Positions 1 through 64,000 of a DNA stretch of 64,000 bases are shown one piece after another (the first letter of the stretch is position 1; every line of letters starts with the position of its first letter). A model generated the notes under the pieces. That model saw only the letters and a list, made by a program, of their open reading frames with translations. It was not told the DNA's origin and did no database searches. Position numbers and translations under genes: made by a program. Source of the DNA: Pseudomonas frederiksbergensis (lineage in GTDB: Bacteria > Pseudomonadota > Gammaproteobacteria > Pseudomonadales > Pseudomonadaceae); assembly GCF_003732275.1 (NCBI RefSeq), contig NZ_MOBM01000015.1, forward strand, positions 111,862 to 175,861. Direction: 5' to 3'.

Positions 1-156
<156 letters not shown>

Positions 157-196
157 TTACGCGTTACTGACTACAAAGCGGTATTGCGGGCGCGGT

Positions 197-820
197 TCAG
201 CTGCTGCGCATCAGCGGGTAAAGCTCTTTAAGCAGCTTGCGCCGGCTGATCACCAACTGCCAGCGATGACCGCCCAACTGCCGCCACAGGCGTGCCGAAC
301 GGATCCCGGCCAGCAACAGCGCGCGAATCTTCGAGGCATTGCTAGGTTGCTGCAGGTTGCGCATGTCGCCATGCACCTGAATCCGTTGGCGCAGGGTGCT
401 CAGGGTGTCCTGATACAGCGCACCGCAGGCGGCGATTACGTTTTCATGAGCCGGGCCGAAGTGTTCGACCTGGGACTGGATCTGTGGCAAACGCTTGCCG
501 ATCACTTCCAGCATGTCTTCGCGCTTGGCCAATTGACGCTCCAGCCCCAGCATTGACAGGGCATAGCGCAGCGGTTCGCGCTGAAGGGTGCTGGGGTCGC
601 GCTCCAGAGCACCGATCAGCGCGCGGTAACCTTCACGCAAGTTGATGTCGTCACCGCCATAGACTTCCAGCGTGTCCTTGGGGTCGCGAATCAACAGGCT
701 GCCGAGCATGCAGGTCAGGCCGGCTTCGTTGGTCTGGCCACTTTTGGCGATTTTGTCGACCAGTACGGCGGCGAGAAACACGCCGCCCAGGGCCGTCAGT
801 TGCTCCTGAGTCGGGCTCAT
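197..820 (-). CDS. hflD: High frequency lysogenization protein HflD homolog
   Basis: A 207-residue protein, the usual HflD length, beginning [20 protein letters not shown] and containing the family-typical [17 protein letters not shown] stretch. HflD is a small helical, membrane-associated protein, known in E. coli for modulating lambda CII stability; its housekeeping role is less clear. Its start overlaps the end of mnmA by 4 bases on the same strand, indicating translational coupling, and purB follows about 130 bases downstream. Family call is secure, cellular role is not. Confidence 0.9.
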
Positions 821-1950
821 GGGCGCTGGCCCTTGCTGGTCCAGGGTTCGGCCACTTCGATCACGCCGCCACCGAGGCAGATTTCACCGTCGTAGAACAC
901 CACGGATTGGCCTGGGGTGACCGCGCGTTGCGGGTCATCGAAGGTCGCGCGGTAGCCGCTGGCGGTCTTTTCCAGCGTGCAAGGCTGGTCGCTCTGGCGA
1001 TAACGCACCTTGGCGGTCAGTTTGCGCGGCTCGGTCAAGTCGATCGGGTTGACCCAATAGATGTCCGAGGCGAGCAGGGCACGGGAGAACAAATAAGGGT
1101 GGTCATTGCCCTGGCCGACGATCAGTTCGTTGTGTTCCAGATCCTTGATCAGCACGTACCATGGCTCGTCGCTGGCGTCTTTCAAGCCGCCGATGCCCAG
1201 GCCCTGGCGCTGGCCAATGGTGTGATACATCAAGCCGTGGTGACGGCCAATGACCTCGCCTTCGGTGGTCTTGATCTCGCCTGGCTGGGCCGGCAGGTAT
1301 TGCTTGAGGAAGTCGCTGAAGCGGCGTTCGCCGATAAAGCAGATCCCGGTGGAATCCTTTTTCTTCGCGGTGGCCAGGTCGTTTTTCTCGGCAATCGCGC
1401 GCACTTCGGGTTTTTCCAGCTCGCCGACCGGGAACAGCGTCTTGGCGATCTGTTCGCCGCCGACGGCGTGCAGGAAGTAGCTCTGGTCCTTGTTCGGATC
1501 CAGGCCCTTGAGCAATTGGGTGCGACCATCGATGTCGCGGCGGCGCACGTAGTGGCCGGTGGCGATCAGGTCGGCGCCGAGCATCATGGCGTAGTCGAGG
1601 AACGCCTTGAACTTGATTTCGCGGTTGCAGAGGATGTCCGGGTTCGGCGTGCGACCGGCCTTGTATTCGGCCAGGAAATGCTCGAACACGTTGTCCCAGT
1701 ACTCGGCGGCGAAGTTGGCGGTGTGCAGCTTGATGCCAATTTTGTCGCACACGGCCTGAGCGTCCGCCAGGTCATCCATGGCGGTGCAGTACTCGGTTCC
1801 ATCGTCTTCTTCCCAGTTCTTCATGAACAGGCCTTCCACCTCATAGCCCTGCTCGATCAGCAGGAGAGCGGAAACGGAAGAGTCCACGCCGCCGGACATG
1901 CCGACAATGACGCGCTTCTTTTGTGTGTCAGAAGGGGCTGGATCACGCAT
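817..1950 (-). CDS. mnmA: tRNA-specific 2-thiouridylase MnmA
   Basis: A 377-residue protein. The N-terminal PP-loop GMSGGVDSS (about residues 17-25) binds ATP. The two catalytic cysteines are visible in [12 protein letters not shown] (about residue 108) and [11 protein letters not shown] (about residue 205). MnmA adds the 2-thio group to U34 of tRNA Lys, Glu and Gln, receiving sulfur from the TusABCDE relay; tusE, B, C and D are encoded 22 kb away in this window. It overlaps hflD by 4 bases and probably shares an operon with it and with nudJ upstream. Confidence 0.97.
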
Positions 1951-2009
1951 AGGGATTCAATGAGTGTCTTGAAAAAGGACGCGATTCTAGCAGGCTGGAG
2001 CCCGCAAGG

Positions 2010-2456
2010 CTAAAGAGAAGGGCGGATCAGTTCGAGACCGAAGTGTTTGCCGTCCAGATAATCATCGATACAACGGATGATCAGCTCACTGCGCCAGTTT
2101 GCGCGCTGTTGCAGCAGTTCGTCACGCGTCAGCCATTTTGCGCCGATGATGCCGTCATCCAGCTGATAGTCCGGATGGTGTTTGAGCGGTTTTGCGGTGA
2201 AGCAGACCCGCTGGTAAGTCACGCCGTTGCTCGGGGCGGTATAGAGATAAATGCCCACCACGCCTGTCGGCTCGACATCCCAGCCGGTTTCCTCAAGGGT
2301 TTCACGCACGGCGGCGTCGATCAGGGTTTCGTCCGGGTCCAGATGGCCGGCCGGTTGGTTGAGCACCGTTTGTCCGTGCTTGAGTTCTTCGACCATCAGG
2401 AAGCGACCATTGTCTTCGACGATGGTGGCGACGGTGATGTGGGGTAGCCAATCCAT
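2010..2456 (-). CDS. nudJ: NUDIX hydrolase, NudJ-type phosphatase
   Basis: A 148-residue protein with an intact Nudix box, GHLDPDETLIDAAVRETLEE (about residues 38-57) followed by TGW. The N-terminus (PHITVATIVEDNGRFLMVEE) and the motif NQPAGHL match E. coli NudJ (YmfB), which hydrolyses nucleoside di- and triphosphates and HMP-PP. It sits about 60 bases upstream of mnmA on the same strand. In E. coli too nudJ is next to mnmA and hflD, which supports the assignment. Substrate is inferred from the family. Confidence 0.9.
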   Translation of the reverse strand: MDWLPHITVATIVEDNGRFLMVEELKHGQTVLNQPAGHLDPDETLIDAAVRETLEETGWDVEPTGVVGIYLYTAPSNGVTYQRVCFTAKPLKHHPDYQLDDGIIGAKWLTRDELLQQRANWRSELIIRCIDDYLDGKHFGLELIRPSL

Positions 2457-2494
2457 GAAGCTTCCTCGGTTTCTAATATTGGAATAAAGAACAG

Positions 2495-2585
2495 TGTGGG
2501 AGCGAGCCTGCTCGCGATGACGGTGGGTCAGTCGACATCAATGTTGAATGATATATCGCTATCGCGAGCAGGCTCGCTCCCACAT
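2495..2585. repeat. REP doublet (REPIN-like), family A
   Basis: Two inverted copies of GTGGGAGCGAGCCTGCTCGC, facing inward around a spacer containing the recurring CATCAATGTTGAAT-like segment. This is the Pseudomonas REPIN layout. It lies between nudJ and the idh terminator. Confidence 0.85.
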
Positions 2586-2624
2586 TGGTCCATATTCCAC
2601 AAATGAAAAGTGTGGGACACAAAC

Positions 2625-2652
2625 AGAAACCCCGGCACTGGGCCGGGGCTTC
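2625..2652 (-). terminator. Rho-independent terminator of idh
   Basis: Read on the minus strand, GCCCCGGC and GCCGGGGT form a strong stem with a 5-base loop, followed by TTTCTGTTTG. It starts about 20 bases after the idh stop codon. Confidence 0.75.
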
Positions 2653-2669
2653 TTTGCAGTCTTACAACC

Positions 2670-5388
<2,719 letters not shown>

Positions 5389-6645
5389 ATGGGATACAAG
5401 AAGATTCAGGTTCCAGCCGTCGGCGACAAAATCACCGTCAACGCGGACCATTCTCTCAATGTTCCTAACAACCCGATCATCCCCTTCATTGAAGGCGATG
5501 GTATTGGCGTTGATATCAGCCCGGTCATGATCAAGGTTGTCGATGCTGCTGTTAAGAAGGCTTACGGCGGCGAGCGCAAAATTTCCTGGATGGAAGTCTA
5601 CGCCGGGGAGAAAGCGACTCAGGTTTACGATCAGGACACCTGGCTGCCTCAGGAAACCCTGGACGCGGTCAAGGATTACGTGGTTTCCATCAAGGGCCCG
5701 CTGACCACGCCGGTCGGCGGCGGCATCCGCTCGCTGAACGTGGCCCTGCGTCAGCAGCTCGACCTGTATGTCTGCCTGCGTCCGGTGCGCTGGTTCGAAG
5801 GCGTACCGAGCCCGGTCAAGAAGCCAGGCGATGTCGACATGACCATCTTCCGTGAAAACTCGGAAGACATTTATGCCGGTATCGAATGGAAAGCCGGTTC
5901 GCCGGAAGCGACCAAGGTCATCAAGTTCCTTAAAGAAGAAATGGGCGTCACCAAGATCCGTTTCGACGAAAACTGCGGTATCGGCATCAAGCCGGTGTCG
6001 CTGGAAGGCACCAAGCGTCTGGCGCGCAAGGCTCTGCAGTATGTGGTCGACAATGACCGCGACTCGCTGACCATCGTGCATAAAGGCAACATCATGAAGT
6101 TCACCGAAGGTGCCTTCAAGGAATGGGCCTACGAAGTGGCCGCTGAAGAATTCGGCGCGACCCTGCTCGACGGCGGTCCGTGGATGCAGTTCAAGAACCC
6201 GAAAACCGGCAAGAACGTCATCGTCAAGGACGCCATCGCCGACGCCATGCTCCAGCAGATCCTGCTGCGCCCGGCCGAGTACGATGTGATCGCGACCCTG
6301 AACCTGAACGGCGACTACCTCTCCGACGCCCTGGCGGCCGAAGTGGGCGGTATCGGTATCGCGCCGGGTGCCAACCTGTCCGACACCGTGGCCATGTTCG
6401 AAGCGACCCACGGTACTGCGCCGAAATACGCCGGCAAGGACCAGGTCAACCCGGGTTCGTTGATCCTGTCCGCCGAGATGATGCTGCGTCACATGGGCTG
6501 GACCGAAGCGGCCGACCTGATCATCAAAGGCACCAACGGCGCGATCTCCGCGAAAACCGTGACCTATGACTTCGAACGTCTGATGGAGGGCGCGAAACTG
6601 CTGTCGTCTTCCGCGTTTGGTGATGCGTTGATCTCGCACATGTAA
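5389..6645 (+). CDS. icd: Isocitrate dehydrogenase (NADP), homodimeric type
   Basis: A 418-residue protein beginning [17 protein letters not shown]. The start at 5389 was chosen over the in-frame codon at 5320 because it gives the family N-terminus and length. Visible motifs are [12 protein letters not shown] (substrate and NADP binding), [19 protein letters not shown] with the isocitrate-binding serine and arginines, and [16 protein letters not shown] near the C-terminus. It catalyses the same TCA step as the divergent idh. A strong terminator follows immediately. Confidence 0.97.
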
Positions 6646-6654
6646 ACCAGCTGA

Positions 6655-6686
6655 CAAAAAAAACCGCCTTCGGGCGGTTTTTTTAT
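6655..6686 (+). terminator. Rho-independent terminator after icd
   Basis: AAAACCGCC, loop TTCG, GGCGGTTTTTTT: a perfect stem with a T tract starting about 10 bases after the icd stop. The A-rich upstream side would also allow it to terminate cspD from the other strand. Confidence 0.9.
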
Positions 6687-6705
6687 GACTGGATGACGAG
6701 CTGCG

Positions 6706-6987
6706 TCAGCTCGACACTGTTTCTTGCCGGGTGGCAGTGGCGCTCTGTTCGTTCGGAGAGGTGGCAGATGCGATCTTTACTGCATGCAGCCCTTTGGGGC
6801 CCTGGATGATCTCAAAGCTAACAATTTGCCCGGCCTTGAGGGTTTTGTATCCGTCCATTTCAATAGCCGAATAGTGGGCAAAGAAATCGATATCCTTGCC
6901 ATCCTCGTCACGACCTTCTCTGGCGTCGGTGTTAATGAAACCGAACCCCTTGGCATTGTTGAACCATTTCACCTTACCGACAGCCAT
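6706..6987 (-). CDS. cspD: Cold-shock-domain protein, CspD-type
   Basis: A 93-residue protein, MAVGKVKWFNNAKGFGFINT, with RNP1-like KGFGFI and RNP2-like FFAHYSAI motifs. The cold-shock domain covers residues 1-70 and a short polar tail follows. I chose the ATG at 6987 because AGAGGG sits 7 bases upstream, whereas the ATG two codons earlier would be too close to it. It is divergent from clpS, the order found in many gammaproteobacteria, where CspD inhibits replication in stationary phase. The EGRDEDGKDIDF insert is typical of the Pseudomonas version. Confidence 0.9.
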   Translation of the reverse strand: MAVGKVKWFNNAKGFGFINTDAREGRDEDGKDIDFFAHYSAIEMDGYKTLKAGQIVSFEIIQGPKGLHAVKIASATSPNEQSATATRQETVSS

Positions 6988-7211
6988 ACCCATATCCCTC
7001 TGCAACAGACTCCATCACTGGAGTATCATCCAGTTAATCCGCAGTCTAATCTTGCAAATAGATTGACTCCGCGGACCTTTTTTACCCACTGTGGGCTCTA
7101 TTGGTTGTAACACCGATTTTCCGATAGTCAAGGTGACCGGGCAGTCGGAGTTGAAAACGTTCATAACCGCCCCCACCACTGTATTTGCACAACTGACGAA
7201 CCTTTCTTTCC

Positions 7212-7574
7212 ATGCATGCAATCAGCCAGATTCGACTAACATTCAATCAGGATCGCCCTGATTTACACGACGACGATTCCGCAGGCATTGCTGTTCAGGA
7301 GGCTAAGCCTGCTTTACAGGCGCCACCGATGTACAAGGTGGTTTTGTTCAACGATGACTACACACCGATGGATTTCGTCGTCGAAGTGCTCGAGGTGTTT
7401 TTTAACCTGAATCGCGAGCTGGCGACCAAGGTCATGCTGGCCGTCCATACAGAAGGACGGGCAGTATGTGGAGTGTTTACCCGCGACATCGCCGAGACCA
7501 AGGCCATGCAGGTCAACCAGTACGCCAGGGAAAGCCAGCATCCGCTACTCTGTGAAATCGAGAAGGACGGTTAA
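7212..7574 (+). CDS. clpS: ATP-dependent Clp protease adaptor ClpS
   Basis: A 120-residue protein with the ClpS core [20 protein letters not shown] (about residues 41-60) and the downstream [20 protein letters not shown]. The NDD and the following hydrophobic pocket residues bind N-terminal destabilising residues (Leu, Phe, Tyr, Trp) and hand substrates to ClpAP. The N-terminal 35 residues form the flexible extension that engages ClpA. clpA starts 30 bases downstream, so the two are co-transcribed. Confidence 0.97.
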
Positions 7575-7604
7575 TCGCCGACCACTTGGGTATGAGGTGA
7601 AGCT

Positions 7605-9875
7605 ATGTTAAACCGCGAGCTCGAAGTCACCCTCAATCTTGCCTTCAAGGAGGCTCGTTCGAAGCGTCATGAATTCATGACCGTCGAGCACCTGCTGCTG
7701 GCCCTATTGGATAATGAGGCTGCCGCCACCGTTTTGCGTGCCTGCGGCGCAAACCTCGACAAACTCAAGCATGACCTGCAGGAGTTCATCGACTCCACCA
7801 CGCCATTGATCCCTCTTCATGACGAGGATCGTGAAACCCAGCCAACCCTGGGCTTCCAGCGTGTACTGCAACGTGCTGTCTTTCACGTACAGAGCTCGGG
7901 CAAACGCGAAGTGACTGGCGCTAACGTGCTGGTCGCAATCTTCAGTGAGCAAGAGAGTCAGGCAGTGTTTCTGCTGAAACAGCAGAGCGTTGCGCGTATC
8001 GATGTCGTCAACTACATCGCCCATGGCATTTCCAAAGTACCGGGGCATGGCGATCACTCTGAAGGTGAGCAAGATATGCAGGACGACGAGGGCGGTGAGT
8101 CTTCTTCTTCAGGCAATCCTCTGGATGCTTATGCCAGCAACCTCAACGAACTCGCGCGCCAGGGTCGTATCGATCCGTTGGTAGGTCGTGAGCTGGAAGT
8201 CGAGCGCGTCGCGCAGATCCTCGCGCGTCGTCGCAAAAACAATCCGCTGCTGGTGGGCGAGGCAGGCGTGGGTAAAACCGCGATTGCCGAAGGCCTGGCC
8301 AAACGCATTGTCGACAACCAGGTGCCGGATCTGCTGGCCAACAGCGTGGTGTATTCCCTCGATCTGGGGGCTTTGCTGGCCGGGACCAAATACCGCGGCG
8401 ATTTCGAGAAGCGCTTCAAGGCGCTGCTCAATGAGCTGAAAAAACGTCCGCAGGCGATCCTGTTCATCGACGAGATCCACACCATCATTGGTGCGGGCGC
8501 TGCGTCCGGTGGTGTCATGGATGCCTCGAACCTGCTCAAGCCATTGCTGTCTTCGGGCGACATTCGCTGCATCGGTTCGACCACGTTCCAGGAATTCCGT
8601 GGGATCTTCGAGAAGGACCGTGCTCTGGCTCGGCGTTTCCAGAAGGTCGATGTGTCGGAACCTTCGGTGGAAGACACCATTGGCATCCTGCGTGGCCTGA
8701 AAGGGCGTTTCGAAGCGCACCACAACATCGAATACAGCGATGAAGCCCTGCGCGCCGCTGCTGAACTGGCCTCGCGTTACATCAATGACCGGCACATGCC
8801 GGACAAGGCCATCGACGTCATCGACGAGGCGGGTGCCTATCAGCGTCTGCAACCGATCGAGAAGCGGGTGAAGCGCATCGAAGTGGCTCAGGTCGAGGAC
8901 ATCGTCGCGAAAATCGCGCGAATTCCGCCAAAGCACGTCACCAGTTCCGACAAAGAGCTGCTGCGTAACCTTGAGCGTGACCTGAAACTCACGGTATTTG
9001 GCCAGGATGCGGCGATCGACTCGCTGTCGACGGCGATCAAACTGTCCCGTGCCGGCCTCAAGTCGCCTGACAAGCCCGTCGGTTCGTTCCTGTTCGCAGG
9101 GCCGACCGGTGTCGGTAAAACCGAAGCCGCGCGGCAATTGGCCAAGGCGTTGGGAGTCGAGCTGGTTCGCTTCGACATGTCCGAGTACATGGAGCGCCAC
9201 ACCGTATCGCGTCTGATCGGTGCGCCTCCAGGCTATGTCGGGTTCGATCAGGGCGGTCTGCTGACCGAAGCCATCACCAAGCAGCCTCACTGCGTGCTGC
9301 TGCTCGATGAAATCGAGAAGGCGCATCCGGAAGTCTTCAACCTGCTGTTGCAGGTCATGGACCACGGTACGCTGACCGATAACAACGGGCGCAAGGCGGA
9401 CTTCCGTAACGTGATCGTCATCATGACGACCAACGCCGGTGCCGAGACCGCAGCGCGTGCTTCGATCGGTTTCACCTATCAGGACCACTCGTCTGATGCG
9501 ATGGAAGTGATCAAGAAGAGCTTCACGCCGGAATTCCGTAACCGTCTGGACACCATTATCCAGTTTGGTCGCCTCAGTCATGAGGTCATCAAAAGCGTGG
9601 TGGACAAGTTCCTTACCGAACTTCAGGCGCAGCTGGAAGACAAGCGTGTGCTGCTGGAGGTCACCGACGCTGCTCGCAGCTGGCTGGCAGCGGGTGGCTA
9701 CGACTCGGCAATGGGCGCTCGTCCAATGGCGCGCTTGATTCAGGACAAGATCAAGCGTCCGCTGGCCGAAGAGATCCTCTTTGGCGAACTGGCCGAACAT
9801 GGCGGTGTGGTACACATCGACATCAAGGACGGCGAGCTGACCTTCGAGTTCGAGACCACGGCTGAAATGGCCTGA
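7605..9875 (+). CDS. clpA: ATP-dependent Clp protease ATP-binding subunit ClpA
   Basis: A 756-residue AAA+ unfoldase. It has a Clp N-domain (about 1-145), a first AAA domain with Walker A GEAGVGKT (about residue 220) and Walker B ILFIDEIHT, and a second with Walker A GPTGVGKT (about residue 500) and Walker B LLLDEIEKAHP. It unfolds substrates, including those delivered by ClpS, into ClpP. It follows clpS by 30 bases and ends at a strong terminator. Length and domains are normal. Confidence 0.98.
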   Translation: MLNRELEVTLNLAFKEARSKRHEFMTVEHLLLALLDNEAAATVLRACGANLDKLKHDLQEFIDSTTPLIPLHDEDRETQPTLGFQRVLQRAVFHVQSSGKREVTGANVLVAIFSEQESQAVFLLKQQSVARIDVVNYIAHGISKVPGHGDHSEGEQDMQDDEGGESSSSGNPLDAYASNLNELARQGRIDPLVGRELEVERVAQILARRRKNNPLLVGEAGVGKTAIAEGLAKRIVDNQVPDLLANSVVYSLDLGALLAGTKYRGDFEKRFKALLNELKKRPQAILFIDEIHTIIGAGAASGGVMDASNLLKPLLSSGDIRCIGSTTFQEFRGIFEKDRALARRFQKVDVSEPSVEDTIGILRGLKGRFEAHHNIEYSDEALRAAAELASRYINDRHMPDKAIDVIDEAGAYQRLQPIEKRVKRIEVAQVEDIVAKIARIPPKHVTSSDKELLRNLERDLKLTVFGQDAAIDSLSTAIKLSRAGLKSPDKPVGSFLFAGPTGVGKTEAARQLAKALGVELVRFDMSEYMERHTVSRLIGAPPGYVGFDQGGLLTEAITKQPHCVLLLDEIEKAHPEVFNLLLQVMDHGTLTDNNGRKADFRNVIVIMTTNAGAETAARASIGFTYQDHSSDAMEVIKKSFTPEFRNRLDTIIQFGRLSHEVIKSVVDKFLTELQAQLEDKRVLLEVTDAARSWLAAGGYDSAMGARPMARLIQDKIKRPLAEEILFGELAEHGGVVHIDIKDGELTFEFETTAEMA

Positions 9876-9894
9876 CGTTAAACCGCAACAAAGC

Positions 9895-9919
9895 AAAAGG
9901 CGCCGGAAGGCGCCTTTTT
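9895..9919 (+). terminator. Rho-independent terminator after clpA
   Basis: AAAAGGCGCC, loop GGAA, GGCGCCTTTTT: perfect stem and T tract 20 bases after the clpA stop codon. Confidence 0.92.
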
Positions 9920-9944
9920 GCTGTCTTGAAGAACATACCAAAAC

Positions 9945-10038
9945 CCTGTGGGAGCGAGCCTGCTCGCGAAAGCGGTGGTTCAGCTTGCATCAATGTTGAA
10001 TTTGTCGACGCCATCGCGAGCAGGCTCGCTCCCACAGG
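9945..10038. repeat. REP doublet (REPIN-like), family A
   Basis: Inward-facing inverted copies of the GTGGGAGCGAGCCTGCTCGC unit around a spacer with the recurring CATCAATGTTGAAT segment. It lies between the convergent clpA and infA. Confidence 0.85.
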
Positions 10039-10082
10039 GGATATGTGCAGTTTTGCAAAAGTGCATGAGGTAAAACCCACAC

Positions 10083-10110
10083 AAACAAAAACGCCCGGCA
10101 TAGCCGGGCG
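10083..10110 (-). terminator. Rho-independent terminator of infA
   Basis: On the minus strand CGCCCGGC, loop TAT, GCCGGGCG then TTTTTGTTTGT, starting about 15 bases after the infA stop. Confidence 0.9.
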
Positions 10111-10126
10111 TCTTGTATTGACTTGA

Positions 10127-10345
10127 TTAGCGAGCGCGGTAGGTGATGCGCCCTTTGCTCAAGTCATAGGGCGTCAGCTCGACGCGCACTTTGTCGCCGG
10201 TAAGAATACGGATGTAGTTCTTGCGCATCTTGCCGGAAATATGCGCGGTTACGACGTGCCCATTTTCCAACTCCACACGAAACATGGTGTTGGGCAGGGT
10301 GTCGACGACAGTGCCTTCCATTTCGAAGCTGTCTTCTTTCGACAT
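10127..10345 (-). CDS. infA: Translation initiation factor IF-1
   Basis: A 72-residue single S1/OB-fold protein starting [20 protein letters not shown] and ending GRITYRAR, the invariant IF-1 length and sequence style. It binds the ribosomal A site during initiation. The start at 10345 gives the family N-terminus; a longer in-frame extension exists but is not family-like. It lies about 100 bases downstream of bpt on the same strand and ends at its own terminator. Confidence 0.98.
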
Positions 10346-10445
10346 GCAGTAAAGCCCTCGGTGTCCAATGAATGGCCCGGTGCAACTGCGCCAGGCAAAA
10401 GCGGCGTGCATTGTGCCCGAAAAATGGGGTTTAAGCCAAGGGGTT

Positions 10446-11153
10446 CTAGCTCAGGATGACCCAACGCTGATTAATCAGCAGTTCGATAGGGCGATATTGG
10501 GTCTTGTAGCTCATTTTTTTGCAGTTTTTGATCCAGTAGCCGAGATAGACCGCTTCCAGGCCCAGGCGCCGGGCTTCGGCGATCTGCCAGAGAATCGCGT
10601 AACGCCCCAGGCTGCGACGCTCCTCGCCGGGCTCGTAGAAGGTGTAGACCGCCGACAAACCGTTAGGCAGCAAGTCGGTGACGGCCACTGCCAGCAGTCG
10701 GCCTTCGAGGCGAAATTCATAGAAGCGGGAGAACGGCAGGTCACGTACCAGGAAGGTCGAAAACTGGTCGCGGCTCGGCGGATACATATCGCCATCAGCG
10801 TGACGTTGTTCGATGTAGCGCTGATAGAGGTCGAAATACTCTTCGCTGAACTTTGGCCTGGCCGGACGCACCTGCAAGTCGGCATTGCGTTTGACAATGC
10901 GTTTCTGCTGACGGTTGGGGGTAAATTGCCCCACAGGAATGCGCGCCGGTACGCACGCATTGCAATGCTGGCAATGGGGCCGGTAGAGATGATCGCCACT
11001 GCGACGAAAGCCCATTTCCGACAGATCTGCGTAGACATGCACATCCATGGGCTGGCTAGGGTCGAGGAACAGCGTCGTGGCCTGCTCCTCGGGCAGATAA
11101 CTGCAAGAGTGGGGCTGAGTGGCATAGAACTTCAAACGCGCCAACTCGGTCAT
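10446..11153 (-). CDS. bpt: Aspartate/glutamate leucyltransferase Bpt
   Basis: A 235-residue protein starting [20 protein letters not shown]. It has the ATE-family cysteine-rich N-terminal segment, with [15 protein letters not shown] at about residues 75-90, and the C-terminal GNAT-like domain ending [13 protein letters not shown]. Bpt transfers leucine from Leu-tRNA to N-terminal Asp or Glu, creating an N-degron read by ClpS. The ATG at 11153 was chosen over an upstream in-frame extension because the family starts here. It is followed by infA and preceded by aat. Confidence 0.95.
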
Positions 11154-11239
11154 GATCAACCCTCGGGATAAGCTTTTGATTAGGGGCGCTCTCAATGAGT
11201 TTCCCCGCATTAAGTGTAAGCCACGCGCGCAAAAGTCGC

Positions 11240-11920
11240 TCAGCAAACCCAGTTGGAGCGGCCCGGTTGATCCAGGTGCCGGGCAAGGTAGCCGGCAAAT
11301 TCGCGGCGGGGAATCGCTCGGGCACCCAGACTGTGCAGATGATCGGTAGGCATCTGGCAGTCGATCAGTACAAAACCTGAGTCTTTCAGGTGTCGCACCA
11401 GTGTGGCGAAGCCATATTTGGAGGCGTTGTCGGCGCGGCTGAACATCGACTCGCCAAAAAACAACTGCCCCATAGCCAGGCCGTAGAGCCCGCCGACCAG
11501 CATGTCATCGTCCCAGACCTCCACCGAGTGGGCGTAACCACGCCTGTGCAGTTCGACGTAGGCGTCCTGCATCGCTTGGGTGATCCAGGTGCCGTCAGCG
11601 TACTCGCGCGGTGCGGCGCAGGCGCGGATGACCGCGGCAAAATCCCGATCGAAGGTCACTTGATAGCGCTGTTGGCGCAGCAGTTTGTTCAAGCTGCGGG
11701 AGACATGCAGTTCGTCGGGAAACAGTACTGTGCGCGGATCCGGTGACCACCAGAGAATCGGCTGGCCCTCCGAGAACCACGGAAAGCAACCGTGGCGATA
11801 GGCTTGAATCAGACGATCGGCGGACAAATCGCCACCCGCGGCCAGCAGCCCGTTGGGGTCGCGCATGGCTTTTTCCAGCGGCGGGAAGGTCAGGGTGTTG
11901 CGTTGTAACCAAGTCAGCAT
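11240..11920 (-). CDS. aat: Leucyl/phenylalanyl-tRNA--protein transferase Aat
   Basis: A 226-residue protein starting [20 protein letters not shown], with the hallmark [16 protein letters not shown] and WWSPDPR motifs. It adds Leu or Phe to N-terminal Lys or Arg, producing ClpS/ClpAP substrates. An in-frame TTG overlapping the end of trxB (11992) would add 24 residues. I prefer the ATG at 11920 because the family begins there, although its ribosome-binding site is weak. It sits between trxB and bpt. Confidence 0.95.
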
Positions 11921-11988
11921 GGCATCCGGGCTTGCAGAAGGGGAGGGCGGTAGCGGGCCGTTGAGCCCGCCTTGTAGGAGGTTAACCG

Positions 11989-13254
<1,266 letters not shown>

Positions 13255-15660
13255 TTGAAGAAATCCACCGCAGCACCTAAAACAGTCGTCCCGCTCTGGC
13301 GCCAGCAATTGCACTACCGGCTCAAGGAAGGTGCATTGATCGCCATCGGCGCCTTGTGCCTGTTCCTGATGATGGCTTTGTTGACCTACGGCAAAGACGA
13401 TCCGGGCTGGAGCCACAACAGCAAGATCGACGATGTGCAGAACTTCGGCGGGCCTGCCGGCTCTTACAGCGCCGACATCCTGTTCATGGTCCTGGGTTAC
13501 TTCGCCTACATTTTCCCGTTGCTGCTGGCGATCAAGGCGTATCAGATCTTCCGCCAGCGCCACGAGCCGTGGCAGTGGAGCGGCTGGCTGTTCTCCTGGC
13601 GCCTGATCGGCCTGGTATTCCTGGTGCTGTCAGGTGCAGCGCTGGCCCACATCCATTTCCATGCGGCGACCGGTCTGCCGGCCGGCGCAGGTGGCGCTTT
13701 GGGCGAAAGCCTCGGCGATCTGGCCAAAAACGCACTGAACATCCAGGGCAGCACGCTGTTGTTCATCGCGCTGTTCCTGTTCGGCCTGACAGTGTTCACC
13801 GACCTGTCGTGGTTCAAGGTGATGGACGTCACCGGCAAGATCACCCTCGATCTGTTCGAACTGTTCCAAGGCGCGGCCAATCGCTGGTGGGCGGCCCGTA
13901 TGGAACGCAAGCAACTGGTCGCCCAACTGCGTGAAGTCGACGATCGCGTGCATGACGTGGTCGCGCCGACCGTCACCGACAAACGCGAGCAGGCCAAGGT
14001 CAAGGAGCGCCTGATCGAGCGCGAGCAGGCCCTGAGCAAGCACATGTCCGAGCGCGAGAAACAGGTACCGCCGGTGATTGCCCCGGCTCCGCCCAAACCC
14101 GCAGCGCCCAGCAAGCGCGTGGAAAAAGAGAAACAGGCGCCGTTGTTCGTCGACAGCGCGGTGGAAGGCACCTTGCCGCCGATCTCGATTCTCGACCCTG
14201 CGGAAAAGAAACAACTCAACTATTCACCTGAATCCCTGGCGGCCGTCGGCCACTTGCTGGAAATCAAGCTCAAGGAATTCGGCGTCGAAGTCTCGGTGGA
14301 TTCGATTCACCCGGGCCCGGTAATTACCCGTTACGAAATCCAGCCAGCAGCCGGGGTCAAAGTCAGCCGCATCTCCAATCTGGCGAAAGACCTGGCCCGT
14401 TCGCTGGCCGTGACCAGTGTGCGTGTCGTGGAAGTGATTCCGGGCAAGACCACCGTCGGTATCGAAATCCCTAACGAAGACCGGCAGATCGTGCGGTTCT
14501 CCGAGGTCTTGTCGACCCCCGAGTACGATAACTTCAAGTCCCCGGTCACCCTGGCCCTGGGTCATGATATCGGCGGCAAACCGGTCATCACCGACCTGGC
14601 GAAAATGCCGCACTTGCTGGTGGCCGGTACGACCGGTTCCGGTAAGTCGGTGGGTGTGAACGCGATGATCCTGTCGATTCTGTTCAAGTCTGGCCCGGAA
14701 GACGCCAAATTGATCATGATCGACCCGAAAATGCTCGAGCTGTCGATCTACGAAGGCATTCCGCACCTGCTGTGCCCGGTGGTCACCGACATGAAGGACG
14801 CCGCCAACGCCTTGCGCTGGAGCGTCGCCGAGATGGAACGGCGCTACAAACTGATGGCGAAGATGGGCGTGCGTAACCTGTCGGGCTTCAACGCCAAGGT
14901 CAAGGAAGCCCAGGACGCCGGCGAGCCGTTGAGCGATCCGCTGTACAAGCGCGAAAGCATCCACGACGAGGCACCCCTGCTGCAAAAACTGCCGACCATC
15001 GTCGTGGTCGTCGACGAATTCGCCGACATGATGATGATCGTCGGCAAGAAGGTTGAAGAGCTGATCGCCCGTATCGCCCAGAAGGCCCGTGCGGCCGGCA
15101 TCCACTTGATCCTCGCGACCCAGCGGCCGTCGGTGGACGTGATCACCGGTCTGATCAAGGCGAACATTCCGACCCGTATGGCGTTCCAGGTATCGAGCAA
15201 GATCGATTCGCGGACCATCATCGACCAGGGTGGCGCCGAACAACTGCTGGGTCACGGTGATATGTTGTACATGCCGCCGGGCACCAGTCTGCCGATTCGT
15301 GTTCACGGCGCGTTCGTGTCCGACGACGAGGTTCACCGCGTGGTTGAAGCCTGGAAACTGCGCGGCGCCCCGGAATACAACGATGACATCCTCGCCGGTG
15401 TCGAAGAGGCCGGTAGCGGCTTTGAAAACGGCGGCGGTGGCGGTGACGATGATGCCGAAACCGATGCGCTTTACGACGAGGCGGTGCAGTTCGTACTGGA
15501 AAGCCGTCGCGCGTCCATCTCCGCGGTTCAGCGCAAGCTGAAAATCGGCTACAACCGCGCGGCGCGCATGATCGAAGCCATGGAGATGGCTGGGGTCGTG
15601 ACGTCCATGAACACCAACGGTTCGCGTGAAGTCCTGGCCCCTGGCCCGGTGCGCGACTGA
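13255..15660 (+). CDS. ftsK: DNA translocase FtsK
   Basis: An 801-residue protein starting [19 protein letters not shown] from a TTG codon with AGGAAA 8-9 bases upstream. It has four to five N-terminal membrane segments (residues 20-190), a charged coiled-coil linker (215-300), a motor domain with Walker [13 protein letters not shown] (about residue 460) and Walker [13 protein letters not shown], and the C-terminal gamma winged helix (last 65 residues, [19 protein letters not shown]). It pumps DNA at the septum and activates XerCD. The linker is short compared with E. coli, normal for Pseudomonas. Confidence 0.97.
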
Positions 15661-15673
15661 TCCGGTTTTGAAA

Positions 15674-15698
15674 GGGGCGGTGTCTTGAGACGCCGCCC
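15674..15698 (+). other. Intercistronic hairpin between ftsK and lolA
   Basis: GGGCGGTGTC, loop TTGA, GACGCCGCCC forms a strong stem with one G-T pair and no T tract. It probably acts as an mRNA processing or stability element, not a terminator. It sits just before the lolA ribosome-binding site. Confidence 0.5.
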
Positions 15699-15728
15699 GC
15701 ACTCCCACGAATGTTTATGAGGACTCCC

Positions 15729-16352
15729 ATGCGTCTTATCCGCATGCTGTTGCTGCCGGTACTGGCTTTGACCACGCTCTCGGCCCACGCCGATGACAAG
15801 GACGTGGCGCGTCTGACTCAACTGCTGGAAAAATCCCAGACCCTGACCGCGCGTTTCTCCCAGCTGACCCTCGATGGCAGCGGCACCCAGTTGCAGGAAA
15901 CCGCGGGTGAAATGTCCTTGCAGCGTCCTGGCTTGTTTTACTGGCACACCAACGCGCCGGCCGAACAAACGATGGTCTCCGACGGCAAGAAGGTGACGTT
16001 GTGGGATCCGGACCTTGAGCAGGCCACCATCAAGAACCTTGATCAGCGCCTGACCCAGACCCCGGCATTGCTGCTGTCGGGTGACGTGTCCAAGATCAGC
16101 CAGAGCTTCGACATCAGCGCCAAGGAAGCCGGTGGCGTGATCGACTTCACCTTGAAGCCGAAAACCAAAGACACCCTGTTCGACAGCCTGCGCCTGTCGT
16201 TCCGCAACGGTCTGGTCAATGACATGCAGATGATCGACAGTGTCGGTCAGCGCACCAATATCCTGTTTACTGGCGTGAAGGCCAACGAGCCGATTCCTGC
16301 GTCCAAATTCAAGTTCGACATCCCAAAGGGTGCCGACGTGATCCAGGAATAA
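15729..16352 (+). CDS. lolA: Outer-membrane lipoprotein carrier protein LolA
   Basis: A 207-residue periplasmic protein. The signal peptide [21 protein letters not shown] is followed by the mature LolA sequence with [11 protein letters not shown] and [21 protein letters not shown]. It ferries lipoproteins from LolCDE to LolB. The ATG at 15729 is preferred because TGAGGA lies 6 bases upstream; an ATG six codons earlier is in frame. It is downstream of ftsK, the usual order. Confidence 0.95.
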
Positions 16353-16361
16353 AACGCATAA

Positions 16362-16455
16362 CCTGTGGGAGCGAGCCTGCTCGCGATAGCGTCGGGTCAG
16401 TCAACAGTGATGTTGAATGTAATGCCGCCATCGCAAGCAGGCTCGCTCCCACAGG
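16362..16455. repeat. REP doublet (REPIN-like), family A
   Basis: Inward-facing inverted copies of the GTGGGAGCGAGCCTGCTCGC unit; the right copy has one change (GCAAGCAGG). It lies between lolA and rarA. Confidence 0.85.
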
Positions 16456-16509
16456 GATCAGCGATGTTCAAATTATTGACTGATAGGCAGTGAGGTTTCG
16501 CAAGTAGTG

Positions 16510-17832
16510 ATGGACCTGTTTCGCAGCGCCCCGATTGCTCAGCCTTTGGCCGCCCGCCTGCGCGCGACCAATCTGGACGAGTACGTCGGTCAGGAACACC
16601 TGCTCGCTCGCGGCAAGCCTTTGCGCGAAGCGCTGGAGCAGGGTGCCCTGCATTCGATGATTTTCTGGGGACCGCCGGGGGTGGGTAAAACCACCTTGGC
16701 GCGGCTGCTCGCGGAAGTCTCCGATGCGCACTTCGAAACGGTTTCGGCGGTACTGGCCGGCGTAAAGGAAATCCGCCAGGCGGTGGAAGTCGCCAAACAA
16801 CAGGCCGGGCAGTACGGTAAACGCACCATCCTGTTCGTCGATGAAGTGCATCGCTTCAACAAGTCCCAGCAGGATGCGTTCCTGCCGTACGTTGAAGACG
16901 GCACGCTGATTTTCATCGGCGCAACCACCGAAAACCCCTCGTTCGAACTCAATAACGCGCTCCTGTCCCGGGCGCGCGTCTATGTGCTCAAAAGCCTCGA
17001 CGAAGCGGCCCTGCGCAAGCTGGTGCATCGCGCATTGACCGAAGAACGTGGGTTGGGCAAGCGGCAACTGACCCTCAGCGATGAAGGTTTCCAGATGCTG
17101 TTGTCCGCCGCCGATGGCGATGGCCGACGTCTGCTCAATCTGCTGGAAAACGCCTCGGACCTGGCCGAAGACAACAGTGAGATCGGCGTCGATCTGTTGC
17201 AAAGTCTGCTTGGTGATACCCGTCGACGCTTCGACAAGGGCGGCGAAGCCTTCTACGACCAGATCTCCGCGCTGCATAAATCGGTGCGCGGTTCCAATCC
17301 CGATGGCGCACTGTATTGGTTCGCGCGGATGATCGACGGCGGTTGCGACCCGCTGTACCTGGCCCGGCGCGTGGTGCGCATGGCCAGCGAAGACATCGGC
17401 AACGCCGACCCTCGTGCCCTGAGCCTGTGCCTGGCGGCGTGGGAAGTGCAGGAGCGCCTCGGCAGCCCCGAAGGTGAATTGGCGGTGGCCCAGGCCATTA
17501 CCTATCTGGCCTGCGCGCCGAAAAGCAATGCGGTGTACATGGGCTTCAAAGCCGCGATGCGCAGCGCCACCGAGCACGGTTCGCTCGAAGTGCCGCTGCA
17601 CTTGCGCAATGCGCCGACCAAGTTGATGAAGCAGTTGGGTTATGGCGACGAATACCGTTATGCCCACGATGAGCCGGATGCCTACGCCGCTGGCGAAGAC
17701 TACTTCCCGGACGAGCTCGAACCGCAACGGTTTTATCAACCCGTGCCCCGCGGCCTGGAGCTGAAGATCGGCGAAAAGCTTAACCACCTCGCGCAGCTTG
17801 ATCGCCTAAGCCCACGGCAACGGAGAAAATAG
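16510..17832 (+). CDS. rarA: Replication-associated recombination protein A (RarA/MgsA)
   Basis: A 440-residue AAA+ ATPase, [20 protein letters not shown], with Walker [10 protein letters not shown] (about residue 56), Walker [16 protein letters not shown] and the MgsA C-terminal tetramerisation part ([20 protein letters not shown]). It acts at stalled replication forks in the RuvB/RFC-like clamp-loader class. A GTG one codon upstream is an alternative start. The stop overlaps the crcB start by one base (TAGTG), so the two are coupled. Confidence 0.95.
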
Positions 17833-18206
17833 TGATTCCATTGATCGTTACCGTTTCTGTCGGCGGTGTCGCCGGTACGCTATTGCGCTTCGCCACCGGT
17901 AACTGGATCAACGCGAATTGGCCACGGCACTTCTATACCGCGACGCTGGCCGTTAATATCGTGGGCTGTTTGCTGATCGGCGTTCTATACGGTCTGTTTT
18001 TGAGTCGCCCGGAGGTACCGTTTGAGGTGCGAGCCGGGTTGATGGTCGGCTTCCTTGGGGGGCTGACAACTTTTTCATCCTTTTCACTGGATACGGTGCG
18101 CCTGCTGGAAACCGGGCAAGTGCCGCTGGCCCTGGGCTATGCGGCCATCAGCGTATTCGGCGGGCTGCTCGCCACCTGGGCTGGCCTGTCCCTGACCAAA
18201 CTTTGA
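17832..18206 (+). CDS. crcB: Fluoride-specific ion channel CrcB/Fluc
   Basis: A 124-residue, four-helix membrane protein with the Fluc signatures [10 protein letters not shown] near the N-terminus and [13 protein letters not shown] (about residues 69-81), which carries the conserved Phe box and Ser/Thr pore residues. It exports fluoride. It starts with GTG overlapping the rarA stop, and no fluoride riboswitch is possible in this tight junction, so expression follows rarA. Confidence 0.93.
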
Positions 18207-18209
18207 TAA

Positions 18210-19502
<1,293 letters not shown>

Positions 19503-20897
19503 ATGGACTATCTGCCGCTGTTTCATAACCTTCGCGGCAGTCGTGTATTGGTCGTCGGCGGAGGGGAGATTGCCTTGCGCAAATCCCGCCTGCTGGCCGA
19601 AGCCGGTGCGCTGCTGCGGGTGGTTGCGCCTGAAATCGAACCGCAACTGCGCGAGCTAGTGGTCGGCAGCGGTGGTGAGTGCCTGGTGCGTGGCTACGCA
19701 GAAACGGACCTGGACGGTTGCGGGCTGATTATCGCCGCCACCGACGACGAACCGCTGAACGCGCAAGTCTCCGCCGATGCCCATCGGCGTTGCGTGCCGG
19801 TCAACGTGGTGGACGCGCCGGCGCTGTGCAGCGTGATTTTTCCCGCGATTGTCGACCGTTCTCCGTTGATCATCGCTGTGTCCAGCGGCGGCGATGCGCC
19901 GGTGCTGGCGCGGTTGATTCGCGCCAAGCTGGAAACCTGGATTCCTTCTACCTACGGTCAACTGGCCGGTCTGGCAGCGCGTTTCCGTACTCAGGTCAAA
20001 AGCCTGTTTCCGGATGTGCAGCAGCGTCGGGCGTTCTGGGAAGATGTATTCCAGGGCCCGATTGCCGACCGGCAACTGGCCGGGCAGGGCGCCGAGGCCG
20101 AGCGCTTGATGCTGGCAAAGATCAATGGTGAAGCGCCTGTAGCCACTGGCGAAGTCTATTTGGTAGGTGCAGGGCCGGGTGATCCCGATCTGCTGACCTT
20201 CCGCGCCTTGCGTCTGATGCAGCAAGCCGATGTGGTGCTGTATGACCGTCTGGTGGCGCCGGCGATTCTGGATTTGTGCCGTCGCGATGCCGAGCGGATC
20301 TACGTCGGCAAGCGCCGCGCCGATCACGCCGTGCCTCAGGAACAGATCAACCAGCATCTGGTGGATCTGGCCAAGGCCGGCAAGCGCGTGGTGCGCTTGA
20401 AGGGCGGCGATCCGTTTATCTTCGGGCGCGGCGGTGAAGAGATCGAAGAACTGGCGGCCCATGGCATTCCGTTCCAGGTTGTTCCGGGCATTACTGCAGC
20501 CAGCGGTTGCGCGGCATATGCCGGGATTCCGCTGACTCACCGCGATTACGCGCAGTCGGTGCGGTTCGTCACCGGGCACCTCAAGGACGGTTCCACCGAT
20601 TTGCCGTGGGCCGACTTGGTCGCGCCGGCGCAAACCCTGGTGTTTTACATGGGGCTGGTGGGCTTGCCGATCATCTGCGAACAGTTGATCAAACACGGTC
20701 GCGCGGCCGATACCCCGGCGGCGTTGATCCAGCAGGGCACCACGGTCAATCAACGGGTGTTTACCGGCACCCTGGCCGACCTTCCACGGCTGGTGGCGGA
20801 GCATGAAGTGCATGCGCCGACGCTGGTGATTGTTGGGGAAGTGGTGCAGTTGCGCGAGAAACTGGCATGGTTTGAGGGTGCTCAGGCGCAGGTCTGA
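19503..20897 (+). CDS. cysG: Siroheme synthase CysG (trifunctional)
   Basis: A 464-residue fusion. Residues 1-150 are the NAD-binding precorrin-2 dehydrogenase/ferrochelatase part ([17 protein letters not shown], then [18 protein letters not shown]). Residues 215-460 are uroporphyrinogen-III C-methyltransferase ([15 protein letters not shown] and [18 protein letters not shown]). It makes siroheme from uroporphyrinogen III for sulfite and nitrite reductases. Its ATG directly follows the serS stop with no gap. Confidence 0.97.
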
Positions 20898-20913
20898 GGA
20901 CCGAGTCACCTCC

Positions 20914-20988
20914 ATCGCGAGCAGGCTCGCTCCCACAGGGGATTTGTGAACGACGCAAATCCAATGTGGGAGCGAGCCTGCTCGCGAT
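20914..20988. repeat. REP doublet, family A, outward-facing arrangement
   Basis: The two copies are in the opposite order to most doublets here: ATCGCGAGCAGGCTCGCTCC comes first and GTGGGAGCGAGCCTGCTCGC last. The short spacer contains its own inverted repeat, GGATTTG ... CAAATCC. It lies between the convergent cysG and yqjG genes. Confidence 0.8.
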
Positions 20989-21018
20989 GGGGCCCTCAAA
21001 GCCAATACAGAATTACGA

Positions 21019-22026
21019 TCAGTCCTGGTTCTTGCGCCAAACCCCTTTCCCAATCAACCGCGCCCGATCATGAGCCGCAGTGAAATCCTGCGCCGGCCCT
21101 TTCGGCACGATCCCGGTCGGATTGATGGTCTTGTGGCTGCCGTAGTAGTGATTCTTGATGTGCTCAAAACTCACCGTCTCGGCAATCCCCGGCCACTGGT
21201 AAATCTCCCGTAGCCAGTTCGACAGATTCGGATAATCGGCAATCCGTCGCAGGTTGCACTTGAAGTGCCCGAAGTACACCGCATCGAAACGAATCATCGT
21301 AGTGAACAACCGAATATCCGCTTCCGTCAGGTATTCACCCGTCAGGTACCGGTTCGCGCCCAGCAATTGCTCTAGCCGATCCAGTTCACCAAACAGTTCG
21401 TTGAACGCTTCTTCATAAGCCTGCTGAGACGTAGCAAACCCGGCGCGATAGACGCCGTTATTCACTGCCGGATAAATCCGCTCGTTCAGCGCATCGATCT
21501 CGGCCCGCAATGGCGCCGGGTAGAAATCCAGGTCATTGCCAGTCAACTCATCAAAAGCGCTGTTGAACATGCGGATGATCTCCGCCGATTCATTGTTGAC
21601 GATGCGATTTGTCTGTTTGTCCCAGAGCACCGGCACTGTGACGCGGCCGGTGTAGTCGGCGGTATCGGTGGTGTAGCGCTGGTGCAGAAAATTGAAGTGA
21701 TCGAGCTTGTCGCCAGTCGAGCCCAGGTTTTTATCGAAGGTCCAGCCGTTTTCCAGCATCAACCAACTGACCACCGACACATCGATCAGGCTTTCGAGAC
21801 CTTTGAGTTTGCGCAGGATCAATGTGCGATGAGCCCACGGGCAGGCGAGGGATACGTAGAGGTGATAGCGACCAGCCTCGGCGGCAAAACCACCGACGCC
21901 GGTCGGGCCTGGCCTGCCGTCGGCGGTCAACCAGTTGCGACGTTGTGCCTGTTCACGCTGGAACGTGCCGTCCTTGCTGCTTTCGTACCATTGATCCTGC
22001 CAGCGGCCTTCGACTAACAAACCCAT
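21019..22026 (-). CDS. yqjG: Glutathionyl-hydroquinone reductase (YqjG/ECM4-type GST)
   Basis: A 335-residue protein of the xi-class GST family. The nucleophilic cysteine is in SLACPWAHRT (about residue 62), and the family motif NNESAEIIRMFN lies near residue 170. These enzymes reduce glutathionyl-hydroquinones to hydroquinones using glutathione. The ATG at 22026 has GAGGAG 9 bases upstream; the TTG two codons earlier is less likely. It is monocistronic and convergent with cysG. Confidence 0.92.
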   Translation of the reverse strand: MGLLVEGRWQDQWYESSKDGTFQREQAQRRNWLTADGRPGPTGVGGFAAEAGRYHLYVSLACPWAHRTLILRKLKGLESLIDVSVVSWLMLENGWTFDKNLGSTGDKLDHFNFLHQRYTTDTADYTGRVTVPVLWDKQTNRIVNNESAEIIRMFNSAFDELTGNDLDFYPAPLRAEIDALNERIYPAVNNGVYRAGFATSQQAYEEAFNELFGELDRLEQLLGANRYLTGEYLTEADIRLFTTMIRFDAVYFGHFKCNLRRIADYPNLSNWLREIYQWPGIAETVSFEHIKNHYYGSHKTINPTGIVPKGPAQDFTAAHDRARLIGKGVWRKNQD

Positions 22027-22116
22027 GTTCAAAACTCCTCAACTGATAAGCGTTGGAGAGGAGTCTATGCGCATAGGTTCGAACAAAAAGCGCAAAGGTT
22101 GGGCGTTTATGATCGG

Positions 22117-23118
22117 TTAAATCGATCGGTCCCTTGCATCCCAATACTGCTGGGCGGTTTCGAACGCTTGCTCGCGGGTCTGGCCGAGGCCGCGCAACGC
22201 CAGGGCCATGGTCGAGATCAACGCCATTTGCGGGTAGCTATCGACCACGTCGCCACGCCACACCGCTTTCAAATGCTCGGGATCGAGCGTGGCCGGTTTG
22301 ACGTGGCGCTGGGTCGACAGCTGTGGCCATTCTTCATCCCAGCTTTCGCCGCCGGTGGTGCCATACAGGTGGCTGTCGGCGTCCGGATTGATCTCGATTT
22401 CACCACCATCGCCCTTGATGACGATGGCGGTATCGCCCAGCAAACCGCTGGCATCGCGATGCACAGCCTGATAGCCGGGGTGGAAAATGCTTTGCAGACC
22501 GCAGCGAGCGCCCAACGGATTAAGAATCCGTGCCAGGGAATGGATCGGCGAGCGCAGGCCCAAGGTGTTGCGCAGGTCGATCATCCGCTGAAGTTGCGGG
22601 GCCCAGTCCACCAATGGCATGAATGCCAGACCGCCCTGATCGAGCGCCGCGCCGACCTGCTGCCAGTTGCGGCACAGCGGAATGTTCAGCGTATCGAGCA
22701 GTTGTTCGCTGTACAGCCGACCGGCCGTGTGCGCACCGCCGCCATGCATGAAGATGCGCACGCCGTTCTGCGCCAGGCACTTGGCCGCCAGCAGATACCA
22801 CGGCAGGTGACGCTTCTTGCCGGCATACGTCGGCCAGTCCAGATCGACTGCCAGCGCCGGTGGATTCAGGCGCTCACGCAAGGCTTCGGTGAACCCGGCC
22901 ATTTCCTCGGCGCTTTCTTCCTTGTGCCGCAATAGCATCAGGAAGGCGCCGAGTTGGGTGTCCTCGACCTTGTCGTCGAACACCATGCCCATGGCCTCGC
23001 GGGCTTCCTCTCGGGTCAGGTCGCGGGCGCCGCGTTTGCCTTTGCCAAGGATCCGCACGAACTGGGCGAACGGGTGCTCGGCGGGCGTTTCGAGGGTCAA
23101 TGCTGGATAGTCGGTCAT
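22117..23118 (-). CDS. ybiB: YbiB-type glycosyltransferase-family protein (TrpD-like)
   Basis: A 333-residue protein starting MTDYPALTLETPAEHPFAQF. It has the TrpD/thymidine-phosphorylase helical N-domain (GARDLTREEAREAMGMVFD) and a phosphoribosyltransferase-like core. The glycine loop reads FMHGGGAHTAGRL, so the classical TrpD GTGGD loop is not kept. E. coli YbiB binds nucleic acid and lacks TrpD activity. The gene follows tusE with a 4-base overlap, as the last gene of the tus operon here. A catalytic role is not supported. Confidence 0.85.
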   Translation of the reverse strand: MTDYPALTLETPAEHPFAQFVRILGKGKRGARDLTREEAREAMGMVFDDKVEDTQLGAFLMLLRHKEESAEEMAGFTEALRERLNPPALAVDLDWPTYAGKKRHLPWYLLAAKCLAQNGVRIFMHGGGAHTAGRLYSEQLLDTLNIPLCRNWQQVGAALDQGGLAFMPLVDWAPQLQRMIDLRNTLGLRSPIHSLARILNPLGARCGLQSIFHPGYQAVHRDASGLLGDTAIVIKGDGGEIEINPDADSHLYGTTGGESWDEEWPQLSTQRHVKPATLDPEHLKAVWRGDVVDSYPQMALISTMALALRGLGQTREQAFETAQQYWDARDRSI

Positions 23119-23450
23119 AAGCAATTCGTCGGTTTGGGCAGGCCCGCCAGTTTCGCGGCGAGTTTGGCAGGGGTGCCTTTGAACAGTCGGTTCAGGTGCA
23201 GGCTGTTGCCCTTGTCGGGGCCGAGCTTCAATGCGGTGTATTTGATCAGCGGACGGGTGGCCGGGGACAGCTGGAATTCGTCGTAGAAACTGCGCAGCAG
23301 TTCGAGGATCTCCCAGTGTTCCGGGCTCAACTCGATGTCTTCGGCCGCGGCGAGGGCGGCGGCCACTTCGGCGGACCAGTCACTCAGTTCGACCAGGAAA
23401 CCGTCCTTGTCCAGTTCAATGGCGCGGGCGCCGACCGTCAGGGATTTCAT
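23115..23450 (-). CDS. tusE: Sulfurtransferase TusE (DsrC family)
   Basis: A 111-residue DsrC-family protein, MKSLTVGARAIELDKDGFLV, with the penultimate catalytic cysteine in the C-terminal KPTNCL. TusE accepts persulfide sulfur from TusD and passes it to MnmA for tRNA 2-thiolation. The ATG at 23450 overlaps the end of tusB by 4 bases. The gene order on the minus strand is tusD-tusC-tusB-tusE-ybiB. Confidence 0.95.
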   Translation of the reverse strand: MKSLTVGARAIELDKDGFLVELSDWSAEVAAALAAAEDIELSPEHWEILELLRSFYDEFQLSPATRPLIKYTALKLGPDKGNSLHLNRLFKGTPAKLAAKLAGLPKPTNCL

Positions 23451-23740
23451 AGCCAGCTGTTGACCTTGTCGTAGTGAATCGACAGCTCGACGAAGGCCGG
23501 ATAATCGATGGCCTTGGCCCAGTCCGGGACTTGCAGGGCCCGTGCTTGAGCATCTTCGGCCAGCACAAACAGTTTCAGGCTGCGAGCATGTAGCGCACTG
23601 AATGGTGCGGTGCCAGGTTGCAAGGCATAAGCCGCATCGCCACTCAGCAGCAGCGCATCGTCGGCGCCGATTACGCGCAGGCAACTGCTCAGGCGGTCGT
23701 CGCCGAAAGGGGAATGAGACAACACATGCAAAGTCGACAT
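23447..23740 (-). CDS. tusB: Sulfur relay protein TusB (DsrH family)
   Basis: A 97-residue protein, MSTLHVLSHSPFGDDRLSSC, a small DsrH-like subunit of the TusBCD heterohexamer that transfers sulfur from TusA to TusE. Its start overlaps the tusC end by one base and its end overlaps tusE by four, a tightly coupled operon. The sequence is diverged from E. coli TusB, but position and length fit. Confidence 0.92.
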   Translation of the reverse strand: MSTLHVLSHSPFGDDRLSSCLRVIGADDALLLSGDAAYALQPGTAPFSALHARSLKLFVLAEDAQARALQVPDWAKAIDYPAFVELSIHYDKVNSWL

Positions 23741-24102
23741 CAGAGGGTGATCACCTGGTCGTAACGGTCAATGAGGGCGGTGATTTCCTGGGCGGCCAAC
23801 ACCTGGGCTTCTTCAAGCGACAGACCTTTTGGGTCCAGACCACGGGCCGCGGCGCTTTCACCGCACACGAACAGGTCTTCGACACCAAACATCGGCAAGG
23901 CTTGCAGGTTGGCGCTCAGGTCTTTCTGTTGCAACGCCTTGGCGTCCTGTTTCGCGGCTAGCTGGAACACGCCGTCATCGAGGAACAGCAGGCCGATCGG
24001 CAGATCGAAGGCGCCGCCGGCCAGCACGATGTCCAGCGCTTCCCGTGCATTAGGCCCGGACCACGGCGCCTGACGGCTGATAATCAGCAAGGATTTAGCC
24101 AT
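23740..24102 (-). CDS. tusC: Sulfur relay protein TusC (DsrF family)
   Basis: A 120-residue protein, MAKSLLIISRQAPWSGPNAR, with the DsrE/F fold pattern (GLLFLDDGVFQL) and the family helix REALDIVLAGG. It is a structural partner of TusB and TusD in the sulfur relay. It starts one base after the tusD stop region and runs into tusB. Confidence 0.93.
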   Translation of the reverse strand: MAKSLLIISRQAPWSGPNAREALDIVLAGGAFDLPIGLLFLDDGVFQLAAKQDAKALQQKDLSANLQALPMFGVEDLFVCGESAAARGLDPKGLSLEEAQVLAAQEITALIDRYDQVITL

Positions 24103-24103
24103 T

Positions 24104-24496
24104 TCACGCGCCTCCGAAACAGATCAAACGGTCAGCGTCCTGCACCGCGTCATGCAACTGGCCGAGACCGGACAATTCCCACGGCGCGCCCACCGCTACC
24201 GCTTCACGCTGATAGCGCTGGGCTTCTTCCTCGTTCAATACACCGCGGCGCAGGGCGGCGGCGATGCAGACCACGCCATCGAGTTGATGCTCGCTGACAA
24301 AGTTGCGCCATTGCTTGGGCAAATCCTGCTCGTCCTGAGGCGTGACCACGCTGCCAGATGCGTTGTAGACGCCATCCTGATAAAAAAACAGCCGGACAAT
24401 CTCATGCCCGCCGGCCAGCGCTGCTTGAGCAAACAGCAAGGCACGGCGCGAGGAGGGCGCATGGGCGGCGGAAAACAGCGCAATGGCGAATTTCAT
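24104..24496 (-). CDS. tusD: Sulfurtransferase TusD (DsrE family)
   Basis: A 130-residue protein, MKFAIALFSAAHAPSSRRAL. The active cysteine is in DGVVCIAAALRRGV (about residue 78), matching Cys78 of E. coli TusD. It receives sulfur from TusA and passes it to TusE. The ATG at 24496 matches the family start; an in-frame extension upstream was rejected. It is the first gene of the operon. Confidence 0.94.
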   Translation of the reverse strand: MKFAIALFSAAHAPSSRRALLFAQAALAGGHEIVRLFFYQDGVYNASGSVVTPQDEQDLPKQWRNFVSEHQLDGVVCIAAALRRGVLNEEEAQRYQREAVAVGAPWELSGLGQLHDAVQDADRLICFGGA

Positions 24497-24584
24497 GATG
24501 GGCTCGATCAGCAAAACTGCGGCCATGATAAAGCTTTATCGGCGGGGCGGCGAAGGGCGTTTACTCGTAGACCGAGTCGCCGCC

Positions 24585-24676
24585 ATCGCGAGCAGGCTCG
24601 CTCCCACAAGGGATTTGTGTCGTACACAATATTGAAATCCACCACAGACCCCTGTGGGAGCGAGCCTGCTCGCGAT
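24585..24676. repeat. REP doublet, family A, outward-facing arrangement
   Basis: ATCGCGAGCAGGCTCGCTCC leads and GTGGGAGCGAGCCTGCTCGC ends, as in the doublet at 20914. The spacer holds small palindromes (GTGTCGTACAC). It lies upstream of tusD and beyond the end of the DUF1275 gene. Confidence 0.8.
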
Positions 24677-24719
24677 AGCGGAGTGTCAGGCAACATCAAT
24701 GTTGAATGTGATAACCCGA

Positions 24720-25424
24720 TCAGCGCGGCATATAACCCAACTGCCAACGCCGCGGTATCTTCAACGACAGCAACCCCAGCACCCCGGCCAGCAGCCCGCT
24801 GACGAACAGGGCCTTGAGCCCAAGATGATGTTCCAGCAAAGCCCCAATCACCGCGCCGGCAAACATCCCTGCCCACGGAATCAATTGCACCCGCCAGCCA
24901 TTGCGCCGCTCGCCAAGCATCCAGCGCCCCAGCCCACGGCCAAACCGCGACAACGCGCCAGTGACGTAAGTCAGGCCGACCGGTAGGCCGTTCACTTCTT
25001 CCACGGCGGCATTGAGCATGCCCATGGCGATGATCGTCGCCAGCAGCGCCGGCAATTGCATTTCGTAGGGCCAGGCCGCAGCGCCGCAGAGCAGGGTGGC
25101 GATGCACAGCAGCAACGGCAACGCCCGCCGGCCACCGAAACGGCTGACGACAATGCCCAAGGCGTTGCCGGCGACGAACGTGGCCACGAGGATTACCAGG
25201 CGCAGGGTCAGCCCGAGGTCGCCATCGCTGATCGCCACGGCCAGACGGGTGGTGTTTCCGCTCATGAAGGACACGAAGTCGCCGCTGGCCATGAAGCCGA
25301 TGGCATCGGTCATGCCGGCGAGCACCGACAAACCGGCGACCATCGACAGGCCGATGCGTCCGCGCCATTTATGGGTATGCAAATGGCCCGGTGTGGCCCG
25401 GGTACTTAAGGGCGAAGGCAGCAT
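24720..25424 (-). CDS. YoaK-type (DUF1275) membrane protein
   Basis: A 234-residue integral membrane protein with about six hydrophobic segments. It carries the DUF1275 signature GMTDAIGFMASGDFVSFMSGNTTRLA (about residues 37-62; key residues D40, G43, F50, S53, M54, T57, T58). The function of this family is not established. A charged patch (GRWMLGERRNGWR) separates the two halves. It is not obviously in an operon with its neighbours. Confidence 0.85.
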   Translation of the reverse strand: MLPSPLSTRATPGHLHTHKWRGRIGLSMVAGLSVLAGMTDAIGFMASGDFVSFMSGNTTRLAVAISDGDLGLTLRLVILVATFVAGNALGIVVSRFGGRRALPLLLCIATLLCGAAAWPYEMQLPALLATIIAMGMLNAAVEEVNGLPVGLTYVTGALSRFGRGLGRWMLGERRNGWRVQLIPWAGMFAGAVIGALLEHHLGLKALFVSGLLAGVLGLLSLKIPRRWQLGYMPR

Positions 25425-25452
25425 CGACGAAAGCTTCCTTGAGCAGCGATGA

Positions 25453-25782
25453 CTATTTGGTTAACCCATATAACTCGCAATACTCCAGCCAGTCCATGCC
25501 CGCCATCTCCGCGACTTCCTTGTGTACCTCCAGGCGTTGAGCCTGGTAATCCTCAGGCGTGGCGGCGGTCAGTTGCAGCGTCAGCTCCCAGGCAAACAAA
25601 CCCAGGCGCTCAGCCTCGGCTTCGAACGCTTCATGCAAGCGCTCGTCGCGGTACTGCGCCACTGTCACGCCCTTGGCCTGGGCCAACAGTGGATTCAGGT
25701 TGTCCAGTTCGATGCGCAGTTCAGGACGCTCATCGAGAAATCTTTTCAGCGCCTGCTCGTGTTGCTGTTCGGTTGCCGCCAT
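25453..25782 (-). CDS. DUF6388-type small protein
   Basis: A 109-residue acidic helical protein, MAATEQQHEQALKRFLDERP, rich in Glu, Leu and Ala, with no cysteine pair, signal or membrane segment beyond a single Cys near the C-terminus (YCELYGLTK). It resembles a Pseudomonas-restricted family of unknown function; the DUF number is from memory. The start at 25782 has CAAGGAG 6 bases upstream and lies 2 bases after the stop of the HTH gene, so the two are coupled. Confidence 0.7.
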   Translation of the reverse strand: MAATEQQHEQALKRFLDERPELRIELDNLNPLLAQAKGVTVAQYRDERLHEAFEAEAERLGLFAWELTLQLTAATPEDYQAQRLEVHKEVAEMAGMDWLEYCELYGLTK

Positions 25783-25784
25783 GG

Positions 25785-26039
25785 TTACTCCTTGGAAGAC
25801 TGCTTTTTGCTTGCCTTGGCGGCCGCGGCCAGACACTCCAGAGCAAACTGCTCGGGGTAGGTCATCTGGATCGGCGTGGTTTCGCCTTTGACGGTTCTTT
25901 CGCCATCGAGAATGTAACGAATCCGCTTGTCGGTGACGCCAATTCGCTTGGCGATCCAGGAAGGCGTCTGGCCAATCTGGCTGATCAGCTTGTCGGCGTA
26001 TTCAGCGGTTGGTTTGTAGTATTCGGCGTTGGGTGTCAT
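25785..26039 (-). CDS. Small helix-turn-helix-like protein, function unknown
   Basis: An 84-residue protein, MTPNAEYYKPTAEYADKLIS. The centre (SWIAKRIGVTDKRIRYILDGER, residues 28-49) reads like a Cro/lambda-repressor type helix-turn-helix. A polar Lys-rich tail follows. It is probably a DNA-binding protein, but no target is visible. It is immediately upstream of, and coupled to, the DUF6388-type gene. Confidence 0.65.
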   Translation of the reverse strand: MTPNAEYYKPTAEYADKLISQIGQTPSWIAKRIGVTDKRIRYILDGERTVKGETTPIQMTYPEQFALECLAAAAKASKKQSSKE

Positions 26040-26201
26040 GACCTTTCCAGAAAAATGTGCCCGGAAAAATGGGCGATGCGGCGTTAATGGCGCGACAGGG
26101 TGCGCGAATCGTTGCGCGGTGTCGCGGTATAAATGAAGTAAAGCAGAACGATACGCCGCGCCGCGGTGATACAGTCCGCTTTTTCCTGATGAGCGAACGC
26201 A

Positions 26202-26552
26202 ATGCGAATTCTGATGGTGGCGCTGGCCGCAACCTTGCTGGCGGGCTGCGCCGGATCGGCGATGAATGACGCCCGCACCAAAACCCCGTACAAAACCCTG
26301 ACTTCGGACAAACCGGAAAAAGTCGTCGCCCAGTGCGTGCAATTTGCCTGGCAGGATGAGGCGGTGTTCGGCGTCGATGCGGGCGCGTATTTGCAGCCGG
26401 GCAAGAAGGGCGGCTCGACGGTCTACACCCGTTCGGCCGAGTCCTTCGTGGACGTGACCACCGATGCCTCGGGTACAGCATTGAGCTACTACGCGCAGCA
26501 CGATGATTTTGTCGCCAAGCGCCGTTTGGCGGCGTTGGCGACCTGTTTGTAA
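26202..26552 (+). CDS. Small lipoprotein, function unknown
   Basis: A 116-residue protein with the lipobox LLAGC in MRILMVALAATLLAGCAGSA, so the mature lipoprotein starts at Cys16. It has about 100 mature residues with two more cysteines (VAQCVQFAW and the C-terminal ATCL) that could form a disulfide. Families of similar Pseudomonas lipoproteins have no known role. It is divergent from the HTH gene. Confidence 0.75.
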   Translation: MRILMVALAATLLAGCAGSAMNDARTKTPYKTLTSDKPEKVVAQCVQFAWQDEAVFGVDAGAYLQPGKKGGSTVYTRSAESFVDVTTDASGTALSYYAQHDDFVAKRRLAALATCL

Positions 26553-26560
26553 GCAAGATC

Positions 26561-26637
26561 AAAAGATCGCAGCCTTCGGCAGCTCCTACAGGGTGAACGC
26601 AATCCCATGTAGGAGCTGCCGAAGGCTGCGATCTTTT
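26561..26637. repeat. Inverted repeat, family C (GTAGGAGCTGCCGAAGGCTGCG)
   Basis: Near-perfect inverted arms, AAAAGATCGCAGCCTTCGGC ... GCCGAAGGCTGCGATCTTTT, around a 20-base spacer. This is the third REP-like family in the window and recurs at 32638. It could act as a bidirectional terminator. Confidence 0.8.
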
Positions 26638-26661
26638 GGTGGCACCCCGAAAAATCGAAGG

Positions 26662-27090
26662 TTACAAATCCATCAAACGCTTCTGAAAAAAGAAACGCTT
26701 GTGGCCCGGCGGGTAATCGGCAATGTGCCCCAACTCGCTGTAGCCGTGTTTCTTGTAAAACTCCGGCGCCTGGAAGTCGAAGGTATCCAGCCAGATCCCC
26801 ACGCATTCCTTTTCCCGCGCCAGGTCTTCGGCCATCTGCATCAGTTTCGAGCCCATCCCTTGTCCCCGGGCCTGATCCGGCACCGACAACAACTCAATGA
26901 AAAACCACCGGTAAAACACTCGGCCATAAAGCCCGCCGAGAATCTCGTCGCTGTCATTGCGTACCAGCAAAGCAATTTGCTCCGACACCGTGGCCCCGGC
27001 CTTTGCTGCGTTGTAGGCGCGCAGCGGTGTGAGGATCGCCTCGCGCTCCTCCTGAGTGGCATTTTTCGACAATTCGATTCGCAGGGTCAT
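26662..27090 (-). CDS. GNAT family N-acetyltransferase
   Basis: A 142-residue protein, MTLRIELSKNATQEEREAIL, with the acetyl-CoA loop VPDQARGQGMGSKLMQMAE (motif A, about residues 74-92) and the downstream FYKKHGYSELG of motif B. It transfers an acetyl group to an unknown amine. The ATG at 27090 is preferred to a TTG three codons upstream because AAGGA lies about 10 bases before it. It is monocistronic. Confidence 0.85.
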   Translation of the reverse strand: MTLRIELSKNATQEEREAILTPLRAYNAAKAGATVSEQIALLVRNDSDEILGGLYGRVFYRWFFIELLSVPDQARGQGMGSKLMQMAEDLAREKECVGIWLDTFDFQAPEFYKKHGYSELGHIADYPPGHKRFFFQKRLMDL

Positions 27091-27237
27091 AGGCAACACA
27101 TCCTTATGGCAGTGAACACGGAGCCTATCCCGGTTGCGGCGATTGTTCTATCCCCCGAAACCCAAGGAACCCCCGGGGCCCCGGGAATGTCTAGCCTGAA
27201 CAGCATCATTGTTAAACGCAGCCGTTGAGGGCAACCC

Positions 27238-27675
27238 GTGAACATTTTTGAAGCCTTGCGCGAAAGCCACGACCGTCAGCGCCGCTATGCCGATGCACTG
27301 ATTCAAACCCGTGGCGACACCCCGGAGCGGGTCGAGGCTTACAAACGGCTCAAATCCGAGCTTCAGGCCCACGAAACCGCTGAAGAACGCCATTTCTACA
27401 TGCCGCTGATGGAGTTCGACAACGGCGTGGATCTTAGCCGCCACGCCATCTCCGAACACCACGAAATGGACGAGATGATGGAAGCGCTGGATGCGACCGA
27501 AATGTCCAGTCCATCCTGGTTGGCAACGGCGAAAAAGCTCTCGGAGAAGGTCCATCACCACTTGAAAGAGGAGGAGCAGAAGTTCTTTCAGATGGCCGGC
27601 AAGTTACTCGACGACCAACAGAAAGAAACCCTCGCCGGGCAGTATCAGAAAGAATACAAGGCGCAACTTTCCTGA
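27238..27675 (+). CDS. Hemerythrin HHE domain protein
   Basis: A 145-residue protein starting with GTG (MNIFEALRESHDRQRRYADA). Iron-ligand positions are visible in order: ESHDRQ (His11), HETAEERHFYMP, AISEHHEMDEMM and HHHLKEEEQKFF. It binds a non-haem di-iron centre and probably senses or stores O2, NO or iron; the role is inferred from the family. It is a single-gene unit followed by a REP element. Confidence 0.85.
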   Translation: MNIFEALRESHDRQRRYADALIQTRGDTPERVEAYKRLKSELQAHETAEERHFYMPLMEFDNGVDLSRHAISEHHEMDEMMEALDATEMSSPSWLATAKKLSEKVHHHLKEEEQKFFQMAGKLLDDQQKETLAGQYQKEYKAQLS

Positions 27676-27702
27676 GGGTGAAAGCGTGCCAATCGTTACT
27701 TT

Positions 27703-27816
27703 TGTGGCGAGCGAGCTTGCTCGCGCTGGGCTGCGCAGCGGTCCCAAAAATTTGACAACCATTGCCGATTTTTGTGAGTGCTGCGCACTCAAGCGGGAGC
27801 AAGCTCCCTCGCCACA
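27703..27816. repeat. REP doublet, family B
   Basis: TGTGGCGAGCGAGCTTGCTC at the left and GAGCAAGCTCCCTCGCCACA at the right, with internal GGGCTGCGCAGCGG and GAGTGCTGCGCACTC palindromes. Near-identical elements occur at 51783 and 56077. Confidence 0.85.
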
Positions 27817-27927
27817 GGTTTCTCTGAGTCCAGATTCTCTTAAATGAACAGCATTACGGCAGTCGCCGGGCTTTTCTGTTTTCGCCTAACATGGACGCTT
27901 TCTGACGAACATAAGGATGGAATTGTC

Positions 27928-28521
27928 ATGTCGAACACAGCCGAGCGGGTCAACATCATCGAGTCCCGGGTGCTGTCCCACGACTGGTATCTGCTGAAAA
28001 AAATCACCTTCGATTACTTGCGCAACAACGGCGACTGGCAGCGTCAGACTCGCGAGGTCTACGACCGGGGCAATGGCGCGGCGATTCTGCTGTTCAATCG
28101 CGAGAAGAAAACCGTCGTACTGACCCGCCAGTTCAGGCTGCCGGTGTTCGTCAACGGCCATGATGGTTTGCTGATTGAAGTGGCTGCGGGGTTGCTGGAA
28201 GGCGCTGCGCCTGAAGAGCGCATTCGCGCTGAAGCCGAAGAAGAAACCGGCTATCGCGTCCACCATGTGCAGAAGGTTTTCGAGGCTTACATGAGCCCCG
28301 GTTCAGTGACTGAAAAGCTGCATTTCTTCATCGCCGAGTACGACGCCTCTTCGAAAGTCAGTGATGGCGGCGGGCTGGAGGAAGAAACCGAAGAACTGGA
28401 AGTGCTGGAGTGGAAGTTCGACGACGCGCTGGCGGCGTTCTATCGCGGGGAGATCTGCGATGCCAAGACCATCATGCTGCTGCAGTATGCGGCGATGAAG
28501 GATGTCTTCGGACCGGTTTGA
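27928..28521 (+). CDS. nudK: NUDIX hydrolase, GDP-mannose pyrophosphatase NudK type
   Basis: A 197-residue protein, MSNTAERVNIIESRVLSHDW, with the NudK signature REVYDRGNGAAILLFN and the Nudix box GLLEGAAPEERIRAEAEEET (about residues 92-111). The usual Arg of the REUxEE motif is Ala here (E. coli NudK has Lys). The MSPGSVTEKLHFF stretch is NudK-typical. It hydrolyses GDP-mannose and related sugar nucleotides. Start 27928 matches the family N-terminus. Confidence 0.85.
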   Translation: MSNTAERVNIIESRVLSHDWYLLKKITFDYLRNNGDWQRQTREVYDRGNGAAILLFNREKKTVVLTRQFRLPVFVNGHDGLLIEVAAGLLEGAAPEERIRAEAEEETGYRVHHVQKVFEAYMSPGSVTEKLHFFIAEYDASSKVSDGGGLEEETEELEVLEWKFDDALAAFYRGEICDAKTIMLLQYAAMKDVFGPV

Positions 28522-28675
28522 GCCGGCTGCGAGGTTCACGGCACTGCGGTTTTACAATTGCGGTTCGTCTGGTTCGAGAGAGCGTTCAGGCACAATGGTC
28601 GAGCATTTCGGCACAGTAACCAGCCTTTGCGCTCTCTAGAATCGTGCCTCACGCCAACACTCAGATGAGGTCACG

Positions 28676-29215
28676 ATGAACATCAGAACAATCCTATCCG
28701 CATTGTCCATGGGGGTCGTGCTCACGGGGCACGCTGCCGACTTCTCGCTGACGAGCCAGGATATTGCCGAGAACCGCCCGCTGACCAGTCGCGAGGTGTT
28801 CCAGGGCTTCGGTTGCGAAGGGGGGAATACTTCGCCCGAGCTTTCCTGGCGCAACGCCCCGACGGGTACCAAGAGTTACGCGATCACCGTCTACGATCCT
28901 GATGCGCCGACCGGCAGCGGCTGGTGGCATTGGACGGTGGTCAACTTACCCGCTTCAACCAGCAGTTTGCCAAGAGGGGTCGGTTCGAACCTGCCTGCGG
29001 GTGCAGTACAAGGGCGAACCGATTATGGCCAGCCGGGATTTGGCGGAGCGTGCCCTCCTGTAGGGGATAAGCCGCATCGCTATCAATTCACCGTATGGGC
29101 ATTGAAAGTCGATAAGCTGCCACTCGACAATCAGGCCAGCGGAGCCTTGGTGGGCTATATGCTCAATGCCAACGCCTTGGCCAAAGCGACCATTACTTCA
29201 ACTTACGGACGTTAA
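28676..29215 (+). CDS. Exported YbhB/YbcL (Raf kinase inhibitor-like) protein
   Basis: A 179-residue protein with a signal peptide (MNIRTILSALSMGVVLTGHA) followed by a PEBP/YbhB domain: GFGCEGGNTSPELSWRNAP, YDPDAPTGSGWWHWTVVNLP and GKPHRYQF-like (DKPHRYQFTVWAL). The ligand-binding DPDAP and HWxxxN residues are intact. The periplasmic role is unknown. The AraC regulator starts 5 bases after its stop, suggesting co-transcription. Confidence 0.85.
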   Translation: MNIRTILSALSMGVVLTGHAADFSLTSQDIAENRPLTSREVFQGFGCEGGNTSPELSWRNAPTGTKSYAITVYDPDAPTGSGWWHWTVVNLPASTSSLPRGVGSNLPAGAVQGRTDYGQPGFGGACPPVGDKPHRYQFTVWALKVDKLPLDNQASGALVGYMLNANALAKATITSTYGR

Positions 29216-29220
29216 GAGCG

Positions 29221-30039
29221 ATGCGCCCTTGTTTCGGCATACAGCACCGGGAAAATATTATCGATGCGTGTGTCATACGGGCACGACAGCCCCATACATT
29301 GCAACGGGTGCCGATATTCGCTACTGCTTTGTGTCGAGTACGACAGGGGGAAAAACTGCTGCAATGGGATGACCGGCAGATGCGTGCAGGGCCGCAACAT
29401 CTGATTCTGATGCCGGCCGGGCGCGAGCTTGGCATCTCAAATTTCCCTGGCCTTCACGGTCACTATATCGCCGATGTGGTGACCTTTCCCGGTTCGACAC
29501 TGCGTAATTTCAGCAGCCGATATGGCCAGCAGATCATGAGCCATCGCCGTGGCCTGAAAACAGATCTATGTGTCCCTCTGGACAGGCATACAACACAGGC
29601 ATGGGATCAGTTATTGGCCTCCATCAATGCGGATGCTCCGGATGCGTTACGCACCCACTATGGGGAAGCGGTTCTCCTGAGCCTGTGCCTTGGCGGTCAG
29701 GCCGGACCGCTGCTGATGGATCGCAACGATCCACTGTGCGAACGGGTGCAGCAGCTGGTAATGGGCAGCCCGGAAAGAGACTGGACTGTTGCGGACGTCG
29801 CACAACACTTGAACCTTGGCGAGTCGACTTTGCGTCGCCAACTGGCCAATGAAGGGGACAGTTTCAGGAATATTCTGGAAAGTGTTCGGCTGGCTACGGC
29901 GCTGCAATGGCTGCAAACCACTTCTCGTCCCATCGGTGAAATTGCCGGTGCCAGCGGTTACGCCTCGGCCTCACGTTTTGCAGTGCGCTTTCGCTCACAC
30001 TATGGCCTGTCGCCACGGGAATTACGGGCGGCGATTTAG
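29221..30039 (+). CDS. AraC-family transcriptional regulator
   Basis: A 272-residue protein with an N-terminal cupin-like sensing region and a C-terminal double HTH. The second half reads WTVADVAQHLNLGESTLRRQ then TTSRPIGEIAGASGYASASRFAVRF and ends HYGLSPRELRAA, the AraC signature. It starts 5 bases after the YbhB-like gene, its likeliest co-transcribed partner. No effector can be named. Confidence 0.85.
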   Translation: MRPCFGIQHRENIIDACVIRARQPHTLQRVPIFATALCRVRQGEKLLQWDDRQMRAGPQHLILMPAGRELGISNFPGLHGHYIADVVTFPGSTLRNFSSRYGQQIMSHRRGLKTDLCVPLDRHTTQAWDQLLASINADAPDALRTHYGEAVLLSLCLGGQAGPLLMDRNDPLCERVQQLVMGSPERDWTVADVAQHLNLGESTLRRQLANEGDSFRNILESVRLATALQWLQTTSRPIGEIAGASGYASASRFAVRFRSHYGLSPRELRAAI

Positions 30040-30083
30040 TCATTCCTGTGGAATGTCCCCTGTCTTTTTGAAACTGTGAGTTC

Positions 30084-30181
30084 TGTGGCGAGCGAGCTTG
30101 CTCGCGCTGGGCGTGAAACGCCCCTTGTCGAAGATTTTGCCAGCGCTACGCACTGGAACGGGAGCAAGCTCCCTCGCCACA
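30084..30181. repeat. REP doublet, family B (shortened spacer)
   Basis: TGTGGCGAGCGAGCTTGCTC at the left, GAGCAAGCTCCCTCGCCACA at the right; the middle differs from the 27703 copy. It lies between the convergent araC-type gene and ogt. Confidence 0.8.
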
Positions 30182-30194
30182 AGGGCTCATTAGC

Positions 30195-30710
30195 TCAAAA
30201 TAAATCACCCATGCTGCCGGCCCTGCGGCACTCATACCCTTCGAGCGTCAGCAACCGCTCTTTCGCCTCAAGCCCACCGGCAAACCCCGTCAGTTTCCCT
30301 GATGCTCCGATCACCCGATGACACGGCGCGACAATCGAAATCGGATTCTTGCCATTAGCCGCACCCACCGCCCGAACTGCGCTGGGATTGCCGATCTGCC
30401 GGGCAATTTCGCTGTAGCTGCGCGTTTCGCCAAACGGAATGGTCAGCAACGCCTGCCACACCTTCTGCTGAAAGTCCGTCCCGGCAAAATCCAGTTCCAG
30501 TTCGAAACGGTTACGCGTGCCGGCGAAGTATTCCTGCAACTGCTGTGTGGTGCGCACCAGGATCGGGTTGTCCGCCGCTTCAGCCATCGGCCCCAGCCTT
30601 ACCCGACCCGGTTTGTCGTTTTCCCAGAGGATGGCCGCCAGTCGCGCGCCTTTCGCCACCAGTTTCAATTCGCCGACCGGAGACGCCAGGGTGGTGAAGG
30701 TGTAGGACAT
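30195..30710 (-). CDS. ogt: Methylated-DNA--protein-cysteine methyltransferase
   Basis: A 171-residue protein, MSYTFTTLASPVGELKLVAK, with the active-site IVAPCHRVIGASGKLTGFAG (acceptor cysteine about residue 130) and the HTH FGETRSYSEIARQIGNPSAVRAVG. It repairs O6-methylguanine by suicidal transfer of the methyl group. The N-terminal Ada regulatory domain is absent, so this is the Ogt type. ATG 30710 gives the family start. Confidence 0.95.
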   Translation of the reverse strand: MSYTFTTLASPVGELKLVAKGARLAAILWENDKPGRVRLGPMAEAADNPILVRTTQQLQEYFAGTRNRFELELDFAGTDFQQKVWQALLTIPFGETRSYSEIARQIGNPSAVRAVGAANGKNPISIVAPCHRVIGASGKLTGFAGGLEAKERLLTLEGYECRRAGSMGDLF

Positions 30711-30861
30711 GCCGGCGGACTCCGTAAAAGTGCTGAACAGGGGCCCCAGCATACTGCCTCATCGGGGAGGCGCAATACGCAATCCCAGCCATACTTGCCT
30801 ACTGCTCTTGAACCGTTCCCTCTGTTTTCGACAGAGCCTAAAAACAAAAAGAGACCGACTC

Positions 30862-32589
30862 ATGAAGTTCGAACCTTTTACCAAATCGCTCGTGGCAACC
30901 ACATTGGCGCTGAGTTGCCTGACCGCCCACGCGGCCTCCGTCGCCCCGGTCGCGGCCGAAAACGGCATGGTCGTCACCGCCCAGCATCTGGCCAGCCACG
31001 TCGGCGTCGATGTGCTCAAGAATGGCGGCAACGCCGTCGATGCCGCCGTTGCGGTGGGTTATGCGCTGGCGGTGGTGTACCCCGCGGCGGGCAACCTGGG
31101 CGGTGGCGGTTTCATGACGATTCAATTGGCGGACGGGCGCAAGACCTTCCTCGATTTCCGTGAAAAAGCCCCGCTGGCCGCGACCCCCGACATGTACCTC
31201 GACAAAGCGGGCAACGTCGTCCCGGACTTGAGCACCCGTGGTCATCTTGCCGTTGGCGTGCCGGGCACCGTTTCGGGCATGGAGCTGGCCCTGAAGAAAT
31301 ACGGTACCAAACCCCGCAAGGAAGTGATCGCCCCCGCGATCAAGCTTGCCGAAGACGGTTTTGTGCTGGAGCAGGGCGATGTCGACTTGCTGGAGTACGC
31401 CACCGACGTCTTCAAGAAAGACATGCGCGACTCAGGCTCGATCTTCCTGAGCAATGGCGAGCCGATGCAGGTTGGCCAGAAACTCGTACAAAAAGACTTG
31501 AGCAAAACCCTGCGGGAAATTTCCGAGAAGGGCGCCGACGGTTTCTATAAAGGCTGGGTGGCCGACGCCATCGTCACCTCCAGTCAGGCCAACAAGGGCA
31601 TCATCACCCAGGCCGACCTCGACAAATACCAGACCCGCGAACTGGCGCCGATCGAGTGCGATTACCGTGGCTATCACGTGGTCTCGGCGCCACCGCCAAG
31701 CTCCGGTGGCGTGGTGATCTGCGAGATCATGAACATCCTCGACGGCTACCCGATGAAAGACCTGGGCTTCCGCTCGGCTCAGGCGATGCACTACCAGATC
31801 GAAGCGATGCGTCATGCGTATGTGGACCGCAACAGCTACCTCGGCGACCCGGACTTCGTGAAAAATCCGATCGCCCATTTGCTGGATAAAAACTACGCGA
31901 CCAAGATCCGCGAAGTCATCGATCCGCAGAAGGCCGGCGTGTCCCGCGAGATCAAACCCGGCGTAGCGCCCCACGAAGGCAGCAATACCACCCATTACTC
32001 GATCGTCGATAAATGGGGCAATGCGGTGTCGGTGACCTACACCCTCAACGACTGGTTCGGCGCCGGCGTCATGGCGAGCAAAACCGGGGTCATCCTCAAC
32101 GATGAAATGGACGACTTCACCTCGAAAATCGGCGTGCCGAACATGTACGGTCTGGTGCAGGGCGAAGCCAACGCCATCGCCCCCGGCAAAGCGCCGCTGT
32201 CGTCCATGAGCCCGACCATCGTCACCAAGGACGGCAAGGTCGTCATGGTTGTCGGCACTCCCGGTGGCAGCCGCATCATCACCGCCACCCTGCTGACCAT
32301 CCTCAACGTGATCGACTACGGCATGAACATCCAGGAAGCGGTGGATGCGCCGCGTTTCCACCAGCAATGGCTGCCGGAAGAAACCAACCTGGAGAACTTC
32401 GCCACCAGCCCGGACACCAAGAAGATGCTCGAAAGCTGGGGGCACAAATTTGCCGGGCCGCAGGACCCCAACCATATCGCAGCTATTCTGGTAGGTGCGC
32501 CTTCGCTGGAAGGCAAGCCAGTGGGCAAGAACCGCTTCTATGGAGCGAACGATCCACGGCGCAATACCGGGTTGTCACTCGGTTACTGA
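30862..32589 (+). CDS. ggt: Gamma-glutamyltransferase, periplasmic
   Basis: A 575-residue Ntn-hydrolase precursor with a signal peptide (MKFEPFTKSLVATTLALSCLTAHAA). The N-terminal part has AVAVGYALAVVYPAAGNLGGGGFM and DFREKAPLAA with the glutamate-binding arginine. The autoprocessing threonine lies in GSNTTHYSIVDKWGNAVSVT (about residue 376, second T of NTT). It cleaves glutathione and gamma-glutamyl amides in the periplasm. ATG 30862 starts the signal peptide; the longer open frame upstream overlaps ogt and is not real. Confidence 0.95.
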   Translation: MKFEPFTKSLVATTLALSCLTAHAASVAPVAAENGMVVTAQHLASHVGVDVLKNGGNAVDAAVAVGYALAVVYPAAGNLGGGGFMTIQLADGRKTFLDFREKAPLAATPDMYLDKAGNVVPDLSTRGHLAVGVPGTVSGMELALKKYGTKPRKEVIAPAIKLAEDGFVLEQGDVDLLEYATDVFKKDMRDSGSIFLSNGEPMQVGQKLVQKDLSKTLREISEKGADGFYKGWVADAIVTSSQANKGIITQADLDKYQTRELAPIECDYRGYHVVSAPPPSSGGVVICEIMNILDGYPMKDLGFRSAQAMHYQIEAMRHAYVDRNSYLGDPDFVKNPIAHLLDKNYATKIREVIDPQKAGVSREIKPGVAPHEGSNTTHYSIVDKWGNAVSVTYTLNDWFGAGVMASKTGVILNDEMDDFTSKIGVPNMYGLVQGEANAIAPGKAPLSSMSPTIVTKDGKVVMVVGTPGGSRIITATLLTILNVIDYGMNIQEAVDAPRFHQQWLPEETNLENFATSPDTKKMLESWGHKFAGPQDPNHIAAILVGAPSLEGKPVGKNRFYGANDPRRNTGLSLGY

Positions 32590-32637
32590 AGCAGGCGATC
32601 ACCGGCCACCTGAACTCCCCGGGTGGCCCCGATCCCC

Positions 32638-32722
32638 GTAGGAGCTGCCGAAGGTTGCGATCTTTTGATCTTGCTTTCGCTGACATCAAAGGCAAAAGAT
32701 CGCAGGCTGCGCCAGCTCCTAC
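32638..32722. repeat. Inverted repeat, family C
   Basis: GTAGGAGCTGCCGAAGGTTG ... CGCAGGCTGCGCCAGCTCCT: imperfect copy of the family at 26561 with a longer spacer (TTTTGATC ... GGCAAAAGATCG). It lies between ggt and the isochorismatase gene. Confidence 0.75.
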
Positions 32723-32819
32723 AGGGGCTCGAACGCAGCCTCGCAAGCTCGACAGTTGCTACAGGTTAAAAAGGGAGTTGAATTCCATCGTTCTACCGAC
32801 CTCTCTAAGGAAGGAAGCC

Positions 32820-33353
32820 ATGAGCACCGCACTCCTTATCATTGATGTCCAAAGCGCGCTGTGCATCGGCGAGTATGAATGCTTCGACATCCAGCGCATC
32901 ATCAAAACCATCAACGACCTCAGTGCCAAAGCAAGGGCCGCCGACATCCCGGTCATCCTGATCCAGCACGAAGAAGAGGGCGACCTGTTGCAATACGGCG
33001 GCGAAGGCTGGCAACTGGCCGACGGTCTGAAGACTTCATCCCAAGACCTGCGCGTGCGCAAAACCACCCCGGATTCGTTCTACCAGACCCACTTGCATGA
33101 ACATCTGCAAGAACTGGAAGCCGATCGCCTGATTATCTGCGGCCTGCAAACCGACTACTGCGTCAACGCCACCGTCCGCCAGGCGCATCAATTGGGCTAC
33201 GACGTCGTGCTGGTAGCCGACGCCCATTCCACCATCGACAACGGCACGATGAGCGCCGAAGACATCATCGCCGAACACAATAAGGATCTGGCGCACTTGA
33301 CCGGCTCCGTGGCACGGATTGATGTTATGCCGGCCAGCGAAATCAAAGTCTGA
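32820..33353 (+). CDS. Isochorismatase-family cysteine hydrolase
   Basis: A 177-residue protein, MSTALLIIDVQSALCIGEYE. The catalytic triad is visible: Asp9 (LLIIDVQ), a Lys at about residue 81 (RVRKTTPDSF) and Cys at about residue 116 (GLQTDYCVNATVRQA). Members hydrolyse isochorismate, nicotinamide, N-carbamoyl compounds and other small amides, and the substrate cannot be deduced. AAGGAAG lies just upstream of the ATG. It is monocistronic. Confidence 0.87.
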   Translation: MSTALLIIDVQSALCIGEYECFDIQRIIKTINDLSAKARAADIPVILIQHEEEGDLLQYGGEGWQLADGLKTSSQDLRVRKTTPDSFYQTHLHEHLQELEADRLIICGLQTDYCVNATVRQAHQLGYDVVLVADAHSTIDNGTMSAEDIIAEHNKDLAHLTGSVARIDVMPASEIKV

Positions 33354-33418
33354 AAACACCGCCAGCCACGTGGCGAGCTTGCGCGCCCAGGGCTGGACGC
33401 AATCGCTGCGCCTATGGC

Positions 33419-34495
33419 ATGGTCAAAAAAATAATACGCCATGCAGCGAACGGGATCAGAACGATGGAGGAGGGTGATGAGGTCGGCGCCAAGGCGTCGA
33501 TGACAACGCTGCAAGCGTTCAATCTTTGCGTATTGCACTTGGGGCGTCTTGCCCGAGATCGCGGTGCGTCCCGGTTCATCACTGACGGCTTGAAGGCATT
33601 CAGCCAACTGGTGCCCTTCGCTTCAGCCTGGTGGGGCGAGATGTCTGCGTCGGGTGTCGATGTTTCGCCCAGAAACTGGATGCATGGGCGAATCAATCTG
33701 CCCGAGTCGTTTGCCGCCGAGTGGCACACGTGTGCGCGCAATGACAAATTCTCCCATGACACCATGAGTCGACCCGGTGAGGTCGTGCGCGACAGCGGCT
33801 TCACCGATCCCAATGAAGAAGTGAACGCTTTCGCTCGGCGCCACGACCTCTATTACCTGATGTGCATCACCTTCGAGTTACCCGAAAGCGGTTTGATGTT
33901 CTTCGTCTGTCTCTATCGAGACATTAATGCCTCAGCTTTCAACGACAACGAGGCCGATTTGTTTTCGGCCTTCTGCGACCACCTGTTGCAGCTGTGGCGA
34001 TTCCAGGTGCAGGACATGATCCGCTTCGACACGGGCAATGGGGCGTCTGACTTTGGCGTCGCGCGCATGGACGGCAGCTTGCTGTACGTGGGGGCAACGC
34101 TGTGTGCAGCCATCGAACGTGAGTTACCCGGCTGGAACGGTTCAATGCTTCCCGCGCAGGTGACCGCGCAACTGCAAAAGGCACCCTGCGTCATGCGCCT
34201 GGGTCGCTGCGCCCTGACACTGAGCCCAAACGCCGAGCACGTTATCCTGTCGCTCGAAGCCCAGTCACGCGGGGCGATGCTTGCGCCACGCGAGCGGACG
34301 GCTGCCATGCTGTTCGCCGCCGGCCATTCCTACAAGGAAATTGCCAAAATCCTGGAGTTGAGTCCTGCGACAGTGCGCACCTACCTGCGCAACTGCTACC
34401 TGCAACTGGGCGTGAAGAGCAAAGTGGAACTGGGGTCTGTGCTGCGTTCAGCGAACTCGCACGCGAAGAACGATAACGCGGTGTGCCAGACCTGA
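33419..34495 (+). CDS. LuxR-family (helix-turn-helix) transcriptional regulator
   Basis: Up to 358 residues with a C-terminal LuxR/GerE HTH: MLFAAGHSYKEIAKILELSP then ATVRTYLRNCYLQLGVKSKVE (about residues 296-340). The upstream 270 residues show no receiver aspartate or autoinducer-domain signature that I recognise. The start is uncertain: in-frame ATG codons at 33419, 33464 and 33500 all lack a clear ribosome-binding site. No adjacent synthase was seen, so it is an orphan regulator. Confidence 0.75.
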   Translation: MVKKIIRHAANGIRTMEEGDEVGAKASMTTLQAFNLCVLHLGRLARDRGASRFITDGLKAFSQLVPFASAWWGEMSASGVDVSPRNWMHGRINLPESFAAEWHTCARNDKFSHDTMSRPGEVVRDSGFTDPNEEVNAFARRHDLYYLMCITFELPESGLMFFVCLYRDINASAFNDNEADLFSAFCDHLLQLWRFQVQDMIRFDTGNGASDFGVARMDGSLLYVGATLCAAIERELPGWNGSMLPAQVTAQLQKAPCVMRLGRCALTLSPNAEHVILSLEAQSRGAMLAPRERTAAMLFAAGHSYKEIAKILELSPATVRTYLRNCYLQLGVKSKVELGSVLRSANSHAKNDNAVCQT

Positions 34496-34513
34496 CGCCT
34501 TCGCGGGCAAGCC

Positions 34514-34671
34514 TTAATGCCAGTCAGTTAAGTATTTGAACACTGCAGTCCTTGTGGGAGCGAGCCTGCTCGCGATAGCGTCGGGTCAGCCGATATTGAT
34601 GCTGAATGTACCGCCGTCATCGCGAGCAGGCTCGCTCCCACACGTTGCGCACCTTAACTGACTGGCATTAG
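34514..34671. repeat. Family A REPIN inside a 19-bp terminal inverted repeat
   Basis: An inward-facing family A doublet (34552-34641) is flanked by TTAATGCCAGTCAGTTAAG (34514-34532) and CTTAACTGACTGGCATTAG (34653-34671), complementary in 18 of 19 bases. The same flank surrounds a family B doublet at 42570-42738. Confidence 0.8.
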
Positions 34672-34710
34672 GGCAAGCCTCACTCCTACAGGGGAATGGA
34701 GTTCACATTT

Positions 34711-35070
34711 CTAAGGGGTATCGATTTTATCCAGCACCCGGTTCGCCGTGATCTCCGCCACCATGATGCTGTTGGAAATGCCCAGCAGGGCGTAGCGCGA
34801 CTCACCCTCCAGATGATCCACCAACTGATGGACCATCACATCGACCGACGCCAGCGTCTCGACCAAAAAAACCGCCAGGGTTTCGGCTGTGGCTTCTGGG
34901 TCCACGGAAAACATAGTGCTGGGTGTACGCGCAGTGGCTTTGATGTCGGCATTCGACGGGAAGTGGAAGTCGAGGGCGCGTTTGGCGGCATCGTTGAGTT
35001 TTTTTGAATCGAGAGATTCGTAGGGGGACGCCGGGTCTGTGACCGGCGGGTTGGGCGTTGCCTTGAACAT
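34711..35070 (-). CDS. DUF6124-type Pseudomonas protein
   Basis: A 119-residue protein, MFKATPNPPVTDPASPYESL, of a Pseudomonas-restricted family (DUF6124/DUF3077-like; name from memory). The C-terminal half (ETLAVFLVETLASVDVMVHQ then LEGESRYALLGISNSIMVAEI) is predicted all-helical. The N-terminal part is Pro/Ser-rich. No function is known. AGAGG lies 9 bases before the ATG. An unusually structured leader region lies directly upstream. Confidence 0.75.
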   Translation of the reverse strand: MFKATPNPPVTDPASPYESLDSKKLNDAAKRALDFHFPSNADIKATARTPSTMFSVDPEATAETLAVFLVETLASVDVMVHQLVDHLEGESRYALLGISNSIMVAEITANRVLDKIDTP

Positions 35071-35119
35071 GGGGACTAACCTCTAGTGAGGCCGCAACCA
35101 TCTCGCTGCTATACGAAAG

Positions 35120-35290
35120 GGTGGCAGCTGTGCGCAAGTTAGCAGACCGGTAGTCACCCAAAACCCGGCGCACCCGAAGGTGCCATGCGCACAGCCACCA
35201 TCAAGTGCAGGCGAAAGCCTGACTGGATAAGACATGTGCAACCGTGAGTGACTAGCCGGGCTGCTAAACCCGATCACTGGGAATCAGTGA
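35120..35290 (-). ncRNA. Candidate structured leader RNA of the DUF6124-type gene
   Basis: Read 5' to 3' on the minus strand: a hairpin (TCACTG/CAGTGA, 35290-35274), segment A (35269-35248), a hairpin CAGGC/GCCTG (35221-35208), segment B (35199-35186), a hairpin with a cTTCGg tetraloop (35184-35168), segment A' (35157-35138) and segment B' (35136-35120). A pairs with A' and B with B', so the pairings interleave. That implies a pseudoknot or two alternative folds, ending about 50 bases before the start codon. Transcription is not demonstrated; it could also be a mobile palindromic element. Confidence 0.5.
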
Positions 35291-35633
35291 CGCGAATCAA
35301 GTTACCGGCGGGGCTCAAAGCGCACAAGCCGGCGGATTCTGGTGCAGCCGTAGGCAGCGGCGCAAGGTTTTGTAGCTTTCAGGACGTAACCTTGAGGTCT
35401 TTTAAACAAGCCTCTTCGATCAATGTTGACTGTGCCGCCGTCTTCGCGAGCAAGCCCGCTCCCACAGGTTCCGCCTCTACTCCAGATCGGATCCCTGTCA
35501 TTTAATTACCTCACCCCCCTCATTTGTAGAGGTCCATCCGACGCCTGCGCCCTATAGGGTATGCCTGCATATCAGAGGCTTGCGGCCGTCTGTTCGGGCC
35601 ACTTCCAAAACTATAAAAATAGAGGTGAGGCAG
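35291..35633. other. Non-coding stretch with a truncated REPIN
   Basis: No gene recognised. A single right-hand family A half (GCGAGCAAGCCCGCTCCCAC, with the usual ATCAATGTTGAC lead-in) lies at 35419-35467; its left partner is missing. The remainder must include the promoter of the amidohydrolase operon. Confidence 0.6.
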
Positions 35634-37502
35634 TTGAAATTTTCCAGGCTGTTTATCGCTGTTGCGTCGACAACGGCATTTTCCTGCATGGCGCTGGTGG
35701 GGTGTCAGACACAGGGTTCGACACCGGCTGACATAGTGATGCGCAACGGCTATATCTACACCGTTGATGGCAAGAACTCCGTGCAGCAGGCGATCGCCGT
35801 CACAGGCGGGAAGATCGTCTATGTCGGCAGCGATGAAGGCGTTGCTTCGTATATCGGCACGCAGACACAGCTGATCGATCTGGCGGGACGCATGTTGATG
35901 CCCGGCTTCGTCGATGCGCACATGCATCCGGGGGACGGCGGTCGCGCCATGACGTTGTGCGACCTGAAATACCAGACGATGACCCGCAAGGATTTCCAGG
36001 AAACCATTCAGGCGTGTCTGGATGCCGACAAGGGCAAGGGCCCGGATGTCTGGCTTGAAGTGGGCAGTTGGGACCGCATGGGCATGACCGGGCTCGACGG
36101 CGATCCCGACAAATCGACGCTGGACGCACTCAAGACCCATCGCCCGATTCAGGTCCGTTCCACCGACTTCCATACCGTGCTGACAAATTCTCGCGGCCTG
36201 GCGGTGGCAGGCATCAACAAGCACACGGCCAATCCGGGGGATGGCAAGTACGTGCGCGACAGCGCCGGCAACCCGACCGGTATCTGCGAAGACGGTGCCG
36301 CCGATGCCATGGCCGCCGTGGTGCCGCCGGCCAGCGACGCAGAAAAACTCAACCAGACCCGCGCGGCGCTCGATGCCATGCGCCAGCAAGGCATCACCAG
36401 CTTCTTCGATGCCTTGTCGGGGCCTGAAAATGGCAAAGCGTTTACCACTCTGCAACAGTCGGGCGAACTGACTGCACGGGCCTTGCTGGCGATCAAACTC
36501 GACCCTGCCGCCGCCGCTGCAGACCCGGCGAAAACCATTGCCGAGGCCAAGGCACTGGCCAACATCTACGACCAGGGCGAAGCCAAAGTTGCCCCTGGTG
36601 TGAGCATGCGTCACGTCAAATTGTTCATGGACGGCATCATCAACGCTCCAGCGGATACCGGGGCAATGTTGGCGCCGTACCTGCGCAATGCCGGCACCGA
36701 TGCCGCGCCGAAGTGGGCACCTGGCAAGAATATCGGTGAGCTGTATTTCCCGCCGCAAGTGCTCAATCCGCTGCTGTTGCAAGCGGTACAGGCCGGCCTC
36801 GATCCGCACCTTCACGCCACCGGGGACCGAGCGGTGCGTGACTCGTTGAACGGTATCGAATACGTGCGCCAGCAACTGCCTGACAACGGTTTTCGTCCGG
36901 CCATTACTCACGCCGAATCGGTGGACCCCGCCGACTATTCACGTTTCAAGGCGCTCGACGTGACCGCCAACATGTCGTTCCAGTGGGCCCAGCAGGCGCC
37001 GTCCACGGTCGACGGCACCAGCGATCATCTCGGCCCGGCGCGTTTTGCCCGCATGGAACCATCGGGCAGCATCAGCCGCGCTGGCGGCCGCGTCGCCTAT
37101 GGCAGCGACTGGCCCGTCGACCCGCTCGACGAATTCCTGGCGCTGAAGATTGGGGTCACCCGTTCAGGCGATCCGCTGAACCCGCACAGCTATGGCCCCA
37201 AGTATGCCGGCAGGTTGAATGCCGACCCGGCGTTGTCGCGCACTGACGTGTTGCGCACCATCACTATCAACGCCGCCGAGCAGCTGAAACTGGACGCTGT
37301 CGTCGGTTCGGTCGAGGTTGGAAAATTCGCCGACTTGATCGTGTTGGACAAGAACTTCATGCAGGTGCCGGAGGATGAGCTGGGCCGAAACGCTGTGCTG
37401 CTGACGGTGGTCGGCGGCAAGGTCGTGTGGGCCAAGGCGCCGTTCGTTGGACTTGACCCGAAGGCGTTGTCACAAGCGTCCACATCCCGAATCGCCCAAT
37501 AA
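35634..37502 (+). CDS. Exported amidohydrolase, YtcJ type (lipoprotein)
   Basis: A 622-residue protein starting at a TTG preceded by AGAGGTGAGG. The N-terminus MKFSRLFIAVASTTAFSCMA then LVGC is a lipoprotein signal, so the enzyme is membrane-anchored. The amidohydrolase-3 domain shows metal ligands in GFVDAHMHPGDGG, DPHLHATGDRAVRDSL, ITHAESVDP and GSDWPVDPLDEF. It hydrolyses an unknown amide or cyclic amide. A second amidohydrolase starts 18 bases after its stop. Substrate cannot be deduced. Confidence 0.87.
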   Translation: MKFSRLFIAVASTTAFSCMALVGCQTQGSTPADIVMRNGYIYTVDGKNSVQQAIAVTGGKIVYVGSDEGVASYIGTQTQLIDLAGRMLMPGFVDAHMHPGDGGRAMTLCDLKYQTMTRKDFQETIQACLDADKGKGPDVWLEVGSWDRMGMTGLDGDPDKSTLDALKTHRPIQVRSTDFHTVLTNSRGLAVAGINKHTANPGDGKYVRDSAGNPTGICEDGAADAMAAVVPPASDAEKLNQTRAALDAMRQQGITSFFDALSGPENGKAFTTLQQSGELTARALLAIKLDPAAAAADPAKTIAEAKALANIYDQGEAKVAPGVSMRHVKLFMDGIINAPADTGAMLAPYLRNAGTDAAPKWAPGKNIGELYFPPQVLNPLLLQAVQAGLDPHLHATGDRAVRDSLNGIEYVRQQLPDNGFRPAITHAESVDPADYSRFKALDVTANMSFQWAQQAPSTVDGTSDHLGPARFARMEPSGSISRAGGRVAYGSDWPVDPLDEFLALKIGVTRSGDPLNPHSYGPKYAGRLNADPALSRTDVLRTITINAAEQLKLDAVVGSVEVGKFADLIVLDKNFMQVPEDELGRNAVLLTVVGGKVVWAKAPFVGLDPKALSQASTSRIAQ

Positions 37503-37520
37503 AAACAAGAGAGTGTTCCG

Positions 37521-39263
37521 ATGCAACTATTCATTCCCAACCTGTTGGTCGCAGCCCTGGCCCTTTCCTCGGTGCAGGCCATGGCCGCCGCTGATCTTGT
37601 GCTGTTCAACGGCAAGGTCTTTACCGCCGAACCCGGTCAAGCACTGGTTCAGGCCGTGGCGGTGCAAGACGGCAAGATTCTGAAAGTGGGCAGCGATGCC
37701 GAGATCAACGCCCTGGCCGATGCCCAGACGCAACGAATCGATCTGGCGGGCAAAGTACTGATGCCTGGAATGATTGATACCCATAGTCACCCGGTCGTTG
37801 CGGCCTTCAACAGCCAGGGGGCCAACTTGCTGGATGAAGTAAAGCCGTTGCCGGAACTCGAGCAATGGATGATCGAACAGGATGAAGCGGGGCGAGCACG
37901 AGCCGGTGACGTGATCAGTATTGCCGGGGTGAGTTCGGCCTATTGGGAGAAAAACCGCGAGCTCGGTCAGCGCTTCAATCAGGGACGCTGGGCGGACCAA
38001 CCGGTAGTCCTCAGCGGGATTGACGGGCATACCGGCTGGGCCAACAACGCGATGCTAAAGCGTCTGAAGATCGACGCGGCATTGGTAAAAGGTCTGTCGG
38101 AACAGGACCGCAGCTTCGTGGGGCACGCAGCGGACTTCACCCCCAACGGTTTGTTCGCCGAGTCACGCTGGGACAAGGTGCGCGGTCAGATCCCCGCGCC
38201 CGGCAACGAGGTCATGCTGAAGGCTGCCCGCGAGGCGGTGAAGGTCAATAATCAATATGGCGTTACCGCCTGGATGGACGCGGCAGCGAATGCCGGAGGT
38301 GGTGATTCGCTGTTCGATTTCCAGGCCACCGAGCAGAGTTACGGTGTTCTACCGCTTTACCGCGAACTGGCAGAGAAGGGCGAGCTCAACGCCCACGTCG
38401 CGGCACTGCTGCTGACCAACCCAAAAAGCCGGCCGGCCGATCTGGAAGTGCTGGCCAAGGTGATGAAGAAATTCGAGGGCGTGCCCAACCTGAGCTTCCC
38501 TGGCATCAAGGTCTTCGCGGACGGCGTTCTGGAGTTTCCGGGGCAGACGGCAGCGGTGATTGTTCCGTTCACCAACAGTCACAAAAACGGTCAGTTGCTG
38601 ATCGACCCGGCACACTTTGGTGAATTGGTAGTCGCGGCGGAGAAGCGTGACTGGATTGTGCATATGCATGCGGTCGGCGACCGTGCCGTACGTGAGTCAC
38701 TCAATGGTTTTGAATACGCGCGCAAGCTCAACCCGACACCGATGGCCCACAGCATTACTCACTTGCAACTGGTCAATCCAAAGGAGTTTCCGCGCTTCAA
38801 GCAGCTTGGCGTGATCGCTTCCATGCAGCTGCTGTGGGCTACCGGCGAGTCTTACACGGTGGAGTTGGTCAAACCGTATATCAGCGCGTTCGCTTACGGT
38901 TATCAGTATCCCGCCAGGTCCCTGCATAACGCCGGTGCGGTCATCGCCGGTGGCAGTGACTGGCCGGTGTCCAGTCCCAATCCGTGGAACGCCATCGCTC
39001 AGGCCAGCACCCGCAAAGGGCCGCTGGGTGTGTTGAATGCCAATGAAAGCATTGATCGCCAGACCATGTTCTACGCCTACACCCTCAATGCCGCCAAAGT
39101 CCTGCGGCTGGAGCAACAGATTGGCTCGCTGGCGCCCGGCAAACAGGCCGATTTGATCATCCTCGACCGCGATGTGTTCAAGGTCAGCGATGACGAGCTG
39201 TTCGATACCAAGGTCCTGAAGACTTTCTTCGCTGGCAAGCAGGTTTACGCGCCCGCGTCCTGA
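37521..39263 (+). CDS. Exported amidohydrolase, YtcJ type (second copy)
   Basis: A 580-residue protein with a cleavable signal peptide (MQLFIPNLLVAALALSSVQA then MAAADL). Metal-binding motifs: GMIDTHSHPVV, WIVHMHAVGDRAVRES, ITHLQLVNP and AGGSDWPVSSPNPW. It is a paralogue of the protein encoded 18 bases upstream, though clearly diverged and lacking the lipobox cysteine. The pair is probably co-transcribed and works on the same periplasmic substrate class; reaction unknown. Confidence 0.87.
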   Translation: MQLFIPNLLVAALALSSVQAMAAADLVLFNGKVFTAEPGQALVQAVAVQDGKILKVGSDAEINALADAQTQRIDLAGKVLMPGMIDTHSHPVVAAFNSQGANLLDEVKPLPELEQWMIEQDEAGRARAGDVISIAGVSSAYWEKNRELGQRFNQGRWADQPVVLSGIDGHTGWANNAMLKRLKIDAALVKGLSEQDRSFVGHAADFTPNGLFAESRWDKVRGQIPAPGNEVMLKAAREAVKVNNQYGVTAWMDAAANAGGGDSLFDFQATEQSYGVLPLYRELAEKGELNAHVAALLLTNPKSRPADLEVLAKVMKKFEGVPNLSFPGIKVFADGVLEFPGQTAAVIVPFTNSHKNGQLLIDPAHFGELVVAAEKRDWIVHMHAVGDRAVRESLNGFEYARKLNPTPMAHSITHLQLVNPKEFPRFKQLGVIASMQLLWATGESYTVELVKPYISAFAYGYQYPARSLHNAGAVIAGGSDWPVSSPNPWNAIAQASTRKGPLGVLNANESIDRQTMFYAYTLNAAKVLRLEQQIGSLAPGKQADLIILDRDVFKVSDDELFDTKVLKTFFAGKQVYAPAS

Positions 39264-39378
39264 CGACCGACCACCCGCCGGCACCACCGAAAAAAATGCT
39301 CCTGCTCCTCGCATTGCGAGGGGCTGGGCAACGCCGTGCCCGAAATAACCCGCTGATCCATAAAAATAAGAGACTTGT

Positions 39379-40119
39379 ATGAACGTACGCTCAGCATTGA
39401 CCCTTGCCAGCCTTGTATTGGCTCCCCTGACCAGCCAGGCACTGACACTTAACGACAACTTCAGCCTGGACATGACCCTGGGCGTTGTCAGTGACTACCG
39501 CACGCGTGGCATTTCGCAAACCCAGGGAGATCCGGCGGTTCAGGCCGGCGCCACGCTGGTGCACAGCAGCGGCTTGTACATTGGCGCCTGGACCTCGAAT
39601 GTCGATTTTGGCGGCCCATACAAGACCCGGCAGGAACTCGAGTACTACGCGGGCTACTACTGGCAGGCGACCGAGGCAATCAGTCTCGATCTGGGGTACC
39701 TCAAGTACGACTATCCAAAGGAAGGCCAATTCAACATGAGTGAGGTCTACGCCATCCTTGACGTTTATGGCGTGAAGCTCGGCGCCAACTACTCAAACGA
39801 TACGCCGAACTTCTTTGGCGAGGACCAGGACACCCTCTACACCTACCTCAGCTACAAAATCGAATTGCCGGCCGAGGTCGGCCTGGACCTGCGTGTGGGG
39901 CGCAACGATGTCAAAGACCCGGCTTTCTGGTCCGCCAACGGTGAAAGCCGTGATGCCTACACCGAGTGGGAAGCCAAATTGACCCGTGATTTTGTGGGCC
40001 TGACCTGGGGACTCAGTTACATCGATACCGACCTGTCGAAAAGCGAATGCGCGAGCTGGTACGGCTATGGCGATCTCTGCACTGCCACCGTGGTAGCCAG
40101 TGCCAGCAAGGCCTTCTAA
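39379..40119 (+). CDS. TorF-family putative outer-membrane porin
   Basis: A 246-residue protein with a signal peptide (MNVRSALTLASLVLAPLTSQA). The beta-strand pattern and signature VVSDYRTRGISQTQGDPAVQ, then GLYIGAWTSNVDFG, match the TIGR02001/TorF family of gammaproteobacterial outer-membrane proteins. It ends in KAF, with the terminal aromatic expected for BAM. It lies 115 bases after the second amidohydrolase and before an NCS1 permease, suggesting substrate uptake across the outer membrane. Confidence 0.85.
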   Translation: MNVRSALTLASLVLAPLTSQALTLNDNFSLDMTLGVVSDYRTRGISQTQGDPAVQAGATLVHSSGLYIGAWTSNVDFGGPYKTRQELEYYAGYYWQATEAISLDLGYLKYDYPKEGQFNMSEVYAILDVYGVKLGANYSNDTPNFFGEDQDTLYTYLSYKIELPAEVGLDLRVGRNDVKDPAFWSANGESRDAYTEWEAKLTRDFVGLTWGLSYIDTDLSKSECASWYGYGDLCTATVVASASKAF

Positions 40120-40133
40120 GCGTTAAAAAACCC

Positions 40134-40275
40134 TGCCAGTCAGTTAACAGTCAAGCGATCAATTGTGGCGAGGGAGCTTGCTCCCGCTGGGCTGCGAAGC
40201 GGCCCCAAAATTCGGACAACAATGCGATTTTGCGACTGCTGCGCAGTCGAGCGCGAGCAAGCTCGCTCGCCACAA
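40134..40275. repeat. Family B REP doublet with one flanking arm
   Basis: TGTGGCGAGGGAGCTTGCTC at 40164 and GAGCAAGCTCGCTCGCCACA ending at 40275. The left flank carries TGCCAGTCAGTTAAC (40134-40148), the arm seen at 34514 and 42570; the right arm is missing. Confidence 0.75.
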
Positions 40276-40331
40276 AACAGTATTCGACTTGAAACCCGTT
40301 GCCCGTCTGCCCCTCAGAAGAGAACACCGTA

Positions 40332-41744
40332 ATGACCAAGGTCAGCGATAGTCAGCAGCGAAGTCCCCTGATCGAGACACGTTCGATCGATTACATTCCC
40401 GAGGCCGAGCGTCATGGCAGCCTCTACAGCCAGTTCACCCTGTGGCTTGGCGCCAACCTGCAGATCACCTCGATCGTCACCGGTGCTCTGGCCGTGGTGC
40501 TGGGTGGCGATGTGTTCTGGTCACTGATTGGTTTGCTGATCGGCCAGTTGCTCGGCGGTGCGGTGGTTGCCCTGCATGCGGCACAAGGGCCGAAGCTTGG
40601 GTTGCCGCAGATGATCTCCAGTCGCGTGCAGTTCGGCGTCTATGGGGCGGCGATCCCGATTGTGCTGGTGTGCCTGATGTACCTCGGCTTCAGCGCCACC
40701 GGCGCGGTACTGTCGGGGCAGGCGATTGCCCAGCTGATCGATGTCAGCGACAGCGCCGGTATCCTGATTTTCGCCTCCTGCATCGCGTTTCTGACGATCT
40801 TCGGTTATCGGGTCATCCACTTGGTCGGACGGGTGGCGAGCGTGCTGGGCATCATTGCTTTCGTCTATCTGTTTACTCGATTGATGACGCTCAACGACAT
40901 CGGTCTGCTGCTGGAAAATCGTCATTTTGGCTGGAGCACTTTCCTGCTGGCGGTGTCCCTTTCCGCTTCCTGGCAGATCGCGTTCGGCCCTTATGTGGCT
41001 GACTACTCACGCTACCTGCCGAGCAGGACTTCGTCCTGGAAGACGTTCACCGCCGTAGGCCTGGGAACGGTGCTGGGCGCCCAGGCGTCCATGGTGCTGG
41101 GAGTGTTCGCCGCTGCGTTGGCGGGCACGAGTTTTCGCGGGCATGAAGTTGCCACCATCGTCGGGCTGGGCAGTAGCGGCGTGATCGCCTCCCTGCTGTA
41201 CTTGAGCGTGGTGTTCGGCAAGGTCACGGTGTCGACCCTCAACGCTTATGGCAGCTTCATGTGCGTGGCCACCATCATCAGCGGCTTGCGTCGTGGCTTC
41301 GAGATATCCGCCGGCAAACGCATGCTGTTTGTGCTGGCGATTGTCGGGGCGTCGACCGCGCTTGCGTTGCTGGGGCAGCACTCGTTTCTCACGACGTTCA
41401 AATATTTCATCCTGTTTTTGTTGACCTTCTTCACGCCGTGGAGCGCGATCAACCTGGTGGATTATTACTTCATCAACAAAGAGCGTTATGACATTCCCGC
41501 GTTGTCCGATCCGGCGGGGCGTTATGGCCGCTGGAATGTGTTGGGGATCAGCGTGTATGTCTTCGGTGTGCTGGTTCAGCTGCCTTTTGTCGACACTCAC
41601 TTCTATTCCGGACCGATGGTCGCGCAGCTTGGCGGTGTCGATATTTCCTGGATCGTCGGGCTGGTGGTGCCGGGCATTTTCTACTACTGGGTGGCCAGGA
41701 CAACCGGGCTTGCCGTGTCGGTCGAAGGTAACTCGAAGGCTTGA
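40332..41744 (+). CDS. NCS1-family purine/cytosine-type permease
   Basis: A 470-residue membrane protein with about 12 hydrophobic segments. The NCS1 signature FTLWLGANLQITSIVTGALA (about residues 35-54), followed by SRVQFGVYGAAIP and WQIAFGPYVADYSRYLP, is typical of cytosine/purine permeases (CodB-like). It imports a nucleobase, hydantoin or similar ring compound with H+ or Na+. It follows the porin and two amidohydrolases; the family substrates fit cyclic-amide hydrolysis, but that is inference. Confidence 0.87.
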   Translation: MTKVSDSQQRSPLIETRSIDYIPEAERHGSLYSQFTLWLGANLQITSIVTGALAVVLGGDVFWSLIGLLIGQLLGGAVVALHAAQGPKLGLPQMISSRVQFGVYGAAIPIVLVCLMYLGFSATGAVLSGQAIAQLIDVSDSAGILIFASCIAFLTIFGYRVIHLVGRVASVLGIIAFVYLFTRLMTLNDIGLLLENRHFGWSTFLLAVSLSASWQIAFGPYVADYSRYLPSRTSSWKTFTAVGLGTVLGAQASMVLGVFAAALAGTSFRGHEVATIVGLGSSGVIASLLYLSVVFGKVTVSTLNAYGSFMCVATIISGLRRGFEISAGKRMLFVLAIVGASTALALLGQHSFLTTFKYFILFLLTFFTPWSAINLVDYYFINKERYDIPALSDPAGRYGRWNVLGISVYVFGVLVQLPFVDTHFYSGPMVAQLGGVDISWIVGLVVPGIFYYWVARTTGLAVSVEGNSKA

Positions 41745-41906
41745 ATGCCCCGTCGATCAGGGGCTGCAGAGCGGGCGCGGCGACAACTACCTTGTGTTCA
41801 AGCGTCTCCTATACTGATCCGCGTTGACAGGTTCAACGCAGATCCTGAAGGCCGTTGGAACAGCAGCCAGCGGCTTCCCTACGACTCAACAGTAAGGAGC
41901 ACGAAC

Positions 41907-42560
41907 ATGGCAATCCGTATTGGCGACGAAGCACCGGACTTTACCGTCGAAAGCACCGAAGGCCCGCTGCATTTCCACGAGTGGATCGGCGACAAGTGGG
42001 CGATCCTGTTTTCGCACCCCAAGGACTTCACCCCGGTATGCACCACTGAGCTCGGCTACATGGCGGGGCTCAAGCCAGAGTTCGATAAACGCAACACCAA
42101 GATCGTCGGGCTCAGCGTCGACCCTGTCAGTAACCACAAGACCTGGGCCAAAGACATCGAAGAGACCCAGGGGCATGCGGTCAACTATCCGATGATCGGT
42201 GACGAGAACCTGGTGGTGGCGAAGCTCTACGACATGATTCATCCGAATGCCAGTGGCGGCGCGCGGACTGCCGTGGACAACGCTACGGTGCGTTCAGTGT
42301 TCATCATCGGGCCGGACAAAAAGGTCAAGGCGATGCTGATCTACCCGATGAGTGCCGGGCGCAACTTCGATGAAGTGCTGCGTCTGCTCGACTCTCTGCA
42401 GTTGAACGCCAAGCACACCGTCGCCACCCCGGTGAACTGGCGTCCGGGCGAGGACGTGATCATTCCCACTTCGGTCTCCGATGAGGACGCCAGGAAGAAA
42501 TATCCGGATGGCTTCAAAACGGTGAAACCATATTTGCGCACGGTGGCGCAACCGAAGTAA
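41907..42560 (+). CDS. lsfA: 1-Cys peroxiredoxin, Prx6/LsfA type
   Basis: A 217-residue protein, MAIRIGDEAPDFTVESTEGP, with the peroxidatic cysteine in HPKDFTPVCTTELGYM (about residue 48) and no resolving cysteine. The C-terminal Prx6 domain includes LLRLLDSLQLNAKHTVATPVNW-like sequence (RLLDSLQLNAKHTVATPVNW). It reduces hydroperoxides; in P. putida and P. aeruginosa LsfA is induced by sulfate limitation or oxidants. AAGGAG lies 8 bases before the ATG. It is monocistronic. Confidence 0.92.
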   Translation: MAIRIGDEAPDFTVESTEGPLHFHEWIGDKWAILFSHPKDFTPVCTTELGYMAGLKPEFDKRNTKIVGLSVDPVSNHKTWAKDIEETQGHAVNYPMIGDENLVVAKLYDMIHPNASGGARTAVDNATVRSVFIIGPDKKVKAMLIYPMSAGRNFDEVLRLLDSLQLNAKHTVATPVNWRPGEDVIIPTSVSDEDARKKYPDGFKTVKPYLRTVAQPK

Positions 42561-42569
42561 CCGATCCGT

Positions 42570-42738
42570 CCAGTCAGTTAAGCGTGATACTGAACTTGTG
42601 GCGAGGGAGCTTGCTCCCGTTGGACTGCGAAGCAGTCCCCCTCTTTTTGGGGATAAGGGGGGCCACTTCGCGACCCAGCGGGAGCAAGCTCCCTCGCCAC
42701 AGGTTACTCATCGCTTGTTCTATCTCTTAACTGACTGG
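42570..42738. repeat. Family B REPIN inside CCAGTCAGTTAAG terminal inverted repeats
   Basis: Flanks CCAGTCAGTTAAG (42570-42582) and CTTAACTGACTGG (42726-42738) are perfect inverted repeats. The family B doublet (42597-42702) fills the inside. It uses the same flank as the family A doublet at 34514. Confidence 0.8.
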
Positions 42739-42762
42739 CACTAGAGCAGCCCGCTCCCACAA

Positions 42763-42779
42763 CCCGCCTGCGGCGGGGC
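42763..42779 (-). terminator. GC-rich hairpin after the UPF0303 gene
   Basis: On the minus strand CCCCGCC, loop GCA, GGCGGG, starting at the stop codon of the UPF0303 gene. There is no T tract, so termination is uncertain. Confidence 0.35.
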
Positions 42780-43276
42780 TACTCGTCCTCAAGTGCGAGT
42801 TCGCTCGGGTCGACCCCGCACATCTGGGCCAACACCTGAACCACCAGGGCATGATCCTCACGCTGGGGCAGCCCTGAAACGGTGACGGCGCCAATGCACC
42901 CCACGCCCTTGACCAACACCGGGAAACTGCCGCCATGATCGGCGTAATCACGCAGCGGCAACCCCATCAAATCTTCGAGTGAATCGCCCTGAAGCTTAAA
43001 GGACAGGCCTACGCGGTATGAGCTGAGTTCCATCAGTTCTACGACATTTCGCTTGCGTCGTGCCCAGTCGGCATTGCTGGCAGAGGTGCCTGGCATCGAG
43101 TAGAAAAACACCGTGTCCCGCGCCAGCCTGACCTCAATCGTGGCGCACACGCCTTGCTCCTCGCAGGCGGTTTTCAAACGGGTGCCCAAGTCCCAGGCCG
43201 TCGCTTTGTCGAAGCGCTCAAACTTCAGGGTTTCTTCCTGGAGCGCGATGCGTTGCAGGTCGGTTTTGATGTCCAT
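42779..43276 (-). CDS. UPF0303 / heme-degrading-domain-like (GlcG/HbpS fold) protein
   Basis: A 165-residue protein, MDIKTDLQRIALQEETLKFE, with the UPF0303 pattern DLGTRLKTACEEQG, LRDYADHGGSFPVLVKGVG and GCIGAVTVSGLPQREDHALV. The fold is that of GlcG/HbpS proteins, some of which bind haem or small ligands; no enzymatic role is established. It is 10 bases downstream of the LacI-type regulator gene and on the same strand, so probably co-transcribed. Confidence 0.82.
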   Translation of the reverse strand: MDIKTDLQRIALQEETLKFERFDKATAWDLGTRLKTACEEQGVCATIEVRLARDTVFFYSMPGTSASNADWARRKRNVVELMELSSYRVGLSFKLQGDSLEDLMGLPLRDYADHGGSFPVLVKGVGCIGAVTVSGLPQREDHALVVQVLAQMCGVDPSELALEDE

Positions 43277-43286
43277 GATTTCTCCC

Positions 43287-44288
43287 TCATCCCTTTCGGG
43301 CGGTCGTACTGTGACGCACGGTTAATGTGAACGGCAGCACCACATGGCGGTCCGGGATGGGCTTTTTTTCAATGAGGGCGATCAGCATTTCAACGGCTTT
43401 TTGGCCAAAGATTTCGGCGGGTTGCGCAATGGTCGTCAACGCTGGATCACAGTAGGCCGCGAACGGAATGTCATCGAAACCGACCAACGAAATATCGTCG
43501 GGTACCCGCAAACCCTGTTGTTTGATGCGCTTCAATGCACCGATTGCCATTTCATCGTTTTCACAAAAGAACGCGGTCGGGCGGTCGGCCAAATCCAGCA
43601 GCATTCCCGCGCCATCAAAACCGGCCTGCAACGTGAAGTCTCCGTGGCAGACCAATTGCGGATCCGACTCGATACCGGCCTGATGCAATGCATCTTGATA
43701 ACCGGCCACACGGTCGCGTGTGAGTGGGCTGCTTTTCGGGCCTTTGATCAGACCGATCCGGCGATGGCCCAGATCGATCAGATGCTCCGTCATGGCGTTG
43801 GCCGCCGCCCGGTTGTCGAGGCTGATCGTCGGATGCCGCCCGCCTTGAATCACCTCACAGGCGTTGACCAAGGGCGGTGACTCGCCGTGGGGGAAGGGCG
43901 ATTCAAAAGGGTCGTAGGCGCGCAACTGAATCACGCCGTCGGCCTGGTGGGCATACACCAGCGCGGCAAATTCCCGTTCGATTTCCTCGCGGCCCTGGGT
44001 GTCGCACAGCAGCAGTCGGTAACCGGCCGCCTGCGCGGCCTGTTGGGCACCACTGATCACCCGTGCGAAAAACGTGTTGGCGATGGCCGGCACCAGAATC
44101 ACCAGATTGCCGGTTCTGCGCGAACGAAACTGCACGGCCATGAGGTTCGGCCGGTAGCCGGCCTGTTCCACGGCTGCGTTGACCTTGTCTCGGGTTTCGG
44201 GGAGTACGCGTTCGGGCGACTTCAGCGTTCTGGACACGGTGGCCACCGAAACGCCGGCCAGCCGGGCTACTTCACGGATATTGGACAA
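43287..44288 (-). CDS. LacI-family transcriptional regulator
   Basis: A 333-residue repressor. The N-terminal HTH is MSNIREVARLAGVSVATVSR with hinge TLKSPERVLPETRDKVNAAV. The periplasmic-binding-like effector domain follows (about 60-330), including PTISLDNRAAANAMTEHLID and FFCENDEMAIGALKRI. It is divergent from the Gfo/Idh/MocA operon, with a perfect 22-bp palindrome between them, so it most likely controls that operon and itself. The effector is presumably a sugar-type inducer. Confidence 0.92.
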   Translation of the reverse strand: MSNIREVARLAGVSVATVSRTLKSPERVLPETRDKVNAAVEQAGYRPNLMAVQFRSRRTGNLVILVPAIANTFFARVISGAQQAAQAAGYRLLLCDTQGREEIEREFAALVYAHQADGVIQLRAYDPFESPFPHGESPPLVNACEVIQGGRHPTISLDNRAAANAMTEHLIDLGHRRIGLIKGPKSSPLTRDRVAGYQDALHQAGIESDPQLVCHGDFTLQAGFDGAGMLLDLADRPTAFFCENDEMAIGALKRIKQQGLRVPDDISLVGFDDIPFAAYCDPALTTIAQPAEIFGQKAVEMLIALIEKKPIPDRHVVLPFTLTVRHSTTARKG

Positions 44289-44420
44289 GACGACCTCGTT
44301 ATCGAACCGGCAGATGTAAACGTGGCCGGCGAGCTTACCGCAGTCCGGCCGTGCGCTGAAATGACCTTCATTTTTAATCCCGGGTTTGACACCTGAAGTA
44401 ACTGATCCTAAATTTCCGGC

Positions 44421-44442
44421 ATGATGTAACCGGTTACATCAT
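44421..44442. promoter_or_regulatory. LacI-family operator, perfect 22-bp palindrome
   Basis: The core GATGTAACCGGTTACATC, extended by AT on both sides, is a perfect palindrome with a central CG. This is the classic LacI/GalR-type operator layout. It lies 133 bases upstream of the regulator start and 47 bases upstream of the Gfo/Idh/MocA start, in the divergent gap. Confidence 0.85.
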
Positions 44443-44489
44443 AGTCAAAACCTGAGCGCTAATCCGCCCCGAACAAGAGAAAATTCGCG

Positions 44490-45656
44490 ATGAATGTTGC
44501 AACGGCAAAAATAAGAATGGGGTTTGTCGGGGGCGGCGAGGGCGCCTTCATCGGCAAAGCCCACCGCCAGGCCGCCGGCCTCGATGGTCGTTTTGAACTG
44601 GTGTGCGGTGCATTCAGCCGAGACGCCCGCAACAATCAGGACACCGGCGCCGCGCTGGGATTGTCCGCCTCACGCTGCTACAGCGACTGGCAGCAGATGC
44701 TCGATAGCGAGCGCGCACTGCCTGCCGACCAGCGTATGGAGCTGTTGGTCATTGTCACTCCCAATCACTTGCACGCGCCGATCGCCAGCCAGGCACTTAG
44801 CGCGGGTTTTCATGTGTTCAGCGAAAAGCCCGCGGCACTGAATCTGTCCGAACTGCTGGCGCTCAAGGCGGTGGTGAAAAGCAGCGACCGCCTCTATGGA
44901 CTGGCCCACACGTATCTGGGTTATCCGATGGTCTGGCAGGCGCGCAAGATGGTGCGTACCGGCGTGATCGGCGCTGTGCGCAAGATTATCGTCGAATACC
45001 CGCAGGGCTGGCTGAGCCGGGATGTGGCCGGGCAGGGCAACAAGCAGGCGAGTTGGCGCGATCAGCCCGAGCAGTCCGGGCTGGGCGGCTGCATTGGCGA
45101 CATCGGCACCCATGCCTTTTCACTGGCCGAATTCGTCGCGGACCAACCCATCGAACAGGTGTGCGCAACCTTGGGTTCGCACATTGCCGGGCGGCAACTG
45201 GACGATGACGCGGCGATGCTGTTCAAGATGGCCGCCGGAGCCAGCGGGGTGTTGATCGCCAGCCAGGTCTGCGCCGGCGAAGAGAACCCGTTGAAGATCC
45301 GCGTCTATGGCGACAAGGGCGGGCTGGAGTGGCGTCAGGAAGAGCCCGCGAGCCTGATCCATCGCTCCCTCGATCAACCGTTGAGCATCCTTCGTTCCGG
45401 TGTCGGTCAGCCCTGGTTGTGCGAGGCCGCCAGCCAGCGCATGCGTTTGCCTGCCGGGCATCCCGAAGGTTATCTCGAGGCCATGGCCAATCTCTATGGA
45501 GATTTCGCCACTGCGATCCGCAGCAACGTCGAAGGCAACGATGCCCCCGGCGTGCCGGGCATCGACGTCGGGTTGCGTGGCATGGCGTTCATCGAAGCGG
45601 TGGTCGCCAATCATCGCGGCGACGCGAAGTGGACCGAACTGGTCCGCAACCCATGA
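44490..45656 (+). CDS. Gfo/Idh/MocA-family oxidoreductase
   Basis: A 388-residue protein with the N-terminal Rossmann motif MGFVGGGEGAFIG (about residues 10-22), the family EKP (FSEKPAALNLSE, about residue 110), and CIGDIGTHAFSLAEF with the conserved Asp/His of the active site. It probably oxidises or reduces a sugar or cyclitol with NAD(P). It is the first gene of a three-gene operon under LacI control. In E. coli a similar pair (YcjS/YcjR) acts on 3-keto sugars, a possible analogue. Confidence 0.88.
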   Translation: MNVATAKIRMGFVGGGEGAFIGKAHRQAAGLDGRFELVCGAFSRDARNNQDTGAALGLSASRCYSDWQQMLDSERALPADQRMELLVIVTPNHLHAPIASQALSAGFHVFSEKPAALNLSELLALKAVVKSSDRLYGLAHTYLGYPMVWQARKMVRTGVIGAVRKIIVEYPQGWLSRDVAGQGNKQASWRDQPEQSGLGGCIGDIGTHAFSLAEFVADQPIEQVCATLGSHIAGRQLDDDAAMLFKMAAGASGVLIASQVCAGEENPLKIRVYGDKGGLEWRQEEPASLIHRSLDQPLSILRSGVGQPWLCEAASQRMRLPAGHPEGYLEAMANLYGDFATAIRSNVEGNDAPGVPGIDVGLRGMAFIEAVVANHRGDAKWTELVRNP

Positions 45657-45673
45657 ATCCGGAGAACCCTCCC

Positions 45674-46756
45674 GTGAACCACATTTCCCCAGCACCGGCA
45701 GGCCTGCGCGGCCCGGGTATTTTCCTCGCGCAGTTCATGTCCGCCGAGGCCCCCTTCGATACGCTCGCCAACATTGCCCGCTGGGCCGCAGCGCAGGGTT
45801 ACAAAGCCATTCAATTGCCGACCCTGGGCACGCAGTACATCGACCTGGCGCGCGCCGCCGACAGTCAGGATTACTGTGATGAGTTGAAAGCCGTCTGTGC
45901 CCAGGCCGGTGTCGAAATCAGCGAGCTGTCGACGCATCTGCAGGGCCAACTGGTGGCGGTGCATCCGGCGTTCGATACGTTGTTCGATGACTTTGCCCCC
46001 GCACATTTGCGCGGTCAGCCTCAGGCACGAACGGAGTGGGCCATCGATCAGTTGAAGCTCGCCGCGCGCGCCAGCCAACGCTTGGGGCTGAAGGCGCACG
46101 CGACGTTTTCCGGTGCGCTGCTGTGGCCGTATGTTTACCCATGGCCGCAACGCCCGAGCGGACTGGTCGAGCAGGGGTTTGCCGAACTGGCCAAGCGCTG
46201 GTTGCCGATCCTCGATTGTTTCGAGCAAGCCGGCGTCGATCTCTGCTACGAGATCCATCCCGGCGAAGACCTGCACGACGGCGCCTCGTTCGAGCGTTTC
46301 CTTGAGGCCGTCGATCACCATCCGCGCGCCGCGATTCTCTACGACCCGAGCCATTTGCTGCTTCAGCAAATGGACTATCTGGGCTTCATCGATCGCTACC
46401 ACGAGCGCATCCGCATGTTCCACGTCAAGGACGCCGAGTTCCGGCCCGATGCTCGCTCGGGTGTCTACGGCGGTTATCAAGGTTGGGTCGAGCGGCCTGG
46501 CCGCTTCCGTTCTTTGGGCGATGGGCAGATCGATTTCAAATCGATTTTCAGCAAATTGACGCAGTACGGCTTTGCCGGCTGGGCGGTTCTGGAATGGGAG
46601 TGTTGCCTGAAGGATTCGGAGCAGGGCGCCGCAGAAGGAGCGGCCTTTATCCGGCAGCACATGATCAGCAAAACCCGAAAGGCGTTTGACGATTTCGCCA
46701 GCGTGACCTCCGACGAGCGTTTCAATCGACGGCTATTGGGTTTGCCCGACGCCTGA
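45674..46756 (+). CDS. Sugar phosphate isomerase/epimerase-type TIM barrel protein
   Basis: A 360-residue AP-endonuclease-2 family TIM barrel. Metal ligands are visible in CYEIHPGEDLHDG, AAILYDPSHLLLQ, MFHVKDAEF and LEWECCLKD (Glu, Asp/His, His, Glu). It isomerises or epimerises a keto-sugar or inosose. The GTG at 45674 has GGAGA 8 bases upstream. An ATG at 45653 overlapping the previous stop (ATGA) is the alternative and lacks a ribosome-binding site. It is coupled to the oxidoreductase gene. Confidence 0.85.
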   Translation: MNHISPAPAGLRGPGIFLAQFMSAEAPFDTLANIARWAAAQGYKAIQLPTLGTQYIDLARAADSQDYCDELKAVCAQAGVEISELSTHLQGQLVAVHPAFDTLFDDFAPAHLRGQPQARTEWAIDQLKLAARASQRLGLKAHATFSGALLWPYVYPWPQRPSGLVEQGFAELAKRWLPILDCFEQAGVDLCYEIHPGEDLHDGASFERFLEAVDHHPRAAILYDPSHLLLQQMDYLGFIDRYHERIRMFHVKDAEFRPDARSGVYGGYQGWVERPGRFRSLGDGQIDFKSIFSKLTQYGFAGWAVLEWECCLKDSEQGAAEGAAFIRQHMISKTRKAFDDFASVTSDERFNRRLLGLPDA

Positions 46757-46807
46757 AAAATCTGTTTGCCCCTTTCTCCAAAAAAAAACAATAAGACGGT
46801 GACTGAT

Positions 46808-48040
46808 ATGACCACGATGACTGCGCGATTGAGCGTAATGATGTTCTTGCAGTTCTTTATCTGGGGCGGATGGTTCGTGACCCTCGGCACCTTCCTCTCC
46901 AGCAATCTGGGGGCCAGCGGCGGGCAGATCGGCATGGCGTTCTCGACGCAGTCCTGGGGCGCGATCATCGCGCCTTTTGTGATCGGTCTGATTGCCGACC
47001 GCTACTTCAATGCCGAGCGCATCCTCGCGGTGTTGCATCTGATCGGCGCGGTGCTGCTGTTGCAACTCTATCGAGCGCCTGACTTCAGTGCGTTTTACCC
47101 GTTCGTGCTGGCTTACATGATGATCTACATGCCGACGCTGGCATTGGTGAATTCGGTGGCGTTCCGGCAGATGCGCGACCCGGCTTTGGAGTTCTCGCGG
47201 ATCAGAGTGTGGGGCACCATCGGCTGGATCGTGGCGGGCGTGGTCATCAGCTTTGTGTTTGCCTGGGATTCGCAACAAGCGATCTCAGCCGGTGGCTTGC
47301 GCAACACGTTTCTGATGTCGGCCATCGCCTCCCTCGTGCTCGGGCTCTACAGCTTCAGCCTGCCGCGCACCGCGCCGCTCAAACCTGAGCCGGGCAGTGT
47401 CGGCTTAAAGCAAATGCTGGGGCTGGACGCCTTGGGTTTGTTGAAGGACCGCAGTTACCTGGTGTTCTTCATCGCGTCTATTTTGATCTGCATTCCATTG
47501 GCGTTTTATTACCAGAATGCCAACCCGTTTCTGGCAGAAATCGGCGTGACCAATCCAACCGCCAAGATGGCGATCGGGCAAGTCTCGGAAGTGCTGTTCA
47601 TGTTGCTCCTGCCGCTGTTTATTCAGCGTTTCGGCATCAAGATCGCGCTGCTGGTGGGAATGCTGGCGTGGGCGTTGCGCTACCTGTTGTTCGCCTACGG
47701 CAACAATGGGGATCTCGCCTTCATGTTGTTCACCGGCATCGCTTTGCACGGCATCTGCTACGACTTCTTCTTTGTTTCGGGGCAGATCTACACCGATGCC
47801 AAAGCGTCGGAGCGTTTCAGAAGCTCGGCGCAAGGGCTGATCACGCTCGCGACGTATGGCTTGGGCATGCTGATTGGCTTTTGGGTGGCTGGGGCGGTCA
47901 CCGATCACTATGCGTCGGCAGACAGCCATGACTGGAAAAGCATCTGGCTGTTCCCGGCAGGGTTCGCGTTGGCGATATTTTTCTGTTTTTCGCTGGCCTT
48001 CAAAGGCCGGCAAAGCGTGGCGGTGCCGTCGAGTATTTGA
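46808..48040 (+). CDS. MFS transporter, nucleoside/sugar:H+ symporter (NHS) type
   Basis: A 410-residue transporter with about 12 membrane segments, MTTMTARLSVMMFLQFFIWG at the N-terminus, then GAIIAPFVIGLIADRYFNAE, the MFS loop 2-3 motif. The overall pattern resembles the NupG/XapB/YegT group. It probably imports the sugar or glycoside processed by the two upstream enzymes. It is 51 bases after the TIM-barrel gene and the third member of the LacI-controlled unit. Confidence 0.87.
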   Translation: MTTMTARLSVMMFLQFFIWGGWFVTLGTFLSSNLGASGGQIGMAFSTQSWGAIIAPFVIGLIADRYFNAERILAVLHLIGAVLLLQLYRAPDFSAFYPFVLAYMMIYMPTLALVNSVAFRQMRDPALEFSRIRVWGTIGWIVAGVVISFVFAWDSQQAISAGGLRNTFLMSAIASLVLGLYSFSLPRTAPLKPEPGSVGLKQMLGLDALGLLKDRSYLVFFIASILICIPLAFYYQNANPFLAEIGVTNPTAKMAIGQVSEVLFMLLLPLFIQRFGIKIALLVGMLAWALRYLLFAYGNNGDLAFMLFTGIALHGICYDFFFVSGQIYTDAKASERFRSSAQGLITLATYGLGMLIGFWVAGAVTDHYASADSHDWKSIWLFPAGFALAIFFCFSLAFKGRQSVAVPSSI

Positions 48041-48073
48041 ATAACCCCCCGAGTCTGAAGAACACCGTCGGAA

Positions 48074-48166
48074 CCTGTGGGAGCGGGCTTGCTCGCGAAA
48101 GCGGTGGGTCAGGCGACATCAATGTTGATTGTGCCGCCGTCTTCGCGGGCAAGCCCGCTCCCACAG
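48074..48166. repeat. REP doublet (REPIN-like), family A variant
   Basis: CCTGTGGGAGCGGGCTTGCT ... AGCAAGCCCGCTCCCACAGG-type arms facing inward (right arm starts GCGGGCAAGCC) with the CATCAATGTTGAT spacer segment. The half-copy at 35419 belongs to this variant. Confidence 0.85.
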
Positions 48167-48216
48167 GGGTCGCGATTAATCGATGGGTATTTCAGGGGTT
48201 CTGGAACGCGCCTGAT

Positions 48217-49077
48217 TCAAGGCGCGCCAAACAGCATCGTCCAATAAACACCCTCATCGCTGCGCGAATCGGCGGCATAGGCCGCGCCCACTTGGGTAAA
48301 CATCGGGTTCATCAGGTTGGCGCAATGCCCGGGACTGGCCAGCCAGCCGGCCATCGCTTTGTTCGGTGAGCTTTGCCCGGCGGCGATGTTTTCGCCAATC
48401 TGCCGGCCTCGATAGCCGGCGGCTTTGGCCCGATCCAATGGCATATCTCCGTCGGGATCGCGGTGGGCGAAGTAATTGCCGTAGGCCATTGCCTTGCTGT
48501 GCCCTTGCGCCGCGGCCCCCAGGGCGGCATTCCAGGTCAAGGGGCGTGCGGCGGCAAAGCGTTGGCGCCCGCACAGGCGGGGCCTGGCCCGTGCCGCATT
48601 GACCTGTGCCAGCAACGCCTTGCCCGCTGCTCGCGAATCGCCGACACGTCCGTCGAGCACCGGTTGCGCCAGCACCACCTGCCATTCGCTGCGGGAGCGA
48701 GTGACGCCGATGTCGGCGAACTGAGTATCGAGCAGCTCCCCGCAATGGTCGCTCTCAAGCATGTCAAACGCCTCATCGGCATCTTGCGCGCCGACCACGC
48801 GAATGGTGCGCACCGTCACCGCTTGATAGCCGTTGGCCTTCAAGGCACTCCGCAAACCGCCGCCATAGCCGACCGGCAATGCCAGGTTCGATTTCAGCGA
48901 CAGCGGCCGCAACGGCTTGACCGTACGCCCCGCACAACGATCGGGATCGGCGCGGTAGTCGTTGATGACCTCCACCAGTTGCCGCTCCCCACTGGCGTGG
49001 GCGGGGCTGGCGAGTAGCGGGAGCAAAGGCATCAGGCACAGAGAGATAAAGCGACAGCGGCGGACGATTGGGCGCAT
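48217..49077 (-). CDS. Exported CAP/SCP-domain protein
   Basis: A 286-residue protein with an N-terminal signal (MRPIVRRCRFISLCLMPLLP then LLASPAHA). The C-terminal CAP domain (about 155-286) has LGAAAQGHSKAMAYGNYFAH, GENIAAGQSSPNKAMAGWLA and SPGHCANLMNP. The conserved His and Glu residues are present. The N-terminal part is a less conserved extra domain. Bacterial CAP proteins are secreted, of uncertain role. ATG 49077 was chosen to start the signal; a longer open frame exists. Confidence 0.85.
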   Translation of the reverse strand: MRPIVRRCRFISLCLMPLLPLLASPAHASGERQLVEVINDYRADPDRCAGRTVKPLRPLSLKSNLALPVGYGGGLRSALKANGYQAVTVRTIRVVGAQDADEAFDMLESDHCGELLDTQFADIGVTRSRSEWQVVLAQPVLDGRVGDSRAAGKALLAQVNAARARPRLCGRQRFAAARPLTWNAALGAAAQGHSKAMAYGNYFAHRDPDGDMPLDRAKAAGYRGRQIGENIAAGQSSPNKAMAGWLASPGHCANLMNPMFTQVGAAYAADSRSDEGVYWTMLFGAP

Positions 49078-49330
49078 GAACGAACAGCTCTGATGAGATG
49101 ACGATGATAGGGGGATAGGAATGGGCAAATAACCGTAGGAGCGCTTCGTTGGGTGAGCTTCTTTTACGGCACGGCTAAGACTGCGGGTCTGAAGACTGGT
49201 TCACGAGGGGAAGAGACAAATTTAGCGGCGCCGCCGTGGGGGCCGATTCAGGCATGCACTGGTCAGTCCGCCGGGGACATCGGACACGCTGACTGGTACC
49301 GTACTGACATCATTCAGGTGGTACAGGGAC

Positions 49331-50143
49331 ATGACGAAAGCCAGGGGTGACAAGGATTGGGTAAGGCGCTCGGCTCAGCCGTTGAAGATGGAGCGCATCG
49401 AAGCCTTTTTTGGCGGCCTTGGGTTTACGCCGCATCGCCACGATACGTACGCCATCGGACGAACGCTGTCGGGTGTACAAAGCTTCCAGTACCGCAACGC
49501 AAAGCGTCACAGCCTGCCCGGGAAAACCATCGTTTTGCATCCGGACGAGGTGCATGACGGTGAAGCCGGTACCGAGGCGGGTTTTCATTATCGGATGATC
49601 TACATCGAACCCGCCTTGATTCAGCAAGTATTAGGCGGCAAGCCCTTGCCCTTCATCGAGGGGGGTATATCCAGCGACCCACGGCTTTATGCCGCGACCC
49701 AGGTGCTGCTGCAAAACCTCGACGCTTGCATCGAGCCCCTGGAAGAAGACGATGCCATTTACGATCTCGCGCAGGCGCTGGATGTGAACTCGGGGCAACG
49801 CGGGCGGCGCAAGTCGTTTGACTTTGTAGCGGCCGAACGCGCGCGTGCGCTGATTCATGAGTCGCTGGATCGAGTCATTACCCTGGAGGAGTTAGCGCAG
49901 GCCAGTGGTCGAGACCGCTGGAGCCTGAGCCGTGATTTTCGTGCGCTGTACGGTACGAGCCCCTATCGATACATGACTCAACGACGCCTCGATCTGGCAA
50001 GAGCGCTGATGTTCGGGGGCTACTCGATGGCGGAGGCGGCCGTCTCCGCAGGCTTTTTTGATCAAAGCCATATGACGCGCCAGTTCGTCCAGACCTACGG
50101 CGTCTCACCCGGTCGATGGATGAAAAGGCTGGGCCTTGTTTAA
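49331..50143 (+). CDS. AraC-family transcriptional regulator with cupin N-domain
   Basis: A 270-residue regulator. Residues 1-110 form an arabinose-binding-type cupin (RHDTYAIGRTLSGVQSFQYR, then LPGKTIVLHPDEVHDGEAGT). The C-terminal HTH pair reads ITLEELAQASGRDRWSLSRD and YSMAEAAVSAGFFDQSHMTR, ending GVSPGRWMKRLGL. It sits 90 bases upstream of a cupin gene on the same strand, a possible target. Confidence 0.87.
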   Translation: MTKARGDKDWVRRSAQPLKMERIEAFFGGLGFTPHRHDTYAIGRTLSGVQSFQYRNAKRHSLPGKTIVLHPDEVHDGEAGTEAGFHYRMIYIEPALIQQVLGGKPLPFIEGGISSDPRLYAATQVLLQNLDACIEPLEEDDAIYDLAQALDVNSGQRGRRKSFDFVAAERARALIHESLDRVITLEELAQASGRDRWSLSRDFRALYGTSPYRYMTQRRLDLARALMFGGYSMAEAAVSAGFFDQSHMTRQFVQTYGVSPGRWMKRLGLV

Positions 50144-50233
50144 GGGCGCTCGACTTGCACAATCATGCAATACGCCGTGCTGATCCTCTCCTAAAGTCAG
50201 ACCTCGATAACTTGGCTAGTGAGGGCGACTCAA

Positions 50234-50620
50234 ATGCATTCCCAACCCGGTGTGACAACCTGCACCGCGATTAACTTTGCCGAAAAGTTTGCTTTGTTCA
50301 GCGAGCAATGGGCACCCAAGGTCATTGCCGAAATGAACGACTACCAGTTCAAGGTGGTGAAAATCGAAGGCGACTTTGTCTGGCATTCCCACGCCGACAC
50401 CGATGAAACCTTCATCGTCCTCGAAGGCGAGCTTCGCATTGATCTTCGAGAGGGGGCCGTCGTGGTCAGGCAGGGAGAAATGTACGTCGTCCCCAAGGGC
50501 GTCGAACATAAGCCTTATGCTGAGCGAGAGGTGCAGATGCTACTGATCGAGCCGCGTGGCGTGCTGAATACCGGCGATCAGGAGGGAGAAAGAACCGCAA
50601 TCAATGATATCTGGATTTAG
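50234..50620 (+). CDS. Cupin-domain protein
   Basis: A 128-residue single-domain cupin, MHSQPGVTTCTAINFAEKFA. Cupin motif 1 is WHSHADTDETFIVLEGELRI (about residues 55-74) with His, His and Glu ligands. Motif 2 is EMYVVPKGVEHKPYAE. It binds a metal and may act as a mannose-6-P isomerase-like or sensing protein; function unknown. A GTG five codons upstream is an alternative start. It is downstream of the AraC-type gene. Confidence 0.82.
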   Translation: MHSQPGVTTCTAINFAEKFALFSEQWAPKVIAEMNDYQFKVVKIEGDFVWHSHADTDETFIVLEGELRIDLREGAVVVRQGEMYVVPKGVEHKPYAEREVQMLLIEPRGVLNTGDQEGERTAINDIWI

Positions 50621-50905
50621 ACGTCTTGGTAGTTTCTTCATCTCTGGGTGAGCAGGGCGCCTGAGAGCCTCGCGCCCGTTCAGTTGCATCTATCGCTACA
50701 TCTGCCAGCAAGCATTCAGGAGCGCAGTGTCATTCTCTGAATCAACGAATTAGCGGCATTTTCGATGAAAAGGTTCGATGACAGGTGGCGAAGTGCCTCT
50801 CGTCGGAAGACAACGCGGCTATTTCGCGCTTTTCAGCTATTCTTGCGGCATCTGGACGGTGGCCATGACGTACTGGCACACGATGCGCAAGGAAGGGAAG
50901 ACAAA

Positions 50906-51727
50906 ATGGATGATGTGCATTGCGTGCAAGTTATCGCTGTAACTGGCGGTAAAGGTGGCGTGGGCAAGACAACGGTGGCGGTTAACCTTTCGTTGGCGCT
51001 GGCAAAAATGGGGCGGCGTGTCGTATTGCTGGACGCCGATCTGGGCCTGGCGAATATCGATATTCTGTTGGGGCTGACGCCGCGCTACACACTGGCCGAT
51101 GTCATCGAAGGGCGTTGCGAGCTGTCCGAGGCGCTGTTGCCTGGGCCTGGAGGCATTCGTGTTGCCCCGGCCTCTTCGGGCTTGCAGAGCATGATTCATC
51201 TGGAACCGGCGCAATACCGGGCGCTGATCCAGTCCTTTAGCGATATTGGCGACAAGCTGGATGTGCTGGTGATCGATACAGCCGCCGGTATCGGTGGCTC
51301 AGTGGTCAATTTCATCCGCGCGGCGCAGGAAGTAATGGTGGTCGTGTGCGATGAGCCCACCTCAATCAGCGGCGCCTACGGGCTGATCAAACTGCTCAAC
51401 CTGAACTACGGTATGCATCGTTTTCGCATATTGGTCAACATGACGGGAAGTCCGGCAGAAGGCCGCAATCTGTTTGCCAAGCTGGAAAAGATTACCGACA
51501 TGTTCCTGGATGTCTCGCTGCAATACGTCGGCGCGATACCCAACGACGAATGTGCGCACAAAGCCGTGCAGAAGGGGCGTGCGGTGTTTGAAGCCTTTCC
51601 CCGTTCCAAATGCGCTCAAGCCTTCCAGGCCCTGGCTCACAACGTCGACACCTGGCCTTTGCCGACTCATCCGAGAGGGCATGTGGAGTTTTTTGTTGAG
51701 CAACTTGTGCAAAATTCGGGCAGGTGA
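50906..51727 (+). CDS. FleN/MinD-like P-loop ATPase, orphan paralogue
   Basis: A 273-residue deviant-Walker ATPase, MDDVHCVQVIAVTGGKGGVG then KTTVAVN (Walker A at about residues 14-22), with LLDADLGLANIDILLGL and VIDTAAGIGGS motifs. It is closest by eye to Pseudomonas FleN, sharing ADVIEGRCEL, AAQEVMVVVCDEPTSI and the C-terminal TWPLPTHPRGHVEFFVEQLV. FleN limits flagellar number through FleQ, but here no flagellar gene is nearby. The ATG at 50906 has AAGGGAAG 6 bases upstream; the longer frame is not supported. Confidence 0.85.
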   Translation: MDDVHCVQVIAVTGGKGGVGKTTVAVNLSLALAKMGRRVVLLDADLGLANIDILLGLTPRYTLADVIEGRCELSEALLPGPGGIRVAPASSGLQSMIHLEPAQYRALIQSFSDIGDKLDVLVIDTAAGIGGSVVNFIRAAQEVMVVVCDEPTSISGAYGLIKLLNLNYGMHRFRILVNMTGSPAEGRNLFAKLEKITDMFLDVSLQYVGAIPNDECAHKAVQKGRAVFEAFPRSKCAQAFQALAHNVDTWPLPTHPRGHVEFFVEQLVQNSGR

Positions 51728-51782
51728 GTTTCAAGGCCTTGTAATGTTGTTCACTTAAGCGCTCATCAGTCATACCTGCCTT

Positions 51783-51897
51783 TGTGGCGAGCGAGCTTGC
51801 TCGCGTTGGGCTGCGCAGCGGCCCCAAAAATCTGACAACTATTGCCGGTTTTTGTGAGTGCTACGCACTCAAGCGGGAGCAAGCTCCCTCGCCACAG
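51783..51897. repeat. REP doublet, family B
   Basis: Nearly identical to the element at 27703, with TGTGGCGAGCGAGCTTGCTC and GAGCAAGCTCCCTCGCCACA ends and the internal GAGTGCTACGCACTC palindrome. Confidence 0.85.
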
Positions 51898-51927
51898 GTT
51901 TCTCACTGACTCAAAACCAGACTCAAA

Positions 51928-52413
51928 TCACAACTTGTAGCCGATCTGCCGCAACAGGTTCTTGCGCCACAGAATGTCTTCATCGCCTTCAATGTCTTTG
52001 GCACAGAAGCCATCCACTACACCCAGAATCCCGCGTCCCTGTTCCGTCTCAGCAACAATCACCTCAGTTGGATTGGCCGTTGCACAAAAAATACGGCACA
52101 CCTCTGGAACCGTTTTGACGGCGTTCAACACGTTCAACGGATAGAAACCGTCGCCCAGAAAAATGATGAAGCTGTGGCCCGCGGCAATGGCTTGCGCATT
52201 TTTCTGTGCAAGTTCGATCATGGCGGTATCGGTGCCGGACCATCGCACCAGGCATTTGCCAGAGGCTTCACAAAAGGCCACGCCAAACTGGATACCTGGC
52301 ACGGCGTTGACCAACGCTTCGTGGATGTCCTCGACGGACTTGATGAAGTGCGTCTGACCCAAAATGAAGTTCGTCGCTTCCGGCTTGTCGATTTTCAGCG
52401 TGATGAGTTGCAT
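51928..52413 (-). CDS. Adenosine-specific kinase (DUF355 family)
   Basis: A 161-residue protein, MQLITLKIDKPEATNFILGQ, with THFIKSVEDIHEALVNAVPG, FGVAFCEASGKCLVRWSGTD and the motif VCRIFCATANPTEVIVAETE GRGILGVVDG-like (about residues 107-135). This matches the PF04008 family, first characterised in an archaeon as adenosine-specific kinase. It would phosphorylate or bind adenosine; activity in bacteria is inferred. It is the last of three minus-strand genes with no clear partner. Confidence 0.85.
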   Translation of the reverse strand: MQLITLKIDKPEATNFILGQTHFIKSVEDIHEALVNAVPGIQFGVAFCEASGKCLVRWSGTDTAMIELAQKNAQAIAAGHSFIIFLGDGFYPLNVLNAVKTVPEVCRIFCATANPTEVIVAETEQGRGILGVVDGFCAKDIEGDEDILWRKNLLRQIGYKL

Positions 52414-52461
52414 TTCAAACGCCTCCTTTCACGATGCTGCGAACCAGAGTCTGGCCTCTAA

Positions 52462-52965
52462 TCAAGCCGGGACGGTGTCTTGCTCAGCGGGCGGTGTCTC
52501 TGTGTAGACGCGAACATCCCCCAGTCTCCTTATTGTCGACTTGGGCAAGGTCGGCGCATCAAGAAGAATCGAGTCAATGCGCTTGCGGATGTCAAAAACG
52601 ATTGGGCCCAGGATAGCCTCGTCCTTGCCGCTGGCGATTTCGTCCTGAATCTCACGAGAGATCGCCCCGAGTTTCTCGGCGGTGTCTTTGTGCCCCGCAG
52701 CCCGGGTGTCAAAGTTCAGGAAGGTCTGAACCGAACTCAACACCAGGGTCAGGAGTGACAGCACGCCGGCTACGTATTGGAGCCATACGGGCGAGGAGTC
52801 ACTGATGGAGCCAAAGACGCTGGCGCTGACGATCGCTGACAGAACAACGCAGGGGATGCCCAGTTTCCAGCTGAATTTCTCGAAATCCCGGGCACTGATT
52901 TCGTGTTCAATCTGCAACCGAACGATCATGCGATTCCATTTGGTCAGTAGCTCGAGCCGGCTCAT
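52462..52965 (-). CDS. SLATT-domain-like two-helix membrane protein
   Basis: A 167-residue protein, MSRLELLTKWNRMIVRLQIE, with an N-terminal helix, two closely spaced membrane segments (about 37-55, IPCVVLSAIVSASVFG, and 61-83, WLQYVAGVLSLLTLVLSSVQ), then HKDTAEKLGAISREIQDEIA and a cytoplasmic tail. This arrangement is that of SLATT proteins, predicted pore-forming effectors linked to nucleotide-signalling defence. No cyclase or SLOG partner is adjacent, so the protein stands alone. Family call is by pattern. Confidence 0.65.
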   Translation of the reverse strand: MSRLELLTKWNRMIVRLQIEHEISARDFEKFSWKLGIPCVVLSAIVSASVFGSISDSSPVWLQYVAGVLSLLTLVLSSVQTFLNFDTRAAGHKDTAEKLGAISREIQDEIASGKDEAILGPIVFDIRKRIDSILLDAPTLPKSTIRRLGDVRVYTETPPAEQDTVPA

Positions 52966-53022
52966 GGTTGCAGTCCTTGGCAGGGGGATTCAGAGGAATA
53001 TTAGCTTCTATTTGGCCGCCTG

Positions 53023-53595
53023 TTAGGGTTCGCAGACAGGATGACGCTGAGGCGCCAGGCCTTCTTCCTCTCGGAGTTGGCGGCTCATGTCATCGCAGCT
53101 TTGCGACCAGGTTGTCAGCCACGGCGACATCTCGGGTGACTGTTCAGCCAATCCCAGCTCCCGGACAAACTCGGCAGGTGCAACCGTGCCTTTGGCCGCG
53201 CGGAACAGCCCCCGCATGATGACGACGCCGATCACGCGTCCTTTGCTCACGAAGCGGTGTTCCATAAAGCTCCACTTATCGTCCCAGCCGAGTATGCGGG
53301 TATGAATCTCAAACGATTCGAACAGCTTCAGCTCCCGCCGAAACTTGCCCCAGGTATCCCCAACAATCGGCACCGCTCTATGGCGCAGGGCCACTCGATA
53401 GGCGCCGCTGCGCAGGACGAAATCCATGCGACCCACGTCGGCCATAGTGAAATAACGGCCATTGGTGACGTGCCGGTTGAGGTCAAGATCGAGCGGCCAG
53501 ACGCGCATGCGGATGACGGTAGTGGCCAGCCCATCAACCGGCTTGCGCCATGGGCGACGAAACAGCATCAGGAACAGTCGAAACCAGAGATTCAT
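53023..53595 (-). CDS. Hotdog-fold thioesterase (4HBT/THEM6-like)
   Basis: A 190-residue protein, MNLWFRLFLMLFRRPWRKPV, with a hydrophobic, basic N-terminus and the acyl-CoA thioesterase core WPLDLDLNRHVTNGRYFTMA then DVGRMD (about residues 33-58) containing the conserved Asn-Gly pair. It probably hydrolyses acyl-CoA thioesters at the membrane. It is on the same strand as the SLATT-like gene, 57 bases upstream of it. Confidence 0.82.
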   Translation of the reverse strand: MNLWFRLFLMLFRRPWRKPVDGLATTVIRMRVWPLDLDLNRHVTNGRYFTMADVGRMDFVLRSGAYRVALRHRAVPIVGDTWGKFRRELKLFESFEIHTRILGWDDKWSFMEHRFVSKGRVIGVVIMRGLFRAAKGTVAPAEFVRELGLAEQSPEMSPWLTTWSQSCDDMSRQLREEEGLAPQRHPVCEP

Positions 53596-53837
53596 AAGGA
53601 TGCCGAGGGTTGAGTAGATCGATGCACTTTAGGGCGGGGACTGCGAGCGAGATAGGTGCACAAATGACTTTTTTCATGTGAAAAGCGCAATTGGATCATT
53701 CATGCGCTGGGGCAGTCATTTCAGCGGCTGCCCGCCAGCCAGGTATTCCGCTCGGGAATGCCCCCATAAAAATCATGCATTTTCTTTATGGCATTGGATC
53801 TCGTAGCGTGTCTGCTCACCATATGGAGATGACCCCC

Positions 53838-54469
<632 letters not shown>

Positions 54470-54486
54470 TCGGCGTACGCATTGTT

Positions 54487-54957
54487 TTAAGTCGCAGGAG
54501 CGACTGGACGAACATAGTAATTGTCGAACTCGCCGCTTTCGACGAATTGGAAGCCATGACGGATGTAAAACCGATTCGAAGCGCTCTCTTTGAGAGCGCC
54601 TACCCTGATGGCGCGCGCGGCGGCGTCCGCTTCTTTGAAAATCTGCATGAGGACTGCAGAACCTACTCCTGATCCCTGAGCATTCGGTCTTACATACAAG
54701 TGGTCAAGCAGCAGTTCTTTCAGGTGATGCCTGACCACAACAAAACCGATCCGCTCACCGGCCACCTCGATGTGACGCGTGTCGCGGGAATCAAAACCGT
54801 TGATAAAGCGCTCACGGGCACGCACCGGATCAAATCGCCCAATACGTTCCAGACTTTCGCGCATGGCCTCAATTCGAATGGCCACAAGATTGTCCAAATC
54901 GCTTTGTTGAGCCGCGACCAGGATGACTGGAGGATTTTGATCAGGTATGACGGACAT
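54487..54957 (-). CDS. GNAT family N-acetyltransferase
   Basis: A 156-residue protein, MSVIPDQNPPVILVAAQQSD, with motif A LLLDHLYVRPNAQGSGVGSA then VLMQIFKEA (about residues 87-115) and motif B SASNRFYIRHGFQFVES. Acceptor unknown. An in-frame ATG eight codons upstream is possible; neither has a strong ribosome-binding site. It is convergent with the disrupted yfcF gene. Confidence 0.82.
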   Translation of the reverse strand: MSVIPDQNPPVILVAAQQSDLDNLVAIRIEAMRESLERIGRFDPVRARERFINGFDSRDTRHIEVAGERIGFVVVRHHLKELLLDHLYVRPNAQGSGVGSAVLMQIFKEADAAARAIRVGALKESASNRFYIRHGFQFVESGEFDNYYVRPVAPAT

Positions 54958-55209
54958 CGTCTGCGCTCTAATTATCATCACGGGGAACCAGTATAGGCTT
55001 GCTGCGCAAGGCGCTGGAGGGGCAGGACATTTATCAAAATGCGTACCCGCAGCCCATCATCGCCACGGGTTTCATTCTGGTCCTCCTGCAACGACGTTAA
55101 AGGGACAAAGAGCGTTATAGATTAGCTTCAAGGCTTCGGTGTAGCAGCCAGTCATGATGAAATAGCCGCCCCGTTTTTGCAGTCAGCAACACCTGATTTG
55201 GAGCACCAC

Positions 55210-55599
55210 ATGAAAAACGCCGCCGCACTTACCTTCGCCTTGATGCTCAATACCGGGTTATTCAGCCTGCAAGCAGAAGCGGCGGGGGATGCTGAAGCCG
55301 GTCAGAAACTATTTAACCGTATCTGCGGCGGCTGTCATCAAGTAGGGACTTCGGCACGGGGTTCTTTTGGTCCGCAACTCAATGCGATCTTCGGGCGCCC
55401 TGCGGGAAGCACAACGGACTATCAGTACTCCAGCGCGATGAAATCATCAGGCCTCATCTGGACTCGCGAAACACTCACCGCGTACATCGAAGCGCCAAAA
55501 GAAGTGGTCCCCGGAACCCGGATGATTTTCTGGGGCCTCAGCGATCCGCAGAAGGTCGAAAACCTGTTGGCCTACCTTCAGACATTTCAGCCGCAATAA
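55210..55599 (+). CDS. Small periplasmic cytochrome c
   Basis: A 129-residue protein with a signal peptide (MKNAAALTFALMLNTGLFSL then QAEA) and a class I cytochrome c domain. Haem is attached at CGGCH (about residues 43-47) and the axial methionine is probably in PGTRMIFWGLSD (about residue 108). It resembles mitochondrial-type cytochrome c (GQKLFNRICGGCH, GPQLNAIFGRPAG). It carries electrons in the periplasm; no partner oxidase or dehydrogenase is adjacent. Confidence 0.9.
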   Translation: MKNAAALTFALMLNTGLFSLQAEAAGDAEAGQKLFNRICGGCHQVGTSARGSFGPQLNAIFGRPAGSTTDYQYSSAMKSSGLIWTRETLTAYIEAPKEVVPGTRMIFWGLSDPQKVENLLAYLQTFQPQ

Positions 55600-55723
55600 T
55601 CTGTACCTCATCAAAATGTTTGCCGCGTAAAGGCTATATGGGTGATATCAATGAGCCACTTCATCCGCTAAAGGAGGCGCCGCCCGAGAGACGGATCCCG
55701 GGCTTTTCTAATGGAGTGACTCA

Positions 55724-56059
55724 GTGAATTATCTCAGCAAAGTTGTTGCCGTAGCCCTGTTCGGTCTGGTTCTGGCGGGTTGCACCGGGGCCCCGATGCA
55801 GACTCAGCAGTACGACAGCAGCCAGTACACCGTTGTTGGCCACAGCGAAGCGACCGCCACTGGCCTCCTGCTGTTTGGTGTTATCCCGATCCAGCAGAAC
55901 AACCGTTTCATCCGCGCTCAGAACGCCGCGATCAAGGCCAAGGGCGGCGACGCCATGATCAACACCCAGGTGCAGGAAAACTGGTTCTGGGCCTGGGTCC
56001 TGACCGGTTACACCACCAAGATCTCCGGTGATGTGGTCAAGCTGAAAACCGTTCAATAA
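55724..56059 (+). CDS. Small lipoprotein, function unknown
   Basis: A 111-residue protein starting with GTG, MNYLSKVVAVALFGLVLAGC, whose lipobox LAGC places the lipidated cysteine at residue 20. The mature part has VVGHSEATATGLLLFGVIPI and NAAIKAKGGDAMINTQVQEN, a pattern shared with TRL-like and other small Gram-negative lipoproteins. No known role. It is single-gene and followed by a REP element. Confidence 0.75.
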   Translation: MNYLSKVVAVALFGLVLAGCTGAPMQTQQYDSSQYTVVGHSEATATGLLLFGVIPIQQNNRFIRAQNAAIKAKGGDAMINTQVQENWFWAWVLTGYTTKISGDVVKLKTVQ

Positions 56060-56076
56060 GCGACAGGCACTGCCTT

Positions 56077-56187
56077 TGTGGCGAGCTTGCTCGCGCTGGG
56101 CTGCGTAGCGGCCTCAAAATCCGACAGCCATTTGCCGATTTTTGTGAGTGCTACGCACTCAAGCGGGAGCAAGCTCCCTCGCCACAG
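56077..56187. repeat. REP doublet, family B, with 4-base deletion
   Basis: Same as the elements at 27703 and 51783, but the left unit lacks four bases (TGTGGCGAGCTTGCTCGC), so its stem is shortened. Confidence 0.8.
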
Positions 56188-56210
56188 GTTTCTCACTTCT
56201 TGATCGCACC

Positions 56211-56516
56211 TCACCCCCAGGCTTTTCCGAGCTCATCCAGACCCGCGTCTTGCAGGTTCTGCGCACTCATGACCACTCGGAATTTGCAGTTGGCCTGGAA
56301 GTTGAGAAAGAAGGGTTCCGCATATCCGGGAATTTCGGAAGGGTCTTCTATATCGATCAGAAAAATCCCACTTCGCATTCCATCCTGCTCAGTGAAATAA
56401 GTCGCCTCCGGCTTAATGGTTTCCAGCACGCGGTTCATGATTTCGCCGATTTTCCCGGACCTGACATGCGCGTTGAAAGGCTCATGGGGAAACTCGACCA
56501 TCAGTAGCATTTTCAT
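56211..56516 (-). CDS. Small protein, muconolactone-isomerase-like fold (tentative)
   Basis: A 101-residue protein, MKMLLMVEFPHEPFNAHVRS, with IKPEATYFTEQDGMRSGIFL and EPFFLNFQANCKFRVVMSAQ. Length and alternating strand pattern suggest a ferredoxin-like alpha/beta dimeric barrel such as muconolactone isomerase or DUF3303 proteins. Catalytic residues could not be matched. Monocistronic; function unknown. Confidence 0.6.
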   Translation of the reverse strand: MKMLLMVEFPHEPFNAHVRSGKIGEIMNRVLETIKPEATYFTEQDGMRSGIFLIDIEDPSEIPGYAEPFFLNFQANCKFRVVMSAQNLQDAGLDELGKAWG

Positions 56517-56816
56517 TATTCGATACTCTGTTGAGGTGGCGTGCTCCTTACCCGGATCCTTACTCCTGACGATGATGCCGCAAGCCGTGCGTTCAGCCAG
56601 CGGTGGTGTGTGGTTAAGAATAGCGAAGGGTTGGAGGCTGCCGGGGCAGAGTTACGGACGGTCATTCTTGATGAATCGGCGGCGAGGCGAAGGGCTTGTT
56701 GGCTGAAGTCACGCAGTTCTGTGATGAAAGCAATTTTATGTAACGTGGCCTTGGACGTTCGAAGAGAGACACGCCAGCATCGCCAATAGAGGCGATGCCG
56801 ACTCACCGATCCCCGA
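56517..56816. other. Non-coding stretch upstream of two minus-strand genes
   Basis: Overlapping open frames occur on both strands but none has family features or a good ribosome-binding site. Nothing else recognised, apart from a likely promoter for the gene at 56211. Confidence 0.5.
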
Positions 56817-57209
56817 TTACTGCTGTACCGGCGTGCAGAGTTCTACCAACGTTCCGTCAGGGCATCGAACGTAAGAGACGATTTGTCCCCAGGGCTTGGC
56901 GCTTGGTGCGGAAATTTCGGTGGCTCCCGCCTTCAACGCTCTGGCGTGCGCCGCCGGAACATCCTCGGTCACCAGGCCTACTTCGATTCCGAGTGGTTTG
57001 GGGGAGGAGTGTGCCGAGACATGGCCCGTGCTGAAGTTCATCGCGGCCAGTTCATCGGCGGCGAATGCCAGCGCGGTTTCCCCGGTTTCGAGTTCGCCGT
57101 AGGTGTTGGATTCATGGAGGAAGCGAACGCTGAACCCGAAGGCTGACGAAAAGAACTGGAGTGAGGCAACGACGTCCGGGACGTAGATGATCATGTAGCC
57201 AAATTTCAT
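56817..57209 (-). CDS. VOC family protein (glyoxalase/bleomycin-resistance fold)
   Basis: A 130-residue protein, MKFGYMIIYVPDVVASLQFF, with two beta-alpha-beta-beta-beta modules: SSAFGFSVRFLHESNTYGEL in the first and GLVTEDVPAAHARALKAGAT, VRCPDGTLVELCTP in the second. The C-terminal Glu of DGTLVELC is a likely metal ligand. Members include dioxygenases, glyoxalases and resistance proteins; substrate unknown. Confidence 0.83.
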   Translation of the reverse strand: MKFGYMIIYVPDVVASLQFFSSAFGFSVRFLHESNTYGELETGETALAFAADELAAMNFSTGHVSAHSSPKPLGIEVGLVTEDVPAAHARALKAGATEISAPSAKPWGQIVSYVRCPDGTLVELCTPVQQ

Positions 57210-57407
57210 GAACGGGCATTCCTTGTCGTGTTAATTGAGTGGCAAATCACGGTTACCCAGGCAGGTTTACCCTGTGCCTGTTCTTTTGAAAAGGCTAGCG
57301 GGTGTCATCACGGTGTCATCGAACGAATGGCAAGCTCCTCGCGAACCGTCTTGAGCGCTCAGACGGAACTCCGTCTGCGGGCTGATGAATTTGCCAGGAA
57401 TCCCCCT

Positions 57408-58343
57408 ATGAAAGGAGACGCCTCCCTGTTTGCGGCCATTGACTTGGGGTCCAATGCGTTTCGCATGATGATCGGCCAGTCAGTCAGGCGCAATCAGGGG
57501 TTCATGATCCAGGAAGTGAAAACCTTGCGAGAGCCTGTCCGTTTGGCGGAGGGGTTTCAGGGAGGGGCGCTGGATGAGTTGGCGCTGGATCGGGGATGGC
57601 AAGCGCTTGCGCGATTTGGCAAAAAACTGCGCGGCTTTGAGGCAGGTCGCGTGCGGGCAGTGGCGACCAGTGCCGTCCGCGAAGCCGATAATGCCCAACT
57701 GTTTCTGGCCAGCGCGGAGCGGCACCTGGGTTTTCGTATAGACGTCATCTCTGGGCATGAAGAGGCCCGACTGGTGTACGCCGGTGTTGCCCATACGATA
57801 CCCGGTACAGAAAGTATGCGCCTGGTCGTGGATATCGGCGGCGGCTCTACTGAATTGATTCTGGGGCAGGGCACTCAGCCTCTCTTGACCGAGAGCATTG
57901 CCATTGGCAGCGGTACTTTTGGCGCGCGTTACTTTCAAGGCGGCTGTATATCGGCGAAGGCGCTCCTGGAGGCCGAGCGCGTGGCCACTCTACAGTTTGA
58001 AAAAGTTACCCGCCGTTATCGCGCGCTGGGTTGGCAGCAGACTATTGGCTCTTCAGGTACTGCACGGATGCTGGCCAAAGTGCTCAAGGCCAATGGTTTG
58101 AATGACGATGGTCAAAGCGGTATCACCTACGGCGGTCTGTTGCGCTTGTCGTTGCGTCTGCTGGAAGTGGGGCATGTTAAACAACTCAAATTGGCGGGCT
58201 TACCACCCCATCGGCTGAATATCTTGCCCGGTGGCCTGGTGCTCATGCTGGCGGCGTTCAAGGTATTCGGTATCTCGCACATGAGTCCTTCCGAACCGGG
58301 ATTAAGGTTGGGCGTTCTTCATGGCCTTATGTCCAAACACTAA
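57408..58343 (+). CDS. Short Ppx/GppA-type phosphatase (single catalytic half)
   Basis: A 311-residue protein, MKGDASLFAAIDLGSNAFRM, with ASKHA-fold motifs FAAIDLGSNAFRMMIG, RAVATSAVREADN, DVISGHEEARLVYAGV, VVDIGGGSTELILG and GSSGTARMLAKVL. It lacks the C-terminal HD-like domains of E. coli Ppx/GppA (about 500 residues), as in the short actinobacterial PPX1 type. It would hydrolyse polyphosphate or pppGpp. AGGA lies 9 bases before the ATG at 57408. An LMW-PTP-like gene follows 60 bases later. Confidence 0.87.
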   Translation: MKGDASLFAAIDLGSNAFRMMIGQSVRRNQGFMIQEVKTLREPVRLAEGFQGGALDELALDRGWQALARFGKKLRGFEAGRVRAVATSAVREADNAQLFLASAERHLGFRIDVISGHEEARLVYAGVAHTIPGTESMRLVVDIGGGSTELILGQGTQPLLTESIAIGSGTFGARYFQGGCISAKALLEAERVATLQFEKVTRRYRALGWQQTIGSSGTARMLAKVLKANGLNDDGQSGITYGGLLRLSLRLLEVGHVKQLKLAGLPPHRLNILPGGLVLMLAAFKVFGISHMSPSEPGLRLGVLHGLMSKH

Positions 58344-58403
58344 ATGACGCCGCTGCTGTAAGAAAAGAATTGTTATTTAGATCAAAAAGAATGTGAGGAC
58401 GTG

Positions 58404-58814
58404 ATGGCTGACAAACTCCGGGTTCTGTTTGTTTGCGCAAAAAATGACGTTCGCTCACTGATGGCGCAAGCGCTACTTCGGCACACTGATTGCGAACACT
58501 TCGAAGCCTTTAGCGCGGGTCTTGTGGCCAGTGAAGTTGATCCCCGCACGCTGGAGTCTCTCGATCACGTAGGCATCGACACCACGGGGTTACGCAGTAA
58601 AGCCATTGATGAGTTTGAGGGGCAGCCGTTCCATTATGTAATTACGCTGTGTGACAAATCGTCCGAAGAGGCTTCGCGGATGCCTACCGCCGGAGAAGTG
58701 ATCGTGTGGAATTTCGAGGACCCGGTCACCAGTGAAAAACATGATCCGTTCCGTCATGCCATTCAGGAAATCCACGATCGCATCAAAATGTTCATTACTG
58801 TGAAGACCCGGTAG
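58404..58814 (+). CDS. Low-molecular-weight phosphatase / ArsC-like protein
   Basis: A 136-residue protein, MADKLRVLFVCAKNDVRSLM, with the CX5R phosphate loop CAKNDVRS (about residues 11-18) and the general-acid DP motif in VWNFEDPVTSEKHDPF. The layout is that of the LMW-PTP/thioredoxin-type arsenate reductase family. The extra cysteines needed for disulfide-relay arsenate reduction are limited (one in VITLCDKSS). It may dephosphorylate a protein or reduce arsenate. It follows the Ppx-like gene and ends at a terminator. Confidence 0.82.
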   Translation: MADKLRVLFVCAKNDVRSLMAQALLRHTDCEHFEAFSAGLVASEVDPRTLESLDHVGIDTTGLRSKAIDEFEGQPFHYVITLCDKSSEEASRMPTAGEVIVWNFEDPVTSEKHDPFRHAIQEIHDRIKMFITVKTR

Positions 58815-58862
58815 TACCAGCGCTGACCATCTTTGATGATCGTCGGGCACTAAAAACGCATG

Positions 58863-58893
58863 AAAAAACCCGGCTGATGAGGCCGGGTTTTTT
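58863..58893. terminator. Bidirectional Rho-independent terminator
   Basis: AAAAAACCCGGC, loop TGATGAG, GCCGGGTTTTTT: A-rich and T-rich sides allow termination from both strands, serving the phosphatase gene and the repeat-peptide gene. Confidence 0.88.
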
Positions 58894-58921
58894 GGTTGAG
58901 TATTGCGGTAAAGCCACTCAT

Positions 58922-59167
58922 TCATGCTGCACGATTCTGAATCAGACGATCCGAACCACCTTCAGCGACGCGGTTTTCGATCAGACGATCCGAACCACCT
59001 TCAGCGACGCGGTTTTCGATCAGACGATCCGAACCACCTTCAGCCACGCGGTTTTCGATCAAACGATCCGAACCACCTTCGGCAACGACCGGGTGAGTAG
59101 AGGAAGCGGCGAAAGCGTTAACTGCAAAAACCGAGAAAGCAATGCTGAGGAGGATTTGGCGTTTCAT
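58922..59167 (-). CDS. Exported tandem-repeat peptide (four 13-residue repeats)
   Basis: An 81-residue protein. A signal peptide (MKRQILLSIAFSVFAVNAFA) is followed by a short lead (ASSTHPV) and four copies of VAEGGSDRLIENR (residues 28-40, 41-53, 54-66, 67-79; the last has Gln for Glu), ending AA. Nothing else is left after export. Similar repeat proteins occur in Pseudomonas with no demonstrated role; some are labelled 'phage infection protein', for which I know no evidence. It is monocistronic with its own terminator and could be a multimeric peptide precursor or a repeat scaffold. Confidence 0.8.
   Translation of the reverse strand: MKRQILLSIAFSVFAVNAFAASSTHPVVAEGGSDRLIENRVAEGGSDRLIENRVAEGGSDRLIENRVAEGGSDRLIQNRAA
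58931..59086 (-). repeat. 39-bp tandem repeat, four copies, coding
   Basis: Four head-to-tail 39-base units inside the repeat-peptide gene, differing at only a few positions. The near identity at DNA level points to recent expansion or gene conversion. Confidence 0.9.
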
Positions 59168-59383
59168 GATGGTGTGCTCCGGGGTGTTATTGGTTGGGTA
59201 TGGAGCGGATGTTACGCCGAGGATTTTTTATGAGAACTTCATTGACGTGATGGTGACTATCGATGCCAGCAATGGTTGCAACGTAGTGAGCAAGTGCCGT
59301 GTCCACGCCAAGGCAGGCAGGCGTTATGAACGCACACGTCTCGCTACACCGCTGCGGTTTTGCTCAGAGTGTGTAAAAACGAC

Positions 59384-59923
59384 TTACTTCAGAGTGAATG
59401 TTGCTTTGAGCGGCATGACAACCTTACGCAAGTTGTCTTTGAGGGTGATTTCTACTGTCCAAATGCCTGTGGGATCACCTGGCTCTCCAATGAAATCGAT
59501 CACGGGGGCGGCGAGATACATGTTGCTCGGCTCCCCGTTAAGGCGCCCTTGAAAACAGACTGAATCTCGCTGATTGATCGACTCAGTACCATTCGGTCTT
59601 GTGACTTTCAAATCGCAAGTGATGTTTGCTTCGTGATTGGCATTCAGCTTCGGGTTTGCAAAAAACGTAAGCGTGAAGATCCTTTCACCTAGGGTGACAA
59701 CTTTTGCTTCGGTAAATATCGGGGTGGTTTCGGCCGGTGTATTCCACTTTTTTTCCCAATCGGAATCGGAGGTGATTAATAGCGAGCCCCCAAACCCTCC
59801 GATGATTCGTCTTGATTCAGTGTCTGGATATGGATTGCCGTTTGAATCCCTCCAGTAGCCCGCATGTGCGCTTGACCATGAAAAAGACATCGCGATGAGA
59901 ACGGCGAGCAATCGAAGGTTCAT
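59384..59923 (-). CDS. Exported protein of unknown function
   Basis: A 179-residue protein with a signal peptide (MNLRLLAVLIAMSFSWSSAH then A). The mature part has one cysteine pair (NITCDLKV and DSVCFQGR), about 25 residues apart, probably a disulfide, and looks beta-rich (Ig-like) in its C-terminal half (GIWTVEITLKDNLRKVVMPL). No family recognised. The base composition here is more AT-rich than in neighbouring genes. It begins 7 bases after the stop of a remnant reading frame (59931-60092). Confidence 0.7.
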   Translation of the reverse strand: MNLRLLAVLIAMSFSWSSAHAGYWRDSNGNPYPDTESRRIIGGFGGSLLITSDSDWEKKWNTPAETTPIFTEAKVVTLGERIFTLTFFANPKLNANHEANITCDLKVTRPNGTESINQRDSVCFQGRLNGEPSNMYLAAPVIDFIGEPGDPTGIWTVEITLKDNLRKVVMPLKATFTLK

Positions 59924-59930
59924 GAACGAC

Positions 59931-60092
59931 TCACTCTAAGTAGATGATACAAATGGAGTAATGTTTTGCGCCATCTGTATCTGATAACGCTCCTTGTCCA
60001 TGTGTAATACCTTGGTCCGCTTGAGTGTAGCGAGAGAAAACGTACTCATATTTCGCCTTGGCGAATCGAGCACCATCGAAGCATCCAGCCGA
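59931..60092 (-). pseudogene. C-terminal remnant of an unidentified gene
   Basis: An open stretch of 53 codons with no start codon reads FDGARFAKAKYEYVFSRYTQ then ADQGITHGQGALSDTDGAKH and YSICIIYLE before a TGA. Its composition is protein-like, and the stop sits 7 bases before the exported-protein start, as in an operon. An in-frame TGA just upstream cuts it off, so it is probably the tail of a decayed gene. A competing frame encodes 60 codons with a start. Confidence 0.35.
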
Positions 60093-60196
60093 TCAGCGTT
60101 GAAGGCTATTTTTCTCACCCTCGGTAGAAGGCTGGGTGGGCATCGAGTAGCGCCACCAAGCGATCGAACATGGGATGTATGTAGTTCTCCTGACGT

Positions 60197-60955
60197 TTAC
60201 AGGAACAGGTCGTAGGACAGTTTGCCGATCAGGATCACCAGCAACACCAGGAACAGAGCCCGGACAAAGGGCACGCCTTTATGAACCGCCAGCCAAGTGC
60301 CGGTCAGCGCGCCCAGGATGTTGAATGCCGCCATGGGGATTGCGATCAGGTAGAGCACGTTACCCGTCGGAATGAAGAATATCAGCGCCGCTACGTTGGT
60401 CGCGATGTTCACCAGCTTGGCCGACGCCGAGGCATGAAGGAAGTCGAAGGCGAAGCAGCGGATAAACAGGAAGATCAGGAAGCTGCCAGTGCCGGGACCG
60501 AACAGTCCGTCGTAGAAGCCAATGGCACCGCCGATGACGATCGCCAGCAGTTTTTCCTTGGTGCCGATGCGCATGGGCTTGTGCAGGGCGCCGAAGTCCT
60601 TTTTCCAGAAGGTGTAGATCGCCATCAGCACGATCAACACCAGCACCGCCGGCCGAATCATCGACTGGGGTACAAACGACACCGTGGCCGCTCCGAAGAA
60701 GGCCATGACAAAGGCCGAGCAGGCGGCGGGGATCACCAGACCCCAGTCGATCACCACCTTGCGCACGAAGGACCGGGCCGCGAATGCCGTGCCGCAGGCT
60801 GCCGCGACTTTATTGGTACCGAGCAGCGCCGCCGGTTGTGCCGTGGGCAGCACGTTGAATAGCGCGGGTATCTGGATCAGTCCGCCGCCGCCCACCGCTG
60901 CATCGATCAGGCCGGCGGCGAAGGCGAACACGCAAAGGATGGCAATATCGATCAT
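60197..60955 (-). CDS. TSUP-family (TauE/SafE) membrane transporter
   Basis: A 252-residue protein with about eight membrane segments, MIDIAILCVFAFAAGLIDAA. The repeated TSUP motif appears as AGLIDAAVGGGGLIQIPAL (about residues 13-31) and IGFYDGLFGPGTGSFLIFLF (about 146-165). It exports sulfite, sulfoacetate or related anions. The ATG at 60955 gives the family N-terminus. It is divergent from the LysR-type gene, its likeliest regulator. Confidence 0.88.
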   Translation of the reverse strand: MIDIAILCVFAFAAGLIDAAVGGGGLIQIPALFNVLPTAQPAALLGTNKVAAACGTAFAARSFVRKVVIDWGLVIPAACSAFVMAFFGAATVSFVPQSMIRPAVLVLIVLMAIYTFWKKDFGALHKPMRIGTKEKLLAIVIGGAIGFYDGLFGPGTGSFLIFLFIRCFAFDFLHASASAKLVNIATNVAALIFFIPTGNVLYLIAIPMAAFNILGALTGTWLAVHKGVPFVRALFLVLLVILIGKLSYDLFL

Positions 60956-61141
60956 GAAATCAGGCTCTGACGATGAAGGGGTGGTGAGGGCCCAACGGTA
61001 CCGCGCTTGCCGGGTCGTTGACCCGAAGACGCACTGCAATGGCAGCAGTTGTGGGTTGAACGGGAGGTTAACGGAAGGGCCTTTTTTATGTTGCAATGCC
61101 ACGTTGTGAAAAGTGCAATGAGGTGGTCAGTGGCATTGAAT

Positions 61142-62059
61142 ATGTTGGGGGAACTTGAAGCCTTCGCGACGGTGGCTCGCAAGCGTAGCTTTATCGCGGC
61201 GGCACGTACTCTGGGGCGCTCCCCCAGCGCGCTGACCCGTGCCGTTCAAGCCCTGGAGGAAAGTGTCGGGGTCAAGTTGTTCAATCGCTCGTCCAATTCC
61301 GTGAGCTTGACCGAGGCGGGTGAGCGCTTGATGCCTCACGCTTACAAAATGCTGGATCTGCAACGTGAGGCGGATGAAGACCTGGCCGGTCTCAGCGGCC
61401 TGGCTTACGGCTGGATCCGCTTTTCCGCCCCCGAGTTTCTCGGACACGGGGTAATGCCCCGGTTGATCGCGCAGTACAGCGAGCGTTATCCAGACGTGAA
61501 CGTCGATGTAATTTTCACCGATGAGATCATCGACCCGGCCAAGAGCAAGCTGGACTTCTCGATTCGCGGCGCGTTTGCGCAATCCAGTGATCTGATCGGC
61601 TATCCGCTCTGGAATTATTCACGTTACCTGTATGCCAGCCCCGGGTATCTGGAGCGGCGCGGGATGCCCGACTCCATCGAGGCGCTGGAGGCGCACTCGC
61701 TGATCCTGCATACGGCACCGCGGATTCTCAAGGAGTGGAATTTTCGCAGTGAGGAGCAGGCCATCAGCTTTCGGGTTCATCCCAAATTTCGTTTCAGCTC
61801 CGGTTTGGCAGTATTCCAGGCGGCCTTGGCGGGCGTGGGAATCGCCCGCCTGGCGGACTGGATGGCGGAGCCCGAAGTGGAAGCGGGGCGCCTGCTGCGG
61901 ATATGTCCCGAGTACAAGCTCACCTCCAGCAGCGGTGAAAGCCCGCAGATGCACGCGGTGTACCCGGCCGGGAATCTGCCGCTGCGGGTTAAGTCGTTGT
62001 TGGAAGTGATCCGTGGCTTTGGCGACAGCCTTGGTCGAAAGCATGCAGTGACGCTTTAG
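61142..62059 (+). CDS. LysR-family transcriptional regulator
   Basis: A 305-residue regulator. The N-terminal winged HTH (MLGELEAFATVARKRSFIAA then ARTLGRSPSALTRAVQALEE) is followed by the inducer-binding domain (about 90-295). The start is uncertain: the ATG at 61142 gives the usual LysR length, and another in-frame ATG lies at 61118. Divergent from TSUP with a gap of about 190 bases. Confidence 0.88.
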   Translation: MLGELEAFATVARKRSFIAAARTLGRSPSALTRAVQALEESVGVKLFNRSSNSVSLTEAGERLMPHAYKMLDLQREADEDLAGLSGLAYGWIRFSAPEFLGHGVMPRLIAQYSERYPDVNVDVIFTDEIIDPAKSKLDFSIRGAFAQSSDLIGYPLWNYSRYLYASPGYLERRGMPDSIEALEAHSLILHTAPRILKEWNFRSEEQAISFRVHPKFRFSSGLAVFQAALAGVGIARLADWMAEPEVEAGRLLRICPEYKLTSSSGESPQMHAVYPAGNLPLRVKSLLEVIRGFGDSLGRKHAVTL

Positions 62060-62169
62060 GCGGCTGGGCGCTGATCCTCAATCAGTGTGATAGCCGCCTG
62101 AGGTCACCCATGAGCGTTTTTTGGCAGTTTCGCAATCGCCGCGCTGCACAAGCCTTGGCTTCCCACACA

Positions 62170-62838
62170 TCACTCACCGGTTAAATCAATCAGTCCCTTT
62201 TCATCATTGCGATACGTCGAAGGCTCGGTAGAGGCCGCGTTGTCCCATGTCAGCAGTATCTGGGTGATGGCCGCATCAATGACCTCATGCTGGGTGTTAT
62301 CCCGAGCGAGGATGGAAATACCCTGCAGGAAACTGTCGAACATCGTAGCCATCGCGGGCGCGTGAATAGTGCCCGGCAACTGACCGGCACTGACACCTCG
62401 CTCAACACACGCCAAAATCCCCGCGCGAGTGTGGGCGCGAGATTGGGTCAGGGCATCGACTACCCGCGCATTCTCCGGGCTGGGCGCGCTCATTACGCTA
62501 AGGGACACCATGCAGCCCTTGGGATGGCCGTCTTCACACTGCATGCGCGCTGACTGGCGCAGCGCGGTCTCGATGGCTTGGCGTGGCGGCAGGCTCTCGT
62601 CCCACAGGCATTCGGTAACCTGGGCGAACGTCGCCAGGTAACGTTGCACACACTCATCAAACAACGCTTCCTTGGAACCGAACGCCGCGTAAAAACTCGG
62701 CGCGGAAATTCCGCCACCCAGTCTGGCTTTCAACTGAGCGAGGGAGGTCGCGTCGTAGCCGTGTTGCCAGAACAGGTGCAAGGCCTGCTCCACGGCATGG
62801 TCGCGGTCGAAAGTGCGGGGGCGGCCCATTTGCGCCAT
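62170..62838 (-). CDS. TetR-family transcriptional repressor
   Basis: A 222-residue protein, MAQMGRPRTFDRDHAVEQAL, with the TetR HTH (HAVEQALHLFWQHGYDATSL, SAPSFYAAFGSKEALFDECV) and a ligand-binding C-terminal domain (YLATFAQVTECLWDESLPPR onward). GAGGAG lies just upstream of ATG 62838. It is divergent from an MFS efflux gene, the usual repressor-target arrangement. Confidence 0.9.
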   Translation of the reverse strand: MAQMGRPRTFDRDHAVEQALHLFWQHGYDATSLAQLKARLGGGISAPSFYAAFGSKEALFDECVQRYLATFAQVTECLWDESLPPRQAIETALRQSARMQCEDGHPKGCMVSLSVMSAPSPENARVVDALTQSRAHTRAGILACVERGVSAGQLPGTIHAPAMATMFDSFLQGISILARDNTQHEVIDAAITQILLTWDNAASTEPSTYRNDEKGLIDLTGE

Positions 62839-62862
62839 TTCAAAACTCCTCTGGACGACGAG

Positions 62863-62937
62863 ATAAATACTAGTCGATACATAAGTCGTTGACAACGAAC
62901 GTTGGCTGCCCTCAACATTTATATCGATCGGTATTTA
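62863..62937. promoter_or_regulatory. Candidate TetR operator pair in the divergent gap
   Basis: AAATACTAGTCGATA (62863-62877) and TATCGATCGGTATTT (62923-62937) form an imperfect inverted repeat, 12 of 15 positions matching, within the 129-base gap between the TetR and MFS starts. Either half could be one operator. Confidence 0.55.
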
Positions 62938-62967
62938 AGTCTGAAATCCTCACTCAAGGAGTCTCCC

Positions 62968-64000
62968 GTGACACCCTCAATCACCTTGTCGGCAGCGCCG
63001 GACCGCCTGCCCATCGGCGCCTTGCTCGCCCTGGCCATGACCGGCTTCATTTGCATCGTCACCGAAACCCTGCCCGCCGGTCTGTTGCCGATGATCAGCG
63101 CAGGCCTGGCGATTTCCCCCTCCATGGCTGGCCAGATGGTCACCGCCTACGCTCTGGGCTCGGTGCTGGCGGTCATCCCCATGACCATCGCCACTCGTGG
63201 CTGGCGCCGCCGCAACGTGCTGCTGCTGACCATCGTCGGTTTCTTACTGTTTAACTCCATCACCGCGTTGTCATCCCACTACGGCGTGATCCTGGTGGCG
63301 CGCTTCTTCGCCGGCGTCGCGGCGGGGCTGGCCTGGAGCCTGCTGGCCGGTTACGCCCGACGCATGGTCGCGCCCCATCAACAGGGCAAGGCGCTGGCGC
63401 TGGCCATGGTCGGCACACCGATTGCCCTGTCTCTTGGCGTGCCTCTCGGCACTTGGCTGGGCGGCCTGGTGGGTTGGCGCACGACCTTCGGCATCATGTC
63501 AGCCCTGACCCTGGTGCTGATCGCCTGGGTACTGGTGAAAGTCCCTGACTACCCACCCCAAGCCGCGCATCAGCGCATGTCGCTGCGCACAGTGCTGACC
63601 ACGCCGGGCGTGCGTCCTGTGCTGGCGGTGGTGATCAGCTGGATGCTGGCACACAACGTTCTCTACACCTACATCGCACCATTCGTGGCTCCGGCGGGGT
63701 TGGGGGATCGGGTGGATTTGGTGTTGTTGGTGTTTGGCATTGCGGCGTTGGTAGGGATTTGGGTGACTGCCAAATTGGTTGAGCCGTTGTTGCGCAAGAC
63801 TGTGTTGGTGAGCTTGGCGGCGTTTGCGGCGGTTTCCGTGGTGTTTAGCTTTTTGAGTAGCGTGCCTGAGGTGATCTACATCGGCGTGGCGGTTTGGGGG
63901 TTGAGTTTCGGCGGGGCTGCGACGTTACTGCAAACGGCGCTGGCGGATGCGGCGGGGGATGGGGCGGATGTGGCGTTGTCGTTAAATGTGGTGGCTTGGA
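62968..64000 (+). CDS. MFS efflux transporter (DHA1/AraJ type), C-terminus cut by window edge
   Basis: The first 344 residues of a drug:H+ antiporter-type protein. The GTG at 62968 has AAGGAG 6 bases upstream. Visible motifs are LALAMTGFICIVTETLPAGL at helix 1 and SVLAVIPMTIATRGWRRRNV (MFS motif A region). GYARRMVAPHQQGKALALAM and GTPIALSLGVPLGTWLGGLV follow. It probably exports a drug or metabolite under the divergent TetR repressor. Confidence 0.88.
   Translation, partial: MTPSITLSAAPDRLPIGALLALAMTGFICIVTETLPAGLLPMISAGLAISPSMAGQMVTAYALGSVLAVIPMTIATRGWRRRNVLLLTIVGFLLFNSITALSSHYGVILVARFFAGVAAGLAWSLLAGYARRMVAPHQQGKALALAMVGTPIALSLGVPLGTWLGGLVGWRTTFGIMSALTLVLIAWVLVKVPDYPPQAAHQRMSLRTVLTTPGVRPVLAVVISWMLAHNVLYTYIAPFVAPAGLGDRVDLVLLVFGIAALVGIWVTAKLVEPLLRKTVLVSLAAFAAVSVVFSFLSSVPEVIYIGVAVWGLSFGGAATLLQTALADAAGDGADVALSLNVVAW

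What the first reader, a model, noticed from the sequence alone, without database searches (positions are those of the whole stretch)
35120..35290. Leader of the DUF6124-type gene with interleaved complementary segments (A-B-A'-B')
Seen: on the minus strand GTTTAGCAGCCCGGCTAGTC.. (35269-35248) is nearly complementary to GTGACTACCGGTCTGCTAAC (35157-35138), and GGTGGCTGTGCGCA (35199-35186) to TGCGCACAGCTGCCACC (35136-35120). The order is A, B, A', B', so both helices can form only as a pseudoknot, or they exclude each other. Three extra local hairpins are present, one with a cTTCGg loop. The last element ends about 50 bases before the start codon. Inference: this may be a regulatory RNA switch, a sensor for the DUF6124 product, or a mobile structured element that travels with the gene. 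I know of no described class with this layout.
Basis: partly seen in the sequence, partly recalled or inferred. Interest (0 to 1): 0.72.

Follow-up and report, generated by a model that had tools for sequence, protein, structure and literature searches.

The report
Chromosomal C4 antisense-RNA leader, many copies
This leader is a bacterial-chromosome version of the C4 antisense RNA that helps keep phage P1 dormant; this Pseudomonas-type genome carries about 38 such units, each with its own lock-and-key pairing code, and related strains can differ by a whole code at the same gene.

Summary
The interleaved leader is real but not an unknown class. It is a C4 antisense RNA (Rfam RF01695, 75.3 bits, gathering 45) preceded by its a1/b1 target (RF03163, below its gathering score). 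A second target, a2/b2, follows C4 and reaches the ribosome-binding site of the DUF6124 gene: the order annotated in phage P1 immI. Likely mechanism: C4 is released from the leader and blocks DUF6124 translation. New here: this genome has 38 distinct units (26 before DUF6124, 2 before Bro-N antirepressor-type genes, 10 before other small genes). Arms and own targets covary (z -9 to -15; wrong combinations near 0), repeated in a second genome and across species, though non-self targets often pair as well. C4 is in 138 of 149 same-genus genomes sampled (median at least 13 copies) and 24 of 369 same-class genomes. At three or four of seven syntenic sites the whole lock-and-key module differs between strains while flanks and gene stay roughly 80-97% identical. 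No transcript was measured; DUF6124's function is unknown; purpose is inferred.

The parts
35299..35327 (-). Candidate promoter TTGTGC-17-TAACTT, just before the a1 5' hairpin
   Evidence: Read from the sequence by eye; similar words at the same place in other own-genome loci, by eye. The automatic sigma-70 scan found none, so weakly supported.
35273..35291 (-). 5' hairpin GTCACTG/CAGTGAT of c4-a1b1
   Evidence: Part of RF03163 match 35253-35304, 29.5 bits, below gathering 46.7, E 3.3e-5 in 1.1 kb
35257..35272 (-). a1 hairpin; a1 core TTAGCAG 35267-35261, complementary to a'
   Evidence: 7 nt contiguous Watson-Crick with a'; a'-a1 covaries over 37 paralogues, z -14.8
35248..35254 (-). b1 core TAGTCAC, complementary to b'
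   Evidence: 7 nt Watson-Crick, 10 with G-U; b'-b1 z -13.3
35117..35205 (-). C4 antisense RNA (RF01695)
   Evidence: 75.3 bits, gathering 45; R1 model finds C4 in 78 of 80 DUF6124 loci of other Pseudomonas genomes
35184..35200 (-).
   Evidence: Alignment; stem covariation
35122..35138 (-).
   Evidence: Alignment; stem covariation
35170..35183 (-). C4 hairpin with TTCG loop
   Evidence: all 5 pairs of this helix have changes on both sides among 38 paralogues
35151..35157 (-). b' antisense segment GTGACTA in the second C4 loop
   Evidence: Covaries with b1 and b2, with b2
   Evidence: Covaries with a1 and a2, with a2
35106..35111 (-). a2 target TAGCAG just after C4
   Evidence: 6 nt Watson-Crick with a'; a'-a2 z -9.3
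35074..35084 (-). Shine-Dalgarno AGAGG with b2 target TTAGTC
   Evidence: 5 nt Watson-Crick, 7 with G-U (weaker than the 37-locus medians 7 and 9); b'-b2 z -11.7
34711..35070 (-). DUF6124 gene (PF19619), 119 aa, the controlled gene
   Evidence: 66.8 bits, cut-off 27; purifying selection in 16 relative pairs
34553..34642 (.). REP pair (REPIN-like) downstream of the unit
   Evidence: Inverted repeats; the name REP is recalled; not part of the regulator, possible recombination partner
35419..35466 (.). REP element upstream of the unit, inverted relative to 34553-34600
   Evidence: 77% complementary arms, 818 nt apart

Best explanation
The leader is a C4-type antisense control unit. One transcript carries targets a1/b1, the C4 RNA, targets a2/b2 and the DUF6124 gene. 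C4 is released from the leader (in P1 by processing; recalled), and its a' and b' segments pair with a2 and b2, covering the ribosome-binding site and keeping DUF6124 off. a1/b1 can capture the same arm in the nascent transcript, which would prevent C4 folding or release and so tune repression. Each of about 38 units in this genome has its own a/b code, so a unit mainly silences itself and equal or similar codes elsewhere in the cell. Shown: family membership, layout, stem covariation, locus-specific arm-target covariation, strain differences by whole module. Inferred: transcription, processing, repression, the role of a1/b1, the degree of separation between codes.
For: Rfam C4 and c4-a1b1 matches. 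The P1 record annotates a1, b1, C4, a2, b2, icd, ant1 in the same order, and model R1, built from this genome, finds P1 C4 at 48.4 bits. 37 own-genome loci: a'-a1 z -14.8, a'-a2 -9.3, b'-b1 -13.3, b'-b2 -11.7; wrong combinations a'-b2 0.7, b'-a1 -0.3, a'-b1 0.7, b'-a2 -0.4. Second genome, 29 loci: whole arm upstream -13.4, downstream -10.7, a'-a2 -7.4, b'-b2 -11.7; controls -0.2, 0.2, -1.1, 0.4. 54 distinct arms from other genomes: -19.4, -14.3, -9.9, -16.6; controls 1.2, -0.3. C4 stems covary. Two units precede Bro-N proteins; the one tested against PHROGs is of the antirepressor type. Where the leader differs between strains at one site, b1, b' and b2 differ together.
Against: No RNA data. 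The a1/b1 match of this locus is below Rfam's gathering score, and its b2 pairing is weaker than typical. Self is often not the single best partner: whole arm 24 of 38 upstream and 9 of 38 downstream; parts 20, 4, 16 and 10 of 37; 13, 8, 0 and 10 of 29; 20, 11, 3 and 15 of 54. With G-U pairs allowed, 347 of 1332 non-self combinations also reach 6 nt at both a2 and b2. At syntenic sites some foreign targets score as well as self, e.g. L250, L215, L227. No operator or inducer was identified. Relatedness among paralogues inflates the z-scores, although wrong combinations stay near zero.
Confidence: 0.83

Rival explanations
1. IsrK-like activation: the short a1/b1 RNA, made by early termination or processing, acts in trans as an anti-antisense that frees the gene's ribosome-binding site, so a1/b1 is a positive signal and not merely a local decoy.
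For: [quoted passage not shown] Rfam isrK overlaps our a1/b1 region weakly (20.3 bits, gathering 50, E 0.079).
Against: isrK match far below its cut-off. The terminator scan gives no site between a1/b1 and C4; its one minus-strand site lies inside C4 and is at chance level (1 found, 1.1 expected). Compatible with C4 repression rather than replacing it.
Confidence: 0.2
2. The unit is a type I toxin-antitoxin-like pair: DUF6124 is harmful when made and C4 is its antisense antitoxin.
For: Small conserved protein under antisense control in many distinct copies; purifying selection.
Against: No PADLOC hit, no fold match with E <= 0.001; the 119-aa model is a three-helix protein, unlike the short membrane peptides typical of type I toxins (recalled).
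Confidence: 0.15
3. A ligand-sensing riboswitch or a sensor of the DUF6124 product.
For: Alternative folds exist in the leader.
Against: The antisense loops vary between loci together with their partners, the opposite of a conserved ligand pocket.
Confidence: 0.03
4. A decaying phage remnant with no present function.
For: C4 systems are known from phages, and IMG/VR contigs carry the unit, in L339 between tail-fibre-assembly and tail-sheath genes and in L349 before a tail-sheath gene. One own-genome DUF6124 copy (L071) has a disrupted frame.
Against: dN/dS 0.06-0.45 in 16 pairs; compensatory changes in stems and in arm-target pairs; 78 of 80 DUF6124 loci keep C4.
Confidence: 0.05

Closest known systems
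C4 antisense RNA of phages P1 and P7 (immI; Rfam RF01695)
   Same: Order a1-b1-C4-a2-b2-gene, C4 fold, hairpin with TTCG loop, two antisense segments, b2 near the translation start (P1 seen, P7 recalled).
   Different: Chromosomal, controls DUF6124 rather than icd-ant, present as about 38 distinct units in one genome, and the specificity module differs as a block between strains. Distance from b1 to C4 is shorter (42 nt here, 66 nt in P1).
c4-a1b1 (Rfam RF03163)
   Same: Two adjacent hairpins upstream of C4 carrying a1 and b1.
   Different: This locus scores 29.5 bits, below gathering 46.7; 15 of the 44 matches with E <= 1 in this genome pass it, and at that loose threshold 9 of 14 control genomes also give (sub-cut-off) matches.
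IsrK of Gifsy-1 (Rfam RF01394)
   Same: RNA upstream of an antirepressor operon that base-pairs with its own leader region (PMC4825925, passages).
   Different: IsrK activates; the Rfam match here is weak and below cut-off.
Type I toxin-antitoxin families with several paralogous antisense pairs
   Same: Works like them in having several locus-specific antisense pairs per genome (recalled).
   Different: The antisense RNA lies in the same strand's leader, not on the opposite strand; no toxin shown.

Membership tests
C4 antisense RNA (RF01695) | Covariance-model score above gathering | tested here: met
   75.3 bits against 45
C4 antisense RNA (RF01695) | Two antisense segments complementary to targets a2/b2 at the downstream gene's translation start | tested here: met
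   a2 6 nt, b2 5 nt (7 with G-U) for the window; covariation z -9.3 and -11.7 over 37 loci
C4 antisense RNA (RF01695) | C4 and target gene on one transcript, same orientation | tested here: inconclusive
   A gene of one of four families follows on the same strand in 38 of 38 distinct loci; transcript not measured
C4 antisense RNA (RF01695) | C4 is processed to a short RNA and represses translation (known for P1; recalled) | not testable with these tools
   Needs RNA and reporter assays
C4 antisense RNA (RF01695) | Controls an antirepressor operon (icd-ant) in P1/P7 | tested here: not met
   DUF6124 here; 2 of 38 own-genome units precede Bro-N genes. Not a defining feature of the Rfam RNA family
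c4-a1b1 (RF03163) | Score above gathering | tested here: not met
   29.5 bits against 46.7, E 3.3e-5 in 1.1 kb
c4-a1b1 (RF03163) | Hairpin pair upstream of C4 with segments complementary to C4 | tested here: met
   a1 7 nt, b1 7 nt; covariation z -14.8 and -13.3
isrK (RF01394) | Score above gathering | tested here: not met
   20.3 bits against 50

The most novel reading that the evidence does not exclude
Pseudomonas genomes keep a large repertoire of largely distinct C4 lock-and-key units. Recombination swaps the whole a1-b1-C4-a2-b2 module at a fixed locus, so a gene changes its silencing code without changing itself. Because C4 acts in trans, the resident repertoire would silence any incoming unit (for example a prophage-borne one) that carries a code already present: a repertoire-based RNA immunity among mobile small genes.
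Probability: 0.25. Interest if true: 0.82.

Novelty: new variant of a known kind. Interest (0 to 1): 0.6.

Why it matters
C4 is a textbook phage immunity RNA from P1 and P7. Here it is a genus-wide, mostly chromosomal family with tens of copies per genome. That gives a natural set of antisense pairs for measuring how base-pairing specificity stays separate within one cell, a visible route (exchange of the module) by which such codes may change, and a handle on DUF6124, DUF3077 and an unnamed family, all of unknown function, that hold 36 of the 38 positions behind C4 in this genome.

Tried and rejected
Distant homology between DUF6124, DUF3077 and the unnamed 8-member family was looked for by profile comparison and not supported (probabilities 9.8, 0.2 and 1.1). 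Fold search of the DUF6124 model gave no match with E <= 0.001 in PDB or viral structures; the model has mean pLDDT 76.6 and pTM 0.48, so little can be read from it. A defence-system label was not supported (three proteins). Avoidance of equal codes within one genome was tested: 0 of 50 same-genome pairs share a b' loop exactly against 1.21 expected, P 0.29, so inconclusive. Against strict separation: G005 has one identical tandem pair (L168/L169) and four further pairs within two edits, the own genome one pair within two edits. The immunity idea has no direct support: the single Bro-N protein used as query found nothing in viral contigs (close relatives only), and some DUF6124 viral-contig hits lie at contig ends and may be host DNA. 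The sigma-70 scan found no promoter. The direction of the exchange at the window's site is unknown.

Rows dropped: own-genome L049, L061, L066, L070 (copies on the palindromic contig C1); L065 (no Rfam a1/b1 match; its a1/b1 is visible by eye); L169 (identical tandem copy); eight loci before (L238, L268, L277, L271, L270, L254, L264, L265: no C4 close to the gene, or gene start not at the match start). One search used 54 distinct arms of 78 loci. In one search the L082 b2 stretch was one base out of register, and the L079 protein carried one extra leading residue. L082 is below the C4 gathering score (36.3 bits) and is counted among the 38. L083-L085 were fetched and not analysed.

Full report
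What was reported. The segments are present at the stated positions. The B/B' pair is also returned by the repeat finder (35122-35136 with 35186-35200). None of 200 shuffles of the 237-nt leader folds as stably (z -4.29). Its minimum-energy fold uses A-A' and gives up the C4 closing stem, so the two folds compete.

What it is. Rfam finds one RNA in the whole 64-kb window above a gathering score: C4 antisense RNA, 35117-35205 minus, 75.3 bits. With a relaxed threshold the c4-a1b1 motif appears just upstream at 35253-35304, 29.5 bits, below its gathering score of 46.7. B/B' is the C4 closing stem, A' the antisense arm inside C4 and A the a1/b1 target. The GenBank record of phage P1 annotates a1, b1, C4, a2, b2, icd and ant1 in this order, with the note that C4 binding at a2 and b2 represses icd-ant translation. 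The P1 letters show the same logic (a1 and a2 TTGACAG, b1 GTTAGTGC, b2 GTTAGTGA). C4 stems in 38 paralogues covary: 94.4% of 1025 cells paired, 14 of 27 pairs changed on both sides, 0 of 500 shuffles as high on any of five measures.

How many. The window's genome has 42 C4 matches, 41 over cut-off, with 150 of 1909 candidates scored, so this is a lower bound. Contig C1 is a palindrome by its match coordinates (each of four pairs of mirrored matches sums to the contig length plus one), which duplicates four units; 38 are distinct, 37 of them over cut-off. The genes behind the 38 fall into four groups: 26 DUF6124, 8 of an unnamed family, 2 DUF3077 and 2 Bro-N. The Bro-N protein tested (L043) matches PHROG antirepressor families, as expected for a C4-ant arrangement. 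None of 14 control genomes has it. A tblastn with the window's DUF6124 protein gave 1 of 50,697 phage records and none of 72,556 plasmids. In IMG/VR, 99 stretches encode relatives of the DUF6124 alignment and 80 were kept; 73 of those 80 hold a C4 at E <= 1e-5, and three of the other seven (L294, L304, L358) are cut off close to the gene. In some of the 73 the C4 is not directly before DUF6124. I looked at two contigs: in L339 the unit lies between a tail-fibre-assembly and a tail-sheath gene; L349 has the tail-sheath gene at the same place and a similar upstream gene by eye. So prophages can carry the unit.

Locus-specific codes. If C4 works by pairing with its own targets, arms and targets must change together between paralogues. 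I folded each arm segment against each target segment of every locus (37 of 38 loci). Self pairs exceed non-self pairs for a'-a1, a'-a2, b'-b1 and b'-b2 (z -14.8, -9.3, -13.3, -11.7), while the wrong combinations a'-b2, b'-a1, a'-b1 and b'-a2 give 0.7, -0.3, 0.7 and -0.4. A second, single-contig genome (29 of 30 loci fetched, out of 42 matches, 39 over cut-off) gives -13.4 and -10.7 for the whole arm, -7.4 and -11.7 for a'-a2 and b'-b2, controls between -1.1 and 0.4. 54 distinct arms from 78 loci of 48 named genomes agree. Against full separation: self is the single best target in only 20, 4, 16 and 10 of 37, 13, 8, 0 and 10 of 29, and 20, 11, 3 and 15 of 54. With Watson-Crick pairs only, at least 6 nt at both a2 and b2 is reached by 24 of 37 self and 8 of 1332 non-self combinations; with G-U allowed it is 35 of 37 against 347 of 1332, so cross-talk is possible. 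All 37 b' loops differ. The z-scores treat loci as independent, which they are not; the wrong-combination controls carry the same relatedness.

Exchange of the module. Of 80 DUF6124 loci in named Pseudomonas genomes, 78 have a C4 (L238 and L268 do not; in L277 it lies about 650 nt upstream of the match). The window's own site is shared by Pseudomonas sp. A-RE-19 (L203) and Irchel s3b2 (L221). Against L221 the flanks are 86-99% identical per 100 nt, mostly 94 or more; the gene's 3' part (34700-34899) 94-97%; but the stretch 35000-35299, from the a1 hairpin to the first codons, falls to 66-75%, whereas against L203 it is 97-99% (34500-34699 aligns poorly in both). The L221 leader is closest to L208 (89.7%) and L159 (89.4%), whose flanks have no match over 400 nt to those of L221, while its gene end is closest to L203 and the window. 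The b1, b' and b2 segments differ together: window C4 binds its own b2 at -16.0 and that of L221 at -11.9; L221 C4 binds its own at -16.6 and the window's at -9.0 kcal/mol. A search of 73 loci gave 34 syntenic pairs, which I group into 7 sites. Leader identity is 75% or less in 22 and 82% or more in 12, with flank means of 67-96%, mostly 83 or more. In L253 against L256 the last 200 nt before the start codon are 56-57% identical, while the other 100-nt windows within 1 kb are 75-97% and the gene's are 93-96%. In L252 against L253 the promoter and 5' hairpin window is 100%, then 52-59% up to the ATG, then 91, 80 and 94% in the gene (their downstream flanks align only further out). So the exchanged piece is about a1 to b2, the whole lock-and-key. 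Pairs at one site are not independent; I read clear exchange at three to four of seven sites. At these sites self is usually but not always the best target (exceptions such as L250, L215 and L227).

The unit as a whole also moves. In G021 (L118) the matches to the LuxR-type gene and to the amidohydrolase side lie 48 nt apart with no unit between them, and Rfam finds no C4 in L117-L119. In Irchel 3A7 (L257) the unit sits at the same site but inverted relative to its neighbours. REP elements flank the window's unit as inverted repeats (34553-34600 and 35419-35466), which would allow such an inversion; this last step is inference.

The protein. DUF6124 is under purifying selection (dN/dS 0.06-0.45 in 16 pairs that I chose). 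The AlphaFold model is three helices with low global confidence and matches nothing firmly. Its function is unknown. No paper in the held library holds the word DUF6124; DUF3077 with Pseudomonas gives one, in which a P. putida DUF3077 gene annotated as a pseudogene was among the mutated genes of furfural-tolerant strains (PMC9630843, one passage).

Mechanism and literature. In P1, C4 is a processed 77-nt antisense RNA (title in a reference list; further details recalled; the paper itself is not held). PMC8546580 (passage) calls it a trans-acting RNA that represses Ant synthesis; PMC8201110 (passages) describes the C4-ant region of P1vir. PMC2864571 (passages) lists c4 antisense RNA in Proteobacteria and phages and c4-a1b1 in Gammaproteobacteria and phages. 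PMC4666395 (passages) used the C4 family for a blind structure prediction and describes it as found in phages. PMC4825925 (passages) is the IsrK paper. I found nothing on amplification, code diversity or module exchange of C4 in Pseudomonas in searches; other papers listed there were seen as listings only, the library lacks most subscription papers, and supplementary files could not be read, so this is not proof of absence.

Verdict. As to mechanism the leader is a well-formed C4 unit. What is unusual is the scale, the distinct codes within one genome and the exchange of whole codes at fixed genes. These are shown by sequence; the regulatory effect and its purpose are inferred.

Noticed in passing
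window 34506-34679: A 27-nt inverted repeat (34506-34532 / 34653-34679) encloses a REP pair (34553-34642), like a small insertion next to the unit; 34456-34514 has close matches in other loci such as L218, L214 and L254.
   Followed up: partly
G000 contig C1 (1,421,354 bases): C4 and DUF6124 matches are mirrored about the contig centre, so the contig looks like an inverted duplication, probably an assembly artefact; contamination is listed as 9.64.
   Followed up: partly
L168, L169 and G005:C1:3630531: Three C4 units stand in tandem about 850 nt apart in G005; the first two are identical in their b' loop.
   Followed up: no
L316, L332, L350, L351 and others: Several IMG/VR loci hold two or three C4 matches within about 1.2 kb upstream of a DUF6124 gene.
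   Followed up: no
L041 and L082: A short reading frame lies between b2 and the DUF3077 or Bro-N gene, like icd before ant in P1; translational coupling is possible.
   Followed up: no
L071 (G000 contig C11, about 22.4-22.9 kb): The DUF6124 gene behind this C4 is split over two frames.
   Followed up: no
window 35321-35342: The stretch CCAGAATCCGCCGGCTTGTGCG around the -35 position is shared, with small changes, by at least 10 of 38 own-genome units by eye; a common operator is possible.
   Followed up: no
G000:C25:115968-116020 and C25:225730-225782 (L083, L084): Two own-genome DUF6124 genes have an a1/b1 match upstream but no C4 among the scored candidates.
   Followed up: no
G000:C17:38805-38990, L238, L268: DUF6124 genes for which no C4 was found upstream; the first is on the window's contig but outside the window.
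   Followed up: no
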